Source of the DNA: Spelaeicoccus albus
Lineage (GTDB): Bacteria; Actinomycetota; Actinomycetes; Actinomycetales; Brevibacteriaceae
DNA length: 64,000 nt
NCBI RefSeq assembly: GCF_013409065.1
Contig: NZ_JACBZP010000001.1
Location: 2,986,518-3,050,517, forward strand
Direction: 5' to 3'
The position numbers were made by a program, and so were the translations under genes. The notes under the pieces were generated by a model that saw only the letters and a program-made list of their open reading frames with translations, was not told the DNA's origin and ran no database searches. Each line of letters begins with the position of its first letter. Positions within the stretch are counted from its first letter, which is position 1. Of the stretch, positions 1 through 64,000 are shown piece after piece.

Positions 1-614
1 TCCTCGCCGGGCAGGCTCACCACTGCCGTACCGGGGCGCGCCAGTTTCCCCGTTGCGGCGACGCGGATGGTGCGGGAACGCAAGCGCCCGGCCCCGGCGT
101 CCAGACCGTGCCAGTGCGGCCCCCGGGTGGTCAAGGCCGCGCCGGTGCCCGGCAGTGGGCGGCCCAGACAGATCAGCACGGCCTGCCGTTCGCGAAGCTT
201 GGCATGCAAACGGTTCATCCCGCCGGGCGGGGGCACCGCGGGCGCGGCAAGTATCAGCACGTCGACGGTTTCCACAAGGATCGACACGGCACGCAACCAC
301 TGCTCGCCGGGATCCGGCAGTGCGATCAGCCGGTTCGGATCGATGCCGAGATCGGCCGCTGCCGAAAGCCCCAGCTCGGGGACGCCGACGACTGCGCACC
401 AGTATCCGCGCTTCGAGGGCTCGGCGGCCAAGGCATACGCCAGCGACAACCGGGCACGGCCGTCGACCGACACGGCCGTTCCTCGGCGCAATGCCCCGCC
501 CCGAAAGAGCCCCGCCAACGCCGCATGGACCGGCAGTGCGCTGTCCCCGGCCAGAGGCCCCGAGGCGGTGCGTAATCCGAACTGCTCGGCCAGTTCGGCG
601 GCTGTCGTGCTCAT
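1..614 (-). CDS. ImuA-like SOS mutagenesis protein, 3' end cut by window edge
   Basis: Reading the minus strand from the ATG at 614 gives an open frame that runs off the window at base 1 (about 204 residues seen). It starts MSTTAAELAEQFGLRTASG and contains GLFRGGALRRGTAVSVDG, YWCAVVGVPELGLSAAADLG and a C-terminal stretch ending VVSLPGEE. This pattern, a degenerate RecA/SulA-like fold with a GLRRG loop and a WCAVVG strand, is that of the actinobacterial ImuA-type protein encoded before the Y-family polymerase imuB and often dnaE2. Family knowledge: it takes part in damage-inducible translesion mutagenesis. The perfect LexA box 11 bases upstream of the start supports this. imuB should lie beyond base 1; that is inference. 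Confidence 0.8.
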   Translation of the reverse strand, partial: MSTTAAELAEQFGLRTASGPLAGDSALPVHAALAGLFRGGALRRGTAVSVDGRARLSLAYALAAEPSKRGYWCAVVGVPELGLSAAADLGIDPNRLIALPDPGEQWLRAVSILVETVDVLILAAPAVPPPGGMNRLHAKLRERQAVLICLGRPLPGTGAALTTRGPHWHGLDAGAGRLRSRTIRVAATGKLARPGTAVVSLPGE

Positions 615-624
615 TTTTCAAGTA

Positions 625-640
625 TCGAACATTTGTTCGA
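625..640. promoter_or_regulatory. LexA binding site (SOS box)
   Basis: TCGAACATTTGTTCGA is a perfect two-half-site match to the actinobacterial/Gram-positive SOS consensus (TCGAAC, four bases, GTTCGA). It lies just upstream of the imuA-like ATG at 614 on the minus strand, where LexA would block transcription. The sequence and its position are seen; LexA repression is inferred from the family consensus. Confidence 0.9.
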
Positions 641-770
641 GTGACGCAAGAGCGGCGAAGCAGCCGCATTCGTCGATCTTCGCGTTCGGGGCCGACGAGA
701 TCGCCCCGATCCTCGACGTGGCCCCGCGCACAGCCGCAGGCGAGCTCCACCGAGCCATGCGGGCCTCGGG

Positions 771-805
771 GGCACCTCCCGCCGCTCTGCGGTGGGGGAG
801 CTGCC
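771..805 (+). repeat. Short palindromic repeat, copy 1
   Basis: An imperfect hairpin element (ACCTCCCGCCGC, TCT, GCGGTGGGGGAGCT) sits at the frame break inside the DUF222 relic. Its core at 776-798 is identical, in inverted orientation, to 1464-1486. Similar short GC-rich hairpin elements are common between and inside dead genes in Actinobacteria. Its mobility is inferred from its position. Confidence 0.65.
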
Positions 806-1462
806 ACGGACTCTGGAGGCGTTGAAGTCGGGAGACTTGTCGGCGCGCCGGTACCGTGAGGTCGTGGCGAAAACCCGTGACCTCCGCGTCGACATCGCTG
901 CCCAGGCCGACAAGGAGATCACCGGGTGGAACCCGGGCGTGCTCTTACAATCATTCCGGGCCCGCCTGGGCCGGTGGGTCGCCTCCCACGACACGCGGGA
1001 TGCCAGCAGCAAGTATCGGCAGGTCGATCGTGACCGGTGCGTCGAATTCGTCCCCGACGACAACGGCGCCGCGCAATTATTTGCTTATGGTCCGGCCGAT
1101 TCACTCCGCGCCCTGTTCAACAAACTCGACCGCGCTGCCCGTACCGGACGCGACCACGCCCCGGTGGAGGCACAAGAGTGCCGATTACACGTCACGGTGC
1201 CCGTGTTTGCCCTCCTTGGGTGGAACGATCCGGGCTACCTCGAAGGATACGGGCCAATCCCCGCATCCATGGCCCGCCGGCTCGCTGCCGGGGCGACCAC
1301 GTGGATCCGGCTCCTCACCGACCCGGCCACCAGCCGAATTATCCACGCCGACCCGAAGAAATACCGGCCGAACGCCGCACTCCGCACTATTGTCCGAGCC
1401 CGAGACGGCACCTGCCGGTTCCCCGGCTGCCACACACCCGCCACCACCTGCGAAATCGACCA

Positions 1463-1491
1463 GCCCCCACCGCAGAGCGGCGGGAGACACC
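1463..1491 (-). repeat. Short palindromic repeat, copy 2 (inverted)
   Basis: The 23-base core at 1464-1486 is the exact reverse complement of the copy at 776-798. It replaces the codons where the HNH histidine would follow CEID in the DUF222 relic, so this copy probably removed the nuclease active site. Confidence 0.65.
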
Positions 1492-1556
1492 CCACGACGA
1501 CCCATAAACCAGCCGGCGACGACCGCGAACAACGGCGAAACGCCAGGTCAGCACGC

Positions 1557-2207
1557 CTACCGCGCGGATTCCAAATACCGCAGGACGGCGAGCACCCGGC
1601 GATGATCGGCCGGCGACTGCGCCAGACCGAGCTTGGTGAAGATCGCCGTCACGTTCTTTTCCACGGCGCCGTACGACAAGAACAACGATTCGGCGATGCC
1701 GGCATTCGACCGGCCCTCGGCCATCAACACCAGCACCTCGCTCTCGCGCGGCGTCAGTGATTGCAACGGTCCGTCGCCTCTTGCCGATCCCATCAACTGG
1801 CTCACCACCTCGGGGTCGAGCACCGTTTGGCCGGCGTTGATGCGTTCGAGTGCATCGATGAACGATGACACATCGGCGACCCGATCCTTCAGTAGATACC
1901 CGGCACCTGCCGATTTGCCGGAGAACAGTTCGGCCGCGTATTGCGTCTCCACGTACTGCGAAAACACCAGGACGCCGATATCCGGCCGGCGTTCGCGCAG
2001 GGCCAGGGCCGCCCGGAGCCCCTCATCGGTGTGGGTCGGCGGCATCCGGATGTCGACGATCGCCACATCGGGCTCGTCGGTGGCGACAGCCGCCAAGAAC
2101 GCGGTCCCGTCCCCGACGGCCGCCGTGACGATATGCCCGCGGGCCGACAGCAGCTCCACGAGGCCGTCGCGCAGAATTGTCGAATCCTCGGCAATGGCAA
2201 TTCTCAT
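1557..2207 (-). CDS. NarL/LuxR-type response regulator
   Basis: The 216-residue protein starts MRIAIAEDST at the ATG at 2207, which overlaps the kinase stop by four bases (ATGA), so the pair is translationally coupled. Residues 1-120 form a receiver domain with the acidic pair Glu7/Asp8, the phospho-acceptor Asp52 in VAIVDIRMPP, and a lysine in YLLKDRV. Residues from about 150 form a LuxR-type helix-turn-helix with LTPRESEVLVLMAEGRSN. It should be phosphorylated by the adjacent histidine kinase and bind DNA as a dimer. The regulon is not evident from context; a longer frame upstream of 2207 only overlaps the kinase. Confidence 0.92.
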   Translation of the reverse strand: MRIAIAEDSTILRDGLVELLSARGHIVTAAVGDGTAFLAAVATDEPDVAIVDIRMPPTHTDEGLRAALALRERRPDIGVLVFSQYVETQYAAELFSGKSAGAGYLLKDRVADVSSFIDALERINAGQTVLDPEVVSQLMGSARGDGPLQSLTPRESEVLVLMAEGRSNAGIAESLFLSYGAVEKNVTAIFTKLGLAQSPADHRRVLAVLRYLESAR

Positions 2208-3520
2208 GCCTGCACCGCCATCGGCAGATCGATGCTGATGATCGTCGGGCCACCCGACGGGGAATCGACGAGAAGCGTGCCGTCGACGCTGCGCACGCGT
2301 TCGTCCAGCCCCGTCAGTCCCGACCGGTGCCCCGAGGCGGAAGTCGATGCCAAATATGCCCCGCCCACGCCGTCGTCCCGCACTTGAACGAAGACTCGTG
2401 AACGACGTTCTTCGGCCCGCACCGCTACCGTTGACGCTTCCGAGTGCTTGACGGCGTTCGTCACGAGTTCCATGACACAAAAGTACGCGATGGTCTCAAT
2501 GGGTGCTGCCGGACGCCGGGGCAGGTCGACGCTCAAGTGCACCGGCAACGACGCTCCTGCCGCCAGTGTCTCCAGAGCTGCGCCGAGACCATTGTCCAGC
2601 ACGGGAGGGTGAATTCCCCGGGCCAAATCCCGTAGATCGACAAGGGCGCTCTTGGCAACCTGGTGCGCGCCGTCCAGCAGCTCGGCCACGCCGTCCGGAT
2701 CGTTGCCGGCCGTCAGTCGATCCTTGGCATCGCCCAGTTTCATCGCCAGGGCGACGAGCTGCGCTTGGGTGCCGTCGTGCAGATCCCGTTCGATTCGGCG
2801 GAGTTTGACGTCGGCGTCGTCCACCGTCCGGCTGCGCGATGCTTCGACTTCTCGCAGCCGAAGGCTCGACGCGGTCGGCCCCAAAAGATTGCGTGAGAGC
2901 AGCCGCTGGATGTGCGCGAACGCCGTGTTGAGCGCCGGCCACACGAATAGCCAGATCAGTGCACCCAGTACGGCGAACCAGAATTGACGTGCGGCCGTAT
3001 CGATGAAGAAGTCGGTACCGAATGACGCTCCGCGGTGCATCACACCGTTGGAATCGGGCTGCAGCGGCAGAAATCGCGACCAATACCAGTGGGTCATTGC
3101 GCCGAGCCCGATGAAGAAGAACACGATCGAGACGACAGCCCCGGCAGCGGCCGTGACGATGTTGAGGAAGAGGAAACCGATGACACGCCAGCCGGCGCCG
3201 TCGGACAAGCCGCCGCGGACCCAGCCCCAGAAGCCCGGACTTCGCCGGACCGGCGGCGGCGCGGCGATTTCAGTGGCCAACATGGCCCGGTTCATGCTCC
3301 GGTGCAACGCGCCCCAGCCGCGTGCCGCCATGATTAGCGAGGATCCGACGACCAGGCCCACCACCGTCACTGCCAGCCCCGATCCGACGACGACGGTTAC
3401 CGCCGCATAGGCCAGCCCGAACGGCGCGAGGATCAAGGCCGACCACAGGTAGAGAAATTCCACCCATGTCCGTTTGCGGAAAAAGGCAGTGAAGAAGTTA
3501 TAACGCGGCACGGGGTTCAT
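2204..3520 (-). CDS. NarL-partner sensor histidine kinase (HisKA_3 type)
   Basis: 438 residues from the ATG at 3520 (MNPVPRYNFFTAFF), chosen because GGAAAG lies about nine bases upstream; an ATG 36 bases earlier lacks such a site. The N-terminal half has several hydrophobic segments (near residues 25-65, 110-140 and 175-200) forming a membrane sensor with no recognisable ligand domain. The dimerisation/phospho-acceptor segment IERDLHDGTQAQLVALAMKL has the acceptor His near residue 248. It is followed by an ATPase domain with the N box ELVTNAVKHSEAS and the G box VRDDGVGGA. It should phosphorylate the coupled response regulator. The stimulus is unknown. Confidence 0.9.
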   Translation of the reverse strand: MNPVPRYNFFTAFFRKRTWVEFLYLWSALILAPFGLAYAAVTVVVGSGLAVTVVGLVVGSSLIMAARGWGALHRSMNRAMLATEIAAPPPVRRSPGFWGWVRGGLSDGAGWRVIGFLFLNIVTAAAGAVVSIVFFFIGLGAMTHWYWSRFLPLQPDSNGVMHRGASFGTDFFIDTAARQFWFAVLGALIWLFVWPALNTAFAHIQRLLSRNLLGPTASSLRLREVEASRSRTVDDADVKLRRIERDLHDGTQAQLVALAMKLGDAKDRLTAGNDPDGVAELLDGAHQVAKSALVDLRDLARGIHPPVLDNGLGAALETLAAGASLPVHLSVDLPRRPAAPIETIAYFCVMELVTNAVKHSEASTVAVRAEERRSRVFVQVRDDGVGGAYLASTSASGHRSGLTGLDERVRSVDGTLLVDSPSGGPTIISIDLPMAVQA

Positions 3521-3608
3521 ACTGCCAGCTTTCCGTAACGGCGGACCCGCATCCATCAGGTGAGTCCCCGCCTATGCCGGGGGCTATCCCCCGTAGACTG
3601 CTTTTACC

Positions 3609-4076
3609 ATGTTCAGCATCGTCTTTGTCACCCCTGAGATCCCCGGCAACACCGGCAATGTGATCCGCTTGGCCGCCGTCACCGGCGCGAGCCTGCATCT
3701 TGTCGAACCACTCGGCTTCGACTTGTCCGATACCAAGCTGCGCCGGGCCGGATTGGACTATCACGATCTTGCGAACGTCGCCATCCACCCGGACACGGAG
3801 GCTCTCTGGGACGATTTGGGACCCGGACGGCGCGTGTTCGCGTTCACGACGTCCGGCACTCGGTCGTTCGCCGATGTCAGTTACCGGCCCGGAGACGTGC
3901 TGATGTTCGGGCGCGAATCGGTCGGCTTGCCGGACGACGTCAGCCGGGACGAGCGCGTGACCGACCGGCTGCGCATCCCGATGCTGCCGTCGCGGCGATC
4001 ATTGAATCTCGCCAATTCGGCTTCGATCGCAGTGTACGAGGCATGGCGTCAAAACGGCTACGCCGGCGCCCGATGA
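3609..4076 (+). CDS. trmL: tRNA (cytidine(34)-2'-O)-methyltransferase
   Basis: The 155-residue protein is a minimal SPOUT (SpoU) methyltransferase of usual TrmL length. It begins FSIVFVTPEIPGNTGNVIRL, the TrmL N-terminal motif with the conserved PEIPGNTGN. It ends with the knot motifs LMFGRESVGLP and IPMLPSRRSLNLANSASIA that bind S-adenosylmethionine. Family role: 2'-O-methylation of the wobble base of certain leucine tRNAs. It stands alone on the plus strand, divergent from the kinase gene. No strong Shine-Dalgarno is seen before the ATG at 3609, but the homology begins right there. Confidence 0.92.
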   Translation: MFSIVFVTPEIPGNTGNVIRLAAVTGASLHLVEPLGFDLSDTKLRRAGLDYHDLANVAIHPDTEALWDDLGPGRRVFAFTTSGTRSFADVSYRPGDVLMFGRESVGLPDDVSRDERVTDRLRIPMLPSRRSLNLANSASIAVYEAWRQNGYAGAR

Positions 4077-4116
4077 TCGGATGCCGGCGTAGCCGTGCGG
4101 TCGGGTGGTGACCTTT

Positions 4117-4938
4117 TTAGTTCTCGTCCGGGTTCGAGCCGCGGCGGTCGCCGTTGTTCAAACCTGAAATCTTCGTCATATCGGCGTCGCTCAATTCGAA
4201 GTCGAGCACGTCGAAGTTTTCCTTGATACGTGCAGGAGTGACCGACTTCGGGATCACGACGTTGCCGTCCTGCAGGTGCCAACGCAAGATTACCTGCGCC
4301 ACGCTCTTGCCGTGGTTCGCCGCAATCTTGGCGATGTCCGGATCGTCGACAAGACCGCCCGAAGCCAGTGGGCTGTAGGCTTCGACGGCAATGCCGCGGC
4401 TCGCGCAGAATGTCTTGAGGTCTCGTTGCGTCAGGTTCGGATGCAGCTCGATCTGGTTGATTGCCGGAACCGTGTCCGATTCGGACAAAATCCGGGACAA
4501 GTGCTGGGCGTGGAAGTTCGACACCCCGATGGCCTTGGCCCGGCCGGACGCGAGAATGCCTTCCATGGCCTTCCACGATTCGACGAACTTGTTCTGCTTC
4601 GCCCTGGGCCAATGGATCAAGTACATGTCCACGTAATCCAGGCCGAGACGTTCCAGGCTCGCTTCAAAGGCCGGCACTGTCGTCTCGGTGCCGTGATCGT
4701 CGTTCCAGAGCTTCGTCGTGACGAACAGGTCTTCGCGTGCGATGCCCGATTGGGCTATCGCTTTGCCGGTGCCTTCTTCGTTGCCGTAGATGGCGGCAGT
4801 GTCGATCGACCGGTAGCCGGTCTCCAGAGCGGCCGCGACGGCGTCGGTAGCCTGCTCGTTCGGCACCTGCCACACGCCGAAGCCGAGCTGCGGGATAGTC
4901 GTCCCGTTGTTCAATTCGATCTGGGGAACCTCAGTCAA
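4117..4938 (-). CDS. Aldo/keto reductase
   Basis: 273 residues starting from a TTG at 4938, selected because AAGGAGAG lies six bases upstream and the protein then begins at the usual place (LTEVPQIELNNGTTIPQLGF). The catalytic tetrad is visible: Asp in SIDTAAIYGNE, Tyr in the same motif, Lys in VTTKLWND and His in YLIHWP. The NADPH-binding motif IPKSVTPARIKENFDV is near the C-terminus. The family reduces aldehydes and ketones such as 2,5-diketo-D-gluconate and methylglyoxal; the real substrate cannot be told. It is a single gene facing trmL. Confidence 0.9.
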   Translation of the reverse strand: MTEVPQIELNNGTTIPQLGFGVWQVPNEQATDAVAAALETGYRSIDTAAIYGNEEGTGKAIAQSGIAREDLFVTTKLWNDDHGTETTVPAFEASLERLGLDYVDMYLIHWPRAKQNKFVESWKAMEGILASGRAKAIGVSNFHAQHLSRILSESDTVPAINQIELHPNLTQRDLKTFCASRGIAVEAYSPLASGGLVDDPDIAKIAANHGKSVAQVILRWHLQDGNVVIPKSVTPARIKENFDVLDFELSDADMTKISGLNNGDRRGSNPDEN

Positions 4939-5087
4939 GTGTTCTCTCCTTGGTTGGGTGAAATCACAGTCAATCATGGGCCGATGGAGCGGCGCATCCG
5001 CCCATAGGGGGTGTTGGGACAACCGGCCGCCGACCGAGAGTATTCCCGAGGATCGATAGGGTTGGCGTGACAGGGAGGACAACACAC

Positions 5088-5918
5088 ATGGTAACCACCG
5101 CTTTGACGGTCGCCGGATCGGACACGTCCGGCGGCGCCGGACTGCAAGCCGATCTGAAGACGTTCGAGGAATTCGGCGTCTACGGGGTCAGCGCGATCAC
5201 GTCGATCGTGACGTATGCCCCGGACCGGGGATTCATTCACGATCTCGATTTCATCGCCCCCGACGTGCTGATCAAGCAGCTGCGGAGCGCGTTTGCGTTG
5301 CACGATTTCGGCGTGGTCAAGTCCGGCATGCTGGGCACTGCCGAGAACGTCTCGTTATTGGCGTCGGCTCTCCGCGATTCCGATGCGCCGTTCGTGTTCG
5401 ACCCCGTTCTCGCCTGCAAGGGTCAAGGCGAGATGGTCGATTTGAAGCAGTCATTCGTGGACGAGCTCGTTCCCGCCGCCGCCGTTATCACGCCGAATTT
5501 GGACGAGGCGGCGCAGCTGACCGGCATGGATCCGCTCACCGGCATCGACGACATGAAGCAAGCTGCCGCCGCTTTGCACGCGCGCGGGGCCGACGCCGTG
5601 CTGGTCAAGGGTGGGGCGCGCCTGGACGGCGACGCCGCCGTCGATATCTTGTTCGACGGCCGGGTCTATACGGCGTTCGACACGCCGAAGCTCGGCAGGC
5701 TGATGGTCAACGGTGCGGGTTGCTCGCTCGCTTCCGCCATTGCCGCCGGGATCGCATTGGGCAACGACGTCCCGACATCTGTGAAGAACGCCAAGGAATA
5801 CGTCACGCACGCCATTGCGGCGCACACGCCCAACGCCAGCGGCGTCGATTCGGTATGGCACGCCGCGTCCCGGCTGGCACCGTCAACGGGGGTCGAGGTC
5901 ACGGCCAAATCGCTCTAA
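5088..5918 (+). CDS. pdxK: Pyridoxal/pyridoxine kinase of the ThiD-like (PdxK) type
   Basis: 276 residues from the ATG at 5088, with GGGAGG nine bases upstream; a GTG seven codons earlier would include that site. It is a ribokinase-fold ThiD-family protein (ALTVAGSDTSGGAGLQADLK). Several signatures match the Bacillus PdxK subgroup rather than true HMP kinase: VFDPVLACKGQGEM, VITPNLDEAAQLTGMD and the NGAGCSLASAI lid with a cysteine. Expected reaction: ATP-dependent phosphorylation of pyridoxal or pyridoxine at the 5' hydroxyl in B6 salvage. An HMP/HMP-P kinase role in thiamine synthesis remains possible. No thiamine genes are nearby. Confidence 0.8.
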   Translation: MVTTALTVAGSDTSGGAGLQADLKTFEEFGVYGVSAITSIVTYAPDRGFIHDLDFIAPDVLIKQLRSAFALHDFGVVKSGMLGTAENVSLLASALRDSDAPFVFDPVLACKGQGEMVDLKQSFVDELVPAAAVITPNLDEAAQLTGMDPLTGIDDMKQAAAALHARGADAVLVKGGARLDGDAAVDILFDGRVYTAFDTPKLGRLMVNGAGCSLASAIAAGIALGNDVPTSVKNAKEYVTHAIAAHTPNASGVDSVWHAASRLAPSTGVEVTAKSL

Positions 5919-5933
5919 CGCCCGCACCCCATG

Positions 5934-6005
5934 CGCAAAACGCCCCGGGGCGTACGGAACGCGAAGTAATGACGACGCGTTATGTACGCCCCGGGGCGTT
6001 TTGCG
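5934..6005. terminator. Large perfect hairpin between convergent genes
   Basis: Two perfectly complementary 22-base arms (5934-5955 and 5984-6005, each containing CGCCCCGGGGCG) flank 28 bases that hold a second stem, AACGCG/CGCGTT. The plus-strand right arm ends in GGGGCGTTTTGCG, a partial T tract. It lies between the pdxK stop and the rpmE2 stop, so a bidirectional terminator is the likely role. It is unusually long for one. Confidence 0.75.
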
Positions 6006-6024
6006 AGGGCTGAGCGCGAAAGAG

Positions 6025-6285
6025 TTACTTGCTGCGCTTGCCGAAGCTCTTGTAGCGGTCCTTGAACCGTTCGACACGGCCGGCGCTGTCGAGGATGCGC
6101 TGCTTGCCGGTGTAGAACGGATGCGACACGGACGAGATCTCCACGTCGATGACGGGATACGTGTTGCCGTCTTCCCATTCGACCGTCTTGTCGCTCGTCG
6201 CGGTGGACCGGGTCAGGAACGATTCGTCCGACGCCAGGTCGTGAAACACCACAGGCGCGTACTTCGGGTGAATGTCTGTCTTCAA
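6025..6285 (-). CDS. rpmE2: 50S ribosomal protein L31 type B
   Basis: 86 residues, [20 protein letters not shown], ending [12 protein letters not shown]. It has the type B L31 length and the insert [24 protein letters not shown], and it lacks the CxxC zinc pairs of type A. It is a component of the 50S central protuberance. In Actinobacteria the zinc-free paralog is commonly derepressed under zinc shortage by Zur. No obvious Zur palindrome was found upstream, although ATCTTAAGAT lies at 6297-6306. It is a single gene divergent from the YbaK-type gene. Confidence 0.95.
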
Positions 6286-6369
6286 AGGATTTCCTTATCT
6301 TAAGATCGAGAGGTGGGTGGCGCTCCGGCGCCACGACGACCAGCAATCAACTATAACCGAAACCGCCCG

Positions 6370-6395
6370 GCTCACGCGAGTCGACTCGCGTGAGC
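6370..6395. promoter_or_regulatory. Perfect 26-bp palindrome in a divergent intergenic region
   Basis: The palindrome has half-site GCTCACGCGAGTC with no central spacer. It lies between rpmE2 (minus strand, start 6285) and the YbaK-type gene (plus strand, start 6437), about 40 bases before the latter. A perfect dyad between divergent starts is more like an operator than a terminator. The regulator is unknown. Confidence 0.55.
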
Positions 6396-6436
6396 GCGGT
6401 CGGTAGACCCGGGCCAATTGCCCGAAAGGACACGTC

Positions 6437-6973
6437 ATGCCGACACTTGGCACCTTGACCACCAAACCGGCCGGCGAAATGACCGACGCGATTGCGCCGG
6501 TCACGGCCCGCGCTTTGCAGGCCTTGGGTCTGATGGAGACGGCCGGCGTGGTGGAGATCGACCCGGAACTGTCGGATACCGCCGCGTTCATGGAACGGTA
6601 CGGCGTGGATCCGGATACCTCCGCGAACTGCGTGCTGGTCGCCGGCAAGCGAGAAGGACAGCAACGGATTGCGGCGTGCATGGTACTGGCATCGACACGG
6701 GCCGACGTCAATACCGTGGTGCGCAAGGAGCTGAATGTGCGCAAAGCCTCGTTCTTGCCCATGGACCAGGCCGTCGCGGATTCCGGAATGGAGTACGGCG
6801 GCATCACTCCCCTGGGTCTGCCGGAGGCGTGGCCAGTGCTCATCGATGCACGCGTAGACGCCGCCGATACCGTCGTCATCGGTTCCGGCGTCAGACGCTC
6901 GAAGATCCTGCTGCCCGGCAGCGCGTTGCGCGCCATTCCGGGGAGCAGGATCTTGGAGGGCCTCGGACGGTAA
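6437..6973 (+). CDS. YbaK/EbsC-family aminoacyl-tRNA deacylase
   Basis: 178 residues from the ATG at 6437 with GAAAGGA upstream. The YbaK/ProX fold is recognised from NCVLVAGKREGQQRIAACMV, the substrate-binding lysine region VVRKELNVRKASFLP and the C-terminal EYGGITPLGLPEAWPVLID. These trans-editing enzymes hydrolyse mischarged tRNA such as Cys-tRNA(Pro) or Ala-tRNA(Pro). Which substrate applies here cannot be read from the sequence. It is a single gene convergent with ectC. Confidence 0.85.
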   Translation: MPTLGTLTTKPAGEMTDAIAPVTARALQALGLMETAGVVEIDPELSDTAAFMERYGVDPDTSANCVLVAGKREGQQRIAACMVLASTRADVNTVVRKELNVRKASFLPMDQAVADSGMEYGGITPLGLPEAWPVLIDARVDAADTVVIGSGVRRSKILLPGSALRAIPGSRILEGLGR

Positions 6974-7001
6974 TGCCCGAGGCTATCAGGGCAGTCGGTG
7001 G

Positions 7002-7415
7002 TCAGACTGCGGCCGGCGCCGAGTCGCCGTCTTCGACGATGAGCGGGTAGACGCCGTTCTCGTCGTGCACTTCGCGGCCCGTCACGGGCGGATTGAAGGT
7101 GCACGCCATGCGCAGCTCGGTGGTGGCCCGGACCGTGTGCTTCTCGTGCTTGTCGAGCAGGTACAGCGTTCCGTCGCGGAGGTCGTGAACCTCGCCGGTT
7201 TCTTCATTGGTGAGGGTGCCTTCGCCCTGCACGCAGTAAACGGCCTCGATGTGGTTCTGGTAGTGGAACGTCGACGTCGTGCCGGCGTAGATCACCGTGT
7301 CGTGCACCGAGAAGCCGACGCCTTCGCGGGCCAGCACCATCCGGCGGCTGCGCCAGGTTTCGGACTTGACGTCGCGCTCGGAATCGTTGAGGTCGTCGCG
7401 GTTTGTCACAAGCAT
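7002..7415 (-). CDS. ectC: L-ectoine synthase
   Basis: 137 residues ([20 protein letters not shown]), the usual EctC length. It is a cupin protein with the metal/substrate region [20 protein letters not shown] and [21 protein letters not shown]. It cyclises N-gamma-acetyl-L-2,4-diaminobutyrate to ectoine, the last step of the pathway. It is the third gene of ectABC, with GGAG upstream and a 40-base gap after ectB. No ectD hydroxylase gene follows; the next gene downstream is on the other strand. Confidence 0.97.
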
Positions 7416-7455
7416 GCAAATCTCCTTGTCGGTAGGGGGCTAAAGCGGGCCGGGC

Positions 7456-8736
7456 TCAGGACGCCGCGCCGGCCAGTTCGTTCGTGCCGGTCACCGTGGC
7501 AACGGCGTCGGAGAGGATCGAGATGCCGATGGCCAGGTCCTCTTCGGAAATGGTCATCGCCGGCATGATCTTCACGACCTCGTCCTCGGGGCCGGAGGTT
7601 TCGATCAGCAGTCCGCTGTCGAAGGCCTCGGCGGCGATCTTACCGGCCGCGTCGTGATCCGGGAAGTAAATGCCGGCCAGCAGACCGCGACCGCGGACGA
7701 CGGCGCCGTCAATGCTCGCGGCGATCTGGGACAGGCCCTCGTGTAGCTGGCTGATCCGTGCGGCAAGCGTCGGCACGATCGCCTCGTCGCGCCAATACGT
7801 CTCCAGCGCGGCGGTCGCCGTGATGAACGCCGGGTTGTGGCCGCGGAACGTTCCGTTGTGCTCGCCCGGCGTCCAGACGTCGAGTTCGGGACGGAACAAG
7901 GTCAGCGCCATTGGCAAGCCGTAGCCCGAGATGGACTTGGACAAGCACACGATGTCCGGGACGATTCCGGCCTCTTCGAAGCTGAAGAACGTGCCGGTCC
8001 GACCGCAGCCTGCCTGGACGTCGTCGACAATCAGCAGAACGTCGTAGCGGCGGCACAGCTCGGACAGCCGGCGCAGCCATTCGGCCCGTGCGGCGCTCAG
8101 GCCGCCTTCGCCCTGCACGGTTTCCACGATGATGGCGGCGGGCTTGTCGATGCCCGAGCCGCCATCGGACAAGGCGCGTTCGAGCCAGCCGAATTCGGCG
8201 TCGACGCCGTCCAGGTAGTCGTCGTACGGGATCTTGGTGCTGTTGGTCAGCGGGATTCCGGCGCCGGCGCGCTTCATCGGGTTGGCAGTGACGGAGAGCG
8301 AACCCAACGTCATGCCGTGGAACGCATTGCTGAAGCTGAGCACGTGCTGGCGGCCGGTGACCTTGCGGGCCAGCTTCAGCGCGGCTTCGACGGTATTGGT
8401 GCCGGTCGGGCCCGGGAACATGACCTTGTAGTCCAGGCCGCGCGGCTTCAGGATGACGCGGTCGAACGTTTCGAGGAACGTGCGTTTGGCCGGCGAATAC
8501 ATGTCCATGGAGTGCACGATTTCGCCGCTCTTGAGGTAGTCGATCAGCGGTTCGAGCAGCTGCGGGTTGTTGTGCCCGTAGTTGAGCGCGCCGGCGCCCG
8601 AGAAGAAGTCGATGTACGTGTTGCCTTCTTCGTCCGTCAGGCTGCTGCCTTCGGCCTTCGTGAAGACGACGGGCCAGTTGCGGCAATAGCTGCGGACCTT
8701 GGATTCAAGCGTTTCGAAGATTTCGGTGGAACTCAT
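7456..8736 (-). CDS. ectB: L-2,4-diaminobutyrate--2-oxoglutarate transaminase
   Basis: 426 residues from the ATG at 8736 ([20 protein letters not shown]), preceded by GAAGGAGA. A longer open frame upstream has no ribosome site and no homology. It is a class III PLP aminotransferase with [15 protein letters not shown], the cofactor region [20 protein letters not shown] and the PLP lysine in [15 protein letters not shown]. It converts aspartate semialdehyde to L-2,4-diaminobutyrate using glutamate. Within ectABC it is separated from ectA by two hairpins. Confidence 0.97.
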
Positions 8737-8797
8737 AGTTCTCCTTCGGTTCAATTTGTCGTAGAAAATTTCCTGCGATGACGGCCGGCGGGCCGCG

Positions 8798-8832
8798 CGG
8801 GCTTCGGCCCGGACCCGCACGGCGTGTGCGGG
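8798..8832 (-). terminator. Two tandem hairpins between ectA and ectB
   Basis: In the ectA-ectB gap lie a TTCG-loop hairpin (stem CGGGC/GCCCG, 8798-8811) and a seven-base-pair stem CCCGCAC/GTGCGGG (8814-8832). They are directly adjacent and have no T tract. They could attenuate or process the ectABC mRNA, or protect the ectA 3' end. The structure is seen; the role is a guess. Confidence 0.45.
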
Positions 8833-8848
8833 CCCGGCCCGGCGTTGC

Positions 8849-9412
8849 TTAGTTTCCGAGCGGGCCGATCCGGTACAGATGCTCCGTGTCGTGGCCCTCT
8901 TCCGGGAAATCGCCGGAGCGGAACAACGGCGATTTGCGCAGCGTCGCGCCACGGCGGCGAGCCAGGCCGGTGAACAGCCGGATTGATGCGGCGTTGTCGT
9001 CGGTGATGGTGGTTTCGAGTGTTGTCGCCTCGGTTCGGTCGACAAGCGCGTCGAGCAGTTTCACGCTCAGCCGTCGTCCGCGGTACTGATCATCGACCGC
9101 GACCTGCCAGACCATCAACGTGTCGGGGTCGTCCGGACGGGTGTAACCGGTGATGAAACCGGCATCGTTGCCGTCCACGGTGGCCATCAGTGAGGTGCCG
9201 GCGTAATCGCGGCACCAGAGCATGTACGCATACGACGAGTTGACGTCGAGCGTGCGCGAATCGACTGCCATACGGTACATCACGGCTCCGTCGTCGTTGC
9301 GCGGACGGCGGAAATGAAATGCCGGTACGTTCGAACGGACCTCGAGTGGTTCTGCTTGTGATCGTGCGCTCGGAATGGATTGGACCAGGGTGCTTGTGGA
9401 TTCATCAAACAT
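8849..9412 (-). CDS. ectA: L-2,4-diaminobutyrate acetyltransferase
   Basis: 187 residues from the ATG at 9412 ([17 protein letters not shown]), with GGGTCGGAA upstream; an in-frame ATG at 9454 is also possible. GNAT acetyltransferase domain with [36 protein letters not shown] and the acetyl-CoA loop [18 protein letters not shown]. It makes N-gamma-acetyl-2,4-diaminobutyrate, the middle step in ectoine synthesis. First gene of the operon; expression is expected to rise with osmolarity. Confidence 0.96.
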
Positions 9413-9454
9413 TGGTTCCGACCCTAACGGGCTGAGATTTAATATCAACCTCAC

Positions 9455-9474
9455 AAAGCGCTCGATCGCGCTTT
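9455..9474. promoter_or_regulatory. Inverted repeat upstream of ectA, possible operator
   Basis: AAAGCGC-TCGATC-GCGCTTT is a perfect seven-base inverted repeat about 43 bases before the ectA ATG. On the minus strand it sits just upstream of an AT-rich GATATTAAAT stretch that could be a -10 element. This is a candidate site for osmotic control of ectABC. No regulator gene is adjacent. Confidence 0.4.
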
Positions 9475-9617
9475 TGGTGCGGTGTCGAAGTCGCGGACCT
9501 CAATAGGCACAAGGGCTTCGCGGGGGTAGGTAACGATAATGTAACAACCGCGGCGAAAGTCCACATGGTGAGACATTTTGAGCGAGACGCGGGGCGACTC
9601 CGAATTCGAACACCCGG

Positions 9618-10382
9618 TTACGACAACCCTGCCCGATCCAGTAAATAGTCGACCATCGGGTCGTACAGTCCGGGGCTGACGTTATCGTCCAACGGCACTG
9701 CCACGTCCATGTCGCCTTGAGCTTCGGAGACGAAAAGTCCCGGATCATTGCAATCGGCGAACCCGATGGTGTCGATGCCGGCCGACGCCGCGAATCCCGC
9801 CCATCCGTGGTCGGCCACGACCAAGTCGGGGGCACCCTCTCCCCCGGCCGCCAGCCGGGCAAGGGTGAGGTCCATGGGGCCGGGCAAATGCGTGTGCATG
9901 AGGTGCCCGTGTTGGTGCCACATCACGACTCCGGAAATCTGTCGGATATCCCCATCGCCGAACCGGAATCCCTCGTCGATCCGCACGATCTTGCCGCCGG
10001 CTTCGCCCAGTGCCGCTGCCAGAGCAGCGTGCACCGGCAGCAGTCCGCCCGGGTGCCCCGTGGCGAACAGTACGTGTTCGCCACGCGTGGCGGCGAGGCC
10101 TAGCCGGTCGGCGAACCGCTCGAGCGCGGCGACGCACAAGGCCGACGAGATGGTGTCCTGCCCGGAGTGCAGGGAGCGATCCGCGGACGTGCCGACCTTC
10201 TCGTGCATGAGATCGAAGACCTCGTCGTAGGTCCAGTCGCGTTTCCAGTCGACGCCGAAGGCCAAGGTGTCGACCCCGTCGATGAATCCCTGGAAATGGT
10301 CGAGATTGTTCTCCCGCGGGGTCGCAACTTCTCCGGTAATGCGCGCCGAGTCGAGATACTCGGCCAACTGGGCCTTGTTCAC
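9618..10382 (-). CDS. Phosphatase-like conserved actinobacterial protein
   Basis: 254 residues from a GTG at 10382 (VNKAQLAEYLDSARITGEVA). The long N-terminal extension seen with an earlier start looks non-coding. It resembles actinobacterial proteins usually labelled only 'phosphatase': DLMHEKVGTSADRSLHSGQD, LFATGHPGGLLPVHAALAAA, LVVADHGWAGFAASAG and IGFADCNDPGLFVSEAQGD. No classical HAD, PAP2 or metallophosphatase motif is evident, so the activity and substrate are unproven. It is soluble, a single gene upstream of ectA on the same strand, with about 200 bases between them. Confidence 0.7.
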   Translation of the reverse strand: MNKAQLAEYLDSARITGEVATPRENNLDHFQGFIDGVDTLAFGVDWKRDWTYDEVFDLMHEKVGTSADRSLHSGQDTISSALCVAALERFADRLGLAATRGEHVLFATGHPGGLLPVHAALAAALGEAGGKIVRIDEGFRFGDGDIRQISGVVMWHQHGHLMHTHLPGPMDLTLARLAAGGEGAPDLVVADHGWAGFAASAGIDTIGFADCNDPGLFVSEAQGDMDVAVPLDDNVSPGLYDPMVDYLLDRAGLS

Positions 10383-10612
10383 GGCTCTATCGTAAAGGTC
10401 GTCAGTCCCGGCACACGCCGCGGTCGTCCCGGCGACCGCGGACGCACGTCGGGTGACGGACGGGCCGTTGCGGCTATTAATGCCGGTAAAGCCCGCATTC
10501 GTGCCGGCCGGATGGAGCCGGGAGGCAGGCACATCTCAAGTCGACGGGAGACGAATTCCCGACGGACTCGTATTGGAACGCGCACGGCGCCCCGCTTCCA
10601 ACCGAGGAGATC

Positions 10613-10723
10613 ATGCCCGACAATAGTTTCTCCGGTTCCGCCGGCGCGGCGAGCACGAAGGCGATGGACACACCGCCGCCGGTCTCAGCCGAGCGAGTGC
10701 GACGCCCCGCGGGGCGTCGGTGA
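10613..10723 (+). CDS. Possible 36-residue ORF, maybe a truncated gene start
   Basis: An ATG preceded by GAGGAGAT opens a 36-codon frame (MPDNSFSGSAGAASTKAMD...) ending TGA at 10721, and a perfect GC palindrome covers its last codons. The strong ribosome site and the soluble, polar N-terminus suggest the beginning of a lost gene, for example a permease, rather than a functional peptide. No homology is recognised. Confidence 0.3.
   Translation: MPDNSFSGSAGAASTKAMDTPPPVSAERVRRPAGRR
10701..10718. terminator. GC palindrome before the MalY-type gene's 3' end
   Basis: GACGCCCCGCGGGGCGTC is a perfect 18-base palindrome 15 bases beyond the stop of the aminotransferase gene (minus strand). It is a plausible intrinsic terminator stem for that gene, though no strong T tract follows. 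Confidence 0.5.
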
Positions 10724-10732
10724 CGCGGTTCG

Positions 10733-11983
10733 TCACCGGCCGTTCCTCCAATCATCGACGGCCGCGACCAGTCGTTCGATTGCCTCGTCGACGGTGGAGC
10801 GCGGACATCCGAGATTGGCCCTCATATAGCCGTTTCCTTCGGTGCTGAACTTTTGTCCTTGGTCGAACCAGATGCGCGCTTTGGTCAGCATGAAATGGTG
10901 CAGATCGTCGGCATCCATGCCCAGGTCGCGGCAGTCCATCCACGCAAGATACAGGGAGTCCGCCGGCAGCACCGTGATCTCCGGGATTCGCCGGTTCACC
11001 TCCCGGGCGAAGTGCCGGTGATTATCCCGGATGTAGTCGACGAGTTCGTCGACCCATTCGTCGCCGTGCGTGTAGGCCGCTTCGCAGGCGACCATTCCCA
11101 ACACATTGACGAGGGGGAACATGTTCCGCTCGTATTGTCTGGCAAACTTCTCGCGCAGCTCCGGATTGACGATGATGTTGTTCGCGCATTGCAGTCCGGG
11201 CAGATTGAACGTTTTCGACGGCGCGGTGCAGGTGATCGAGTTCAGCGCGAATTCCTCGCTCAACGACGCGAAGGGAAAATGCCGTTTCGCCGGGTTCATG
11301 ACGAGGTCTTCGTGGATTTCATCGGAGACGACGAGGATGTTGTGGCGCAGGCAGATCTCGCCCATCGACCGCAGTTCCTGCTCGCTCCACACATTGCCGG
11401 TCGGATTGTGCGGATGGCTGAGGATGAAGATCGACGTGTCGGGGCGGATGGCGGCTTCGAAAACCTCGGCGTCGTATTCGTATCCGGTGTCGGTTCTCGT
11501 CAACGGGGCGAACGCGGGAAAACGCCCGTTGAGGCGGACGTCGTCGTGGAAGTGCGAATAGACGGGCGGCTGCATGAGGATCGAGTCGCCGGGAGACGAA
11601 AAGGCTTGAACGGCGACCTTGAGGCTCGTGATGATCCCGGCGGCCGGTTTGATCCATTCCGGCCGGACGTCCCATCCAAAGCGTCGCTTCTGCCATCCGG
11701 TGACTGCGTCCAGGTACCCGCCGGTCGGGCCGGCCGGGTAGCCGAACACGCCGTGATCCACGGCCGCGTGGAGTGCGTCGGTGACGGCACGGGGGGCTTT
11801 GAAATCGGTGTCGGCGACCCACATGGGCAGCGGGTCCGCGGCCCGTTCGTCTGCCGAGAGCAGTGCCGTCCCGGCAGTCCATTTCATCGAGTTGCTGGCA
11901 CGGCGATCGACCTGCTCGTCGAAGTCGTGCTCTTCCGGGGCGGTGCCCGCCGTCACGTTGTCGGCGGTGCGAACGGTGTTCAT
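10733..11983 (-). CDS. MalY/PatB-type aminotransferase (cystathionine beta-lyase)
   Basis: 416 residues from the ATG at 11983 with GAAGGAG about ten bases upstream. It is a fold-type I PLP enzyme with LPMWVADTDFKAPRAVTDAL, FGYPAGPTGGYLDAVTGWQ, HPHNPTGNVWSEQEL, VVSDEIHEDLV and the PLP lysine in TCTAPSKTFNLPGLQCAN. The MWVADTDF opening marks the MalY/PatB subgroup, usually C-S lyases acting on cystathionine or cysteine conjugates. The divergent Lrp-type regulator next door fits amino-acid-responsive control. Confidence 0.9.
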   Translation of the reverse strand: MNTVRTADNVTAGTAPEEHDFDEQVDRRASNSMKWTAGTALLSADERAADPLPMWVADTDFKAPRAVTDALHAAVDHGVFGYPAGPTGGYLDAVTGWQKRRFGWDVRPEWIKPAAGIITSLKVAVQAFSSPGDSILMQPPVYSHFHDDVRLNGRFPAFAPLTRTDTGYEYDAEVFEAAIRPDTSIFILSHPHNPTGNVWSEQELRSMGEICLRHNILVVSDEIHEDLVMNPAKRHFPFASLSEEFALNSITCTAPSKTFNLPGLQCANNIIVNPELREKFARQYERNMFPLVNVLGMVACEAAYTHGDEWVDELVDYIRDNHRHFAREVNRRIPEITVLPADSLYLAWMDCRDLGMDADDLHHFMLTKARIWFDQGQKFSTEGNGYMRANLGCPRSTVDEAIERLVAAVDDWRNGR

Positions 11984-12093
11984 CGGATTGCGACTCCTTC
12001 ATCGGTGTTATCGGATTCAGGTTACGTCAATGCAGTGGCAAGGTGTTCGCGAATTTGTCGCCAAGTCCGGCTCTCACCGCTAATATTTATTGG

Positions 12094-12558
12094 ATGGACA
12101 CCATTGATCGCAAAATTCTTGCATACTTGCAGCGGGATGGCCGTATGACGTTCACCGAGCTGGCACGCTGCGTCCAATTGAGCGTGTCCCGGTGCCAGCG
12201 GCGCGTCAATGAGTTGGCCGACTCGGGAGTCATTCGCGGCTACCGGGGTATCGTCAACGCCGCCGCGGTCGGCCTCGGGTTCGAAGTCGTCGCGTTCGCG
12301 ACGCTGTCCCGCGCCGACGCGATCCACGAATTCGATGCGGCGATCGACGCCGTGCCGGAGATCGTCGAGGCTCAGCGTCTTTTTGGTGAGCCGGACTATC
12401 TCATCCGCATCGTGGCCGCCGACCGTGATGCATATCAACGGCTGTACGACGAACAGCTGAGCAAGCTACCGGGCCTGCGAGGTCTGAATTCGACAATCGT
12501 GATGAAAGAGGTCATCGCCTCGCGCGGGCTGCCGCTCGTGCGCGGCCACGAGAGTTGA
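12094..12558 (+). CDS. Lrp/AsnC-family transcriptional regulator
   Basis: 154 residues from the ATG at 12094 (MDTIDRKILAYLQRDGRMTF). The N-terminal AsnC helix-turn-helix (FTELARCVQLSVSRCQRRVN) spans about residues 4-60. The RAM effector domain includes LGFEVVAFATLSRADAIHEF and GEPDYLIRIVAADRDAYQRL. It lies divergent from the MalY-type gene with a 110-base shared promoter region, so it probably controls that gene in response to an amino acid. Frames starting further upstream overlap the aminotransferase and are not used. Confidence 0.93.
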   Translation: MDTIDRKILAYLQRDGRMTFTELARCVQLSVSRCQRRVNELADSGVIRGYRGIVNAAAVGLGFEVVAFATLSRADAIHEFDAAIDAVPEIVEAQRLFGEPDYLIRIVAADRDAYQRLYDEQLSKLPGLRGLNSTIVMKEVIASRGLPLVRGHES

Positions 12559-12611
12559 GAAGCGGCCGGGCCACCGTGACGGCCGGCGACCACGACCGCG
12601 TCGCGCCGCGC

Positions 12612-12750
12612 TCAGCCCACCCCCTCGGTGCCAAAGATCAGAGCGAGGCACTGATGGTCTTCGGCGACCGGACGCCGGCTAGCCGACAGGGATCCCAGTT
12701 CGTCAGCGACGACGCTCACGCTGAAGCCACGCAGGCGCATCACCAGTCCA
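12612..12750 (-). pseudogene. Degraded 3' fragment of a SpoU/TrmH-type methyltransferase
   Basis: On the minus strand this reads ...EDHQCLALIFGTEGVG followed by TGA at 12614-12612. It matches the intact methyltransferase at 18117-18917, which has VEDHEKLALVFGSEGHGL. Only about 40 residues are recognisable and there is no start. It is the most decayed of three methyltransferase 3' ends in this region, all in the same orientation. Confidence 0.6.
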
Positions 12751-12832
12751 AGGCGCGGCGATGGCGAGGAACCTGGCTCGTCGGCTCAAGGGCTATTGCA
12801 TCCGGCATGTCGGATCAGAGCCCACCCCACGA

Positions 12833-13279
12833 TCACCTGGAGGGTGCCGCTGCACCCGTCGCCTTAGCCAGCAGTCGCCGGAGGTCATCGCGCTCGGCAG
12901 GGTCCAAGGCATCGGTGAGCGGGGCCAGCAGGCTCTCGAGGTCGCCGGTCAGCCGTGCGGCGAGGGCCTGGCCCTGGTCGCTCAGGCGCACGTCGACGCC
13001 GCGCCGGTCCGTTCCGCTGGCCCGACGTTGCACCAGTCCTCGTTTCTCGGCACGGGAGACCAGGCCGGTCAGCGTCGACTTCTCCAGCCCGAGGTAGCTC
13101 GCGAGGTCGCCCATCTGGAGGTCGCGGTCGCGCAGGATCGCGAGGACGCGCAACTGGGTGAGGGACAGGTCGTTGTCCGCGGCGAGCCTGGTCAGCACGC
13201 CCATGGTCAGGAACGCCGACTGCGCCAGCGCGTCGATCAGCTCTCCGTCCGCCCTCCGTGCGGTGTCATTCGTCCGCAT
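12833..13279 (-). CDS. MarR-family transcriptional regulator
   Basis: 148 residues from the ATG at 13279 (MRTNDTARRADGELIDALAQ), with AAGGAG eight bases upstream. Winged-helix domain: LTQLRVLAILRDRDLQMGDL, then the recognition helix region LGLEKSTLTGLVSRAEKRGL and wing RRASGTDRRGVDVRLSD. It is divergent from an MDR oxidoreductase gene across 75 bases that hold a clear inverted repeat, so it probably represses both. The codon pattern is very rich in G/C third positions, fitting an acquired region. Confidence 0.9.
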   Translation of the reverse strand: MRTNDTARRADGELIDALAQSAFLTMGVLTRLAADNDLSLTQLRVLAILRDRDLQMGDLASYLGLEKSTLTGLVSRAEKRGLVQRRASGTDRRGVDVRLSDQGQALAARLTGDLESLLAPLTDALDPAERDDLRRLLAKATGAAAPSR

Positions 13280-13307
13280 CGCCCACACTCCTTGCAGTAG
13301 TTGGTTG

Positions 13308-13328
13308 TACGAACTATATTAGTTCGTA
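13308..13328. promoter_or_regulatory. MarR operator candidate
   Basis: TACGAACTA-TAT-TAGTTCGTA is a perfect nine-base inverted repeat in the 75-base gap between marR and the MDR gene, with outer TAGTTGG/CCAACTA half-matches. Its placement over the divergent promoters is typical of an autoregulatory MarR operator. Confidence 0.75.
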
Positions 13329-13354
13329 ACCCCAACTATATCAGGAGGAGATGC

Positions 13355-14311
13355 ATGAGAGCCGCAGTCGTGACCGCCTTCGACCGGGCACCCCGCTACC
13401 AGGACTTCGCACTTCCCGACTCACTCGGCCCGCACGAGGCCGTCGTCGACGTGCTCGCCGTCGGCCTGCATCCCCGGGTGCGCTCGCAAACCGACGGATC
13501 CCACTACACCAGCACCGACGAGCTGCCGCTCGTCCCTGGCATCGATGGCGTGGCCCGGACCCCGGACGGGAAGCTGAGGTACTTCATCCTTCCCCACACG
13601 CGCCTGGGCTCCATGGCCGAGCAGACGGTCGTCGACCTGCGCCGCAGCGTCGAGCTCCCCGACGGAGCGAACCCCATCCAGATCGCCGCGGCGATGAACC
13701 CGGCCATGTCGTCCTGGATCGCCCTCCGCCGCCGCATCGACTTCCAGCCGGGCCAGAGCGTGCTCATCATGGGGGCCACCGGGAACGCCGGCCGGCTGGC
13801 GATCCAGGTCGCCAAGAAGCTCGGTGCCGGGCGGGTCACCGCGGTAGGGCGCGGTGCGGACCGCCTTTCCGATCTGGGGGCCGACGCGACGGTGTGCCTG
13901 GACGGCGACGAGCGAGCCGTCTCTCAGGCGCTGGGTGAGGCGGGCAGGGATGTCGACGTCGTCATCGACTACCTCTGGGGACAGCCGACCCACGACGCGC
14001 TATGCGCGATCGTTCCTCGCCGCGTCGACGACGGCCAGGTGCTGACCTGGATCCAGATCGGCTCCGTCGCCGGGCTGGAGTCCTCGATCCCCTCCGCGGC
14101 CCTTCGCGCCAGCCGGCTCCAGCTCGTCGGAAGCGGCCAGGGATCGGTCTCCACCCGAGACATCGTCGCCGCGCTCGCCTAGCTCGCCGCCGCGCTGAGC
14201 AGCGACGCGTTCACGATCGGAGCGCGCGCGGTGCCACTGGCCGACGTTGAACGGGCCTGGGTCGACGACCCCTCGACCGACCGCATCGTCATCACCCCGC
14301 AGCCGACCTGA
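13355..14311 (+). pseudogene. MDR (zinc-type/quinone) oxidoreductase with premature stop
   Basis: The gene starts at the ATG at 13355 after AGGAGGAG (MRAAVVTAFDRAPRYQDFAL). It has the GroES-like part, then a Rossmann domain with VLIMGATGNAGRLAIQVAKK. An in-frame TAG at 14180-14182 ends it at 275 residues. Reading through gives LAAALSSDAFTIGARAVPLA and ...DRIVITPQPT then TGA at 14309-14311, the usual C-terminus of this family. So a single nonsense change, probably from GAG, removes about 42 residues. A shortened protein may still be made. The partner regulator is the divergent marR. Confidence 0.8.
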
Positions 14312-14635
14312 ACAGGGCGCTCCCCACGTCGTCCGCGCTGACGAGCTACACCCGGCCGCGCCCCTGCTCCGCTGTAACCACGCATTCGTCACCGGTGCCG
14401 AGTGCTCAGAGCGGCCAGGCACCGGGGCGACCGCTGAGCCGTGCCGAGCGGCGACGTGCTGGCCTAGCCGTCCATGTCTTCCAGGCCCTGCAGGATCAGC
14501 GCGATCCCCGTGCTGCAGGGCGTCGGGACGCTGCTCACCCGGTGGGGCGGAGCCGTCGTGGCAGGCTTCGCTCTCGCGGCCCAGCCATTGCTGGGATTTC
14601 ACGCCGCGTCCCCGGAGGGACGTTCTGGTCCAGCG
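14312..14635. other. Gene-free segment in the accessory region
   Basis: About 320 bases between the oxidoreductase C-terminal codons and the second methyltransferase fragment. Short open frames exist in several phases, but none has a ribosome site or recognisable product. Nothing further could be supported here; it is probably scar sequence. Confidence 0.5.
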
Positions 14636-15100
14636 GCCGCGTCGCGCAAAAGGCGACCGCCGACGCGGCAGCGACATTGAGCGAGTCCACGCCGTGCATC
14701 ATCGGAATCGTCACCCGCCGGTCGAGCCACCGATCGGTCGCCCGGGTCAGGCCGTGCCCTTCGGTACCGAATACAGGGCCAGCCGCGACAGCCCTTCGGC
14801 CGCGAGTGCGTCGAGGCTCACGGACTCCTCCCCCAGCGTCATCCCCGCCACGGCAAAGCCCTGCTCGTTCAGCTGTTCGATTCCCGCCGGCCACGGCTCG
14901 ATCCGCGTCCACGGGACCTGGAATACCGTTCCCATCGAGACGCGGATGCTCCGCCGGTAGAGCGGGTCGGCACAGCGCGGCGTGACGAGGACGGCGTCCA
15001 CGCCAATGCCTGCCGCCGAGTGGAAGATGGCCCCCACGTTGGTCGGGTGTTCTAAGCTGCGCGCTCCGCCGACGAGCAGTACGGCCGCCCGGTCGAGCAC
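14636..15100 (-). pseudogene. SpoU/TrmH-type methyltransferase, 3' half, frameshifted
   Basis: The minus strand reads SLEHPTNVGAIFHSAAGIG, VDAVLVTPRCADPLYRRSIR and VSMGTVFQVPWTRIEPWP, closely matching residues about 120-266 of the intact protein at 18117-18917. Near 14778 a one-base loss changes the frame (expected LALVFGTEGHGL; GTEGHGLTRATDRWLDRR continues in the next frame). The C-terminal VDSLNVAAASAVAF is then followed by read-through without the expected stop. The N-terminal half is absent. DNA is clearly diverged from the intact copy, so it is not a recent duplication. Confidence 0.85.
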
Positions 15101-15112
15101 AGAGAGAACGCG

Positions 15113-15545
15113 TGAGCATCCGCAATGAGACCTACACGCTCAGCAATGATGTCGAGATCCTGAAACTCGGGACCAGCACCTGATTGATCGACGACGACAA
15201 AGTCGCTGACGCGGTGAAGGCCGCGATCGAGATCGGTTACCGCAACATCGACACCGTCCAGGTCCACGGCAACGAGCGCGGTGTCGGCGAGGGCGTGCGC
15301 ACATCCGGCGTCGCCCGCGAGGAGCTGTTCGTGTCGACGAAGCTCGACATCGGTTACATCGACCTCATGCTCATCCACGCGCCGCACCCCTGGTGCGACT
15401 TCTCCGATGGCCACCTCGCCGCCTGGAAGGCGCTCAAGGAAGCCCATCAGGCGGGCAAGATCCGCGCTATCGGCGTCTCCAACTTTCTGCAGCCAGACCT
15501 CGAGAACGTGCTCCAGCACGGGACCGTCGCCCCGAAAGCTCACCG
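15113..15545 (+). pseudogene. Aldo/keto reductase relic
   Basis: From a GTG at 15113 the frame reads VSIRNETYTLSNDVEILKLG, reaches TGA at 15181-15183 where the family has Trp, then continues LIDDDKVADAVKAAIEIGYR and RTSGVAREELFVSTKL. About two dozen residues are missing before DIGYIDLMLIHAPHPW. Homology stops after FLQPDLENVLQHGTVAPK, so the C-terminal third is gone. Stop, internal deletion and truncation make it non-functional. It starts just beyond the broken end of the methyltransferase fragment. Confidence 0.85.
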
Positions 15546-15643
15546 CTCCCCCACTGAGCCCTGCGAACGCATCATCCCGATTAAGGGAATTGAACGCGCT
15601 CCGGAGCCGTTCGGATCGACGCTCACGCTACTCAGTGTTGCAA

Positions 15644-15678
15644 ACTACCGGTAGTCATGCTTACTATATACTGGTAGT
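15644..15678. promoter_or_regulatory. PadR operator candidate and promoter
   Basis: ACTACCGGTAGT (15644-15655) is a perfect 12-base palindrome. A related half ACTGGTAGT follows at 15670-15678, giving a direct repeat of GGTAGTCA. The AT-rich TACTATAT between them could be a -10 region. The site lies about 30-60 bases before padR, so autoregulation of the exporter operon is likely. Confidence 0.7.
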
Positions 15679-15706
15679 CATCGACACAGAGTAGCAGGAG
15701 GGCCCT

Positions 15707-16054
15707 TTGGGCAAGCTGGCAACCGAGATGCTCAAGGGCACGTTGGAAGGTGTCGTGCTCGCCATTCTCGCGGGCCGACCCGCGTACGGATACGAAATTA
15801 CGGCATGGCTGCGCGAGCAGGGATTCACCGACATCGTCGAGGGCACCATCTACGCCCTGCTGGTGCGTATCGAACGGCACGGCCTGGTGGACGTGGAGAA
15901 GGTCCCGTCGGTCAAAGGTCCGCCACGCAAGGTCTACTCGCTCAACGCCGAGGGCCAGGAGTACCTCAGCGAGTTCTGGACGAACTGGGACTTCCTCGCC
16001 GAGAGGATCGACCACCTCCACAATCAGATCAATCAACACAAGCAAGGAGAGTAA
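15707..16054 (+). CDS. PadR-family transcriptional regulator
   Basis: 115 residues from a TTG at 15707 with AGGAGG seven bases upstream (read as MGKLATEMLKGTLEGVVLAI). The PadR winged helix is clear: AYGYEITAWLREQGFTDIVE, GTIYALLVRIERHGLVDVEK and PPRKVYSLNAEGQEYL. A short C-terminal helix mediates dimerisation. First gene of a four-gene operon with DUF1048 and an ABC exporter. Such PadR proteins commonly repress an adjacent multidrug exporter and are released by its drug; here this is inferred from context. Confidence 0.93.
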   Translation: MGKLATEMLKGTLEGVVLAILAGRPAYGYEITAWLREQGFTDIVEGTIYALLVRIERHGLVDVEKVPSVKGPPRKVYSLNAEGQEYLSEFWTNWDFLAERIDHLHNQINQHKQGE

Positions 16055-16056
16055 TC

Positions 16057-16425
16057 ATGGCCGCACGTTGGATCGAGACGATCACCGGATCGTTCGACGA
16101 CAAGAAGCGCTGGCGCGCGTACAAGGCGCGAGTGCAACAGCTGCCACCGAGCCACCGCACAGCCGTCGAAGGCATCGAGCGCTACCTGATGATGACTGGC
16201 CCCGCCGACGGAGACTATCTGCTGCAGATGGTCGACGACCTTGCCGAGCTGTTCGAGCGGGCCGCAGCAGACGGCACACTGGTGCGGGAGGTCGTGGGCG
16301 ATGATCCGGTGGAGTTCGTCGACACCTTCAAGAACAATTACGGGCTCGCCGGCTGGATCGGCAAGGAGCAGCGCCGGCTCGCGGACGCGATCCAGCGCGC
16401 CGAGACCGAGGAGAAGCCACGATGA
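16057..16425 (+). CDS. DUF1048 family protein
   Basis: 122 residues from the ATG at 16057, with AAGGAGAG upstream overlapping the end of padR. It matches DUF1048 proteins, small helical proteins of unknown function often found between padR and ABC exporter genes: KKRWRAYKARVQQLPPSHRT, VEGIERYLMMTGPADGDYLL and FVDTFKNNYGLAGWIGKEQR. No catalytic motif or membrane segment is seen. Its stop overlaps the ABC ATPase start by four bases, implying coupled expression and a role with the exporter. Confidence 0.85.
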   Translation: MAARWIETITGSFDDKKRWRAYKARVQQLPPSHRTAVEGIERYLMMTGPADGDYLLQMVDDLAELFERAAADGTLVREVVGDDPVEFVDTFKNNYGLAGWIGKEQRRLADAIQRAETEEKPR

Positions 16426-17240
16426 CCACCACCGTGCCGAAGTCGGAAGCGCCGGCGGCGATCCGTGTGCACGGCATCGAGAAGTCGTTCAAGGATGTCC
16501 AGGTGCTACGTGGCGTCGACCTCAAGATAACACCGGGCAGCATCTTTGCCCTGCTCGGTTCCAACGGAGCCGGGAAGACGACGCTGGTGCGGATCCTGTC
16601 GACGCTGCTCCCAGCTGACGGCGGAACCGCCTCCGTCGACGACTACGACGTCGCCACTCAACCAGCCGACGTGCGCGAGTCGATCAGTCTCACCGGCCAG
16701 TTCGCCGCCGTCGACGAGATGCTCACCGGTCGGGAGAATCTTGTCCTCGTGGCCAAGTTGCGGCACTTGAAGAATCCCGATGCGATCGCCGATGACCTGC
16801 TCGCCCGCTTCACACTCGCCGGCGCAGGGGCCCGGAAGGCAGCCACCTACTCAGGGGGCATGCGTCGCAGACTCGATATCGCTATGAGCCTGATCGGCAA
16901 CCCGCCGATCATCTTCCTCGACGAGCCGACGACAGGGCTCGACCCCCAAGGTCGGATCGAGGTGTGGCAGGCCATCAAGCAGCTCGTCGATGGCGGTACG
17001 ACGGTGCTGCTGACGACGCAGTATCTCGACGAAGCCGAACAGCTCGCCGAGCGGATCGCAATCCTGCATCAAGGCCGAATCATAGTCGACGGCAGTCTCA
17101 CCGAACTCAAACAGCTTCTCCCGCCCGCCAAGGTCGAGTACGTCGAGAAGCAACCCACGCTCGAGGATGTCTTCCTCACCCTCGTCGGAGACCACGACGC
17201 GGACGACTCCGCGTGCGGCAGTGCCGGCACGGACAAGTAA
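16422..17240 (+). CDS. DrrA-type ABC exporter ATP-binding protein
   Basis: 272 residues. Walker A GSNGAGKTTLVRIL near residue 46, Q-loop SLTGQFAAVDEMLTGRENL, signature YSGGMRRRLDIAMSL, Walker [17 protein letters not shown] and switch LLTTQYLDEAEQLAER. The C-terminal EKQPTLEDVFLTLVG is typical of the DrrA drug/daunorubicin exporter group. It works with the membrane subunit ten bases downstream. The substrate is unknown; drug or toxic lipid export is likely given the PadR control. Confidence 0.93.
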   Translation: MTTTVPKSEAPAAIRVHGIEKSFKDVQVLRGVDLKITPGSIFALLGSNGAGKTTLVRILSTLLPADGGTASVDDYDVATQPADVRESISLTGQFAAVDEMLTGRENLVLVAKLRHLKNPDAIADDLLARFTLAGAGARKAATYSGGMRRRLDIAMSLIGNPPIIFLDEPTTGLDPQGRIEVWQAIKQLVDGGTTVLLTTQYLDEAEQLAERIAILHQGRIIVDGSLTELKQLLPPAKVEYVEKQPTLEDVFLTLVGDHDADDSACGSAGTDK

Positions 17241-17250
17241 GGAGCACCAG

Positions 17251-18024
17251 ATGGCCACGCACGTCTTCGCCGACACCGCAGTCCTCACCGGGAGGTCTCT
17301 GCGACACGTCGTGCGCAGCCCGGACACCATCATCACGACCGCGATCATGCCGATCGCTATGATGCTGTTGTTCGTCTTCGTCCTGGGCGGCGCGATCGAC
17401 ACTGGCCAGTCCCCGGGGGCCGGTTCGTATGTCAACTACCTGCTGCCCGGGATCCTGCTCATCACGATCGCCTCGGGCATCGCCTACACCGCGGTCCGAC
17501 TATTCACCGACATGGCGGGCGGAATCGTCGAGCGGTTCCAGTCCATGCCGATCGCCCGTTCGTCGGTGTTGTGGGCGCACGTGCTCACCTCTGTCGTCGC
17601 CAACGTCGTCTCACTCATAGTTGTCGTCGGCGTAGCTTTCCTCATGGGCTTTCGCACAAACGCTGGAGCGCTGGACTGGCTCGCAGCCGCTGCCATCCTG
17701 ATCCTGTTCACCCTCGCACTGACGTGGATCGCTGTCATCCCTGGTCTCACTGCGAAGACCGTGGACGGAGCCAGCGCGTTCTCGTACCCACTCATCTTCC
17801 TGCCGTTCATCAGCTCAGCCTTTGTCCCCACCGACACCATGCCCGGACCGGTTCGGTGGTTCGCCGAGAACCAGCCTGTGACTTCCATCGTGAACATCAT
17901 CCGCGACCTGTTCGCCGGTCAGCCGCTCGGAGCAGACCTCTGGGTCGCCCTGGGCTGGTGTGGCGGGATCCTGGTGGTCGCCTACGTGTTCGCCATGGCC
18001 ACCTATCGCCGCAAAGTCACCTGA
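17251..18024 (+). CDS. DrrB-type ABC-2 exporter permease
   Basis: 257 residues from the ATG at 17251 with AAGGAG upstream. It is an ABC-2 membrane protein with about six hydrophobic segments: IITTAIMPIAMMLLFVFVLG, YLLPGILLITIASG, VVANVVSLIVVVGVAFLMGF and AAAAILILFTLALTWIAVIP among them. The conserved PLIFLPFISSAFVP and NQPVTSIVNIIRDL are typical of DrrB. Last gene of the padR operon. No clear T-rich terminator was found before the convergent methyltransferase gene. Confidence 0.92.
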   Translation: MATHVFADTAVLTGRSLRHVVRSPDTIITTAIMPIAMMLLFVFVLGGAIDTGQSPGAGSYVNYLLPGILLITIASGIAYTAVRLFTDMAGGIVERFQSMPIARSSVLWAHVLTSVVANVVSLIVVVGVAFLMGFRTNAGALDWLAAAAILILFTLALTWIAVIPGLTAKTVDGASAFSYPLIFLPFISSAFVPTDTMPGPVRWFAENQPVTSIVNIIRDLFAGQPLGADLWVALGWCGGILVVAYVFAMATYRRKVT

Positions 18025-18116
18025 GGCACGATATCCGCAACGACACGTCGTGGCACACGGCCGCGCTGGGCAGTCAACGGGCGGCCTGACCAGACGCCTC
18101 TCCACGAGTTCGACGC

Positions 18117-18917
18117 TCACCTCGTCGCGTAGAACGTCACCGCCGAAGCCGCAGCGACGTTCAACGAGTCAACTCCGTCCATCATCGGGATCGTGACTCT
18201 TCTGTCGAGCCGCTGCTCAGTCGCCCGAGTCAACCCGTGACCCTCGGACCCGAAGACCAGAGCGAGCTTCTCATGATCTTCAACGACCAGCTCGTCCAAA
18301 GTGATCGCTCCCTCCCCCAGCGTCATGCCTGCAACGACAAACCCTGCATCCTGGAGGGTGCCGATGCTCACTGGCCACGGATCGATCCTTGTCCACGGGA
18401 CCTGGAAAACCGTACCCATCGACACTCGGATGGCTCGCCGGTACAACGGGTCGGCACATCGAGGGGTCACGAGGACCGCATCGACGCCCATCGCTGCCGC
18501 ACTCCGAATTAGAGCACCAACGTTGGTGTGGTCCACGATGTCTTCCAGGATCGCCACGCGCCGGGCGCCCGCCAGGACGGCGGCGACGTCCGGAAGCGCC
18601 GGACGCTGCATGGCCGCCAGCGCGCCGCGATGCAAGTGGAAACCGGTCAGCGACTCGAGCACGTCGTCGTCGCCCCAGTAGACGGGCACGTCCGGGAATC
18701 CGGACAACACGTCGTCCAGCGCCTCCGCCGAACGCTCGTTCATCAGGAACGAGCGGGGCCGGTGCCCGGCTTCGACGGCACGGCGGACCACCGAATTCGA
18801 TTCGGCGATGTACATGCCGCGCTCGGGTTCGCGCCGTTTGCGCAGCGACACATCCGTCAGCCGCGTGTAATCGGCGACCCGATCGTCTGCCGGATCCGTG
18901 ATGCGGACGCGAGGCAT
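18117..18917 (-). CDS. SpoU/TrmH-family RNA 2'-O-methyltransferase
   Basis: 266 residues (MPRVRITDPADDRVADYTRL). An N-terminal substrate-binding part (RKRREPERGMYIAESNSVVR) is followed by the SPOUT knot: EDIVDHTNVGALIRSAAAMG, ALVFGSEGHGLTRATEQRL and IPMMDGVDSLNVAAASAVTF. It should methylate ribose in rRNA or tRNA; the target base is not known. Two decayed 3' fragments of related genes lie at 14636-15100 and 12612-12750 in the same orientation, separated by acquired modules, so its 3' half may itself have been replaced by recombination. Confidence 0.9.
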   Translation of the reverse strand: MPRVRITDPADDRVADYTRLTDVSLRKRREPERGMYIAESNSVVRRAVEAGHRPRSFLMNERSAEALDDVLSGFPDVPVYWGDDDVLESLTGFHLHRGALAAMQRPALPDVAAVLAGARRVAILEDIVDHTNVGALIRSAAAMGVDAVLVTPRCADPLYRRAIRVSMGTVFQVPWTRIDPWPVSIGTLQDAGFVVAGMTLGEGAITLDELVVEDHEKLALVFGSEGHGLTRATEQRLDRRVTIPMMDGVDSLNVAAASAVTFYATR

Positions 18918-18920
18918 TCG

Positions 18921-19760
18921 CTACATCCCTGCGATCCGCCAGATCGCGATGATCCCGAGGACGACGATGACGGCGCGGAGCAGTACCGGCGGGAAGCGTC
19001 TGCCGATCTTGGCGCCCAGGTAGCCGCCGATCAGGGAACCGACCGCGATGAAGAGCACCGACGGCCAATCGATCCGGTCGAATCCGACGATGATGTACGA
19101 CGCCGCCGCTACGGCATTGACCACGAGGACCAGCACGTTCTTGGCCCCGTTGATGCGTTGCAGTGTTTCCGGAAGCATCAGGCCGAGAAAGCCGATCAGC
19201 AGGATTCCCTGGGCAGCTGCAAAGTATCCGCCGTAGATGCCCGTGAGAAACACCAGGAGGGTGACGGCGATCGTGCGACCGCGGGTCAGCGGCGGGACCG
19301 CCGCGGCATCCGCCGGCGGCTCGGCCGCCGCCCCCTGCTGTGCGCCGGACGCAATCGCCGGCTCCTTGGCCGCCTTCCGGCGCTTGAGCATGCGCTGCAG
19401 ATAGGGCTGCACGACGACCATCACGAGCGCCAGTACCAGCAGTACCGGCACGATCGTCTCGAAAGCGGTCGCCGGCAGATGCAGCAGCAGCCAGGCGCCG
19501 ACCAGGGCGCCGGCCAAGGAGGCCGGCACCAGTTGAAGCAGACGTTGACGCTGGCCCGCCAGCTCCTTGCGGTAGCCGAACGCGCCGGTGATGTTGCCCG
19601 GAACCAGCCCGACCGAGTTGCTCATCGTGGCGGTGACCGGCGGCACTCCGAACGCCACGAGGGCAGGAAACGTGATGAGGGTGCCCGACCCGACGATGGC
19701 GTTGATGACGCCGGCGCCGAGCCCGGCGATCAGTGTGAGGACGCTTTGGGTGACATCCAT
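18921..19760 (-). CDS. TauE/SafE-family membrane permease
   Basis: 279 residues from the ATG at 19760 (MDVTQSVLTLIAGLGAGVIN), thirteen bases after the ABC ATPase stop. It has about eight hydrophobic segments in two halves. Each half opens with the family motif: GAGVINAIVGSGTLITFPAL and TGIYGGYFAAAQGILLIGFL. A charged, Ala-rich loop (KRRKAAKEPAIASG) separates them. Family members export sulfite, sulfoacetate or other organosulfur anions; the substrate here is unknown. Three bases separate its stop from the start of the methyltransferase gene. Confidence 0.9.
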   Translation of the reverse strand: MDVTQSVLTLIAGLGAGVINAIVGSGTLITFPALVAFGVPPVTATMSNSVGLVPGNITGAFGYRKELAGQRQRLLQLVPASLAGALVGAWLLLHLPATAFETIVPVLLVLALVMVVVQPYLQRMLKRRKAAKEPAIASGAQQGAAAEPPADAAAVPPLTRGRTIAVTLLVFLTGIYGGYFAAAQGILLIGFLGLMLPETLQRINGAKNVLVLVVNAVAAASYIIVGFDRIDWPSVLFIAVGSLIGGYLGAKIGRRFPPVLLRAVIVVLGIIAIWRIAGM

Positions 19761-19773
19761 GACCGACGGGCCG

Positions 19774-20559
19774 TCAGCGCTGGGCGCGGGCGGCGTAGCG
19801 TCCGTCGTCGTAAGCCAGCGACAAACGCACACCGAACGTGGCCGAGAGGTTCTCGGCGGTCAGCGTCTCGCCGATCGGTCCGGCCGCCACCACGCCGCCG
19901 TCGGCCAGCAGCAGCACGTGCGTGATCCCCGGCGGAATCTCCTCGACGTGGTGCGTGACCATCACGACGACCGGCGAATGCCTGTCGTGCATGATCTCGG
20001 TCAGCGCGCCGATCAGTTCCTCGCGGCCGCCCAGATCGAGTCCGGCCGCCGGCTCGTCGAGCAGCAACAGCTCGGGGTCGGTCATCAAGGCGCGCGCGAT
20101 CTGAACGCGTTTGCGCTCGCCGTCGCTCAACGTGCCGAATGTGCGTTCGGCCAGATGTTCGACGCCGAAGGCGTACAGCAGGTCGGTGGCGCGACCGTGA
20201 TCAAGCGTGTCGTACGATTCACGCCACCGACCAGTGACGGCGTACGAGGCCGTGACCACGGCGTCCAGCGCGGTTTCGGACGCCGGGATGCGGGCGGCAA
20301 GATTGGCCGAGGCCAGTCCGATCCGCGGTCGCAGTTCGAACACGTCGACCTTGCCGAGCTGCTCGCCAAGGATCGTCGCCGTACCGCTGGTCGGATGCAT
20401 CCGTCCGGCCGCGACTTGCAGCAGTGTGGTCTTGCCTGCACCGTTGGGGCCCAGGACGGCCCAGCGGTCGGCGTCGGACGCGCTGAAGTCGATACTGTCG
20501 AGCAGAGTCTTCGTGCCTCGCCGGACTGTGACACCGTCAAGGGAGAGCGCTTCGGTCAT
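19774..20559 (-). CDS. Solo ABC transporter ATP-binding protein
   Basis: 261 residues from the ATG at 20559 (MTEALSLDGVTVRRGTKTLL). The longer upstream frame overlaps the divergent gene and is rejected. Walker A LGPNGAGKTTLLQVAAG, signature LSDGERKRVQIARALM, Walker B ELLLLDEPAAGLDLGGR and switch VMVTHHVEEIPPG. No permease is adjacent. The single-domain YlmA-type layout occurs widely in Actinobacteria, with unknown partner. It forms an operon with the TauE-like gene. Confidence 0.88.
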   Translation of the reverse strand: MTEALSLDGVTVRRGTKTLLDSIDFSASDADRWAVLGPNGAGKTTLLQVAAGRMHPTSGTATILGEQLGKVDVFELRPRIGLASANLAARIPASETALDAVVTASYAVTGRWRESYDTLDHGRATDLLYAFGVEHLAERTFGTLSDGERKRVQIARALMTDPELLLLDEPAAGLDLGGREELIGALTEIMHDRHSPVVVMVTHHVEEIPPGITHVLLLADGGVVAAGPIGETLTAENLSATFGVRLSLAYDDGRYAARAQR

Positions 20560-20629
20560 AATGACGACCTTATCGGTTCTCGGGCGGCTTCCCGGTGCAG
20601 GGGCCGCGAGCCGCCGGGGAGGCTTTACT

Positions 20630-21376
20630 ATGGCCGGTGTGAATGCAGTACCGAAGGCAGCGATTTTCACCGCGTGGCTGGGCCAGTGGTTGTCCGGCGC
20701 GGCCGGACCGGACGACGTCATCGACGCTGTGAGCGCCGATGACGACGAACCGCCGCGGCTGGTCGGCGGACCGGAGTCGATAGTGCCGGACGGCGGCGGG
20801 TTGGCGCAGCTGTTCGGTGCGTTGCGGGCGGCACGCGTCGACCGCGTCCGCCTCGTACTGCCGACGCCGGGCGACGTGTCGGGGATGCCGGCCGGTGCGC
20901 CCGGCACGCAGTTGGCCGTGGACGCCGGCCAGGCGGTCGTTGCCGAGAGTGCCGGAGAGGCCCGGGCGCTGCTGGTGCCGGAGATCATCGACTACGGCAG
21001 CACGTCCGAGCCGGGCGTGCGCACCGAATGGCATGCCACTGCACTGGCCGGCGGACGGTACGCCCCGTTGGGAGCCGTCACGGCGTCGGAGGCCAGTCGC
21101 GATCTGAAGGAATGCGTCTTGGCGGTCGGCAGCCGGCTCGGCGACGGCGACCACCGTCTTGCCGAATGGCGGCAGGACGCCGCCGATTCGTTGCGGACCC
21201 CGGACGACGATCTGGGCCTTCCGTACGCGGGTGGGCGGTCGTTACAGCTGGCGGGGATGGCCGGACGCATGCTGCAGCTCGTCGAGTCGACCCGCGATCA
21301 CGACCAGCTTGCCCCGGCCCTCGTCCCGCTGGATCGGGCTGCGCGGCGCGCACTGATCGCGGCGGTCAGCGGATGA
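20630..21376 (+). CDS. Conserved hypothetical actinobacterial protein
   Basis: 248 residues from the ATG at 20630, with GGGGAGG seven bases upstream; a GTG three codons later is an alternative. Features: AAIFTAWLGQWLSGAAGPDD, LVLPTPGDVSGMPAGAPGTQ, EIIDYGSTSEPGVRTEWHAT and a helical C-terminus with LAGMAGRMLQLVESTRDHDQ. No signal peptide, membrane segment or known catalytic motif is seen. I do not recognise its function. It lies just before serB on the same strand with a 52-base gap. Confidence 0.75.
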   Translation: MAGVNAVPKAAIFTAWLGQWLSGAAGPDDVIDAVSADDDEPPRLVGGPESIVPDGGGLAQLFGALRAARVDRVRLVLPTPGDVSGMPAGAPGTQLAVDAGQAVVAESAGEARALLVPEIIDYGSTSEPGVRTEWHATALAGGRYAPLGAVTASEASRDLKECVLAVGSRLGDGDHRLAEWRQDAADSLRTPDDDLGLPYAGGRSLQLAGMAGRMLQLVESTRDHDQLAPALVPLDRAARRALIAAVSG

Positions 21377-21428
21377 GCCGGGTCGACTGAGCTGGCACGC
21401 GCAGATGCCGGCTCGTTAGGATGCAGCA

Positions 21429-22301
21429 GTGAGCCAAGCAATAATTTTGTCCGCGCCCGCAGTGTCGGACGACGACGTGGACCGCGCAGTCGACGTCCTG
21501 AGCGGCATCGGAGTGCACGCCCGCACACCCGCGCGACTCACGTCGTCACCCGACGCCGTCCGCATCGACGTTCCCGAGGACGCCGACGGGCGGGCAATTC
21601 GGGCCGCGCTGGCCGATCTGGGCCCCGACGTGTGCGTGCAGCCGCAGCGATTGCGTCGGGCCGGGGCCGGACTCATCGTGCTCGACGTCGATTCGACGTT
21701 CATCGAGCAGGAGGTCGTCGAATTGCTTGCCGAGAGCGCCGGTACCCGCGATCTCGTCGCGGACATCACCGACCGTGCCATGCGCGGCGAGCTCGACTTC
21801 ACGCAAAGCCTACGCGAGCGTGTGGGCACGCTGGCCGGATTGCCGGCAACTGTGTTGACGGAAGTGGCCGAGCAGGTGTGCCCGACCCCGGGCGCCGCGA
21901 GGCTGGTGGAGGGCGTACGGGACGCCGGCGCCGAGATCGCGCTCGTATCGGGCGGGTTCATGGAGATTCTGGAACCGCTCGCGGCACAGTTCGACATCCG
22001 CTTGATGCTGGCCAACAGGCTCGAGATCTCCGGCGGCCGGCTCACCGGCCGCGTGCACGGCGACATCGTCGATCGGCGGGCGAAGATGACGGCGCTTCGA
22101 GGGTTCGCCTTCGATCTCGACCTCGACCTGTGGCAGACCGTGGCCGTCGGCGACGGCGCCAACGATCTCGACATGATGGCCGTGGCGGGCCTCAGCGTGG
22201 CGTTCAACGCCAAGCCGGAGGTGCGCCGGCGGGCGGATACCGCGCTGTCGTTCCGGCGCCTGGACGCGCTCCTCCCCCTGGCGGGCCTCGTCGAGCGCTG
22301 A
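21429..22301 (+). CDS. serB: Phosphoserine phosphatase
   Basis: 290 residues from a GTG at 21429 (read MSQAIILSAPAVSDDDVDRA). An ACT-like N-terminal region is followed by a HAD domain: nucleophile motif LIVLDVDSTFIEQEVVELLA near residue 85, ALVSGGFMEILEPLA (motif II), and GDGANDLDMMAVAGLSVAFN (motif IV). It removes phosphate from L-phosphoserine in the last step of serine synthesis. Length and motif order fit SerB. It stands alone, convergent with the sixA-like gene. Confidence 0.93.
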   Translation: MSQAIILSAPAVSDDDVDRAVDVLSGIGVHARTPARLTSSPDAVRIDVPEDADGRAIRAALADLGPDVCVQPQRLRRAGAGLIVLDVDSTFIEQEVVELLAESAGTRDLVADITDRAMRGELDFTQSLRERVGTLAGLPATVLTEVAEQVCPTPGAARLVEGVRDAGAEIALVSGGFMEILEPLAAQFDIRLMLANRLEISGGRLTGRVHGDIVDRRAKMTALRGFAFDLDLDLWQTVAVGDGANDLDMMAVAGLSVAFNAKPEVRRRADTALSFRRLDALLPLAGLVER

Positions 22302-22333
22302 CTCGCCGCCCGGCCGGAACCGCACCGCAGCCG

Positions 22334-22849
22334 TCAGGCGGTCAGGACGTCGAAGAGTTCCGCCTCGCCGAATTCCATTTCTCCCCAGAGTCCGTCATAC
22401 CGGAACAAGGCGACGGTGGCAGGCCGGAAGTGCTCCGAGATCGCGGCGATGTAGCTCGGATCCGACTCCTCGTCGGCAAGCGCCAGCGCGAATTCCTGCA
22501 AGATCGGCTGATGCCCGACGAGCAGGGCGGTGCGGGCATCCGGATTCAGGCCGTGCACGGCGTCCAGCAGTCCATCGCCCGACGCCAGGTACAACTCCTC
22601 GGTCGAGTGCACCTCTGCCCGGGATTCGCTGCCGGCAATGACCTCCTCGGCCGTCCGCACGGCTCGTACGGCGGACGACGTCAGCGCGACATCCGGCACG
22701 TGCCGCGGCGCCAGTTGCCGCCCGATCCGGGCAGCCTCGTCGCGGCCGGCGTCGGTGAGCCGGCGTGCGTGATCGGGGCTGCCCGTGGCCGGCTCGGCGT
22801 GCGCATGGCGCATCACCAAGAGCACCCGTTCGGTGGAGTCCGCCGCCAT
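22334..22849 (-). CDS. SixA-type histidine phosphatase
   Basis: 171 residues with the RHG motif VLLVMRHAHAEPATGSPDHA at the N-terminus, VALTSSAVRAVRTAEEVIAG, and the second catalytic histidine in TALLVGHQPILQEFA. Small proteins of this branch of the histidine phosphatase superfamily include SixA, which dephosphorylates a phosphohistidine; the actinobacterial target is unknown. It begins two bases after the fabI stop, making it the third gene of a fabG-fabI operon, an arrangement common in Micrococcales. Confidence 0.88.
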   Translation of the reverse strand: MAADSTERVLLVMRHAHAEPATGSPDHARRLTDAGRDEAARIGRQLAPRHVPDVALTSSAVRAVRTAEEVIAGSESRAEVHSTEELYLASGDGLLDAVHGLNPDARTALLVGHQPILQEFALALADEESDPSYIAAISEHFRPATVALFRYDGLWGEMEFGEAELFDVLTA

Positions 22850-22851
22850 CG

Positions 22852-23619
22852 TCAGGCTCCGGTCGCGTGCAGGCCGCCGTCCACGTGCACCATCTCACCG
22901 GTAGTTGCCGGGAACCAGTCCGACAAGAGCGCAACGATTGCCCGCCCGGCCGGTTCGGTGTTCGTGTTGTCCCAGCCGAGCGGTGCACGATCCGGCCAGG
23001 CGTCTTCAAATGTTTCGAAGCCGGGAATGGACTTTGCGGCGGTCGTGCGCAACGGCCCGGCCGATACGACGTTGACGCGGATTCCGTCGCCGCCCAAGAA
23101 TTTGGCCAGGTACCTGCTCGTCGACTCGAATGTCGCCTTCGACACGCCCATCCAGTCGTAGGTCGGCCAGGCGAACCGGCCGTCGAAGGTCAGGCCGACG
23201 ACCGCGGACCCCCGGGTCAGCAGCGGCTTGGCCGCGACGGTGATGGCCTTGAGCGAATAGGCCGACACGTGAAGTGCCGTGGCCACGTCCTCCCACGAGG
23301 TCTCCAGGAAGTTACCGCCGAGTGCAGTCTTGGGGGCGAACGCTATGGCGTGCACAATGCCGTCGAGTCCGTCGACGTGCTCGCGGATCCGGTCGGGCAG
23401 CTGCGCCAGATCCTCCTCGCTGGTGGCATCGAGTTCGATGACCGGCGCCGGTTTCGGTAGCCGGCGGGCAATCGTCTGCGTGATCTTCATCTGCCGGCCG
23501 AACGACGACAGCACGACCGTCGCGCCTTGTTCTTGCGCGAGTTTGGCCGCAGAGAACGCGATCGACGACTCCGTGAGCACGCCGGTGACCAATAACCGCT
23601 TACCGTCCAGAATTCCCAT
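22852..23619 (-). CDS. fabI: Enoyl-[acyl-carrier-protein] reductase (NADH)
   Basis: 255 residues (MGILDGKRLLVTGVLTESSI). The modified glycine motif VTGVLTESSIAFSAAKLAQE and the catalytic YDWMGVSKA with Tyr and Lys six residues apart identify FabI rather than ordinary SDR enzymes. It reduces the trans-2 double bond of enoyl-ACP in type II fatty acid synthesis and belongs to the family targeted by triclosan and isoniazid. It lies 65 bases after fabG; a run of A/T (ATTTTTTTTCGC on the minus strand) lies in the gap. Confidence 0.95.
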   Translation of the reverse strand: MGILDGKRLLVTGVLTESSIAFSAAKLAQEQGATVVLSSFGRQMKITQTIARRLPKPAPVIELDATSEEDLAQLPDRIREHVDGLDGIVHAIAFAPKTALGGNFLETSWEDVATALHVSAYSLKAITVAAKPLLTRGSAVVGLTFDGRFAWPTYDWMGVSKATFESTSRYLAKFLGGDGIRVNVVSAGPLRTTAAKSIPGFETFEDAWPDRAPLGWDNTNTEPAGRAIVALLSDWFPATTGEMVHVDGGLHATGA

Positions 23620-23684
23620 GAAACTTCCCTTTTCGTTGCGAAAAAAAATTTATCGAGCCGGCGGGGCGGCCGCGATGTCCGAGA

Positions 23685-24398
23685 CTAGTGTCCCATGCCC
23701 AGGCCGCCATCGACCGGAATCACCGCGCCGGAGATGTACGCGGCATCGTCGCTCGCCAGCCAACGCACGGTGGCAGCCACGTCGTCCGGCGTGCCGAATC
23801 GACCGGCCGGAATCGAGTCGAGGTAGGTCTTCTGCTGCTTTTCGGGCAACTCTGCCGTCATATCGCTTTCGATGAATCCGGGAGCGACGACGTTCGCCGT
23901 GACGCCTCGGCTGCCGAGCTCCCGGGTGAGCGACCGGGCCATCCCGATCAAGCCCGACTTCGACGCGGCGTAGTTGACCTGCCCGGGCGAGCCGTACAGG
24001 CCGACGACCGAGGAAATCAGTACGACACGCCCGCGCTTCAGCTTGATCATGCCGCGCGCGGCGCGTTTCATCACGCGGAATGCACCGGTCAAGTTCGTGT
24101 CGATCACGTCGGTGAAATCGTCTTCGCTCATCCGCATCAACAGCGTGTCCTTATTGATACCCGCGTTTGCCACGACAACCTCGACGGGGCCGAACTTCTC
24201 TTCGATCTGGGCGAATGCCTTGTCGATCGAGTCGCTGTCCGTGACGTCGGCGGCCAGGGCCAGCGCGCCGTCCGGCGCATCTCCGCTCCGCGACGTGATC
24301 GCCACGTTGTCACCAGCCGCAATGAACGCTTCCGCTATCGATCGGCCGATGCCGCGGTTTCCGCCGGTCACGAGTACTGTCCGAGCCTGCTCGCCCAC
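23685..24398 (-). CDS. fabG: 3-oxoacyl-[acyl-carrier-protein] reductase
   Basis: 237 residues from a GTG at 24398 (VGEQARTVLVTGGNRGIGRS), chosen for AAAGGTGG upstream; an in-frame TTG at 24422 is also possible. Short-chain dehydrogenase motifs: TGGNRGIGRSIAEAF, VVANAGINKDTLLMRMS, catalytic Ser in VVLISSVVGLYG and YAASKSGLIGMARSL. It reduces beta-ketoacyl-ACP with NADPH. First gene of the fabG-fabI operon, matching the mycobacterial fabG1-inhA order. Confidence 0.93.
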   Translation of the reverse strand: MGEQARTVLVTGGNRGIGRSIAEAFIAAGDNVAITSRSGDAPDGALALAADVTDSDSIDKAFAQIEEKFGPVEVVVANAGINKDTLLMRMSEDDFTDVIDTNLTGAFRVMKRAARGMIKLKRGRVVLISSVVGLYGSPGQVNYAASKSGLIGMARSLTRELGSRGVTANVVAPGFIESDMTAELPEKQQKTYLDSIPAGRFGTPDDVAATVRWLASDDAAYISGAVIPVDGGLGMGH

Positions 24399-24586
24399 TA
24401 GAGGTCCACCTTTGATCTTCAAGCCGCGCGCCGATCAGCGCACGGTTCGCCGGAAAATTTGTCGGTAATTGACGTTAGCCTATCGATGCCCACGTGCACG
24501 ACTTCCCGTTCCGGTGAGACAATGGTGGGTGACGGAGTTTTCCACGAACAACGGCACGGATAACGGGCCGCGGGGGGCGAGAAGCC

Positions 24587-24937
24587 ATGAGCACACATCA
24601 TCAAGTGCACCGCGTCACCGATGCACCGACGACGCAGGCCGAGGATATGAAGCCGCGAATGCTGAAATACGGCATTTCGATGGGCTTCCGGATCGTATTT
24701 TTCCCGATTGCGGTATTTTTCCTGGACGGATGGGTACGCATTGCTGCCATGATCATTGTCCTGTTGTTGCCGTGGATCGCGGTCGTCATCGCCAACGCCG
24801 GGCGCGAGACGACACCGCACAGCGAAGATTTGATCGACACGCCGTCGCCCGACACGCAGAGCGGGCAGCCGGTCGTGCGCGGCGAGATCGTCGACGGCTC
24901 GCAGAAAGGTGCGCGCGGAAACGGCGGTAAGTCGTGA
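24587..24937 (+). CDS. DUF3099 membrane protein
   Basis: 116 residues from the ATG at 24587. It has the DUF3099 core DMKPRMLKYGISMGFRIVFF followed by two hydrophobic segments (IVFFPIAVFFLDGW and AAMIIVLLLPWIAVVIANAG) and a polar tail. It is a small actinobacterial membrane protein of unknown function. Its stop overlaps the next start by four bases. It is divergent from fabG with a 188-base region between them. Confidence 0.85.
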   Translation: MSTHHQVHRVTDAPTTQAEDMKPRMLKYGISMGFRIVFFPIAVFFLDGWVRIAAMIIVLLLPWIAVVIANAGRETTPHSEDLIDTPSPDTQSGQPVVRGEIVDGSQKGARGNGGKS

Positions 24938-25215
24938 GCCAGGCCGCCGGCAGCCCGGAGGAATTGTTCGGTCTGTCGCAGCAGCCCGACGTCCGATCGC
25001 CGGCGGCGGATCAGCGACAGTGTTCGCGCAAGGGCTGCCGGGAGCAGGCATCGTGGGCACTGCTGTGGAACAATCCGCGGATTCACACGCCGTCCCGCCG
25101 CAAGGTGTGGTTGGCCTGCGCCGAGCACCGTGATTGGCTGGAAGAGTATCTGGCCAGCCGAGCCCTCTGGAAGCAGACGGTGCGCGTCGACGACATCCCC
25201 GGAGACGCTGGATAG
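24934..25215 (+). CDS. Small zinc-ribbon-like actinobacterial protein
   Basis: 93 residues. The core QCSRKGCREQASWALLWNNP with HTPSRRKVWLACAEHRDWLE has Cys-x4-Cys followed by Cys-x2-His, a likely metal site. Homologs are common near SURF1 genes and are often mislabelled 'acetone carboxylase'. Function unknown. It is coupled to the DUF3099 gene by an ATGA-type overlap and overlaps the SURF1 start by one base, so all three are probably one transcript. Confidence 0.75.
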   Translation: MSQAAGSPEELFGLSQQPDVRSPAADQRQCSRKGCREQASWALLWNNPRIHTPSRRKVWLACAEHRDWLEEYLASRALWKQTVRVDDIPGDAG

Positions 25216-26156
25216 TGAACTCCGACTACCGCCTGATTTTCAACAAGCGCTGGCTCGGTTACCTGGCCGGCGCGATCGTTTTCGCGATCGCCTGCGTCGG
25301 GCTCGGCCATTGGCAGCTCGATCGGCGCGCCGAGAAGCACGCCGAAGTGGTTCGGCTGAATGAGAACTACGACTCGACGCCGGTGGCCATCTCGTCGGTG
25401 CTGCCCCGTCACGGCAGTGATTTGCCGGCGAATTCCGAATGGAAACGCGTCAAGTTCACCGGGACCTACGACACCGACCACACCGAACTGGCCCGCAACC
25501 GCCCTCTGGACGGGCAGTCCGGGTACGAGGTGATAGTCCCGTTCAAGCTCAAGGGCGGCGGAGGCATCCTCGTCGATCGAGGATGGGTCTCGACGAACAA
25601 GAGCGGCAGTGCGCCGTCGTCCGTGCCGCAGCCCGAGGACGGCACGGTCACGGTCGTGGCCCGCATGCAGCCCAGCCAGTCCAATACCGGGCAGGGGTCG
25701 CCCCAGGGGCAACTGACGGCCATCGACCCGTCCGACGTGCACGTCGACTATCCGCTGTATCAAGGAGCGTACGTGCTGATGCAGACGGAGAGTCCGGCTG
25801 CGCAGGCCACGCCTCAACCGCTGCCGAAACCGTCGATCAGCGACGGCGTCAACCTGTCGTATGCGATGCAGTGGTTCTGTTTTGGCATCATGGCTCTTTT
25901 TGCGTTCGTCTACTCGATCCGCCAGGAGGTCCGGCGCCGCCGTGAGGACGACGAGCTCGAGGCGGCAATGGCCGAATCCGGCGAGGATTTCGACAAAGCG
26001 GACATCCCGATCCGCCCGCGCACGTCCAGCGCGGAACGCCGACAGGAAGAGACCGGCCGGCCGACGTCGAACCAGGTCCGCCAGCCGAAGCGCCGGCGGA
26101 CGCGGCGCACCGCCGAGGACGAGGAAGACGAGATCCTGGCCCGCCAGGGGTATTGA
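25215..26156 (+). CDS. SURF1 family cytochrome oxidase biogenesis protein
   Basis: 313 residues from a GTG at 25215 (VNSDYRLIFNKRWLGYLAGA). One N-terminal membrane segment ends in the motif LGHWQLDRRAEK. It is followed by the extracytoplasmic SURF1 domain (FTGTYDTDHTELARNRPLDG, GGILVDRGWVS, LPKPSISDGVNLSYAMQWFC) and a second membrane segment. A basic/acidic tail of about 90 residues (RRTRRTAEDEEDEILARQGY) is longer than in most SURF1 proteins. SURF1 helps insert heme a into cytochrome oxidase, consistent with ctaA and ctaB elsewhere in this window. Confidence 0.92.
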   Translation: MNSDYRLIFNKRWLGYLAGAIVFAIACVGLGHWQLDRRAEKHAEVVRLNENYDSTPVAISSVLPRHGSDLPANSEWKRVKFTGTYDTDHTELARNRPLDGQSGYEVIVPFKLKGGGGILVDRGWVSTNKSGSAPSSVPQPEDGTVTVVARMQPSQSNTGQGSPQGQLTAIDPSDVHVDYPLYQGAYVLMQTESPAAQATPQPLPKPSISDGVNLSYAMQWFCFGIMALFAFVYSIRQEVRRRREDDELEAAMAESGEDFDKADIPIRPRTSSAERRQEETGRPTSNQVRQPKRRRTRRTAEDEEDEILARQGY

Positions 26157-26164
26157 GCCGTCGG

Positions 26165-27763
26165 CTACTCGAGCGAGACGAGATCCTGGTAGGTGTCGTT
26201 CCAGAGGTCTTCGTCGCCGTCCGGCAGCAGCAACACCCTGTCGGGCGACAAGGCCTTGACGGCGCCCTCGTCGTGCGTGACGAGGACAATCGCGCCCTCA
26301 TAGTTTTCAATCGCTCCCAGCACCTCTTCGCGGCTGGCCGGGTCGAGGTTGTTCGTCGGCTCGTCGAGCAACAGCACGTTGGCCGCCGACACCACCAGGG
26401 TGGCAAGGGCCAGCCGCGTCTTTTCGCCGCCGGACAGCACATCGGCCGGCTTGTGCACGTCGTCGCCGGAGAACAAAAACGAGCCGAGAACGTTCCGCAC
26501 CGCCGTGTCGTCGAGATCCGGGGCATTTGACCGCATGTTCTCCAGGACGGTGCGATCGATGTCGAGAGTGTCGTGTTCCTGGGCGTAATAGCCCAGTTTC
26601 AGACCGTGGCCCGGAGTCACGGTGCCGCTGTCGGGCCGGTCGACGCCCGCCAGCATCCGCAGCAGCGTGGTCTTCCCGGCACCGTTGAAGCCCAGGACGA
26701 CGACGCGGGTTCCCCTGTCGATGGCCAGATCGACGTCGGTGAACACCTCGAGCGAGCCGTACGACTTGCTCAACGACTCCGCCGTCAGCGGCACCCGCCC
26801 GCATTTGGCAGGAGTCGGGAACCGCAGGTGAGCGACCTTGTCGGAAGCGCGTTCGGACTCCAGCCCGCCCATCAGGCGTTCGGCCCGGCGTGCCATGTTC
26901 TGCGCCGCGACCGCCTTGGTTGCCTTGGCCCGCATCTTGTCGGCCTGCGCCATCAGTGCCGATGCCTTCTTTTCGGCGTTCGCACGCTCGCGTTTCCGGC
27001 GCCGTTCGTCGGTCTCGCGCTGTTCGAGGTAGCGGGCCCATCCCATCGAGTAGATGTCGATCACCGAGCGGTTGGCGTCCAGATAAAAGACCTTGTTGAC
27101 TGTTTCACCCAGCAGGTCGACGTCGTGGCTGATCACGATGAGCGCGCCCGGGAACGTTTTCAAATAGTCGCGCAGCCACAGGATCGATTCGGCGTCCAAG
27201 TGGTTGGTCGGCTCGTCGAGCAGCATGGTGTCGACGCCGGCGAACAAAATGCGCGAGAGTTCGACGCGCCGCCGCTGCCCGCCGGACAAGGTGCGCAACG
27301 GCTGGCCGAGCAAGCGTTCGTCCAATCCGAGATTCCCGGCAATGGCACCGGCCTCGGATTCACTGGCGTATCCGCCCTTGGCCTGGAACTGTTCCTCCAA
27401 GCGCGGATACCGGTCCATTGCTTTCGCGCTCACGGCCGGGTCGCTGCTGGCCATGTCTTCTTCGGTGGCGCGCATTCGCCGGATCACGCCGTCGAGATCA
27501 CGCGCCGACAGGATCCGGTCGCGCGCTATCACCTCGAGATCGCCGGTGCGGGGGTCCTGCGGCAGGTAGCCGACTTCGCCGTTGCGGGTGACCGTGCCGG
27601 CGGCGGGCATCGCGTCCCCGGCGAGCACTTTCGTCAGGGTCGTCTTGCCGGCGCCGTTCCGGCCCACGAGTCCGACCTTGTCGCCGGCATCCACTCGGAA
27701 TGTCACGGAATCCATGAGCAGGCGCGCGCCGGCACGCAGTTCAAGGTCTTGGACGGCTATCAC
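26165..27763 (-). CDS. ABC-F family ATPase
   Basis: 532 residues with two ATPase domains and no membrane part. Domain 1: GLVGRNGAGKTTLTKVLAG, LSGGQRRRVELSRIL, DTMLLDEPTNHLDAES. A charged linker of about 70 residues (RRRKRERANAEKKASAL) follows. Domain 2: LGFNGAGKTTLLRMLAG, LSGGEKTRLALATLV, LLLDEPTNNLDPAS. ABC-F proteins act on the ribosome E site as translation factors or antibiotic-protection factors. This looks like the housekeeping actinobacterial type, but resistance cannot be excluded from sequence. Confidence 0.93.
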   Translation of the reverse strand: MIAVQDLELRAGARLLMDSVTFRVDAGDKVGLVGRNGAGKTTLTKVLAGDAMPAAGTVTRNGEVGYLPQDPRTGDLEVIARDRILSARDLDGVIRRMRATEEDMASSDPAVSAKAMDRYPRLEEQFQAKGGYASESEAGAIAGNLGLDERLLGQPLRTLSGGQRRRVELSRILFAGVDTMLLDEPTNHLDAESILWLRDYLKTFPGALIVISHDVDLLGETVNKVFYLDANRSVIDIYSMGWARYLEQRETDERRRKRERANAEKKASALMAQADKMRAKATKAVAAQNMARRAERLMGGLESERASDKVAHLRFPTPAKCGRVPLTAESLSKSYGSLEVFTDVDLAIDRGTRVVVLGFNGAGKTTLLRMLAGVDRPDSGTVTPGHGLKLGYYAQEHDTLDIDRTVLENMRSNAPDLDDTAVRNVLGSFLFSGDDVHKPADVLSGGEKTRLALATLVVSAANVLLLDEPTNNLDPASREEVLGAIENYEGAIVLVTHDEGAVKALSPDRVLLLPDGDEDLWNDTYQDLVSLE

Positions 27764-27842
27764 GAATGGGGTTCCTTAGACTTGCGGTTTTGGGCAACCT
27801 ATCCAGTCTACGGAACCCGGCAAATCGTGTGACGGGGTGCGA

Positions 27843-28529
27843 CTAGATGTTCCCGGACGAGTGCGCCAGATGGTCGCGAACAATCGTTTGCAGATACTGC
27901 CGAACCGGGACGCCGTCGTCGGCGGCGCGCCCGATCAGCCGTTCCGATTCGTCGGAGTCCAGCTCGAGCGTGTACGTCACCGGCACGTCGACGTCGTCGA
28001 ACAGCGTGGCTGCCGGCGTCGGAGCCTCGTACGGGTTGATCGGCTTGGAGTCTTTTTTGCCGATGATGCGCGTCCAGCCGGGCCCGGTTTGCGCGGGCTC
28101 GCCGGCTTGGAACGCGGAAGCGGCGGCATGGGCCCGGCGGTCCGCAGCGATGTTCAGCGGGTGATCACCATGCCCTTTGACCCATTCGAACCGGTAATTG
28201 CGGTCTTGGAGCTCGGTATCGATGGCCTGCATCAGCGATGCGTTCTGCACGGGCGATCCGTTGGATTTACGCCATCCGCGGCGCTTCCACCCGGGCATCC
28301 ACTCGGTGACCGACCGGATCACGTACTGGCTGTCGCACAGCAACACGACTTGTTCATCGAGGCCCCGGGTGGCGCGGAACAGTTCCAGGACTGCCGTCAG
28401 CTCGCCTTGATTGTTCGTACCGTACGGCCAACCGCCGGCCGCCCAACAGTCTTCGTCGACGTACCAGGCCCAGCCGGCCGGGCCCGGATTGCCGAGTGCG
28501 GATCCATCCGCTGCTACTTCAATAACCAC
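27843..28529 (-). CDS. rnhA: Ribonuclease HI with C-terminal extension
   Basis: 228 residues. The RNase H domain covers about residues 1-140 with the acidic residues in VIEVAADGSALGNPGPAGWA, TNNQGELTAVLE, VVLLCDSQYVIRSV and VKGHGDHPLNIAADRRA. It degrades RNA in RNA-DNA hybrids. After it comes a 90-residue tail (ATLFDDVDVPVTYTLELDSD, GVPVRQYLQTIVRDHLAHSS) resembling the short charged helices of other actinobacterial RNase HI proteins. The tail's role is unknown. It starts with ATG at 28529, downstream of sufT but separated by a repeat array. Confidence 0.9.
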   Translation of the reverse strand: MVIEVAADGSALGNPGPAGWAWYVDEDCWAAGGWPYGTNNQGELTAVLELFRATRGLDEQVVLLCDSQYVIRSVTEWMPGWKRRGWRKSNGSPVQNASLMQAIDTELQDRNYRFEWVKGHGDHPLNIAADRRAHAAASAFQAGEPAQTGPGWTRIIGKKDSKPINPYEAPTPAATLFDDVDVPVTYTLELDSDESERLIGRAADDGVPVRQYLQTIVRDHLAHSSGNI

Positions 28530-28569
28530 GTACCTAACCTACCAATGATCGACTTGGATCCCGTCGTCG

Positions 28570-28703
28570 TTCCGCGTGTGCCTCGCACAGCTCCGCGTAG
28601 GTGTAGTCGTTCCGCGTGGGCGTCGAACACGTTCCGGGCCCACGCGGAGTCACGACACCTACGCGGAACGAGACGCGCCGCCCGCACCGACGCCTACGCG
28701 GAA
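28570..28703. repeat. Array of six CCGCGT-type motifs, three direct and three inverted
   Basis: Motif TTCCGCGTNGG/NTG occurs at 28570-28580, 28591-28601 and 28610-28620, and as reverse complement at 28639-28649, 28658-28668 and 28693-28703. The segments 28591-28620 and 28639-28668 are nearly perfect inverted repeats around an 18-base loop, so a long hairpin would form. It fills the gap between sufT and rnhA (both minus strand). It may terminate the suf transcript. Confidence 0.75.
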
Positions 28704-28725
28704 CTGATGGAAAGCAGGCGTCGGT
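28686..28725 (-). terminator. Stem-loop at the sufT stop codon
   Basis: ACCGACGCCT (28686-28695) pairs perfectly with AGGCGTCGGT (28716-28725) across 20 bases, overlapping the last base of the sufT stop. It is GC-rich without a T run. It is probably part of the transcription end of the suf operon, or protects its mRNA. Confidence 0.45.
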
Positions 28726-29060
28726 TAGATGTTGAAACCCAGCGCGCGCATTTGCTCGCGGCCGTCCTCGGTGATCTTTTCCGGCCCCCACGGCGGCATC
28801 CAGACCCAGTTGAGGCGGAAATCCGGGACGACGTCCAGCAAGCACTGTTCGGTCTGGTCATAAAGCACGTCGGTCAACGGGCACGCGGCCGACGTGAGCG
28901 TCATCTCGATGATGGCGCAGCCGTTTTCGTCCACGCTGATGCCGTAGACGAGTCCGAGGTCGACGACGTTAACGCCCAACTCGGGATCGACCACGTCCTT
29001 CATGGCCTCTTCTACTTCTTCTACTGTCGCCGGAACGGGACCGGCCAGCGGTTCAGTCAT
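28725..29060 (-). CDS. sufT: Metal-sulfur cluster assembly factor SufT (DUF59/MIP18)
   Basis: 111 residues with EAMKDVVDPELGVNVVDLGL, the DUF59 core, and the cysteine in LTSAACPLTDVLYDQTEQ. It ends VWMPPWGPEKITEDGREQM. SufT proteins help mature Fe-S enzymes, especially under high Fe-S demand. It is the last gene of the suf operon, starting four bases after the sufU stop, so its role in Fe-S assembly is well supported by context. Confidence 0.93.
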   Translation of the reverse strand: MTEPLAGPVPATVEEVEEAMKDVVDPELGVNVVDLGLVYGISVDENGCAIIEMTLTSAACPLTDVLYDQTEQCLLDVVPDFRLNWVWMPPWGPEKITEDGREQMRALGFNI

Positions 29061-29064
29061 AGCG

Positions 29065-29523
29065 CTACCCTTTCATTGTTCGTGCTTGACGCAGCGCGTC
29101 CGAGAACGCCGCCCACGCCAATAGTGCACATTTAATTCTCGCAGGATATTTGGAAACTCCGCTGAATGCCGCGGCATCGCCTAAAACTTCTTCATCGGGA
29201 TCGGCCTTCCCCCGAGAATGCATGAGCTCGTTGAATTCGTCCACCACCGCGTCGATACCGTCGGGGCCGACGTCGCCGACGAGGTCCGTCAGCACGGACG
29301 CCGAGGCCATCGAAATCGAGCAGCCCTGGCCGTCCCAGCGGATTTCGATAGCGCCGTCCGGCTCCGCGACGTTCACCTCGAGCGTGATCTCGTCGCCACA
29401 GGTCGGATTGACCTGATGAGACCTGCCCGGCCAGGCCGGATCGGTCAACGGCTCGTTGCCGTTCCGCTTCTTGGAATGGTCGAGAATCACCTGCTGATAC
29501 AGGTTCTCCAAATCCGAACTCAT
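29065..29523 (-). CDS. sufU: Fe-S cluster assembly sulfur-transfer protein SufU
   Basis: 152 residues from the ATG at 29523, which overlaps the sufS stop by four bases. Three zinc-binding cysteines are in place: HQVNPTCGDEITLEV, GQGCSISMASASVLTDLV and ARIKCALLAWAAF. The insert typical of SufU rather than IscU is present. SufU accepts persulfide sulfur from SufS and passes it to SufBCD. An apparent long frame covering this gene and part of sufS in another phase is an artefact. Confidence 0.95.
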   Translation of the reverse strand: MSSDLENLYQQVILDHSKKRNGNEPLTDPAWPGRSHQVNPTCGDEITLEVNVAEPDGAIEIRWDGQGCSISMASASVLTDLVGDVGPDGIDAVVDEFNELMHSRGKADPDEEVLGDAAAFSGVSKYPARIKCALLAWAAFSDALRQARTMKG

Positions 29524-30785
29524 GCCACGTTCCCCACAAAGAATCGCCGGACGTCGGCAACTGCTCCCAGGAAGACGTCGATCTCTTCCTCGGTGTTGTA
29601 CAGATAGGCGCTGGCGCGGGTGGTGGCCGTGAGCCCGTATCGACGGTGCAACGGCTGGGCGCAATGATGACCCACGCGCACCGCCACTCCCCTGTCGTCG
29701 AGGAATTGGCCGACGTCGTGCGCGTGCACGCCGTCGACGTCGAAACTCACCAGCCCGAGCCGGTCGGCGGCCTCGGTGGGGCCGATCATGCGCACCCCCG
29801 GGATCTCTTGGATGCCGTCGACCAGACGCGCCCCCAGGTGCTGTTCCCACCCGTGGATGCGGTCCATTCCGGTCTCGTCCAAATAGTCGGCCGCCGCCGA
29901 GAGCCCCACGGTCTGAGCAATGGGCTGCGTACCGGCCTCGAAACGCTGCGGCGGATCCATGAAGTCGCTTCCCACCATGGTGACGGTGCGGATCATCGAG
30001 CCGCCCGTCAGGAACGGCGGCAACGACGCCAACGCTTCCCGGGTGCCGTACAGCGCGCCGAGCCCGCCGGGTCCGAGCATCTTGTGACTGGAAAACGCTG
30101 CGAAGTCCACCCCGAGTGCATGCATATCGACCGGCATGTGCGGCACCGATTGGCAGGCGTCCAGCACGCTGAGCGCACCGACTCGCCGGGCCCGCGCGGC
30201 CAGATCCGCCGCATCGTTGATGGTCCCCAGGACGTTCGACGCGTGCGTGAACGCGAAGACTGCCGTCTTCTCGCCGAGCACCACGTCGAGATCCTCGGCG
30301 TTCAGACGGCCGTCCTCGCCCAACGACACATACCGCAATGCGGCGCCGGTCCGTGCGGCGAGTTGCTGCCACGGCACCAGGTTGGCGTGATGCTCCATCT
30401 CGGTGACGACGATTTCGCTACCGGGACCGAGGTTGACCGGCGAGCCCGGGTTCCCCAGGGCGTACGCCACCAGATTCAACGATTCGGTGGCGTTCTTGGT
30501 CCACACAATTTCGTCCTCGTCGGCACCGACGAACGTCGCCACCCGGTGCCGGGCCCCCTCGTAGGCGTCGGTCGCCGCAACGGCGAGCGTGTGGGCTCCC
30601 CGGTGCACGGCGGCGTTGCGGCGAACATAGAAATCCTGTTCGGCCTCGAGCACGCTCACCGGTTTTTGCGAAGTCGCTCCCGAATCGAGATAGACCAGCG
30701 GCGAAGAACCCACGCGTTCGTCCAGCACCGGGAAATCGTTCCGGATGCGCTGAACCTCGGGCGGGGTCAAGGACACGTCACTCAT
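29520..30785 (-). CDS. sufS: Cysteine desulfurase SufS
   Basis: 421 residues (MSDVSLTPPEVQRIRNDFPV), class II desulfurase. It has YLDSGATSQKPVSVLEAEQD, the PLP lysine in DFAAFSSHKMLGPGGLGALY and the catalytic cysteine in VAVRVGHHCAQPLHRRYGLT. It releases sulfur from L-cysteine as an enzyme persulfide for SufU. Its ATG shares one base with the sufC stop (TAATG) and its stop overlaps the sufU start, so it is tightly coupled in the operon. Confidence 0.96.
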   Translation of the reverse strand: MSDVSLTPPEVQRIRNDFPVLDERVGSSPLVYLDSGATSQKPVSVLEAEQDFYVRRNAAVHRGAHTLAVAATDAYEGARHRVATFVGADEDEIVWTKNATESLNLVAYALGNPGSPVNLGPGSEIVVTEMEHHANLVPWQQLAARTGAALRYVSLGEDGRLNAEDLDVVLGEKTAVFAFTHASNVLGTINDAADLAARARRVGALSVLDACQSVPHMPVDMHALGVDFAAFSSHKMLGPGGLGALYGTREALASLPPFLTGGSMIRTVTMVGSDFMDPPQRFEAGTQPIAQTVGLSAAADYLDETGMDRIHGWEQHLGARLVDGIQEIPGVRMIGPTEAADRLGLVSFDVDGVHAHDVGQFLDDRGVAVRVGHHCAQPLHRRYGLTATTRASAYLYNTEEEIDVFLGAVADVRRFFVGNVA

Positions 30786-31549
30786 TATGCGTTCGCGGCC
30801 GCCTTGACGTAGCGGTCGTAGCCTTCTTCCTCGAGACGGTCGGCCATTTCCGGTCCGCCCTCTTCGGCGACGCGACCGGCGACGAACACGTGGACGAAGT
30901 CGGGCTTCACATAACGCAGAATGCGCGTGTAGTGCGTGATCAGCATGATTCCGACGTCGGTGCTCTCCTTGACGCGGTTGACGCCTTCGGACACGATCTT
31001 CAACGCATCGACGTCCAATCCCGAGTCGGTCTCGTCAAGCACCGCGAACTTCGGGCCGAGCAGTTCCATCTGCAGGATCTCGTGACGCTTCTTCTCGCCG
31101 CCGGAAAATCCTTCGTTCACATTGCGTTCGGCGAACGCCGGATCGACCTTGAGCCGCTCCATGGCGGACTTCATGTCCTTCACCCAGTGACGCAGGCTCG
31201 GCGCTTCGCCGTCCAGTGCCGTCTTGGCCGAGCGCAGGAAATTCGACACGGACACGCCGGGAACCTCGACCGGGTACTGCATGGCCAGGAACAATCCGGC
31301 CCTGGCGCGCTCGTCGACCTTCATCTGAAGGATGTCCTCGCCGTCAAGATGCGCCGTGCCTTGGGTGACGTGGTACTTCGGGTGGCCGGCCAAGGAGTAG
31401 GCAAGCGTCGACTTGCCCGATCCGTTCGGGCCCATGATGGCGTGGGTCTCGCCCTGCGACATGTCGAGGTTCACGCCGCGCAGGATTTCTTTCGACCCGG
31501 CGTCGGTTTCGACGCTGACATGTAGGTCGCGAATGGACAGGGTAGACAT
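30785..31549 (-). CDS. sufC: Fe-S assembly ATPase SufC
   Basis: 254 residues, ABC-type ATPase without membrane partner: Walker A IMGPNGSGKSTLAYSLAG, signature NEGFSGGEKKRHEILQMEL, Walker B FAVLDETDSGLDVDALK, switch MLITHYTRIL. The SGGEKKRHE signature and DETDSGLD are SufC-specific. It joins SufB and SufD in the scaffold complex and drives cluster assembly. Its start overlaps the stop of the Rieske gene by one base (TAATG). Confidence 0.97.
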   Translation of the reverse strand: MSTLSIRDLHVSVETDAGSKEILRGVNLDMSQGETHAIMGPNGSGKSTLAYSLAGHPKYHVTQGTAHLDGEDILQMKVDERARAGLFLAMQYPVEVPGVSVSNFLRSAKTALDGEAPSLRHWVKDMKSAMERLKVDPAFAERNVNEGFSGGEKKRHEILQMELLGPKFAVLDETDSGLDVDALKIVSEGVNRVKESTDVGIMLITHYTRILRYVKPDFVHVFVAGRVAEEGGPEMADRLEEEGYDRYVKAAANA

Positions 31550-31878
31550 TAATTAGCTCCTATTTGTACTGACACGTCCACCAGGAGATCGTCTCCGTCT
31601 TGGCGGACCGGGAAAACTGCTACCGGTTCGGTGGCCGGCGGGGTCAAGGGCTGGCCGGACTTCAGGTCGAAGGTCGACCCGTGCAGCCAGCATTCGATAG
31701 TGCAATCGTCGACGTCGCCTTCCGACAAGGAGACTTCCTCGTGCGTGCAGGTGTCGTCGATGGCGTGCACCGTTCCGTCGGAATCGCGGACGACGGCGAT
31801 CTTGCGACCGTCGAGGATCACAAGCTTCGCCGAGTCCGGCTCCACTTCGTCCGCACGGCAGACGGGCTGGAAACTCAT
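31549..31878 (-). CDS. Rieske-type [2Fe-2S] ferredoxin in the suf operon
   Basis: 109 residues with the Rieske motifs CTHEEVSLSEG and CWLHGSTFD, giving the Cys-x-His and Cys-x2-His pairs. It resembles small NirD/BphF-like ferredoxins. Actinobacterial suf operons regularly carry this gene between sufD and sufC. It may deliver electrons to, or report on, Fe-S assembly; its exact role is not established. It overlaps sufD by four bases and sufC by one. Confidence 0.92.
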   Translation of the reverse strand: MSFQPVCRADEVEPDSAKLVILDGRKIAVVRDSDGTVHAIDDTCTHEEVSLSEGDVDDCTIECWLHGSTFDLKSGQPLTPPATEPVAVFPVRQDGDDLLVDVSVQIGAN

Positions 31879-33089
31879 TGCATGCTCCGCGCAAGTTCGT
31901 CTTCGATGGCGACCGACAGCCGATCGACGATGGACGGAACCCGGATCTGCTGAATGACCTCGTTGAAGAAGCCGCGCACCACGAGGCGCCGCGCCTCGAT
32001 TTCCGGCACGCCGCGAGACATCAGGTAGAACAGATGTTCCTCGTCGAAGCGGCCGGTAGCCGATGCGTGGCCGGCGCCTTCGATCTCACCGGTCTCGATC
32101 TCCAGGTCCGGAACCGAATCGGCGCGCGCACCCTTGGTCAGAACCAGGTTGCGGTTCAGCTCGTACGTGTTGATGCCCAGAGCGCTCGGGCGGATCAGGA
32201 CGTCGCCCACCCAGATGGTGTGCGCTCCATCGCCCTGCAATGCGCCCTTGTACTTCACGTTCGACGTGCAGTTCGGGGTGGCATGGTCGACAAAGAGCCG
32301 CTGCTCCAAGTGCTGGCCCTCGTCGGCGAAGTACACGCCGAGCATTTCCAGCTCGCCGCCCTCGGCCTCGTAGGTGGCGTTCGGCGTGAGCCGCACCAGG
32401 TCGCCGCCCAGGGTGATCGCAATGTGTTTGAGCTTGGAATCACGGCCGAGCGACGAGTGGTGTGCTGCCATGTGGACGGCATCGTCGTCCCAGTCCTGGA
32501 TGGACACCAGCGTGAGTTCGGCCGAATCGCCGACGACGATTTCGACGTTCTCGCTGAGCACCGACGAACCGTGGTAGTCGAGCACGACCACCGCCTTGGA
32601 AAACGGTTCGGCCTTTACCACGACGTGGGAGGCGGCGGGTTCCATCGAGGAGCCGGTGAAGGTCAACGACGATTCGCCGACCGCTTCCACCTCCTTGCCG
32701 ACGGTGAGCACGGTGGCCTTTTCAAAGGAAGACCAGGCCGACGCCGCGATCCGCTCATCCGGCAGGCCGCCGAGGCCGATGCGCTTGTCGTCGCGTGCCA
32801 CCTGCTCGACGCTCACGCCGTCCGCAGTTTGAATGGATAGCTCCGGGGCGGGCCCGGTCAATTCCATCGTGTCGAGACCGCGCAGGCGATCCAACGGGGT
32901 GAATCGCCATTCTTCTTCGCGGCCGCCGATCACCGGGTAGGCGTTCGGGTCGGTCGACCGAATACGCGCGGCACGGGACTGCCTGGCGGCGTCCGGCGCC
33001 TCCGGGACCGCGCCGTGCGAATGCGCGGTGTTGCCGTGATTAGTTGTCACGTTGGGCTCTGTCTCCTCTTGCTCGAAAATTGTGGACAT
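31875..33089 (-). CDS. sufD: Fe-S cluster assembly protein SufD
   Basis: 404 residues. It has the SufB/SufD beta-helix core, with VVLDYHGSSVLSENVEIVVG, LFVDHATPNCTSNVKYKGAL and a C-terminal segment [20 protein letters not shown] that contacts SufC. The conserved histidine in DHATPNCTS is present. With SufB and SufC it forms the SufBC2D scaffold. Its ATG shares one base with the sufB stop. Confidence 0.95.
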   Translation of the reverse strand: MSTIFEQEETEPNVTTNHGNTAHSHGAVPEAPDAARQSRAARIRSTDPNAYPVIGGREEEWRFTPLDRLRGLDTMELTGPAPELSIQTADGVSVEQVARDDKRIGLGGLPDERIAASAWSSFEKATVLTVGKEVEAVGESSLTFTGSSMEPAASHVVVKAEPFSKAVVVLDYHGSSVLSENVEIVVGDSAELTLVSIQDWDDDAVHMAAHHSSLGRDSKLKHIAITLGGDLVRLTPNATYEAEGGELEMLGVYFADEGQHLEQRLFVDHATPNCTSNVKYKGALQGDGAHTIWVGDVLIRPSALGINTYELNRNLVLTKGARADSVPDLEIETGEIEGAGHASATGRFDEEHLFYLMSRGVPEIEARRLVVRGFFNEVIQQIRVPSIVDRLSVAIEDELARSMQ

Positions 33090-34552
33090 TAACCGACTGC
33101 GCCTTCCATCTGGAGCTCGATCAGACGGTTCAGCTCGAGCGCGTACTCCATCGGCAGCTCACGGGCGATCGGCTCGATGAAACCGCGCACGATCATGGCC
33201 ATGGCTTCGAGCTCGTCCATGCCGCGGGACATCAGGTAGAAGAGCTGATCCTCGCTGACCTTCGAGACGGTCGCCTCGTGGCCGAGCGTGACTTCGTCCT
33301 CGCGAATGTCCACGTACGGGTAGGTGTCCGACCGGGAGACCTGGTCGACCAGCAAGGCATCGCACAGCACGGTGTTCTGCGAATTGTGAGCGCCCGGCTG
33401 CACCTGGACCAGGCCGCGGTAGGACGCACGCCCGCCGCCGCGGGCGACCGACTTCGACACGATGCTGGACGACGTGTGCGGCGCGGTGTGCACCATCTTC
33501 GCCCCGGTGTCCTGGTGCTGGCCCGGGCCGGCGAAAGCGGCCGACAGGGTTTCGCCCCTGGCATGCTCACCGGTCAGGTATACGGCCGGGTACTTCATGG
33601 TGACCTTGGAACCGATATTGCCGTCGACCCACTCCATGGTGGCGCCCTCTTCGGCAACGGCGCGCTGCGTGACCAGGTTGTACACGTTGTTCGACCAGTT
33701 CTGAATTGTCGTGTAGCGCACGCGGGCGTTCTTCTTCACGATGATTTCGACGACCGCCGAGTGCAGCGAGTCCGACGAGTACACCGGAGCGGTGCAGCCT
33801 TCGACGTAGTGCACGTAGGAGCCTTCGTCGGCAATGATCAAGGTGCGCTCGAACTGGCCCATGTTCTCGGTGTTGATGCGGAAGTAGGCCTGCAGCGGGA
33901 TCTCGACGTGCACGCCCGGCGGCACGTAGACGAACGAACCGCCCGACCAGACGGCGGTGTTCAGCGCAGCGAACTTGTTGTCGCCGGCAGGGATCACCGT
34001 GCCGAAGTATTCCTTGAACAGTTCCGGATATTCGCGCAACGCAGTGTCGGCGTCCGTGAAGACGACACCCTGTTCGGTCAGGTCGTCGCGGATCTGGCGA
34101 TACACGACTTCGGACTCGTACTGTGCCGTGACGCCGGCAATCATTGCCTGCTTCTCGGCCTCGGGGATACCGAGCCGGTCATACGTGTTCTTGATGTCGT
34201 CGGGCAGGTCCTCCCACGACGTCGCCTGGCCGTCTGTCGACCGGACGAAGTATTTGATCCTGTCGAAGTCGAGCTTGGACAAGTCGGCGCCCCAGGTCGG
34301 CAGCGGTTTCCGGTCGAAATGCTTCAGTCCTTTCAGGCGGGTCTTCAGCATCCACTCGGGCTCGTCCTTCATGCTCGAGATGTTCCGGACGACGTCCTCG
34401 GACAGGCCGCGCTGGGCGGACTCGCCGGCGACGTCCGAATCGGACCATCCGTACTGGTATTGGCCGAGCATGTGCTCCAACTCCGGATTGGCTTCCAGAA
34501 TCGGATTCGCTTCAGCAGGCTGACCTTCGACTATATCGGTCAATTCCGTCAC
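33089..34552 (-). CDS. sufB: Fe-S cluster assembly protein SufB
   Basis: 487 residues. Typical SufB features: [20 protein letters not shown] near residue 60, [60 protein letters not shown] and the C-terminal [20 protein letters not shown]. No intein is inserted, unlike mycobacterial SufB. Main scaffold subunit for nascent clusters. It starts four bases inside the end of sufR, so regulator and scaffold are coupled. Confidence 0.97.
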
Positions 34553-35304
34553 TCCTTCTTACTTCGACGTGCGTCGTTGGCCGCCGGCTTATGACCGCGG
34601 CCCTCATGGGTCGTAGGAATATGGGTCGTGCACACGTGCCCGCCGGACGCCAGCGTCGACAGGCGTCGAACGTCGACGTCCAGCAAATTGGCGAAGGCTT
34701 GAAGTTCGGCCTCGCACAATTGCGGGAAATCGGTGGCCACGTGTTGTACGGGGCAATGTCCTTGGCATAACTGCACGGACTCGATCGATGTTCCCGCAGC
34801 CACCGTCGAGGACGACGAGACGTAGCCGTCTTCGGTCAACGCGGACGCCAGGGCGGCGGCCCGATCCGTGGTCTCGGGTCCAGCCGCATCGATGAGCGGC
34901 TGGTATTTCCTTTCCATCCGGTCGGCGCGCCGGGCGGCGAATTCGGCAACAGCAGTCGTGCCCGCGACTTCGCCCAAAAACGTCAATGCGTCGCTGGCGA
35001 TCTCGTCGTAGGCATTGTCGAGTTGCGAATGGCCGTCGTTCGTCACCACGTACAGCCGGGCCGGACGGCCGCGTTTGCCGTCTTTTTCGGTCGTCGAGCG
35101 CACATCGATCTGCCCGGCCTCGTGCAGGCCGTCGAGATGCCGGCGAATGGCGGCCGCGGTCAGCCCGAGTTCGCTTGCCAGCCGGGAAGCGCTGATCGGC
35201 CCGCCTGCCAGCACGGCGGCCAGCACGCGGTGCCGCGTCCTGGCTTCGTCGTGGCCCCATGCGGACGTCGGCGACGCTTCGTCCGGGGCGGTTGTCGCGT
35301 TCAT
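34549..35304 (-). CDS. sufR: SufR-type Fe-S regulator of the suf operon
   Basis: 251 residues from the ATG at 35304, with AAGGAGG nine bases upstream. N-terminal winged helix: [58 protein letters not shown]. The C-terminal domain holds cysteines in [20 protein letters not shown] and LCEAELQAF, the pattern that binds an Fe-S cluster in SufR proteins. It is expected to repress the operon when loaded with a cluster and derepress on iron or redox stress. First gene of sufRBD-Rieske-CSUT. Confidence 0.93.
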
Positions 35305-35334
35305 CCGGTGCGCCTCCTTCCGCAATGCGGCGCA

Positions 35335-35364
35335 AGTATATTCACAACACAACTGTGACGTAAA
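35335..35364 (-). promoter_or_regulatory. Predicted suf operon promoter
   Basis: On the minus strand TATACT (35340-35335) is a good -10 hexamer and TTTACG (35364-35359), 18 bases upstream, a possible -35. The spacer contains CAGTTGTGTTGTG, which could hold the SufR site. The position about 30 bases before the sufR ATG suits a leader promoter. Confidence 0.5.
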
Positions 35365-35496
35365 TGTCGGCGCTTGTAAATAAAGGTCACCCTAACGCGC
35401 CGTCTTCGTTCGCACCCTCCCCGCTCGAAACCCCCGGCCAATTCGACGGCTCGTAGAATGCGGAATTAGACTGGCACGGTGCCGATGCCATCCGTC

Positions 35497-36450
35497 ATGA
35501 CCGCGAAAACCTCAGTTGCCCTTGACATCGCCGGACTCACCAAGAGCTACGGCGACAAGGTCGCGCTGGCCGGCGTGGATCTGCAAGCGCGCCCCGGCGA
35601 GATCACGGCTGTGCTCGGACCGAACGGCGCCGGCAAGTCGACGACCATCGAATGCTGTGTCGGCTTGAAGGATTTCGACGCCGGCTCCATCACCGTGTTG
35701 GGACTGGACCCCGTGCGCCATCGGGGCGAAGTGCGCGCGGGGGTCGGCGTGATGTTGCAAGACGGCGGACTGCCGATGGGAGCCCGCCCGCTGGAAGTGC
35801 TCACGCACATGTCACGGATGTACCGGAACCCGCGGAACGTCGACCGTCTTGCCGAACAACTCGGCATCACCGAATTCACCGATCGCACGATCCGCCGACT
35901 TTCCGGAGGTCAACGCCAGCGAGTCGCACTGGCGGCGGCGCTGATCGGCCGGCCGCGGCTGGTGTTTCTCGACGAGCCGAGCGCCGGTCTCGACCCGCAG
36001 GCCCGGCTGGCCGTATGGGAGCTGATCGAGCAACTGCGCTCCAGCTCGGTGGCGGTCGTCCTGACAACGCATATGATGGAAGACGCCGAGCGGCTGGCCG
36101 ACCACGTGTACATCATCGACAAGGGCATCGTCGTAGCCTCGGGAACACCGGCCGAACTGACCCGGAACGACGAATACGGCACCGAAGCGACGTACATCAA
36201 ATTCGCCTCCCGCACCCCCGTGCACGTGGGCCGGCTCGAGGAGCTCTTGCACGACAAGGTCGATCCGGCGCTCGTCGTGGAGAGCGCCGGGCAGGAACGC
36301 TATCAGGTTCGCGGGCCGATCACCCCCGAGCTGGTGGCGGCGATCGCGTACTGGTGCCAATCGAACGGCATCCTGCTCAGCTCACTGACCGTAGGGCGGC
36401 GCTCGCTCGAAGACGTCTTCCTCGAGCTCACCGGAAGGAGCCTGCGATGA
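35497..36450 (+). CDS. ABC exporter ATP-binding protein
   Basis: 317 residues if started at the ATG at 35497 (MTAKTSVALDIAGLTKSYGD); ATG at 35485 is in frame too and neither has a strong ribosome site. Walker A LGPNGAGKSTTIECCVG, Q-loop GVMLQDGGLPMGARP, signature RRLSGGQRQRVALAAAL, Walker B LVFLDEPSAGLDPQARLAVW, switch LTTHMMEDAERL. A C-terminal domain includes GRRSLEDVFLELTGRSLR. It is coupled to an ABC-2 permease and then ctaA. This trio is widespread in Actinobacteria; the substrate is unknown. Confidence 0.9.
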   Translation: MTAKTSVALDIAGLTKSYGDKVALAGVDLQARPGEITAVLGPNGAGKSTTIECCVGLKDFDAGSITVLGLDPVRHRGEVRAGVGVMLQDGGLPMGARPLEVLTHMSRMYRNPRNVDRLAEQLGITEFTDRTIRRLSGGQRQRVALAAALIGRPRLVFLDEPSAGLDPQARLAVWELIEQLRSSSVAVVLTTHMMEDAERLADHVYIIDKGIVVASGTPAELTRNDEYGTEATYIKFASRTPVHVGRLEELLHDKVDPALVVESAGQERYQVRGPITPELVAAIAYWCQSNGILLSSLTVGRRSLEDVFLELTGRSLR

Positions 36451-37256
36451 CAGTGAATTCCGCAGTGCCGGACGCCGCGCACGGCCCGGACTCCGCAACC
36501 GGCCCGTTGCCGCAACCGGCTGCGACGTGGCGGCGTATCGGTGCTCAAGCCGCCTTCGAGACGAAGCTCACTCTTCGCCACGGCGAACAATTGCTGTTGT
36601 CGATGGTGCTGCCCATCCTGATCTTGATCGGCCTGTCGGCGTTCCCGATCCTTGACGCGTTCGGCGTCGATCTGCACGGCCGTCCCCCCGTCGACTTCGC
36701 GTTTCCCGGAGTGATAGCGCTCAGCGTCGTCTCATCGGCGTTCACGGGTCAAGCCATCGCCACCGGATTCGACAGGCGCTACGGCGTCCTGCGCCTCCTT
36801 GCGACGACGCCGCTCGGCAGGTCCGGCCTGCTGGGCGGCAAGATTGTCAGCGTTTTCGCCGTCGAGGTCGTCCAACTGGTCGTGCTGGGCATCATCGCCT
36901 GCCTGCTCGGCTGGCGTCCGGCAGGGTCGATGATCGTTCCGGGCCTGCTCGGCATGCTGCTGGGCAGCGCGGCATTCGTGGCATTGGGGCTGTTGGTGGC
37001 CGGGACGCTGCGTGCCGAGGCCACGCTGGCCGGGGCCAACCTCATCTGGGTGCTGCTCTTGGCCGGCGGCGGACTGGTATTGCCGGCGTCGTCCGGCACC
37101 GACGCATTCGTCCGGCTGTTGCCGTCCGGGGCGATCGGCGACGCGCTGCGTGCGGCAACGGACGGCCACTACGATTTGCCGGCGTTCATTATCCTGGGTG
37201 TATGGACGGTGCTGGCGGGCGCCGCAACGATGAAATGGTTTAAATGGGGCTCATGA
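36447..37256 (+). CDS. ABC-2 type exporter permease
   Basis: 269 residues from the ATG at 36447, overlapping the ATPase stop (ATGA) with AAGGAG upstream. About six membrane segments, for example LLSMVLPILILIGLSAFPIL, VVQLVVLGIIACLLGW, GLLGMLLGSAAFVALGLLVA and LIWVLLLAGGGLVLPAS. The conserved DRRYGVLRLLATTPLGRSGL is typical of the family. It forms the membrane part of the exporter and overlaps the ctaA start by four bases, hinting at a link to heme or oxidase assembly (inference). Confidence 0.9.
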   Translation: MTVNSAVPDAAHGPDSATGPLPQPAATWRRIGAQAAFETKLTLRHGEQLLLSMVLPILILIGLSAFPILDAFGVDLHGRPPVDFAFPGVIALSVVSSAFTGQAIATGFDRRYGVLRLLATTPLGRSGLLGGKIVSVFAVEVVQLVVLGIIACLLGWRPAGSMIVPGLLGMLLGSAAFVALGLLVAGTLRAEATLAGANLIWVLLLAGGGLVLPASSGTDAFVRLLPSGAIGDALRAATDGHYDLPAFIILGVWTVLAGAATMKWFKWGS

Positions 37257-38227
37257 CGACGCAGCAGACCACGGAACGCCGAATGACCGGGTCCGCCGGG
37301 TGGCTGCCGCATTCCATCGACAAGCGCATCCGCGTGCTGGCGTGGGCTTCGCTGATCTCGCAAGCCGCACTCGTGGTCACCGGCGCCGCCGTGCGATTGA
37401 CCGGGTCCGGGCTCGGCTGCCCGACGTGGCCGCGGTGCACCGCCGATTCGCTGACGAACACCCCCGAAATGGGCATTCACGGCATCATCGAGTTCGGCAA
37501 TCGCACCCTGAACTTCATACTGGTGGCGATCGCACTGGCGCTGCTTGTGTCGTTGTGGAATCTGCGCCGCACCCGCCGCGACCTATGGTGGCTGTCGATC
37601 TCGCTCCTGGCCATCATTCCGCTGCAGGCAGTCATCGGCGGATTGACGGTGCTCACGCATTTGAACCCGTGGGTGGTCAACGTGCACTTCCTGGTCTCGG
37701 CGGCGTTGGTGTCCGCCGCGACCTTGTTGGTGCGCCGGACCAAGGACGCCGGCGGCAAGTCGACACTTGGCGTCTCGCCGATTCTCGGAAGGCTCGGGTG
37801 GGTGGTCGTCGCGCTGGCCGCCGTCACCATTTATCTCGGCACCGTCGTGACGGGCGCGGGCCCGCACGCCGGTGCGCGGGACGCCGTCCGGAACGGCATT
37901 GATCCGCTCGTGGCCACGTGGATGCATGCGATCCCCGTCGGACTGCTGGTCGCGGCCACCATTGCAGCTCTGCTGGTCAGCAGGCATGAGGACAAGCGAT
38001 TTGCCGACCGCTCCGGCAACGACTCGCTGCCGGACATCTCCGAAACCACCGTGGCGCTCACAATCGTCTTGATGGCGGAGCTCGGACAGGGAATCATCGG
38101 CGTCGTGCAGTCGTACATGGCCGTCCCGGTGAGCCTTGTCGCAATTCACGTGTTCGGGGCGACAGTGATCCTGGCAGCCGTCGCAGCCGCGTGGGATTCG
38201 ATGCGCTCGCGCCCGCCGCTGCCGTAA
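37253..38227 (+). CDS. ctaA: Heme A synthase
   Basis: 324 residues from the ATG at 37253 (an in-frame ATG three codons earlier is possible). Eight hydrophobic segments. Conserved loop one has [11 protein letters not shown] with its cysteine pair, and [11 protein letters not shown] with the Glu and a heme-ligand His. [11 protein letters not shown] and the later [16 protein letters not shown] carry further conserved residues. It oxidises the C8 methyl of heme O to heme A for aa3-type oxidase. ctaB, which makes heme O, lies 2.4 kb away on the other strand. Confidence 0.95.
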
Positions 38228-38249
38228 TCGCCGCCCCCGTTCCCTTACG

Positions 38250-39056
38250 ATGAGAAGCGTGGATACCCCGTACGAAGATCTGCTCTCAGACGTCCTCCAG
38301 CACGGCGCGGCGAAGTCCGATCGCACCGGCACCGGCACCCGCAGCGTCTTCGGTCGCCAGTTGCGGTACGACCTGTCCCGGGGCTTTCCGCTGATCACGA
38401 CCAAGCGCGTGCACGTGAAATCGGTGTTGTACGAGTTGCTGTGGTTCCTGCGCGGCGATTCGAATGCGCGCTGGCTGCAAGAACGCGGCGTGAGCATTTG
38501 GAACGAATGGGCGGATGCCGACGGCGACCTCGGACCGGTCTACGGGGTGCAGTGGCGGTCGTGGCCGACGCCCGACGGCGGGCACATCGATCAGATCAGC
38601 CGGGTCGTGGAATCGTTGAAGTCCAATCCGGACTCGCGGCGGCATCTCGTGTCGGCGTGGAACGTGGCGGATCTGGACGACATGGCTTTGCCGCCGTGCC
38701 ACGCGTTCTTCCAGTTCTATGTGGCGGACGGCAAGCTGTCGTGCCAGCTTTATCAACGCAGCGCGGACATGTTCCTGGGCGTGCCGTTCAATATCGCCAG
38801 CTACGCCTTCCTCACGCATATGGTTGCCGCGCAAGTCGGTGTCGACGTCGGTGATTTCGTGTGGACCGGAGGCGATTGTCACATTTACGACAATCACGTC
38901 GACCAGGTGCGCTTGCAGCTCAGCCGCGAGCCGTACCCGCTCCCCCGGCTGACGCTGCAACGCACGCCGGATTCGATCTTCGGATACGAATACGACGACT
39001 TCACCATCGCCGATTACCGGCATCATCCCGGGATCAAGGCGCCGGTGGCGGTGTAA
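38250..39056 (+). CDS. thyA: Thymidylate synthase
   Basis: 268 residues from the ATG at 38250; the GTG at 38259 ([16 protein letters not shown]) is an alternative, and neither has a clear Shine-Dalgarno. Signature motifs: [35 protein letters not shown], the nucleophile in [14 protein letters not shown] and [20 protein letters not shown]. It methylates dUMP with methylene-tetrahydrofolate. Its TAA overlaps the folA ATG by one base, coupling dTMP synthesis to dihydrofolate recycling. Confidence 0.97.
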
Positions 39057-39553
39057 TGCTCGGGCTGATCTGGGCGCAGGCCGCGGACCGAGTCATCGGC
39101 AAGGACGGCGTCATGCCCTGGTACCTGCCCGAGGATCTGGCGCATTTCAAATCATCGACGCTCGGTAATCCGGTCGTCATGGGCAGACGCACGTGGGAGT
39201 CGTTCCCCGACCGTTTCCGACCGCTGCCCGGCCGGCGCAATATCGTCATTACCCGGACGGCCGCGGAAGCCGTGAACGCCGCCGGCGGGGAAGCCGCCGG
39301 ATCGCTGGACGACGCGTTGCGGCTGACCGGCGCCGAGGACGTCTGGGTGCTCGGCGGCGCCGAGTTGTTCCGTGAAGCGCTGCCGCGGGCCGACCGGGTG
39401 TTGGTCACGGAGATCGACACGTCCGTCGAGGGCGATACCTTTGCTCCCGTGATCGGCGCCGAGTGGACTGTCGTCCGAGTCGATCCCGGCGACGGATGGC
39501 ACGCTTCGAAGACGGGCCTGAAGTACCGAATCCTCGACTATGCCCGTGCCTGA
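39056..39553 (+). CDS. folA: Dihydrofolate reductase
   Basis: 165 residues from the ATG at 39056 ([20 protein letters not shown]). DHFR motifs: RVIGKDGVMPWYLPEDL with the substrate acid in PEDL, VVMGRRTWESFPDRFRPLPG for NADPH and VWVLGGAELFREAL. It regenerates tetrahydrofolate consumed by ThyA. The sirtuin gene starts 14 bases before its stop, so thyA, folA and the sirtuin form one coupled unit. Confidence 0.97.
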   Translation: MLGLIWAQAADRVIGKDGVMPWYLPEDLAHFKSSTLGNPVVMGRRTWESFPDRFRPLPGRRNIVITRTAAEAVNAAGGEAAGSLDDALRLTGAEDVWVLGGAELFREALPRADRVLVTEIDTSVEGDTFAPVIGAEWTVVRVDPGDGWHASKTGLKYRILDYARA

Positions 39554-40436
39554 GGGAACGGAATCCGGCCGCGCCGCTCCACGGGCTTCGGCGCGCCGGA
39601 AGCCTGCGCCGCGCCACCGTGTGCCGGACGACGGCGAAATTCGGGCGGCGTCCGAGCTGCTGACCGCGCCGATCTTTACGTTGACGGGCGCCGGGATGAG
39701 CACCGATTCGGGTATCCCCGACTACCGCGGACCCGGTTCTCCCCCACGCAACCCGATGACGTATCAACAATTTACGGCCTCCGAGTCGGCGCGTGCACGC
39801 TACTGGGCCAGGAGCTTCGTCGGCTGGTCGCGATTCGACAAGGCCACGCCGAACGCCGGACATTTCGCAGTGGCGGCGATGGCCCACCGGCTCACCGGCG
39901 TCGTCACGCAAAATGTGGACGGTCTGCACGAGGAAGCAGGGTCGACGAATGTCGTGGACCTGCACGGCCGACTCGATCGCGTCGTGTGCCTGGAATGCGG
40001 CACGACCTTCGACAGGGACCTGGTGCAGCAATGGTTGGCCGAGGCCAATCCGCATTACGCCGACCGATTGCCGCAGTTGCTCGCCGATATCGATTCAGCG
40101 CCGGACGGCGATGCGGAACTGGACAATTCCGATGATTTCCACCTGGTGCCGTGTCCGGTCAGCGGCGGCGTCCTGAAGCCCGACGTGGTCTTTTTCGGCG
40201 AGTCGGTGCCCCGCGACCGCGTGGACGCCGCGTATGCGCAGTTGGCGCGGTCGGCAAGCGTCCTGGTGCTGGGGTCGTCGCTCGCCGTGATGAGCGGCTT
40301 GAGGTTTGTCATCGATGCCCGCAAACGCGGTCTGCCGGTCGTCGTGGTGAATGACGGGCCCACCCGAGCCGGCGACCGGGCCGATCTGCATCTCGATGCA
40401 GGGGTTGCCGAATTCTTGTCACGCTTCGCCGCGTGA
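39540..40436 (+). CDS. Sir2-family NAD-dependent deacetylase with incomplete zinc site
   Basis: 298 residues, with a basic 35-residue N-terminal leader (GRAAPRASARRKPAPRHRVP). Sir2 motifs: FTLTGAGMSTDSGIPDYRG, GVVTQNVDGLHEEAGS with NVVDLHGRL (catalytic His), LKPDVVFFGESVP and VLGSSLAVMSGLRFVIDARK. Zinc site: CLEC gives two cysteines, but the second pair reads CPVSGG where CxxCGG is usual, so one ligand is Ser. Loss of one ligand may weaken zinc binding; a nearby residue could compensate. Function: protein lysine deacylation using NAD. It overlaps folA by 14 bases. Confidence 0.9.
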   Translation: MPVPEGTESGRAAPRASARRKPAPRHRVPDDGEIRAASELLTAPIFTLTGAGMSTDSGIPDYRGPGSPPRNPMTYQQFTASESARARYWARSFVGWSRFDKATPNAGHFAVAAMAHRLTGVVTQNVDGLHEEAGSTNVVDLHGRLDRVVCLECGTTFDRDLVQQWLAEANPHYADRLPQLLADIDSAPDGDAELDNSDDFHLVPCPVSGGVLKPDVVFFGESVPRDRVDAAYAQLARSASVLVLGSSLAVMSGLRFVIDARKRGLPVVVVNDGPTRAGDRADLHLDAGVAEFLSRFAA

Positions 40437-40484
40437 CCGGGCGCTTACACCCCACACTTTCCGCGCGCCCTCGTACCGCTCAGC

Positions 40485-40629
40485 CCGAGTGGTGGCGAAT
40501 GGTCCTCGCCGAGTGGTGGCAACTGGCCCTCACCCCGCGCCGAGTGGTGGCGAATGGCTGCGAAATCGTCGATTTCGCAGCCATTCGCCACCACTCGAGG
40601 AAGGCGGACAACCATTCGCCACCACTCGG
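40485..40629. repeat. Perfect 57-base palindrome with extra repeated arms, between convergent genes
   Basis: The unit CGAGTGGTGGCGAATGG occurs at 40486-40502, near-identically at 40510-40526 and at 40541-40557. Its reverse complement is at 40581-40597 and 40612-40628. The third copy continues into CTGCGAAATCG, T, CGATTTCGCAG, so 40541-40568 and 40570-40597 are perfect 28-base arms around one base. It lies between the sirtuin stop and the ctaB stop. It would act at least as a bidirectional terminator; the repeated arms suggest amplification or a mobile repeat. Confidence 0.85.
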
Positions 40630-40653
40630 CGGGAGGGAACGGAAAAGGGACGG

Positions 40654-41652
40654 TCAGCTCCAGAGGTGGACGAACGGATCGACGGCAATTGCCACGAACA
40701 AGATCGACAGATACGTGATCGAACCGTGGAACAGCTTCATGGCCGGCCCCGAGATACGTTCTTCGAATCCCTGCGTGCCCACCTGCCGCTGCAGCTGGTG
40801 GCATTGGATCAAGAACCAGGCACCGACCGCGACGGCGGTGGCCGTATAGACGACGTCCATGTGTCCGACCGGCACGAGAACCAGTGACGATGCCACCATT
40901 GCCCACGCGTACAAGAGCACCTGACGGCTGACGGTGCGCGACGGTGCGACAACCGGGAGCATCGGCACCTCGGCGGCCTCGTAGTCGGCGCGGTATTTGA
41001 TCGCCAGCGGCCAGTAGTGCGGCGGCGTCCAAAAGAAGATCACCAGGAACAACAGCACCGGCTCCCAGCTGAGTCCGCCCGTGACCGCCGACCATCCGAT
41101 CAGCACCGGCATGCAGCCGGCAGCGCCGCCCCAGACGATGTTCTGCCGGGTACGCCGTTTCAGGATCATGGTGTAGATGACCGCGTAAAAGCCGATGGCG
41201 ATCGCCGTCAGGCCCGCGGCCACCCAGTTGGTGAATCCGCCCAGCCACACTATCGAGCCGATGCCCAACACGAGAGCAAAGATCAGCGCGCCGCGCGGGC
41301 TGACCTCACCCGTGACGAGCGGCCGGTTCTCCGTCCGGTGCATCACGGCATCGATGTCGCGGTCGTAATAGCAATTCAACGCACCGGCCGATCCGGCCGC
41401 CATCGCTCCGCCGACAAGAGTGGCCACGAGAAGCCACAGCGGCGGCAGTCCGCCTTCGGCCAGGAACATCACCGGGGCCGTCGTGACAAGCAAAAGCTCC
41501 ATGACGCGCGGCTTCGTCAGCGACACATAGGCCATCACGGTGGAGCGCTTGTGACCGCTCCGGCCGGGGTGGAGTTCGCCGGGCAGCTGGTCGCCTGCTA
41601 GCTTGCCGGAAGGCGACGCGTCCTTACGGGCGTCCGGATCGGTGGCCGTCAC
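40654..41652 (-). CDS. ctaB: Protoheme IX farnesyltransferase (heme O synthase)
   Basis: 332 residues from a GTG at 41652, with GAGGGAGAA just upstream. The longer frame that runs into the tkt region is rejected. UbiA-family prenyltransferase with about nine membrane segments, aspartate-rich motif [20 protein letters not shown] and second motif [16 protein letters not shown]. It attaches farnesyl to heme b, giving heme O. It is divergent from tkt across 259 bases; that gap shows no further gene. Confidence 0.95.
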
Positions 41653-41911
41653 TCTTCTCCCTCGTCGATCGAGCACGCGCTGGTCAGCGCACGGGGTTGC
41701 GTGTTCTACACGCCGTAGATGAACTCTCCCATAGTATCGCGACCGGACCGGCGTCGCGCGGAGAGGTACGGCACTTCCGCAGAAATGTCGTGAGATGTCA
41801 GACAGCGGACCGATCTGCACAAGCGCGCGCAAAAACTGTAGGGTGAATTTGCCGGAACTGACAGCCTTCCAGGGCCCTGCTGCGGGCCAGAGAAAGAGGT
41901 AACAGACGAAA

Positions 41912-43996
41912 ATGGCAGATCTGAACTGGTCGGACACCGACCATCGAGCCGTCGACACCGTTCGAGTGCTGGCCGCTGACGCCGTGCAAAAGACCGGTAA
42001 CGGCCACCCGGGCACGGCGATGAGCCTGGCCCCCGCTGCTTATCTGCTCTACCAGAACGTGATGCGCCATGACCCGTCCGATCCGCAATGGCTCGGCCGC
42101 GATCGCTTCGTGCTGTCCTGCGGGCACAGCTCGCTGACGCAGTACATCCAGCTGTACCTCTCCGGCTACGGCCTCGAACTCGACGACCTGAAGAGCCTGC
42201 GCCAATGGGACTCGCTCACGCCGGGACACCCCGAACACGGCCTGACCGACGGCGTCGAGATCACGACCGGCCCGCTCGGCTCCGGTCTGGCTTCGGCGGT
42301 CGGCATGGCGTTCGCCTCGCGCCGTGAGCGCGGCCTGTTCGACCCGGATGCCCCGGCCGGCCAGTCGCCGTTCGATCATTTCATCTACGTCATCGCCTCC
42401 GACGGCGATCTTCAAGAAGGCGTCTCCAGCGAGGCAAGCTCCCTGGCCGGCACGCAAGAGCTCGGCAACCTCATAGTCATCTGGGACGACAACCGGATTT
42501 CCATCGAGGACGGCACGTCGATCGCCTTCACCGAGGACACCATGCGCCGGTACGAGGCGTACGACTGGCACGTCCAGCACGTCGACTTCACGGCCGGCGG
42601 CACCTATCGGGAGGACCCGCAGGCGCTCCTCGACGCCATCGAGAACGCCAAAGCCGTCACGGACCGGCCCTCGTTCATCCGCTTGTCCACAATCATCGGC
42701 TGGCCGGCGCCGACGCTGCAGAACACCGGCGCGGCTCACGGCGCCGCCCTCGGCGACGACGAAGTGGCCGCGACAAAGAAGGTACTCGGGTTCGACCCGG
42801 ACAAGACGTTCCAGGTGGACGACGCCGTGCTGGCCCACGCCCGCGGCGTCATCGAGCGCGGAAAGGCCGCGCACGCCGAATGGGACGACTCCTACCGCGG
42901 CTGGCGCGATTCGAACCCCGAACGTGCCGCACTTTTGGACAGGCTCAGCCGCCGCGAACTGACCCCGGGGTGGGAAAAGGCCCTGCCGGTCTTCGAGGCC
43001 GACGAGCAGAAGGGCATGGCGACGCGTGCGGCGTCCGGCAAGATCATCAACGCGATCGCCGGAGTCCTGCCGGAGCTGTGGGGCGGATCCGCCGACCTCG
43101 CCGGCTCCAACAACACCACCATTGAGGGTGAGCCGAGCTTCATCCCCGAGGACCGGTCATCGAAGAAGTTCACGGGCAGCTTGTACGGCCGCACCATGCA
43201 CTTCGGCATCCGCGAGTTCGCGGCCGGGCTGATCGCGAACGGCATCGCCTTGCACGGGCCCACCCGGCCGTATGCCGGCACGTTTCTGGTCTTCAGCGAC
43301 TATCAGCGAGCCGCGGTCCGGTTGGCGGCCTTGCAGGAACTCCCCGTCACGTTCGTCTGGACTCACGACTCGATCGGCCTGGGCGAGGACGGTCCGACGC
43401 ACCAGCCCGTCGAGCATCTCTCCGCGTTGCGCGCCATCCCGGGCCTGGACGTCGTCCGCCCCGCCGACGCCAATGAGACGGTCGTGGCCTGGCGCACGGT
43501 CTTGGAAAACAACGACCGTCCCGCCGGGCTGGCGCTGTCGCGGCAAGCGCTCCCGACGTTCGACAGAGACGTGTACGCATCGGCCGAGGGCGTCGCCCGC
43601 GGTGCGTACATCTTGTCGGAAGCCCAAGGAGGCACGCCGCAGGTCATTTTGCTGGCCAGCGGCTCCGAAGTGCAGCTTGCCGTCGAAGCGCAAAAGGAAC
43701 TGCAGTCCGACGGGGTGCCGGCCCGCGTCGTGTCGGTGCCGTGCCAGGAATGGTTCAACGCGCAGCCGGCCGAATACCGGGAGAAAGTACTACCGGCCTC
43801 CGTCAGAGCCCGGGTGTCGGTCGAAGCCGGTATCGCCATGAGCTGGCACCGGTACCTCGGCGATGCCGGACGCGCCGTGTCGCTCGAACACTTCGGCGCC
43901 TCGGCCGATTACAAGACGCTCTACCGCGAATTCGGTATTACTGCCGACGCCGTGACCTCGGCGGCCCGCGAGTCCATCGCCGCGGCGGGTGCCTAG
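41912..43996 (+). CDS. tkt: Transketolase
   Basis: 694 residues ([20 protein letters not shown]) with AGAAAGAGG upstream. Thiamine diphosphate motif [20 protein letters not shown] and its downstream [30 protein letters not shown] near residue 30 and the second domain [20 protein letters not shown] are diagnostic. It transfers two-carbon units between sugars in the non-oxidative pentose phosphate pathway. First gene of tkt-tal-pgi-zwf-opcA-pgl, with 57 bases to tal. Confidence 0.97.
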
Positions 43997-44053
43997 CGCC
44001 CGCGGCCCGCTGCACCCAGCGTCGGCACAAGCTTCTACGAAGGAGAAGTAATC

Positions 44054-45175
44054 ATGAACGACAACACCACTCCACTCGGCGCCCTGAGCGCCGAAGGCGT
44101 GTCCATCTGGCTCGACGACTTGTCGCGTGAGCGCATCAAGTCCGGCGGGCTCCGGGATCTGATCGACAATCGGCACGTCGTCGGGGTCACGACGAACCCC
44201 ACGATCTTCGCCAAGGCACTCTCGGATGGCGAGGCGTACACCGACCAGGTGCGCGAGCTCGCTGCAGCCGGCACCGATGTCGACGACGCGGTCTTCGAAA
44301 TCACGACCAAGGACGTTGCGGACGCCTGCGACGTCTTCAGCGACGTGGCAGCGGCCACCGACGGCGAGGACGGCAAGGTGTCGATCGAGGTGTCGCCCAA
44401 ACTGGCCCGCGACACCGATGGGACCATCGCCATGGCCAAGCAGCTGTGGGACAAGGTCGGACGCAGCAACGTGTTCGTCAAGATCCCGGCCACCGTCGAG
44501 GGTCTACCGGCCATCACCGAGTCCATTGCGCAGGGCGTGAACGTCAACGTCACGCTGATTTTCGCGCTGGATCGCTACCGCAAGGTGGCGGAGGCCTATT
44601 TGGCCGGGCTGGAAAAGGCCAAGGAGAACGGCCTGGACCTGTCGAAGATCCACTCGGTCGCTTCCATCTTCATCTCCCGCGTGGACACCGAGGTGGACAA
44701 GCGGATTGACGCCTCCGATGACGGCGCCGTGAAGGAACTGCGCGGCAAGGTCGGGCTCGCCAACTGCCGGCTGGCCTACCAGATCTACGAAGAGCTCTTC
44801 AACACCCCGCGGTGGAGCGTGCTGGCCGAGGCCGGCGCGTTCAAGCAGCGCCCGTTGTGGGCGTCGACCGGCGTGAAGGACGACTCGTATCCGGACACGA
44901 TGTACATCACCGAACTGACTGCGCCGAACGTCGTCAACACGATGCCCGAGAAGACCCTTGTGGCATTCGACGATCACGGCACGTTGCACGGCGATGCCGT
45001 CACCGGCACGTACGCGAACTCCAATGCCGTGCTCGACGGTCTGCAGACCGCCGGTATCTCGTACCAAGAGGTCATGGATCAGCTTGAGGACGAGGGCTTG
45101 AAGAAGTTCGACGTCAGCTGGGACGAACTGCTCGATTCCGTGAAGTCCGAATTGGCCCGCTACGCAGGTCAGTAG
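44054..45175 (+). CDS. tal: Transaldolase
   Basis: 373 residues with GAAGGAGAA before the ATG. It belongs to the long actinobacterial transaldolase group: [37 protein letters not shown], the Schiff-base lysine in [20 protein letters not shown], and [18 protein letters not shown]. It transfers dihydroxyacetone units between sugar phosphates. It ends three bases before pgi. Confidence 0.97.
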
Positions 45176-45178
45176 CAT

Positions 45179-46789
45179 ATGCCGCCGAAATCACTGGCCG
45201 ACGCGGACGCAGCCGACGGGCTTTTGCGCCTGAACTTCGGTTATCCGGATCAGGACGCCTACGCCGAAATCGTCGACGTCTTGACCGAGGAGCGGGTGGC
45301 GCGCCGTCTGTCGGTTGCCGATCGCACCTTGTGGAGCGACGAGCCGGTCGCCGAAGCGGATCTGTCGTGGATCTCCGCGCCGTCCGCGACCGACTTGGCT
45401 TCCGACATCGAGTCGCTCCGGAGTCGGGTGGTCGCCGAGGGGCTCGATGTCGTCGTGCTGATTGCGGACGACGGCACGGCGCCGGGCGCTCGATTGGCGG
45501 CCGGGCAAACCGCGCTCACCGTCATCGACGGGTTCGACCCCGAGCAAATCGAAGCCGCGCTGGACGGCGATCTCGGGCGCACGTTGCTTGTCGCCCAGTC
45601 GTCCGCGGACTCCGATCTGGTCACGGCGGTTCTTGGCGCCTTTGAATCCACCATGACCGAGGCCGGGATCGATTTCCCGTCGCGTGTCGTGGCAGTGGCG
45701 CCGTCCCAGTCGGAGCTTGGCCGGCGGGCCCGCAACGACACGTTCCGAGCGGCGTTCGATGCCGACGGCTCGCTCGCCGGTGCCTTTGGCGCGCTCGGCC
45801 CGTACGGTCTGGTCGCCGCCGGTTTGGCCGGTGCCGACATCCGACGACTGCTGTCCGACGCGGCGTCCGTCGAGCCCGATCTCCAGACTGATTCGGCGGA
45901 TAACCCGGCCCTCCGACTCGGCGCCTTGCTCGGTATGGCGCATTGGCGGCACACGGACAAGGTGGTGGTGGCCGATAACGCGTCGGGCGTGCCGGAGCTG
46001 AGCGGCTGGGTCGCGCAGCTGATTGCCGAAAGCACCGGGAAGTCCGACGTGGGCCTGCTGCCGGTCGCCGTTCGCGGCGTCCGCTCCCCCGGCTTCGCCG
46101 ATGCCGGTGCCGACGCCACCGTCGCGTTCTTGGGTGAGCCGGACGACTCGCCGCAACCGACGTCCGGCCTCGGCGTTTCGGTCGCCGGACCGGCCGGCGC
46201 CCAAGTGCTCGTGTGGCAGTACGCCTTGGCCGTGACCGCCCGGATGATCGGAGTCGGCCCGTTCGAACAACAGCTGGTGGCGCTGGAATCCGCCGGCGAG
46301 CCGCAAGAACTGGTGTCCGACGGCGCGGCGGTCGTGTACGGCGACCCGCATCACTTCCGCGGGGTTCGCACCGCGGCCGAAGCGCTCGACGTCCTGATTC
46401 GACAGGTGCCGGATTACGGATATCTCGGAGTTCTGGCCTATCTTGGCGGCGGTGACGGCGCCGACCGGGTGCGCGATGCCGTGGCCGACGCGACAGGCAT
46501 ACAAACCGCCGTCGGACGCGGCAGCGGCATGCTCGATGCGCTCGGCAGCTATTTTGCGCTCGGACGAGACAACGGTGCAGTCCTGATACTCACCGCCGCG
46601 GCCGATGTGGACGTGCCGACCGGAAACGGAACGTTCGGCCATGCCGAAGTCGCGCTGGCCAGGGGGGCGCACGGCGTCCTGAACGACCGGCGGCGTCCGG
46701 CGTTGCGTTTGCACCTTGCCGACCGCCACGGCGCGATCGACGACTTGATCACCACCATCCATCAACAACTCAGCCGGGAGGTGCGGTGA
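45179..46789 (+). CDS. pgi: Glucose-6-phosphate isomerase-like protein, diverged active site
   Basis: 536 residues. Its position between tal and zwf, its length and segments such as VAPSQSELGRRARNDTFRAA, GLVAAGLAGADIRRLLSDAA, QLIAESTGKSDVGLLPVAVR and VGPFEQQLVALES match the SIS-domain Pgi of Micrococcales. The usual active-site stretch with an Arg-Phe-Ser signature reads GAFGALGPYGLV, and other catalytic residues are hard to place. It may be a poorly active isomerase or a structural/regulatory variant. Its stop overlaps the zwf start by four bases. Confidence 0.75.
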   Translation: MPPKSLADADAADGLLRLNFGYPDQDAYAEIVDVLTEERVARRLSVADRTLWSDEPVAEADLSWISAPSATDLASDIESLRSRVVAEGLDVVVLIADDGTAPGARLAAGQTALTVIDGFDPEQIEAALDGDLGRTLLVAQSSADSDLVTAVLGAFESTMTEAGIDFPSRVVAVAPSQSELGRRARNDTFRAAFDADGSLAGAFGALGPYGLVAAGLAGADIRRLLSDAASVEPDLQTDSADNPALRLGALLGMAHWRHTDKVVVADNASGVPELSGWVAQLIAESTGKSDVGLLPVAVRGVRSPGFADAGADATVAFLGEPDDSPQPTSGLGVSVAGPAGAQVLVWQYALAVTARMIGVGPFEQQLVALESAGEPQELVSDGAAVVYGDPHHFRGVRTAAEALDVLIRQVPDYGYLGVLAYLGGGDGADRVRDAVADATGIQTAVGRGSGMLDALGSYFALGRDNGAVLILTAAADVDVPTGNGTFGHAEVALARGAHGVLNDRRRPALRLHLADRHGAIDDLITTIHQQLSREVR

Positions 46790-48333
46790 GCGACACCGCC
46801 AATCACAATCCCCCAACGGGCAATCCGCTGCGCGATCCGCGCGATCGCCGCCTGCAACGCATTGCCGGTCCGTCCAGCCTCGTGATCTTCGGGGTCACCG
46901 GCGACCTGGCCCGCAAGAAGCTCTTGCCGGCCATTTACGATTTGGCCAACCGCGGTCTGTTGCCGACCGGGTTCGCGGTCGTCGGCTTCGCCCGCCGCGA
47001 CTGGCGCCACGAGCACTTTGCCGAGGTCGCCTACGAGCACGTCAAGGCTCACGCGCGTACGCCGTTCCGGGAGAACGTCTGGAACCAGCTGCGCGAGGGC
47101 TTCCGTTTCGTGCCCGGAGAGTTCGACGACCCCGCGGCCTATGAGAACCTGCGTGAAACGCTCGACGATCTGGACGCCCGGCAGGGCACCGGCGGCAATC
47201 ACGCGTTCTATTTGTCGGTACCGCCGAAATTCTTCCCGACCGTCTGCGACAACCTCGCCTCGGCCGGACTGGCCGACTCCGAAGACGGGCAGTGGCGCCG
47301 CGTCGTCATCGAGAAGCCGTTCGGACACGATCTGGAATCTGCCCAAGAGCTCAACAACACGGTGGAAAAGGTGTTCCCGCCGGATTCGATCTTTCGCATC
47401 GACCACTATTTGGGCAAGGAAACCGTTCAAAACATGCTGGCGCTGCGATTCGCCAACCAGCTGTGGGAACCGATCTGGAACTCGAACTACGTCGACCATG
47501 TGCAAATCACCATGGCCGAGGACATCGGCATCGGCAGCCGCGCCGGCTATTACGACGGTATCGGCGCGGCACGCGACGTGATACAAAATCACCTGCTGCA
47601 GCTGCTCGCGCTCACGGCAATGGAAGAGCCGGTATCCTTCAACGCCAAGGATCTGCGGGCCGAGAAGGAAAAGGTGCTGTCGGCAGTGCGGTTGCCGGCG
47701 GATCTCGACACGTACACTGCCCGCGGACAGTACTCGGACGGCTGGCAGGGCGGCATGAAGGTCGTCGGCTACCTCGACGAGGAAGGCATGAACCCGTCGT
47801 CCACGACCGAGACGTTCGCCGCGTTGCGTCTCGACATCGACACCCGCCGATGGGCGGGCGTGCCGTTCTATCTGCGCGCCGGCAAACGCCTGGGACGCCG
47901 GGTGACCGAGATCGCCGTCGTCTTCAAGCGGGCACCGCATTTGCCGTTCGAATCCACGTCGACCGCCGAACTCGGCCAGAACGCTTTGGTGATTCGCGTC
48001 CAGCCGGACGAAGGCGTCACCATCAGGTTCGGGTCGAAGGTGCCCGGAACCCAAATGGAAGTCCGCGACGTGACAATGGACTTTGGTTACGGTCACGCAT
48101 TCACCGAATCGTCGCCGGAGGCGTACGAACGCCTCATTCTCGACGTGCTGCTCGGCGAACCGCCGCTCTTCCCGCGCCACGAGGAAGTGGAACTGTCGTG
48201 GCGCATCCTCGATCCCATTGAACGGAACTGGGCCGCCGCCGGCAAGCCCGAACAGTATGCGCCCGGCACCTGGGGCCCGGCCGGCGCCGACGACTTGATG
48301 GCCCGCGACGGCCGAACTTGGAGGCGACCATGA
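46786..48333 (+). CDS. zwf: Glucose-6-phosphate dehydrogenase
   Basis: 515 residues. N-terminal nucleotide-binding LVIFGVTGDLARKKLLPAIY, RVVIEKPFGHDLESAQELNN, the catalytic motif IFRIDHYLGKETVQNMLALR and a C-terminal VELSWRILDPIERNWAAAGK. It oxidises glucose 6-phosphate to 6-phosphogluconolactone, the entry to the oxidative pentose pathway. The start codon is a GTG overlapping the pgi stop. OpcA, encoded next, is its assembly/activity partner. Confidence 0.97.
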   Translation: MSDTANHNPPTGNPLRDPRDRRLQRIAGPSSLVIFGVTGDLARKKLLPAIYDLANRGLLPTGFAVVGFARRDWRHEHFAEVAYEHVKAHARTPFRENVWNQLREGFRFVPGEFDDPAAYENLRETLDDLDARQGTGGNHAFYLSVPPKFFPTVCDNLASAGLADSEDGQWRRVVIEKPFGHDLESAQELNNTVEKVFPPDSIFRIDHYLGKETVQNMLALRFANQLWEPIWNSNYVDHVQITMAEDIGIGSRAGYYDGIGAARDVIQNHLLQLLALTAMEEPVSFNAKDLRAEKEKVLSAVRLPADLDTYTARGQYSDGWQGGMKVVGYLDEEGMNPSSTTETFAALRLDIDTRRWAGVPFYLRAGKRLGRRVTEIAVVFKRAPHLPFESTSTAELGQNALVIRVQPDEGVTIRFGSKVPGTQMEVRDVTMDFGYGHAFTESSPEAYERLILDVLLGEPPLFPRHEEVELSWRILDPIERNWAAAGKPEQYAPGTWGPAGADDLMARDGRTWRRP

Positions 48334-49286
48334 TTGTCGATCTGCCGTCCACCACGATGGTGGACGTCTCGAAAGCGCTCGTCCGCATGCGTGATGCCGG
48401 CGGCGCCGTGACGCTCGGCCGCGTCCTGACCCTCGTGATCGCGACGGGCGAGAAAAACGTGGAAGAGGCCATTGCGGCGTCCAATGAGGCATCCCGCGAG
48501 CATCCGTGCCGCGTGATAGTCATGTGCGCCGGCAACCGGCGAGGCTCGGCCCGCATTGATGCGCAAATCCGCGTTGGCGGCGATGCCGGAGCATCCGAGG
48601 TGATCGTGCTGCGCGGCTACGGCCCGCTGGCCAGTCCGGCAGTGCACGACAGCCTCGTCACGCCGCTACTGCTGCCCGACGCCCCGGTGGTCGTCTGGTG
48701 GCCGGGCAAGGCGCCCGCCGTCCCGGCCGAATCCCCGCTGGGCCGCATCGCCCAACGACGCATCACCGATTCCGCGTCCGCCGACAATCCCGGCAGCATG
48801 CTCGACCGCCTGGGCAAGGCCTACACGGACGGCGACACCGACCTCGCCTGGACCCGGTTGACCCCGTGGCGGGCTCAGCTGGCCGCTGCTATGGACCTGC
48901 GCCCCGGAATGCCCGTCACGGGCGTTTCGGTGCGCGGGCATGCCAACTCTCCCAGCACCATTCTGCTTGGCGCCTGGCTCGGTTTCGCCCTTCATGCGCC
49001 GGTGCAGCGCGATGAGGTCGAAACGCCCGGCGGCACTCGGATCTCCGGGGTGACAATCACCGCCGACGACGCCGAAATCACTCTCGATCGCATCACCGCC
49101 ACCGAGGCCGTGTTGACCGATCCGTCCCAGCCCGATCGGGAAATCTCGTTGCCGCGGAGACGTCTCGAGGACTGCCTGGCCGAGGAACTGCGCCGGCTGG
49201 ACGCCGACGACGTGTACGGCGAAGTTCTGCGCACCTGCAGCACCGTGAAGAAACGGGTCAAGAAGAGCGGGAAGGCCCAGGCATGA
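48330..49286 (+). CDS. opcA: Glucose-6-phosphate dehydrogenase assembly protein OpcA
   Basis: 318 residues from the ATG at 48330, which overlaps the zwf stop (ATGA). OpcA features: GRVLTLVIATGEKNVEEAIA, HPCRVIVMCAGNRR, EVIVLRGYGPLASPAVHDSL, LLPDAPVVVWWPGKAP and a basic C-terminus (VKKRVKKSGKAQA). OpcA is needed for full G6PDH activity in cyanobacteria and Actinobacteria, and links the enzyme to redox control in cyanobacteria. Confidence 0.95.
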   Translation: MIVDLPSTTMVDVSKALVRMRDAGGAVTLGRVLTLVIATGEKNVEEAIAASNEASREHPCRVIVMCAGNRRGSARIDAQIRVGGDAGASEVIVLRGYGPLASPAVHDSLVTPLLLPDAPVVVWWPGKAPAVPAESPLGRIAQRRITDSASADNPGSMLDRLGKAYTDGDTDLAWTRLTPWRAQLAAAMDLRPGMPVTGVSVRGHANSPSTILLGAWLGFALHAPVQRDEVETPGGTRISGVTITADDAEITLDRITATEAVLTDPSQPDREISLPRRRLEDCLAEELRRLDADDVYGEVLRTCSTVKKRVKKSGKAQA

Positions 49287-49993
49287 CGGCCGACGTCCGC
49301 ACCTTTCCCGATAAGGACGCCGTCATCGCCGGTGCCGCGGCGGACGCCGCCCAGGTGCTGGCCGAGGCCGGCAACGGGCGCATCGACGTCGCGTTGACCG
49401 GCGGGAGCGTCGGGACGGCCGTGACCGGAGCTCTCGCGTCGCTCCTCACCGGTTTCGACTTTTCCCGGCTGCATCTCTGGTTCAGCGACGAGCGGTATCT
49501 GCCGACGGGCCATCCGGACCGCAACGACACCCAAACGTTCAAGGCCGTGTCGGGCTCGGCGCTCATGCATGCGTCACGCTGGCATGTGTGCGTCGGCAGC
49601 GAGTCCGGTCTCAGCGCTGAGGACGCCGCGGCCGCGTTGGGCAAAGAGGTGCAGTCCGAGGCGCCGAATTTCGCGCTTTCATTCCTCGGTGTGGGCCCGG
49701 ACGGACATGTCGCGTCCTTGTTCCCGGGACTTCCCGGCGTCACCGTGACGGGGTCGGGCGTCATCGCCGTCCACGATTCGCCCAAGCCGCCGCCGACCCG
49801 GCTGTCGTTCACGCGTGATCTGATCAATTCATCGGCGCGGGTCTGGGCCGTGCTCGCCGGGGCCGAGAAAGCCGCAGCAGCGGCTCGGGCACTCGGCGGC
49901 GCGGCAACGCCGTCCGAGTCACCGTCGGGTTCGGTGGCCGGAAGCGACGAGACGCGCTGGTATCTGGACGAAGCCGCCGCCGCAGACCTCTAA
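49283..49993 (+). CDS. pgl: 6-phosphogluconolactonase
   Basis: 236 residues, start overlapping the opcA stop by four bases. NagB/DevB-type motifs: VALTGGSVGTAVTGALASL, LHLWFSDERYLPTGHPDRND, FALSFLGVGPDGHVASLFPG and RLSFTRDLINSSARVWAVLA. It hydrolyses 6-phosphogluconolactone. It is the last gene of the pentose phosphate operon and converges on secG with 37 bases between them. Confidence 0.95.
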   Translation: MTADVRTFPDKDAVIAGAAADAAQVLAEAGNGRIDVALTGGSVGTAVTGALASLLTGFDFSRLHLWFSDERYLPTGHPDRNDTQTFKAVSGSALMHASRWHVCVGSESGLSAEDAAAALGKEVQSEAPNFALSFLGVGPDGHVASLFPGLPGVTVTGSGVIAVHDSPKPPPTRLSFTRDLINSSARVWAVLAGAEKAAAAARALGGAATPSESPSGSVAGSDETRWYLDEAAAADL

Positions 49994-50030
49994 CCCGCCG
50001 AGAGCGGGTGGGGTGGGCGAAAACAGTCGG

Positions 50031-50279
50031 TCAGGCGGCACCGAACCGGGTCATCAGACCCAGCACGATGATGGTGGCCACCCAGACCAGTGCGACAAAC
50101 ACCGTGAACCTGTTGAGATTCCGCTCGGCCACGCCGGACGATCCCAGGTTCGAGCTCATGCCGCCGCCGAACATGTCGGACATGCCGCCGCCCTTACCCT
50201 TGTGCAGCAGGATCAACAGCGTCAGGAAGGCGCTGGTGAGCAAGAGCACGATGAGCAGTGCGATATGGAGAATTTCCAC
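50031..50279 (-). CDS. secG: Preprotein translocase subunit SecG
   Basis: 82 residues with two membrane segments (EILHIALLIVLLLTSAFLTL and LNRFTVFVALVWVATIIVLG) and the linker LLHKGKGGGMSDMFGGGMSS, the SecG signature. Part of the SecYEG channel in the plasma membrane. Its location downstream of gap-pgk-tpiA is standard in Actinobacteria. There is a 46-base gap after tpiA. Confidence 0.96.
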   Translation of the reverse strand: MEILHIALLIVLLLTSAFLTLLILLHKGKGGGMSDMFGGGMSSNLGSSGVAERNLNRFTVFVALVWVATIIVLGLMTRFGAA

Positions 50280-50325
50280 CGGAGTCCTTCGTCAAAAACT
50301 AAAGAGGTACAAGTACGTGAGTCCG

Positions 50326-51126
50326 CTACAACGCTACGTTGTGATCCTGGTAGCGGCAAATCGCCGCGAACTCCTTCGGATCGAGGCTGGCGCCGCCGAC
50401 CAATGCGCCGTCGACGTCCGGCTTCGCCATGATTGACGCCACGTTCGACGACTTCACGCTTCCGCCGTACAGCACGCGCACCGCACCTGCCAGCTCGGGC
50501 GAGAACGACTCGGCAACGGCGCCGCGCAATGCCTCGGCAACTTCTTGCGCGTCGTCCGGAGTCGCCACCTCGCCGGTGCCGATCGCCCAGATCGGCTCGT
50601 ACGCCACGACCAGCGATTCAACCTGGGCGGGTTGCAGGGACGACGTTGCGGCGCGCAGCTGACCGACGGCGTGTGCCACCTGGTCGCCGCTTTGACGCAC
50701 CTCGAGGTTTTCGCCGAGACAGAGGATCGGCGTGATGCCGTGCCGGTAGGCCGCCTCGACCTTGGCTCGTACGACGTCGTCGTCCTCGCCGTGATGTTCG
50801 CGGCGTTCGCTGTGTCCGACCGCAACATAGCTGCAGCCGAGCCGCGCCAAAAAGGCACCCGACACGTCGCCGGTGAACGCGCCGGAATCCTGTGTCGAGA
50901 TGTCTTGCGCGCCGTAGGCCAGGTCGAGCTTGTCGCCGTGCACGATGGTCTGCACGCTGCGGATATCGGTGAACGGCGGAAGGACCGCCACCTCGACCTT
51001 TTTGAAGTCGTGCCCGGCGTCGTCCAGCGTCCACGCGAGCTTTTGCACCGTGGAGATGGCCTGCATGTGGTCGAGGTTCATCTTCCAGTTGCCCGCGATG
51101 AGCGGAACACGCTGTGCCGTAGCCAT
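50326..51126 (-). CDS. tpiA: Triosephosphate isomerase
   Basis: 266 residues ([20 protein letters not shown]). Lys in GNWKMN, catalytic His in [17 protein letters not shown], catalytic Glu in [20 protein letters not shown] and the phosphate loop [11 protein letters not shown] are all present. It interconverts dihydroxyacetone phosphate and glyceraldehyde 3-phosphate. The ATG follows directly on the pgk TAA, with GGAGGA upstream. Confidence 0.97.
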
Positions 51127-52335
51127 TTAGTCCTCCAAAACTTCAAGGCCGGGCAATTCCTTGCCCTCCAAAAATTCCAAACTCGCGCCGCCGCCCGTCG
51201 AGATGTGGCCGAACCGGTCGTCGGCGAATCCGAGGGTGCGCACGGCAGCCGCCGAGTCGCCGCCGCCGACGACGGTCAGGCTGCCGTCGCCCTTCGCCGT
51301 GACATCGGCCAGGGCCTGAGCGACTGCCTTCGTGCCCGCCGAGAACGCGTCAAATTCAAAGACGCCCATCGGACCGTTCCAAAAGACCGTGCGACCCGAT
51401 TCAATCTTCTCGGCGAAGGCCTGCGCCGATTCCGGACCGATATCCAAGCCAATGGCGTCCGAACCGGCGGCGGTGTCTTCGAGCGCTTCCACCCGGGCGG
51501 TTTCGTGCTCGGCGTCAGCCGCGAACGACGCTGCCATCTCAATGTCGGTCGGCAAGATCAGCTCGACGCCTTCGCGTTCGGCCTTGTCGAGATAGCCGCG
51601 GACGGCGTCCAGCTGGTCGCTTTCCAACAAACTCTTGCCGACGGCGTGGCCCCTCGCGGCCAGGAAGGTGAAGACCATTCCGCCGCCGATGAGCAATGCA
51701 TCGGCACGGGACAGCAAATTGTCGATCACGCCGAGTTTGTCCGACACCTTCGAGCCGCCCAGCACCACCACGTACGGTCGATCCGGGTTCTTGGTCAACG
51801 TGCTGAGCACATTGACTTCCTTTTCGACGAGCGAGCCTGCTCGGGACGGCAACAGCCGCGCAATGTCGTACACGCTCGCCTGTTTACGGTGCACCACGCC
51901 GAATCCGTCCGACACGTAGACGTCGGCAAGCTGCGCCAGCTTTTCGGCGAACGCCGAGCGCTCGGCGTCGTCCTTGGCGGTCTCACCGGGATTGAATCGC
52001 AGGTTCTCCAGGAGCACGATGTCGCCGTCGTCCAAGTCCCGGGCCGCCCGATGGGCCTCCGGGCCGACGGTGTCGCCTGCAAAAGAGACGGGCTTGCCGA
52101 TCGCGGTGCCGAGCCGAGCGGCCACCGGACGCAGCGAATACCTGTCGTCGGGCTTGCCGCCCGGCCGACCCAGGTGCGCCATCACGATGACGCGGGCGCC
52201 GGCATCGGCAAGCGCGCGCAAAGTCGGTGCGCTTGCGTCGATGCGGCCCGCGTCCGTGATGGTGTCGCCGTCCAGCGGCACGTTCAGGTCGCTGCGGACC
52301 AGGACGCGCTTTCCTGCCAGGTTCGTCGTATCCAT
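51127..52335 (-). CDS. pgk: Phosphoglycerate kinase
   Basis: 402 residues from the ATG at 52335 ([20 protein letters not shown]), seven bases after the gap stop. A nine-codon extension to 52362 would overlap gap and is less likely. Motifs: [80 protein letters not shown] and [16 protein letters not shown]. It generates ATP from 1,3-bisphosphoglycerate. Middle gene of gap-pgk-tpiA. Confidence 0.97.
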
Positions 52336-52342
52336 GAAGCCT

Positions 52343-53467
<1,125 letters not shown>

Positions 53468-53573
53468 CTATCGCGGCCGGGACGACGCGCTTGCGGCACG
53501 TGCACATTATGAGATGCGCCACGTCCGGCGGGCCATTCCGCGCACCCGTTCCCTGTGCGGCCTTGAACGCATT

Positions 53574-53607
53574 GCGGGCCCCGGAGGATCACTCCCCCGG
53601 GGCCCGC
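53574..53607. terminator. sodA terminator hairpin
   Basis: GCGGGCCCCGG (53574-53584) and CCGGGGCCCGC (53597-53607) are perfectly complementary 11-base arms with a 12-base loop, 13 bases beyond the sodA stop. It is a strong intrinsic-type stem though T-poor. Confidence 0.7.
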
Positions 53608-53620
53608 CGCGCAGATCCGA

Positions 53621-54244
53621 TCAGGAAACGATCAGGCCCTGCGTCTTGGTGCGTGCAGCCTCGAAACGCTTCGCGACGTCGTCCCACGCCACGACGTTCC
53701 AGTAGGCCTTCACATAGTCGCCCTTCACGTTCTGATACTGAAGGTAGAAGGCGTGCTCCCACATGTCGAGCATGAGCAGCGGGATGGTGGCAGTGGCCAG
53801 ATTTCCCTGGTGATCGTAAAGCTGCTCGATGATGAGGCGCTGGCCGATGCTGTCCCAGGCCAGAATGGCCCAACCGGACCCCTGGATGCCGAGCGCGGCC
53901 GCCGTGAAGTGTGCGCGGAACGCATCGAACGATCCGAAGAAGTCGTCGATTGCCGCGGCGAGTTCACCGGTCGGCTTGTCGCCGCCGTCCGGGGACTGGT
54001 TCAGCCAGAACACCGAGTGGTTGACGTGGCCGGCCAGGTTGAACGCCAGATCCTTCTGCAGCTTGTTGACGTTGCCGAGGCTGTCGTTCGCCCGCGCGCT
54101 TTCCAACTGCTCCAACGCATTGTTGGCACCTGTCACGTACGCCTGGTGGTGCTTGTCGTGGTGCAGTTCGACGATCTTGCCGGAGATATGCGGTTCAAGC
54201 GCCCCGTAATCGTACGAGAGCTCGGGCAGTGTGTATACGCTCAC
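53621..54244 (-). CDS. sodA: Superoxide dismutase (Mn/Fe type)
   Basis: 207 residues ([20 protein letters not shown]). Metal ligands are visible: His in [20 protein letters not shown], His in [20 protein letters not shown], and Asp/His in [20 protein letters not shown]. Gly-rich [16 protein letters not shown] with a Gln-like GIQGSGW and the LYDHQ segment fit the Mn or cambialistic type. It converts superoxide to peroxide. Single gene, without a signal peptide. Confidence 0.95.
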
Positions 54245-54325
54245 GAATCCTCCTTGTGGTCGGCCCGGCCGATGTGTTGACGCCGGGGTTCATTCCCCAC
54301 CTTACGCGCGAGCGGCCGGCGTGGA

Positions 54326-55309
54326 TCAGTCGGCTTCGAGCATATCCGGAGTGAGGTTTGAATCGGTGCCGCCGATGCCGAGTTCGGCAGCGCGTTTGTC
54401 GGCCATGGCCAGCAATCGGCGGATGCGGCCGGCGACGGCGTCCTTCGTCATTTGCGGATCCGCCAGCTGGCCGAGTTCTTCCAGGCTGGCCTGCTTGTTC
54501 TCCAGACGAAGTCGGCCGGCGTACTGCAGGTGCTCGGGCACGTCGTCCCCGAGGATCTCAAGGGCGCGTTCGACACGGGCGCCGGCCGCAACCGCTGCTC
54601 GGGCCGAACGGCGGAGGTTGGCGTCGTCGAAATTCGCCAGCCGGTTCGCGGTCGCGCGAACTTCCCGACGCATGCGGCGCTCTTCCCACGCCATCACCGC
54701 ATCGTGGGCGCCCATCCGGGTCAACAGGGCCGAAATGCCGTCACCGTCACGGATGACGACCCGGTCCACGCCGCGGACGTCGCGGGCCTTGGCCGGGATG
54801 TCAAGGCGACGGGCCGCCCCGACCAGCGCCAATGCTGCTTCGGGGCCGGGGCAGGTGATTTCCATGGACGAGGACCGGCCCGGCTCGGTCAGTGACCCGT
54901 GCGCTAGGAATGCTCCGCGCCAGACAGCTTCGGCGTCCGCAATGGACCCGTTGACAACGTGTGCCGGCATGCCCCGCACGGGACGGCCGCGGCCGTCCAG
55001 CAGCCCGGTTTGACGGGCCAGCGATTCGCCGTCACGCACGATGCGCACCACGTAGCGCTTACCGCGGCGCAGGCCGGACGCATTCATCACGAGGATGTCG
55101 GACCGGTGCCCGAAGACGTCGAAGATCTCCGCACGCAGTCGCCGGGCGGCCGACCCGGTGTCCAGTTCGGCTTCGATGACGATTGACCCGGAGATGATGT
55201 GCAGGCCGCCGGCAAAGCGAAGGGTCGCGGAGATCTCGGCCTTGCGGCACGAACTCTTCGTCACCTCGAGTCGGGATAACTCGTCCTTGACTTGCGCGGT
55301 AAGGGCCAT
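54326..55309 (-). CDS. whiA: DNA-binding protein WhiA
   Basis: 327 residues ([20 protein letters not shown]). The N-terminal degenerate LAGLIDADG homing-endonuclease fold includes [18 protein letters not shown] and [20 protein letters not shown]. The C-terminal helix-turn-helix has [19 protein letters not shown] and [20 protein letters not shown]-like helices near residues 285-305. In Streptomyces WhiA with WhiB controls sporulation septation; in non-sporulating Actinobacteria it links growth and division. It lies downstream of rapZ-yvcK as usual. Confidence 0.95.
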
Positions 55310-55409
55310 CTGGTTACCTGTCTGCCGGAGGGGAAATCGGGTCTATCACTATTCATGGATTATGCCCCCGCGGCGAGGTTTGACGCCACCGCACGGACGA
55401 ACTTCACTC

Positions 55410-56441
55410 TTACCACGACTCCTCGGTGAGCACGTTCGCGTCGTAACAGATATCACGGTACGCCGCAGCGAGTCGAAGTGTGTCGTGCTGGGTGCGGGTG
55501 CGTCCCGCAATGGGCCGGACGACGAGTTCGGCCCCGAACAGCTCGCGGGCGGCCCGCGCCGCATCGTCGTCGTCAACCGTGCCGGGATCGACGAGCACGT
55601 AGTCGAGGCACAGCCCCGCAGCGTGCCGCTCCAAGGCCTCCAAGTGGCCGCGGACGCTTAGCCCGTCGGTCTCCCCCGGGGCCGCCGTCAAGTTCATGGT
55701 CAGGCACTTGACGGCCGGCGATTCGATGATGCGCGCGGCAAGCTCGGGCACCAGCAGATGCGGCATGACCGACGTGTACCACGACCCCGGTCCGAGGTTG
55801 ATCAGGTCGGCGCTCTCCACCGAATCAAGAGTTTCCCTGCGCGCCGGCGGCCCGGGAGGGTCCAGCCGCAGCCGCTGGACGTCACCGGCCGTGACGGCGA
55901 GTTCGGACTGGCCGCGGACCAGGCTGAGCGATTCGGGGTCGGCCGGGTCCAGACCCGCCACATCGCCTTCGATCGTCAACGGCACCGACGACATCGGAAG
56001 CACGCGACCTTGCGCCCCGAGCAGCTTTGCCATCCAGTCGAGACCGTCGACGTGGTCGTGAAGCAACTGCCACAACGCTTCGATGAGCAGGTTGCCGACC
56101 GCATGCCCGTTCAGCGGACCTTCGGACGTGAAGCGGTGCTGGATGACGTCGCGCCAGGTGCGGCCCCATTCGTCGTCATCGCACAATGCGGCAAGCGCCA
56201 TCCGCAGGTCGCCGGGCGGCAGGCCGCCGAGTTCGCTGCGGATGCGCCCGGACGAGCCGCCGTCGTCCGCAACCGTCACGACGGCCGTCAAGTTCTCGGT
56301 GATCAGCCGGAATGCCGACAGTGACGCGTACAGTCCGTGTCCGCCGCCGAGAGCGACGACGTGCGGGCCGCCGTGATCGTCGGACGTGCCTCGCGGCAAT
56401 CCGGTGATCAGCGGCCGGGCCGGCACCCTGTTGCCCGGCAT
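55410..56441 (-). CDS. yvcK: YvcK/CofD-like gluconeogenesis factor
   Basis: 343 residues from the ATG at 56441. CofD-like Rossmann motif PHVVALGGGHGLYASLSAFR, then TAVVTVADDGGSSGRIRSEL, LPPGDLRMALAALCDDDEW, GHAVGNLLIEALW and INLGPGSWYTSVMPHLLVP. YvcK (CuvA in mycobacteria) binds UDP-sugars and supports cell wall growth on gluconeogenic carbon. The ATG shares its first base with the last base of the rapZ stop, so they are coupled. Confidence 0.95.
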   Translation of the reverse strand: MPGNRVPARPLITGLPRGTSDDHGGPHVVALGGGHGLYASLSAFRLITENLTAVVTVADDGGSSGRIRSELGGLPPGDLRMALAALCDDDEWGRTWRDVIQHRFTSEGPLNGHAVGNLLIEALWQLLHDHVDGLDWMAKLLGAQGRVLPMSSVPLTIEGDVAGLDPADPESLSLVRGQSELAVTAGDVQRLRLDPPGPPARRETLDSVESADLINLGPGSWYTSVMPHLLVPELAARIIESPAVKCLTMNLTAAPGETDGLSVRGHLEALERHAAGLCLDYVLVDPGTVDDDDAARAARELFGAELVVRPIAGRTRTQHDTLRLAAAYRDICYDANVLTEESW

Positions 56442-57325
56442 TATTCCCGCCCCAAATCACGGTGCACGGCCGACGCGGTCACGCCGGCAGAAGTCAAACG
56501 TCTGGCAAGTTCGACGGCCATGGCCACGGACCGGTGTTTGCCTCCGGTGCAGCCGATGGCGAAAGTCACGAAGTGCCTGTTCTCGCGGTCGTATCCGTCC
56601 ATCACCGGTTCGAGCGCGTACACGTAGCGGTCCAGAAAGGTCTCGGCTTCGTCGTGGCCGAGCACCCAGTCGGCGACGGGCTGGTCCGTGCCGCGCAGAT
56701 CCCGCAGCGACGGAATCCAGAACGGGTTGGGCAGAAAGCGTACGTCGATGACGTGATCGGCGTCGACCGGCAGCCCGTATTTGAAGCCGAAACTCATCAC
56801 CGTGACTCGCAGGATGCGGCCGGATTCGTTTTCCGAGAACGCTTTGATGACGGCGTCCGCAAGCTGGTGCACGTTCATCTCGGACGTGTCGATGACGATG
56901 TCGGCGACGCCGCGCACTTCGGACGTCGCATCGCGTTCGGCTTCGATGCCGTCCAGCATGCGTCCGTCGCCTTGCAACGGATGCGGCCGGCGGACCGACT
57001 CGAACCGGCGCACGAGCACGTCGTCGGCGGTGTCCAGATAGAGCACGCGGAGGGTGACGCCCTGCTCGCGCAGTTCCTTCAACGACGGCGCCAACTCGTG
57101 GTACAAGGCACGGCCGCGCACGTCGACGACCACGGCGAGCTTCGGCAGGGCCCCCTCGGCACGCCCCACGAGTTCGGCAAGCGGCCGCAGCATTTGCGGC
57201 GGCAGATTGTCGACGACGTACCAGCCCAGGTCTTCCAGGACGTTTGCCGCAGTGGTGCGGCCGGCTCCGGACATTCCGGTGACGATGAGCACTTCCGGAC
57301 CGCCCGATGCGCTCGCAGGAGTCAT
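56441..57325 (-). CDS. rapZ: RapZ family nucleotide-binding protein
   Basis: 294 residues from the ATG at 57325 ([20 protein letters not shown]), with AAGGA upstream; an ATG at 57349 is an alternative, and the much longer open frame beyond is not coding. Walker [61 protein letters not shown] and the C-terminal [20 protein letters not shown]. RapZ binds small RNA and controls amino-sugar synthesis in E. coli; in Actinobacteria its role is unclear. Normally next to uvrC, here separated by two sulfotransferase-like genes. Confidence 0.94.
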
Positions 57326-57366
57326 CTGAAGATCCTTATCTGTCGGCATACGTTCGAAAGACCAAC

Positions 57367-57797
57367 CTACCGGACGCGCCGGGTTTGTGGCATCCGCGCA
57401 TTCAGGTGGGGCACCGCGACGACCGGTACCGCAGTGCCGAGCCTTATGCACAACGGTTCCCAGCCGTCGCGGACGGACCATTCGATCAGACGCTGCTCGG
57501 CACAGTTCCGTCGGACGTCGTCCACGTGCCTTTGGTATGCCGCCATAGCGTTTTTGCGGTCGAGAAAGCCGTCCCAGCCGCCAAAATGCTCGTCCCAGAC
57601 AGCTGCGAGTCGAACTCGCGCAGTTCCGTCCGCCAGTCGACGTACTCCCCCGAACGATGCCGGTTCCACACTTCCGCGAACTCCGGTCGCCGGAAGACAT
57701 CTTGCATTTGAAAGCAGGGGCCGAAGCCGACGAGTTCCAGCGCGGCGGCAGCAGACGTCGTCCCGGTTCGCCCCCAACCCGCGCCTATTACTCGCAT
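57367..57797 (-). pseudogene. Sulfotransferase relic with internal deletion
   Basis: From the ATG at 57797 the frame reads [20 protein letters not shown] (P-loop for PAPS), [20 protein letters not shown] and [15 protein letters not shown]. Near 57595 it jumps phase to [40 protein letters not shown] and the family C-terminus [20 protein letters not shown], ending at 57367. The central part of the enzyme is missing and the frames do not match, so it is dead. It belongs to the actinobacterial sulfotransferase family with a GxGRTGT start. It lies beside a second sulfotransferase-like gene. Confidence 0.8.
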
Positions 57798-57972
57798 GGA
57801 ACCATCGTCGCACCGATCGTCGGCGATCGAATCGGATTTGTGTCCCGGTACCGGCGAACACACCTCGTTCACGTCGACGATGCTAATGGCGAAGTTGTAA
57901 TGGCCGGTGCCGTGGCTTCCCGCTCTCATCGTCACGAGACCGATCTGTTCAAGAGGGCCGGCAAGCACCATC

Positions 57973-59100
57973 CTAGCCGCGCATCTTGCGAGCGATACGG
58001 CTTTTCAAGCGCGCCCACGGCGATCTGTTCATTTGCCGCACCTGCTTTTTCAAAGCCGCGACGGTTGCCGACAACTCGTCCAGCTTCTCGTTCACGCTGC
58101 CGGTTTGGCGGTGGATCTCGGACATCTTCTTGTTGGCGGACTCGATCGCCGACGTCGTTTCCTCGGCTGTTTTCGATTGCTCAAGGCGACTGATCTCGTT
58201 GCCCAGGCTCTCGCCAATGACTGCTATCTGGCGCGGCTCGATAGTCATGGGTCCTTCGACAGGTTCGCTCGAGTCGACTCTGATCTCGCGACTGTAGCGA
58301 TGGCCCGCCGGGACGAACTCATCCACCCGGTCCATGGCGGTTTCAAGCCTATCCAGCATCACCTGCTGAATCGCCACCGGCGGATACAGCTCGTCCGGTC
58401 GGATGTCGGGCAATTCATTGCACAATTTATCGGATAACAGTCTCCCGCTCTTACCAAGCTTCCGATTGAGCACCCGCTGCAATTCGAGCTCGGTGTGCGT
58501 CATTGATCGGTTCACTGTTTCAATCGGGGGGTGTTCGAAAACCTCGGCGGGGACTTGCAGCCACTGCGCAACGCATTCCATCAGGTCGTTCTTGCACACC
58601 GAGTAATTCAAGATCGTGAGATTAACGTCCGGATTGTTGGCAAAGACTTCGAGTAGCTCGGCGGCGACGTGCGGATCGTCGTATTCGTCCCGGTACCACG
58701 ATTCCATGGACCCTGTGTTCCCATTGCGTTTGATGCTTTGCTGGTAACTGGATGCGGCGTGTTCGACGGGGTTGCGGATAAACAAGAGAATATTCGTCCT
58801 CCGTGCGCCGATATTCTCCCTCAGTTCCGCAAACTGAGCCCGAACATCCTCGTCGAGCAGCCGCCGGAACAATGTCTCTCCGCTGAGCACCATCGCTCGT
58901 TCGGCGTCCGGGCGCTGACGTGAGCGCTTTCGGAGGATCGAGCCGGCGTTACCGGCCGTGATCATCCCTTGGGACGCCAGTTCCCGGTACCGCCCTTCCG
59001 GGTATCGGAAACCGACATCGGCCAACGCTTCGGCGCTGCGTGCGAGACTGGACTGAATATAGCTCGAACCGGTCTTGCGATGACCGATATGCAAATACAA
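57973..59100 (-). CDS. Sulfotransferase-like P-loop protein with C-terminal coiled coil
   Basis: 375 residues from a TTG at 59100, the only start after an in-frame upstream stop. It opens with the PAPS-loop-like YLHIGHRKTGSSYIQSSLAR, followed by VLSGETLFRRLLDED and TNILLFIRNPVEHAASSYQQ (the 3'-phosphate binding Arg/Ser pattern). Residues from about 290 form a coiled coil (EISRLEQSKTAEETTSAIES, NEKLDELSATVAALKKQVRQ) ending in a very basic tail. Codon use is visibly lower in GC than in neighbours, suggesting transfer. The acceptor may be a cell surface glycan; that is a guess. Confidence 0.75.
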   Translation of the reverse strand: MYLHIGHRKTGSSYIQSSLARSAEALADVGFRYPEGRYRELASQGMITAGNAGSILRKRSRQRPDAERAMVLSGETLFRRLLDEDVRAQFAELRENIGARRTNILLFIRNPVEHAASSYQQSIKRNGNTGSMESWYRDEYDDPHVAAELLEVFANNPDVNLTILNYSVCKNDLMECVAQWLQVPAEVFEHPPIETVNRSMTHTELELQRVLNRKLGKSGRLLSDKLCNELPDIRPDELYPPVAIQQVMLDRLETAMDRVDEFVPAGHRYSREIRVDSSEPVEGPMTIEPRQIAVIGESLGNEISRLEQSKTAEETTSAIESANKKMSEIHRQTGSVNEKLDELSATVAALKKQVRQMNRSPWARLKSRIARKMRG

Positions 59101-59187
59101 CTCACGGGGAGAGGACTGCAGAGCAAACCACGCCTTTGTCAGATCGTCGACATTTTTTACCTAGGCAAAGTCGAGATTAGCAATAAA

Positions 59188-61074
59188 CTATTCTTCGTCG
59201 CCGGCCAGGGTCTCGGCAATTGTCTCGGCAAGTTTCGGGCCGACGCCGGACACCTCGGCCAATGCATCGACGCTTGCCGCGCGAATCTTTTTCACCGACC
59301 CGAAGTGCTTGAGCAGCGCCTTTTGCCGGGCCGCACCGAGCCCGGGGATCGCTTCGAGTTCGCTGCGGGTCATGGCCGACGCCCGGCGCGAACGGTGGTA
59401 CGTGATGGCGAACCGGTGCGCCTCGTCGCGCAGCCGCTGCAAGAGGTAGAGACCCTCGCTGGCGCGCGGCAAAATAACCGGGAACTCCTCCCCCGGCAGC
59501 CACACCTCTTCGAGCCGTTTGGCCAACCCGCACACCTGCACGTCCGTGATGCCCAGGTCGGACAGCGCCCGGACGGCGGCGGACACCTGCGGCGGGCCGC
59601 CGTCCACGACCAGGAGGTTCGGCGGGTACGCGAATTTGGCCGGGGCTTCGCTCTCCCGACCGTCGAGCGCTTCGGCTTCTGCTTCCAGGTAGCGCTGGAA
59701 TCGCCGCGACAGCACGTCGTACATGCTGGCCGTATCATCGCGTGCGGCGTCACCGCGGATGGAAAAGCGCCGGTATTCGGACTTGCGTGCCAATCCGTCC
59801 TCGAACACGACCATCGATGCGACGACGTTCGATCCGCCGGTATGGGAGATGTCGAAGCATTCGATGCGCAACAGCGCATCCGGCAGGTCCAGCGCCTCCT
59901 GGATCTCCTGCAGCGCTTGGCTGCGCGAAGTCAGATCACCGGCACGACGCGTCTTGTGCAGCACGAGCCCGTGCTCGGCGTTCTGCTTGACGGTGTCCAT
60001 GAGCGACCGTTTGTCGCCGCGGCGCGGCACCCGCACGTCAACGTGCGAGCCGCGGCGTCCGGCAAGCCACGGTGCGATCTGTTCGAGATTGGTCGGCAGA
60101 TCCGGCACCAGCACCTCGCGTGGCACCGACGACGGCTCGGCGTCGCCGTATACCTGCTGCAGCAGCTGCTCCACGAGTTCGGAGCGGTCCACGTCGTCCG
60201 TCTTCTCGACCACCCAACCGCGCTGCCCGCGAATGCGTCCGCCGCGCACGTGGAACACTTGCACCGACGCCTCCAGCTCGTCATCCGCAACGGCGAAGAT
60301 ATCGGCGTCGGTCGTATCGGGAAGCACGACTGCGCTCTTGCTCAACGCCTTGTTCAACGACGACAAGTCATCCCGCAGTTTTGCTGCCTGCTCGAAGTCG
60401 AGGGCCGCCGACGCGGCTTTCATCTTGTCCTCGAGGTCGCGCAGGAACCTGCCGGTATTGCCCGACATGAAATCCGCGAAGTTCTCGGCCATCCGGTGGT
60501 GGTCCTCGACCGAGATGCGACCGACGCACGGCGCCGCGCATTTGTCGATATACCCCAGCAGGCAGGGCCGCCCGGATTGCTGAGCCCGCTTGAACACGCC
60601 GTTCGAGCACGTGCGGATCGGGAACACGCGCAGCATCAGATCGACGGTTTCACGAATGGCCCAGATCTGCGTGTAGGGGCCGAAATATTTCGTGCCCTTC
60701 TTCTTTTTGCCGCGCATTACCTGCGCCCGCGGCACCTCGTCGCCAAGGGTGACGGCCAGGTACGGATACGATTTGTCGTCCTTGAATCGCACATTGAACC
60801 GCGGGTCGAATTCCTTGATCCACGTGTATTCGAGCTGCAACGCTTCGATCTCGCTGCCGACGACCGTCCATTCGACGCCGGCCGCCGTCATCACCATGGT
60901 GCGGGTGCGCTGATGCAGCCCGGCCGGATCGGCGAAGTACGACGTCAGCCGGGATCGCAGATTCTTGGCTTTGCCGACGTAGATCACCCGCCGGTGCGCG
61001 TCTCGGAACTTGTAGACGCCCGGCCGGGTCGGTATCTCGCCGGTCTTCGGCCGGTAAGTCTTCGGATCAGCCAC
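59188..61074 (-). CDS. uvrC: UvrABC system protein C
   Basis: 628 residues from a GTG at 61074 ([20 protein letters not shown]), overlapping the uvrA end by eight bases. GIY-YIG nuclease domain [20 protein letters not shown] at residues 15-50, a cysteine cluster [21 protein letters not shown] segment [20 protein letters not shown], RNase H-like nuclease domain ending [20 protein letters not shown] and C-terminal helix-hairpin-helix pair ([40 protein letters not shown]). It makes both incisions in nucleotide excision repair. Confidence 0.97.
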
Positions 61075-63967
61075 CGAGAACCTCGGAGAGGAACTTGCCC
61101 GTATAGCTCCCCGGCTGCGCCGCCACCTCTTCCGGGGTGCCTTGAGCGATGACGCGCCCGCCGCCGCGGCCACCTTCCGGGCCGAGGTCGATCACGAAAT
61201 CGGCGTTGGCGATGACGTCCAAGTTGTGCTCGATGATCAGCACCGTGTTGCCCTTGTCGACGAGGCCCTGCAAGACCGCCAAAAGCTTTTTGATGTCGTC
61301 GAAATGCAGGCCCGTGGTCGGCTCGTCGAGGACGTAGATCGACCGTCCCTTCGAACGTCGCTGCAATTCGGAGGCGAGCTTCACCCGCTGTGCCTCGCCC
61401 CCCGAGAGAGTTGTCGCCGGCTGACCGAGCCGCACATAGCCGAGCCCGACTTCGTTGAGCGTCGTCAAATGGCGAGCAATGCGCGGCACGGCGCCGAAGA
61501 AGTCGACTGCCTCCTCGATCGGCATGTTCAAAACGTCGGCGATGGTCTTGCCCTTGAAATGCACTTCGAGCGTCTCGCGGTTGTACCGGGCGCCGTGACA
61601 GACCTCACACGGCACGTACACATCGGGCAGGAAGTTCATTTCGATCTTCAACGTGCCGTCACCGTGGCAGGCCTCGCACCTGCCGCCTTTGACGTTGAAC
61701 GAGAACCGGCCGGGCAGGTAGCCGCGGACTTTGGCCTCCGTCGTTTCGGCGAAGAGCTTGCGGATGTGATCGAACACGCCGGTATAAGTGGCGGGGTTCG
61801 ACCGCGGCGTCCGGCCGATCGGGCTCTGGTCGACATGGACGACCTTGTCGAGCTTGTCGACGCCCGAGATGGTTTTATGCCTGCCGGGCACGTGCGAGGC
61901 ACGGTTGAGTTGATTGGCCAGCGACATGTAGAGGATGTCGTTGACCAGCGTCGACTTACCGGACCCCGACACCCCGGTGACGGCGCACATGACGCCGAGG
62001 GGGAATTCGACAGTGATGTCCTGCAGGTTGTTCTCCCGCGCGCCGATCACCGTGACGGTCTGAGCCGGGTCGACCGGGCGGCGCACCGCCGGGATCTCGA
62101 TGCGTTCTCGCCGGTCCAGATAGGCACCGGTGATTGATTCGTCGGCCGTGAGCAGTCCGTCGACCGGGCCGGAATACACCACCTTGCCGCCGTGCTCGCC
62201 CGCGCCGGGCCCGATGTCGACGACCCAATCGGAGGTGCGGATCGTGTCTTCGTCATGCTCGACGACTATCAGCGTATTGCCGAGATCGCGCAGGCGCGTG
62301 AGAGTTTCGATGAGTCGATGATTGTCGCGTTGATGCAGGCCGATCGACGGTTCGTCGAGCACGTACAGGACGCCGACGAGTCCCGACCCGATCTGCGTGG
62401 CCAGCCGGATGCGTTGTGCCTCGCCGCCGGAGAGCGAACCCGACGGTCGGTCCAGCGAGAGGTAGTCCAATCCGACGTCCAGCAGGAAGCCCAGCCGCGC
62501 GTTGATCTCCTTCATGACCTGCGCGGCGATGGTGGCCTGGCGTTTGGAGAGCGTCAGATTTGCCAGGAATTCGGCAGATTCGTCGATCGGCAAGGCGCAC
62601 ACTTCGGCAATCGACTTGCCGCCCAGCAGCACGGCAAGGGTTTCCGGCTTGAGCCTGGTGCCGCGGCACACGGGGCAAGCGACCTGCCGCATGTAGCCCT
62701 CGTAGCGTTCGCGGGCATAGTCCGATTCTGTTTCGCCGTGCTTGCGGTGCACGTACGACACGACGCCTTCGAACCCCGTCGTATAGGCGCGTTCGCGGCC
62801 GAACCTGTTCCGGTACCGCACGTGCACCTGATAGTCCTTGCCGTTCAAGATGGCCGCGCGGGCCGAGGCCTTGAGCTTCTTCCACGGCGTGTCGATGGAG
62901 AACCCGATGTCGTTCGCCAGTGCTTCGACGAGCCTGTTGAAGTATTTTGCGGTACCCGGGCCTATCGACCAGGGCACAATGGCGCCCTCGCTGATACTCA
63001 GATCGGTGTTCGGCACGAGCAGATCCTCGTCGACCTCGAGCCGGGTGCCGATGCCGCTGCACTCGGGACAGGCGCCGAACGGCGAGTTGAACGAAAACGT
63101 GCGCGGCTCGATCTCGTCGAGACTCAGCGGGTGTTCGTTTGGGCACGCCAGATGTTCGGAGTACCGGCGGGTGCGCTCCGGCGAATCCGCCGGCGCATCG
63201 ACGAAATCGGCAAGGGCAAGGCCGCCGGCCAGGCCCAGGGTGGTCTCGACCGAGTCGGTCACGCGTTGACGTGCCGACGGTTTCACGACGAGCCGGTCGA
63301 CCACGACGCTGATGGTGTGCTTGACCTGCTTTTCCAGCTTCGGCGGATCGTTCAAGGTGATCTGCTCACCATCGACGATGGCGCGCGCGTACCCCTTCGA
63401 CTGCAGCTCGGCGAACAAGTCGACGAACTCGCCCTTGCGGCCGCGGACGACCGGCGCAAGCAGTTGGAACCTGCTGCCCTCTTCCAGATCGAGCAACTGG
63501 TCGACGATTTGTTGCGGACTCTGCCGGGCGATTTCCTCGCCGCAGACCGGGCAGTGCGGGATGCCGGCACGCGCCCACAGCAGGCGCAGATAGTCGTACA
63601 CTTCGGTAATGGTGCCGACCGTCGACCGCGGGTTACGGCTCGTTGATTTCTGATCGATCGAGACGGCCGGCGACAGGCCTTCGATGAAGTCGACGTCGGG
63701 CTTGTCCATCTGACCGAGGAACTGCCGGGCGTAGGCCGACAGCGATTCGACGTACCGCCGCTGCCCCTCGGCGAAGATGGTGTCGAAAGCGAGCGATGAT
63801 TTGCCCGATCCGGACAGGCCGGTGAACACCACCATCGAATCGCGCGGGATATCGATGTCGACGCCGCGCAGATTGTGTTCGCGGGCGCCGCGCACGCTGA
63901 GCGAATCGGTCAGCGAGCCGGCTTTGGACGGAGTCGTACGGGACTTTTCGGACTTCACTGTGGTCAC
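61067..63967 (-). CDS. uvrA: UvrABC system protein A
   Basis: 966 residues, full length. First ATPase Walker [21 protein letters not shown] near residue 50, zinc module [13 protein letters not shown], signature [20 protein letters not shown], second Walker [21 protein letters not shown], second zinc finger [20 protein letters not shown] with [17 protein letters not shown], and [20 protein letters not shown]. It recognises DNA damage together with UvrB. No LexA box was seen in the 33 bases available upstream of its ATG at 63967. Confidence 0.98.
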
Positions 63968-64000
63968 GTGTCTACTCTAGATCCCGGCACCGACACCGCA

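Follow-up and report, generated by a model that had tools for sequence, protein, structure and literature searches.

What occupies the space between uvrC and rapZ in Spelaeicoccus albus, and what could it contribute to the cell? In the window, i.e., the whole 64,000-nucleotide stretch of DNA that was analysed, the order on the minus strand is uvrA, uvrC, an insertion, rapZ, yvcK and whiA, and the identities and order of uvrC, rapZ, yvcK and whiA are backed by Pfam matches on that strand. We propose, with a probability of roughly 0.6, that the insertion brings an intact gene for a PAPS-dependent carbohydrate sulfotransferase together with the wreck of an unrelated second sulfotransferase gene. 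We see in it an insertion of an already known kind, not a new system.

Table 1. Features of the uvrC-rapZ junction, in window coordinates
Feature	Position	Strand	Basis and remarks
uvrA	61067-63967	minus	Identity from reading the ORF alone
uvrC, upstream flank of the insertion	59188..61173	minus	Pfam; stop at 59188; 61173 is the ORF bound and not an assigned start
Intact ORF with predicted sulfotransferase fold, 375 aa	57973..59100	minus	TTG start at 59100, stop at 57973; long C-terminal helices, last helix basic
Predicted P-loop (5'-phosphosulfate-binding motif) HIGHRKTGSS, residues 4-13	59062..59091	minus	Family alignment
Predicted 3'-phosphate-binding motif RNPVEHAASSYQQ, residues 109-121	58738..58776	minus	Alignment and weak profile match to 3rnl, heparan-sulfate 3-O-sulfotransferase 3A1
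C-terminal helical tail, residues 289-375	57976..58236	minus	Model: long helices 289-332 and 337-358, basic last helix 361-374
Stretch between intact ORF and pseudogene ATG, 175 nt	57798-57972	minus	No recognised gene
PF17784 (Sulfotransfer_4) pseudogene, N-terminal piece	57612..57797	minus	ATG at 57797; model positions 1-81, 42.3 bits
PF17784 pseudogene, C-terminal piece	57373..57618	minus	Other frame; model positions 140-212, 61.0 bits
rapZ, downstream flank of the insertion	56441..57349	minus	Pfam; ATG at 57349 or 57325

To place the junction in context, the distance between the uvrC and rapZ matches was surveyed in 58 relatives, comprising 36 genomes of the same family and 22 from elsewhere in the order. 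The distance is 1862 nt in S. albus versus a median of 120 nt and a maximum of 470 nt in the family, where all 36 genomes remain at or below 470 nt. The largest family gap (genome G003) results from a longer uvrC C-terminus, and the ORF-to-ORF spacing there is 77 nt. The uvrC of this genome, which has the top rapZ identity among the relatives, ends at the junction in a long repetitive C-terminal extension, with NDAIDPNDTANPAETAGPN-like repeats recognised by eye (L006, 2520-2840). Among the other order members, the gap is at most 425 nt in 20 of 22, and the remaining two carry different insertions (G054 and G055; loci L154 and L155). The first, of 6760 nt, contains a PRD/CAT antiterminator, a glycosyl hydrolase 1 gene and a PurT-like ORF; the second, of 1196 nt, contains a shikimate-dehydrogenase-like gene. 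These two different insertions indicate that the uvrC-rapZ junction tolerates insertion. With one genome standing for the genus in the searched sets, the junction was compared at the family level. The insertion of ~1.75 kb is lineage-specific and absent from the 36 same-family genomes; the junction is indeed split here, as had been claimed in the preliminary description, and in none of those 36 genomes is it split or occupied by the same pair of genes.

The local drop in GC content that had been described was also confirmed, with 500-base segments ranging from 55.8 to 61.8% over positions 57500-59499 versus 62.0-70.8% across the remainder of 52000-64000. The intact ORF itself has 57.8% GC, at the 12th percentile of 166 reference ORFs, an uncurated set taken greedily by length. 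Signs of a mobile element were looked for: the window contains no tRNA, repeats within 56800-59700 are short and imperfect, and phage records gave no match to the ORF at E 0.01. Promoter-like sites (1 vs 0.9 in shuffles) and terminator-like sites (3 vs 3.8) were not above shuffled sequence.

The insertion had been described as one dead sulfotransferase gene and one intact P-loop protein, and this description holds: the 375-codon frame is open, and the two PF17784 pieces are out of frame with each other. The second gene is a broken member of the PF17784 family, unrelated to the intact sulfotransferase. Both pieces score above the family cut-off of 22.8, and the full 215-position domain is not found in a single frame. 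We compared the pieces with three intact PF17784 homologues (L139, L143 and L145). The unaligned part comprises residues 57-127 of L145, 61-135 of L139 and 42-104 of L143, for which 14, 50 and 14 nt, respectively, remain between the pieces; homologue alignments and Pfam coordinates together give a net loss of ~58-78 middle codons accompanied by a frame change. By eye, the lost middle includes, in another intact homologue (L133), the VRDP-type 3'-phosphate motif. The pieces are the sole PF17784 matches in their own genome, and none occur beyond it among 59 relatives.

The intact ORF is barely recognised by existing models. No Pfam model reaches its cut-off for the 375-aa protein, the best sulfotransferase model being PF00685 Sulfotransfer_1 with 12.9 bits vs 22, and NCBIfam matches are weak, well short of their cut-offs and confined to the C-terminal helical part. 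Searched as a single sequence against solved structures, the protein matches just prefoldins and Rab-3A-interacting protein, via the C-terminal part. Pfam sulfotransferase models match few of its relatives at E <= 0.01, with 5 of 49 for PF00685 and 3 of 49 for another model. The AlphaFold2 model, built from 49 aligned sequences, is confident (mean pLDDT 91.3, pTM 0.83) and predicts over residues 1-272 a sulfotransferase alpha/beta fold with a P-loop, as in the PAPS-dependent superfamily. Structural comparison with VIA-align 2 placed the heparan-sulfate 3-O-sulfotransferase 1t8t_A at the top (Z 13.8, rmsd 3.5, 208 aligned residues); the best 15 rows (Z 12.7-13.8) consist of 14 heparan-sulfate enzymes and the bacterial protein 3rnl, and the remaining sulfotransferases among the rows shown have Z of 9.7-10.5. 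Foldseek also ranked sulfotransferases at the top, yet with TM values of 0.25-0.37.

Multiple-sequence alignment revealed which residues are conserved. In 49 rows, counting the S. albus protein as one, K9, T10, G11, Q16, E75, Q121, Y166, N197, R198 and E204 are identical throughout, while R109, S117 and K124 (48 rows each), S13 (47 rows) and R125 (45 rows) are near-invariant. By analogy with known enzymes, the 5'-phosphosulfate would be bound by K9-S13 and the 3'-phosphate by R109 together with S117, and E75 could serve as the catalytic base. Over the R109-S117 region the family profile aligns weakly with 3rnl (E 0.0093) and with 3-OST-3A1 (E 0.15). Both PAPS-binding motifs retain their residues and look complete, so that at motif level the predicted fold does have a putative PAPS-binding site, the point that had been in question.

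Whether the ORF is still translated is less certain. The TTG start has no evident ribosome-binding site by eye, and 16 of the 55 relatives read start three codons further upstream, where the S. albus gene has CCC; the ORF may therefore be translated poorly, or be decaying as the gene beside it has. Taken further, the start would have been lost and translation would have ceased, leaving an early pseudogene beside one that is dead already. We regard this as improbable, given that 375 codons run without a stop or frameshift, that homology extends over most of the length, that codon use is ordinary with a GC3 of 72%, that the residues common to the other 48 rows are retained and that the structure is modelled with confidence. 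Carried by one genome, the gene may still be maintained, and we keep to an intact enzyme in what follows.

Beyond the sulfotransferase domain, the protein continues into a helical tail. The hydrophobic moment of the whole protein is highest at residues 364-374 (0.79 on the Eisenberg scale), with nearly equal values at 349-359 (0.78) and 78-88 (0.77). The tail may anchor the enzyme to the membrane or within a complex, and the near-equal moments elsewhere in the protein leave membrane tethering at the level of inference. The preliminary description had regarded the coiled-coil fusion as unusual for the family. That view did not survive comparison, because long and often basic tails are common: at least 40 residues follow position 296 in 28 of the 48 other rows (29 of 49 with the S. 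albus protein), and 16 of these 28 long-tailed relatives (17 with the S. albus protein) have a net charge of at least +4 in the last 25 residues. By eye, the tails of L067, L068, L074, L075, L083, L097 and L102 resemble coiled coils, some family rows match TPR families, and an ESLGxEI stretch opens the tails of L067, L068, L075 and L102 and is shared by the S. albus protein.

Concerning the origin of the gene, the ORF is present among 59 relatives only in its own genome, besides weak matches (E 5e-4 and 9e-4), and no other actinobacterial match exceeds 42.5 bits across overlapping sets of these 59 relatives and 394 class, 396 order and 396 phylum genomes. The best non-actinobacterial relative is 35% identical over 367 columns (227 bits); relatives are mostly 26-40% identical over at least 200 residues. 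Similarity along the sulfotransferase domain and the shared invariant residues place the protein in what we call the HIGHGKTGSS family, for which no named model was found. In an 80-row tree, all 28 actinobacterial rows, including the paralogue from the same genome, lie across a 100/100 branch from the S. albus gene, which falls in a 12-row set of Pseudomonadota, Bacteroidota and one unclassified row (support 84/93); its placement inside the non-actinobacterial side is not firm, with 73/90 for a 4-row set and 84/93 for the 12-row set. A tree forced to group the gene with the actinobacteria is worse by 17.6 log units; the AU p of 0.023, from a test made once the tree was known, is modest evidence against that grouping. 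The gene was probably gained horizontally from outside the phylum, with no donor named by the tree. Recent foreign DNA, as judged by codon use, is unsupported: with GC3 at 72.3% (47th percentile) and a codon-use score at the 43rd percentile of the reference ORFs, the intact ORF does not stand out as foreign by this measure. Ordinary codon use suggests that the acquisition was not recent, and the transfer would have been old enough for codon use to adapt.

Relatives of the gene were sought more widely. A contig scan of 84,980 species gave 63 loci. Their titles assign most of them to Pseudomonadota and others to Cyanobacteriota and Bacteroidota, while Gemmatimonadota and Verrucomicrobiota have one each, the latter a short match; none of the 63 has an actinobacterial title, in a scan whose motifs were chosen from the HIGHGKTGSS family and whose set perhaps excludes the S. 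albus genome. One family member, titled as a Bordetella parapertussis MAG (L099), groups with Rhodobacteraceae and Gemmobacter rows, and its bin label looks doubtful. In viral contigs, a first scan gave no matches and a second gave one distant relative with 27% identity on a 13-kb IMG/VR contig (L130). A tblastn search of 72,556 plasmid records revealed relatives on four, from the genera Paracoccus, Marinibacterium and Gemmobacter. Three of these were read: one is neighboured by kpsM, kfoC, a Vi-type export gene and a sulfotransferase gene, the second by rfbABCD and a family 9 glycosyltransferase gene, and the third lies near a glycosyltransferase and a sulfotransferase gene. Among 123 ORFs from 23 of the closest loci, the commonest Pfam matches include glycosyl transferase 2 (6 ORFs) and sulfotransferases 3, 1 and 2 (5, 4 and 3 ORFs, which may overlap), and also methyltransferases, ABC components, epimerases and group 1 glycosyl transferases. 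In this uncontrolled tally, the glycan-gene neighbourhood of the relatives is a mild tendency.

These neighbourhoods bear on the earlier proposal that the insertion is the remnant of a surface-glycan or sulfolipid locus, in which both sulfotransferases arrived with glycosyltransferases and export genes that were later lost. Part of that proposal stands, as two sulfotransferase genes of different families do lie side by side, one of them decaying; furthermore, a gene annotated as a sulfotransferase lies near two of the three plasmid relatives read, and sulfotransferase families recur among the ORFs near other relatives. The larger locus itself finds no such backing, with nothing else of it recognised within the 1862 nt and no further glycan or sulfolipid gene recognised by Pfam among the minus-strand ORFs scanned between uvrC and rapZ. 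We consider the imported locus improbable and continue with an orphan sulfotransferase gene.

Such an enzyme would depend on functions encoded elsewhere in the chromosome. APS kinase has one match (3.8e-54) at 777.6 kb, and the cell can therefore probably synthesise PAPS. At 800-820 kb lies a glycan region that encodes glycosyltransferases, CDP-glycerol glycerophosphotransferase domains, an epimerase and a UDP-glucose dehydrogenase, together with a 356-aa sulfotransferase-like gene without a Pfam match that was recognised by 26% identity to the 375-aa protein alone. This region (L152, G000:C1:800000-819999) possibly specifies a sulfated cell-wall or capsule polymer. A second glycan region at 3730-3750 kb (L153, G000:C1:3730000-3749999), of the Wzz/Wzy/MatE type, has Wzz, Wzy_C and MatE matches and a sugar transferase gene, and a Sulfotransfer_3/1 gene lies inside it at 3738 kb. 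Either region could provide the glycan that the orphan enzyme modifies in trans. In the mechanism that we propose, the gene would be transcribed together with uvrC and rapZ, and the enzyme would transfer the sulfate of PAPS onto a surface glycan produced by these distant loci.

The predicted fold is also that of cytosolic, tyrosyl-protein and antibiotic sulfotransferases, and the same kind of enzyme might instead sulfate a lipid, a small metabolite or a protein. This seems unlikely to us, as polysaccharide sulfotransferases fill the top structural rows and polysaccharide genes occur near some relatives; the enzyme probably adds sulfate to surface sugars. Having an APS kinase, two glycan regions with one sulfotransferase or one sulfotransferase-like gene each, and the orphan as a third such enzyme, S. 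albus becomes a candidate actinobacterial producer of sulfated surface polysaccharides.

Sulfated surface polysaccharides are reported in several marine bacteria and in cyanobacteria, and one abstract describes cyanobacteria as unique among bacteria in having them. A search of titles and abstract openings gave nothing on the uvrC-rapZ junction or on the HIGHGKTGSS family. A bolder and rather doubtful extension of our reading is that the family represents an undescribed group of bacterial carbohydrate sulfotransferases, barely recognised by Pfam, resembling the heparan enzymes in structure, carrying their own helical membrane tether and spreading between phyla as solitary genes whose products decorate any host glycan. 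The weak Pfam recognition and a fold that points to polysaccharide sulfation make the family deserving of an assay.

Among known systems, the pseudogene resembles PF17784 in its N- and C-terminal parts, which score past the family cut-off, and departs from it in the deleted middle and the changed frame. The 375-aa protein shares with the heparan-sulfate 3-O-sulfotransferase and NDST domains (1t8t, 8ccy, 1nst) the predicted fold of residues 1-272 (Z 13.8-13.4, rmsd 3.3-3.5 Å), and its 3'-phosphate motif aligns weakly with 3-OST-3A1, as mentioned above; in contrast, it is ~13% identical to the human enzymes and has extra C-terminal helices. The likeness is one of fold. Actinobacterial sulfotransferase-like proteins of the HVGxHKTGTT type, including the copy at 810 kb in the same genome (L004), share the P-loop and general layout; however, they fall on the opposite side of the 100/100 branch and reach at most 68.6 bits in blastp, versus 227 for the best non-actinobacterial relative. 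The closest likeness is to the HIGHGKTGSS family, e.g., LA6_006207 on pLA6_007, KM031_RS22355 of Gemmobacter fulvus, and the Lutibaculum (L069) and Bacteroidetes (L067) members, which have the P-loop, the 3'-phosphate motif, the NRS..E motif, a similar length and a variable, often long tail. These relatives are not actinobacterial by title, and the three plasmid-borne ones that were read lie near glycan genes, whereas the S. albus gene sits by itself between uvrC and rapZ in an actinobacterial genome.
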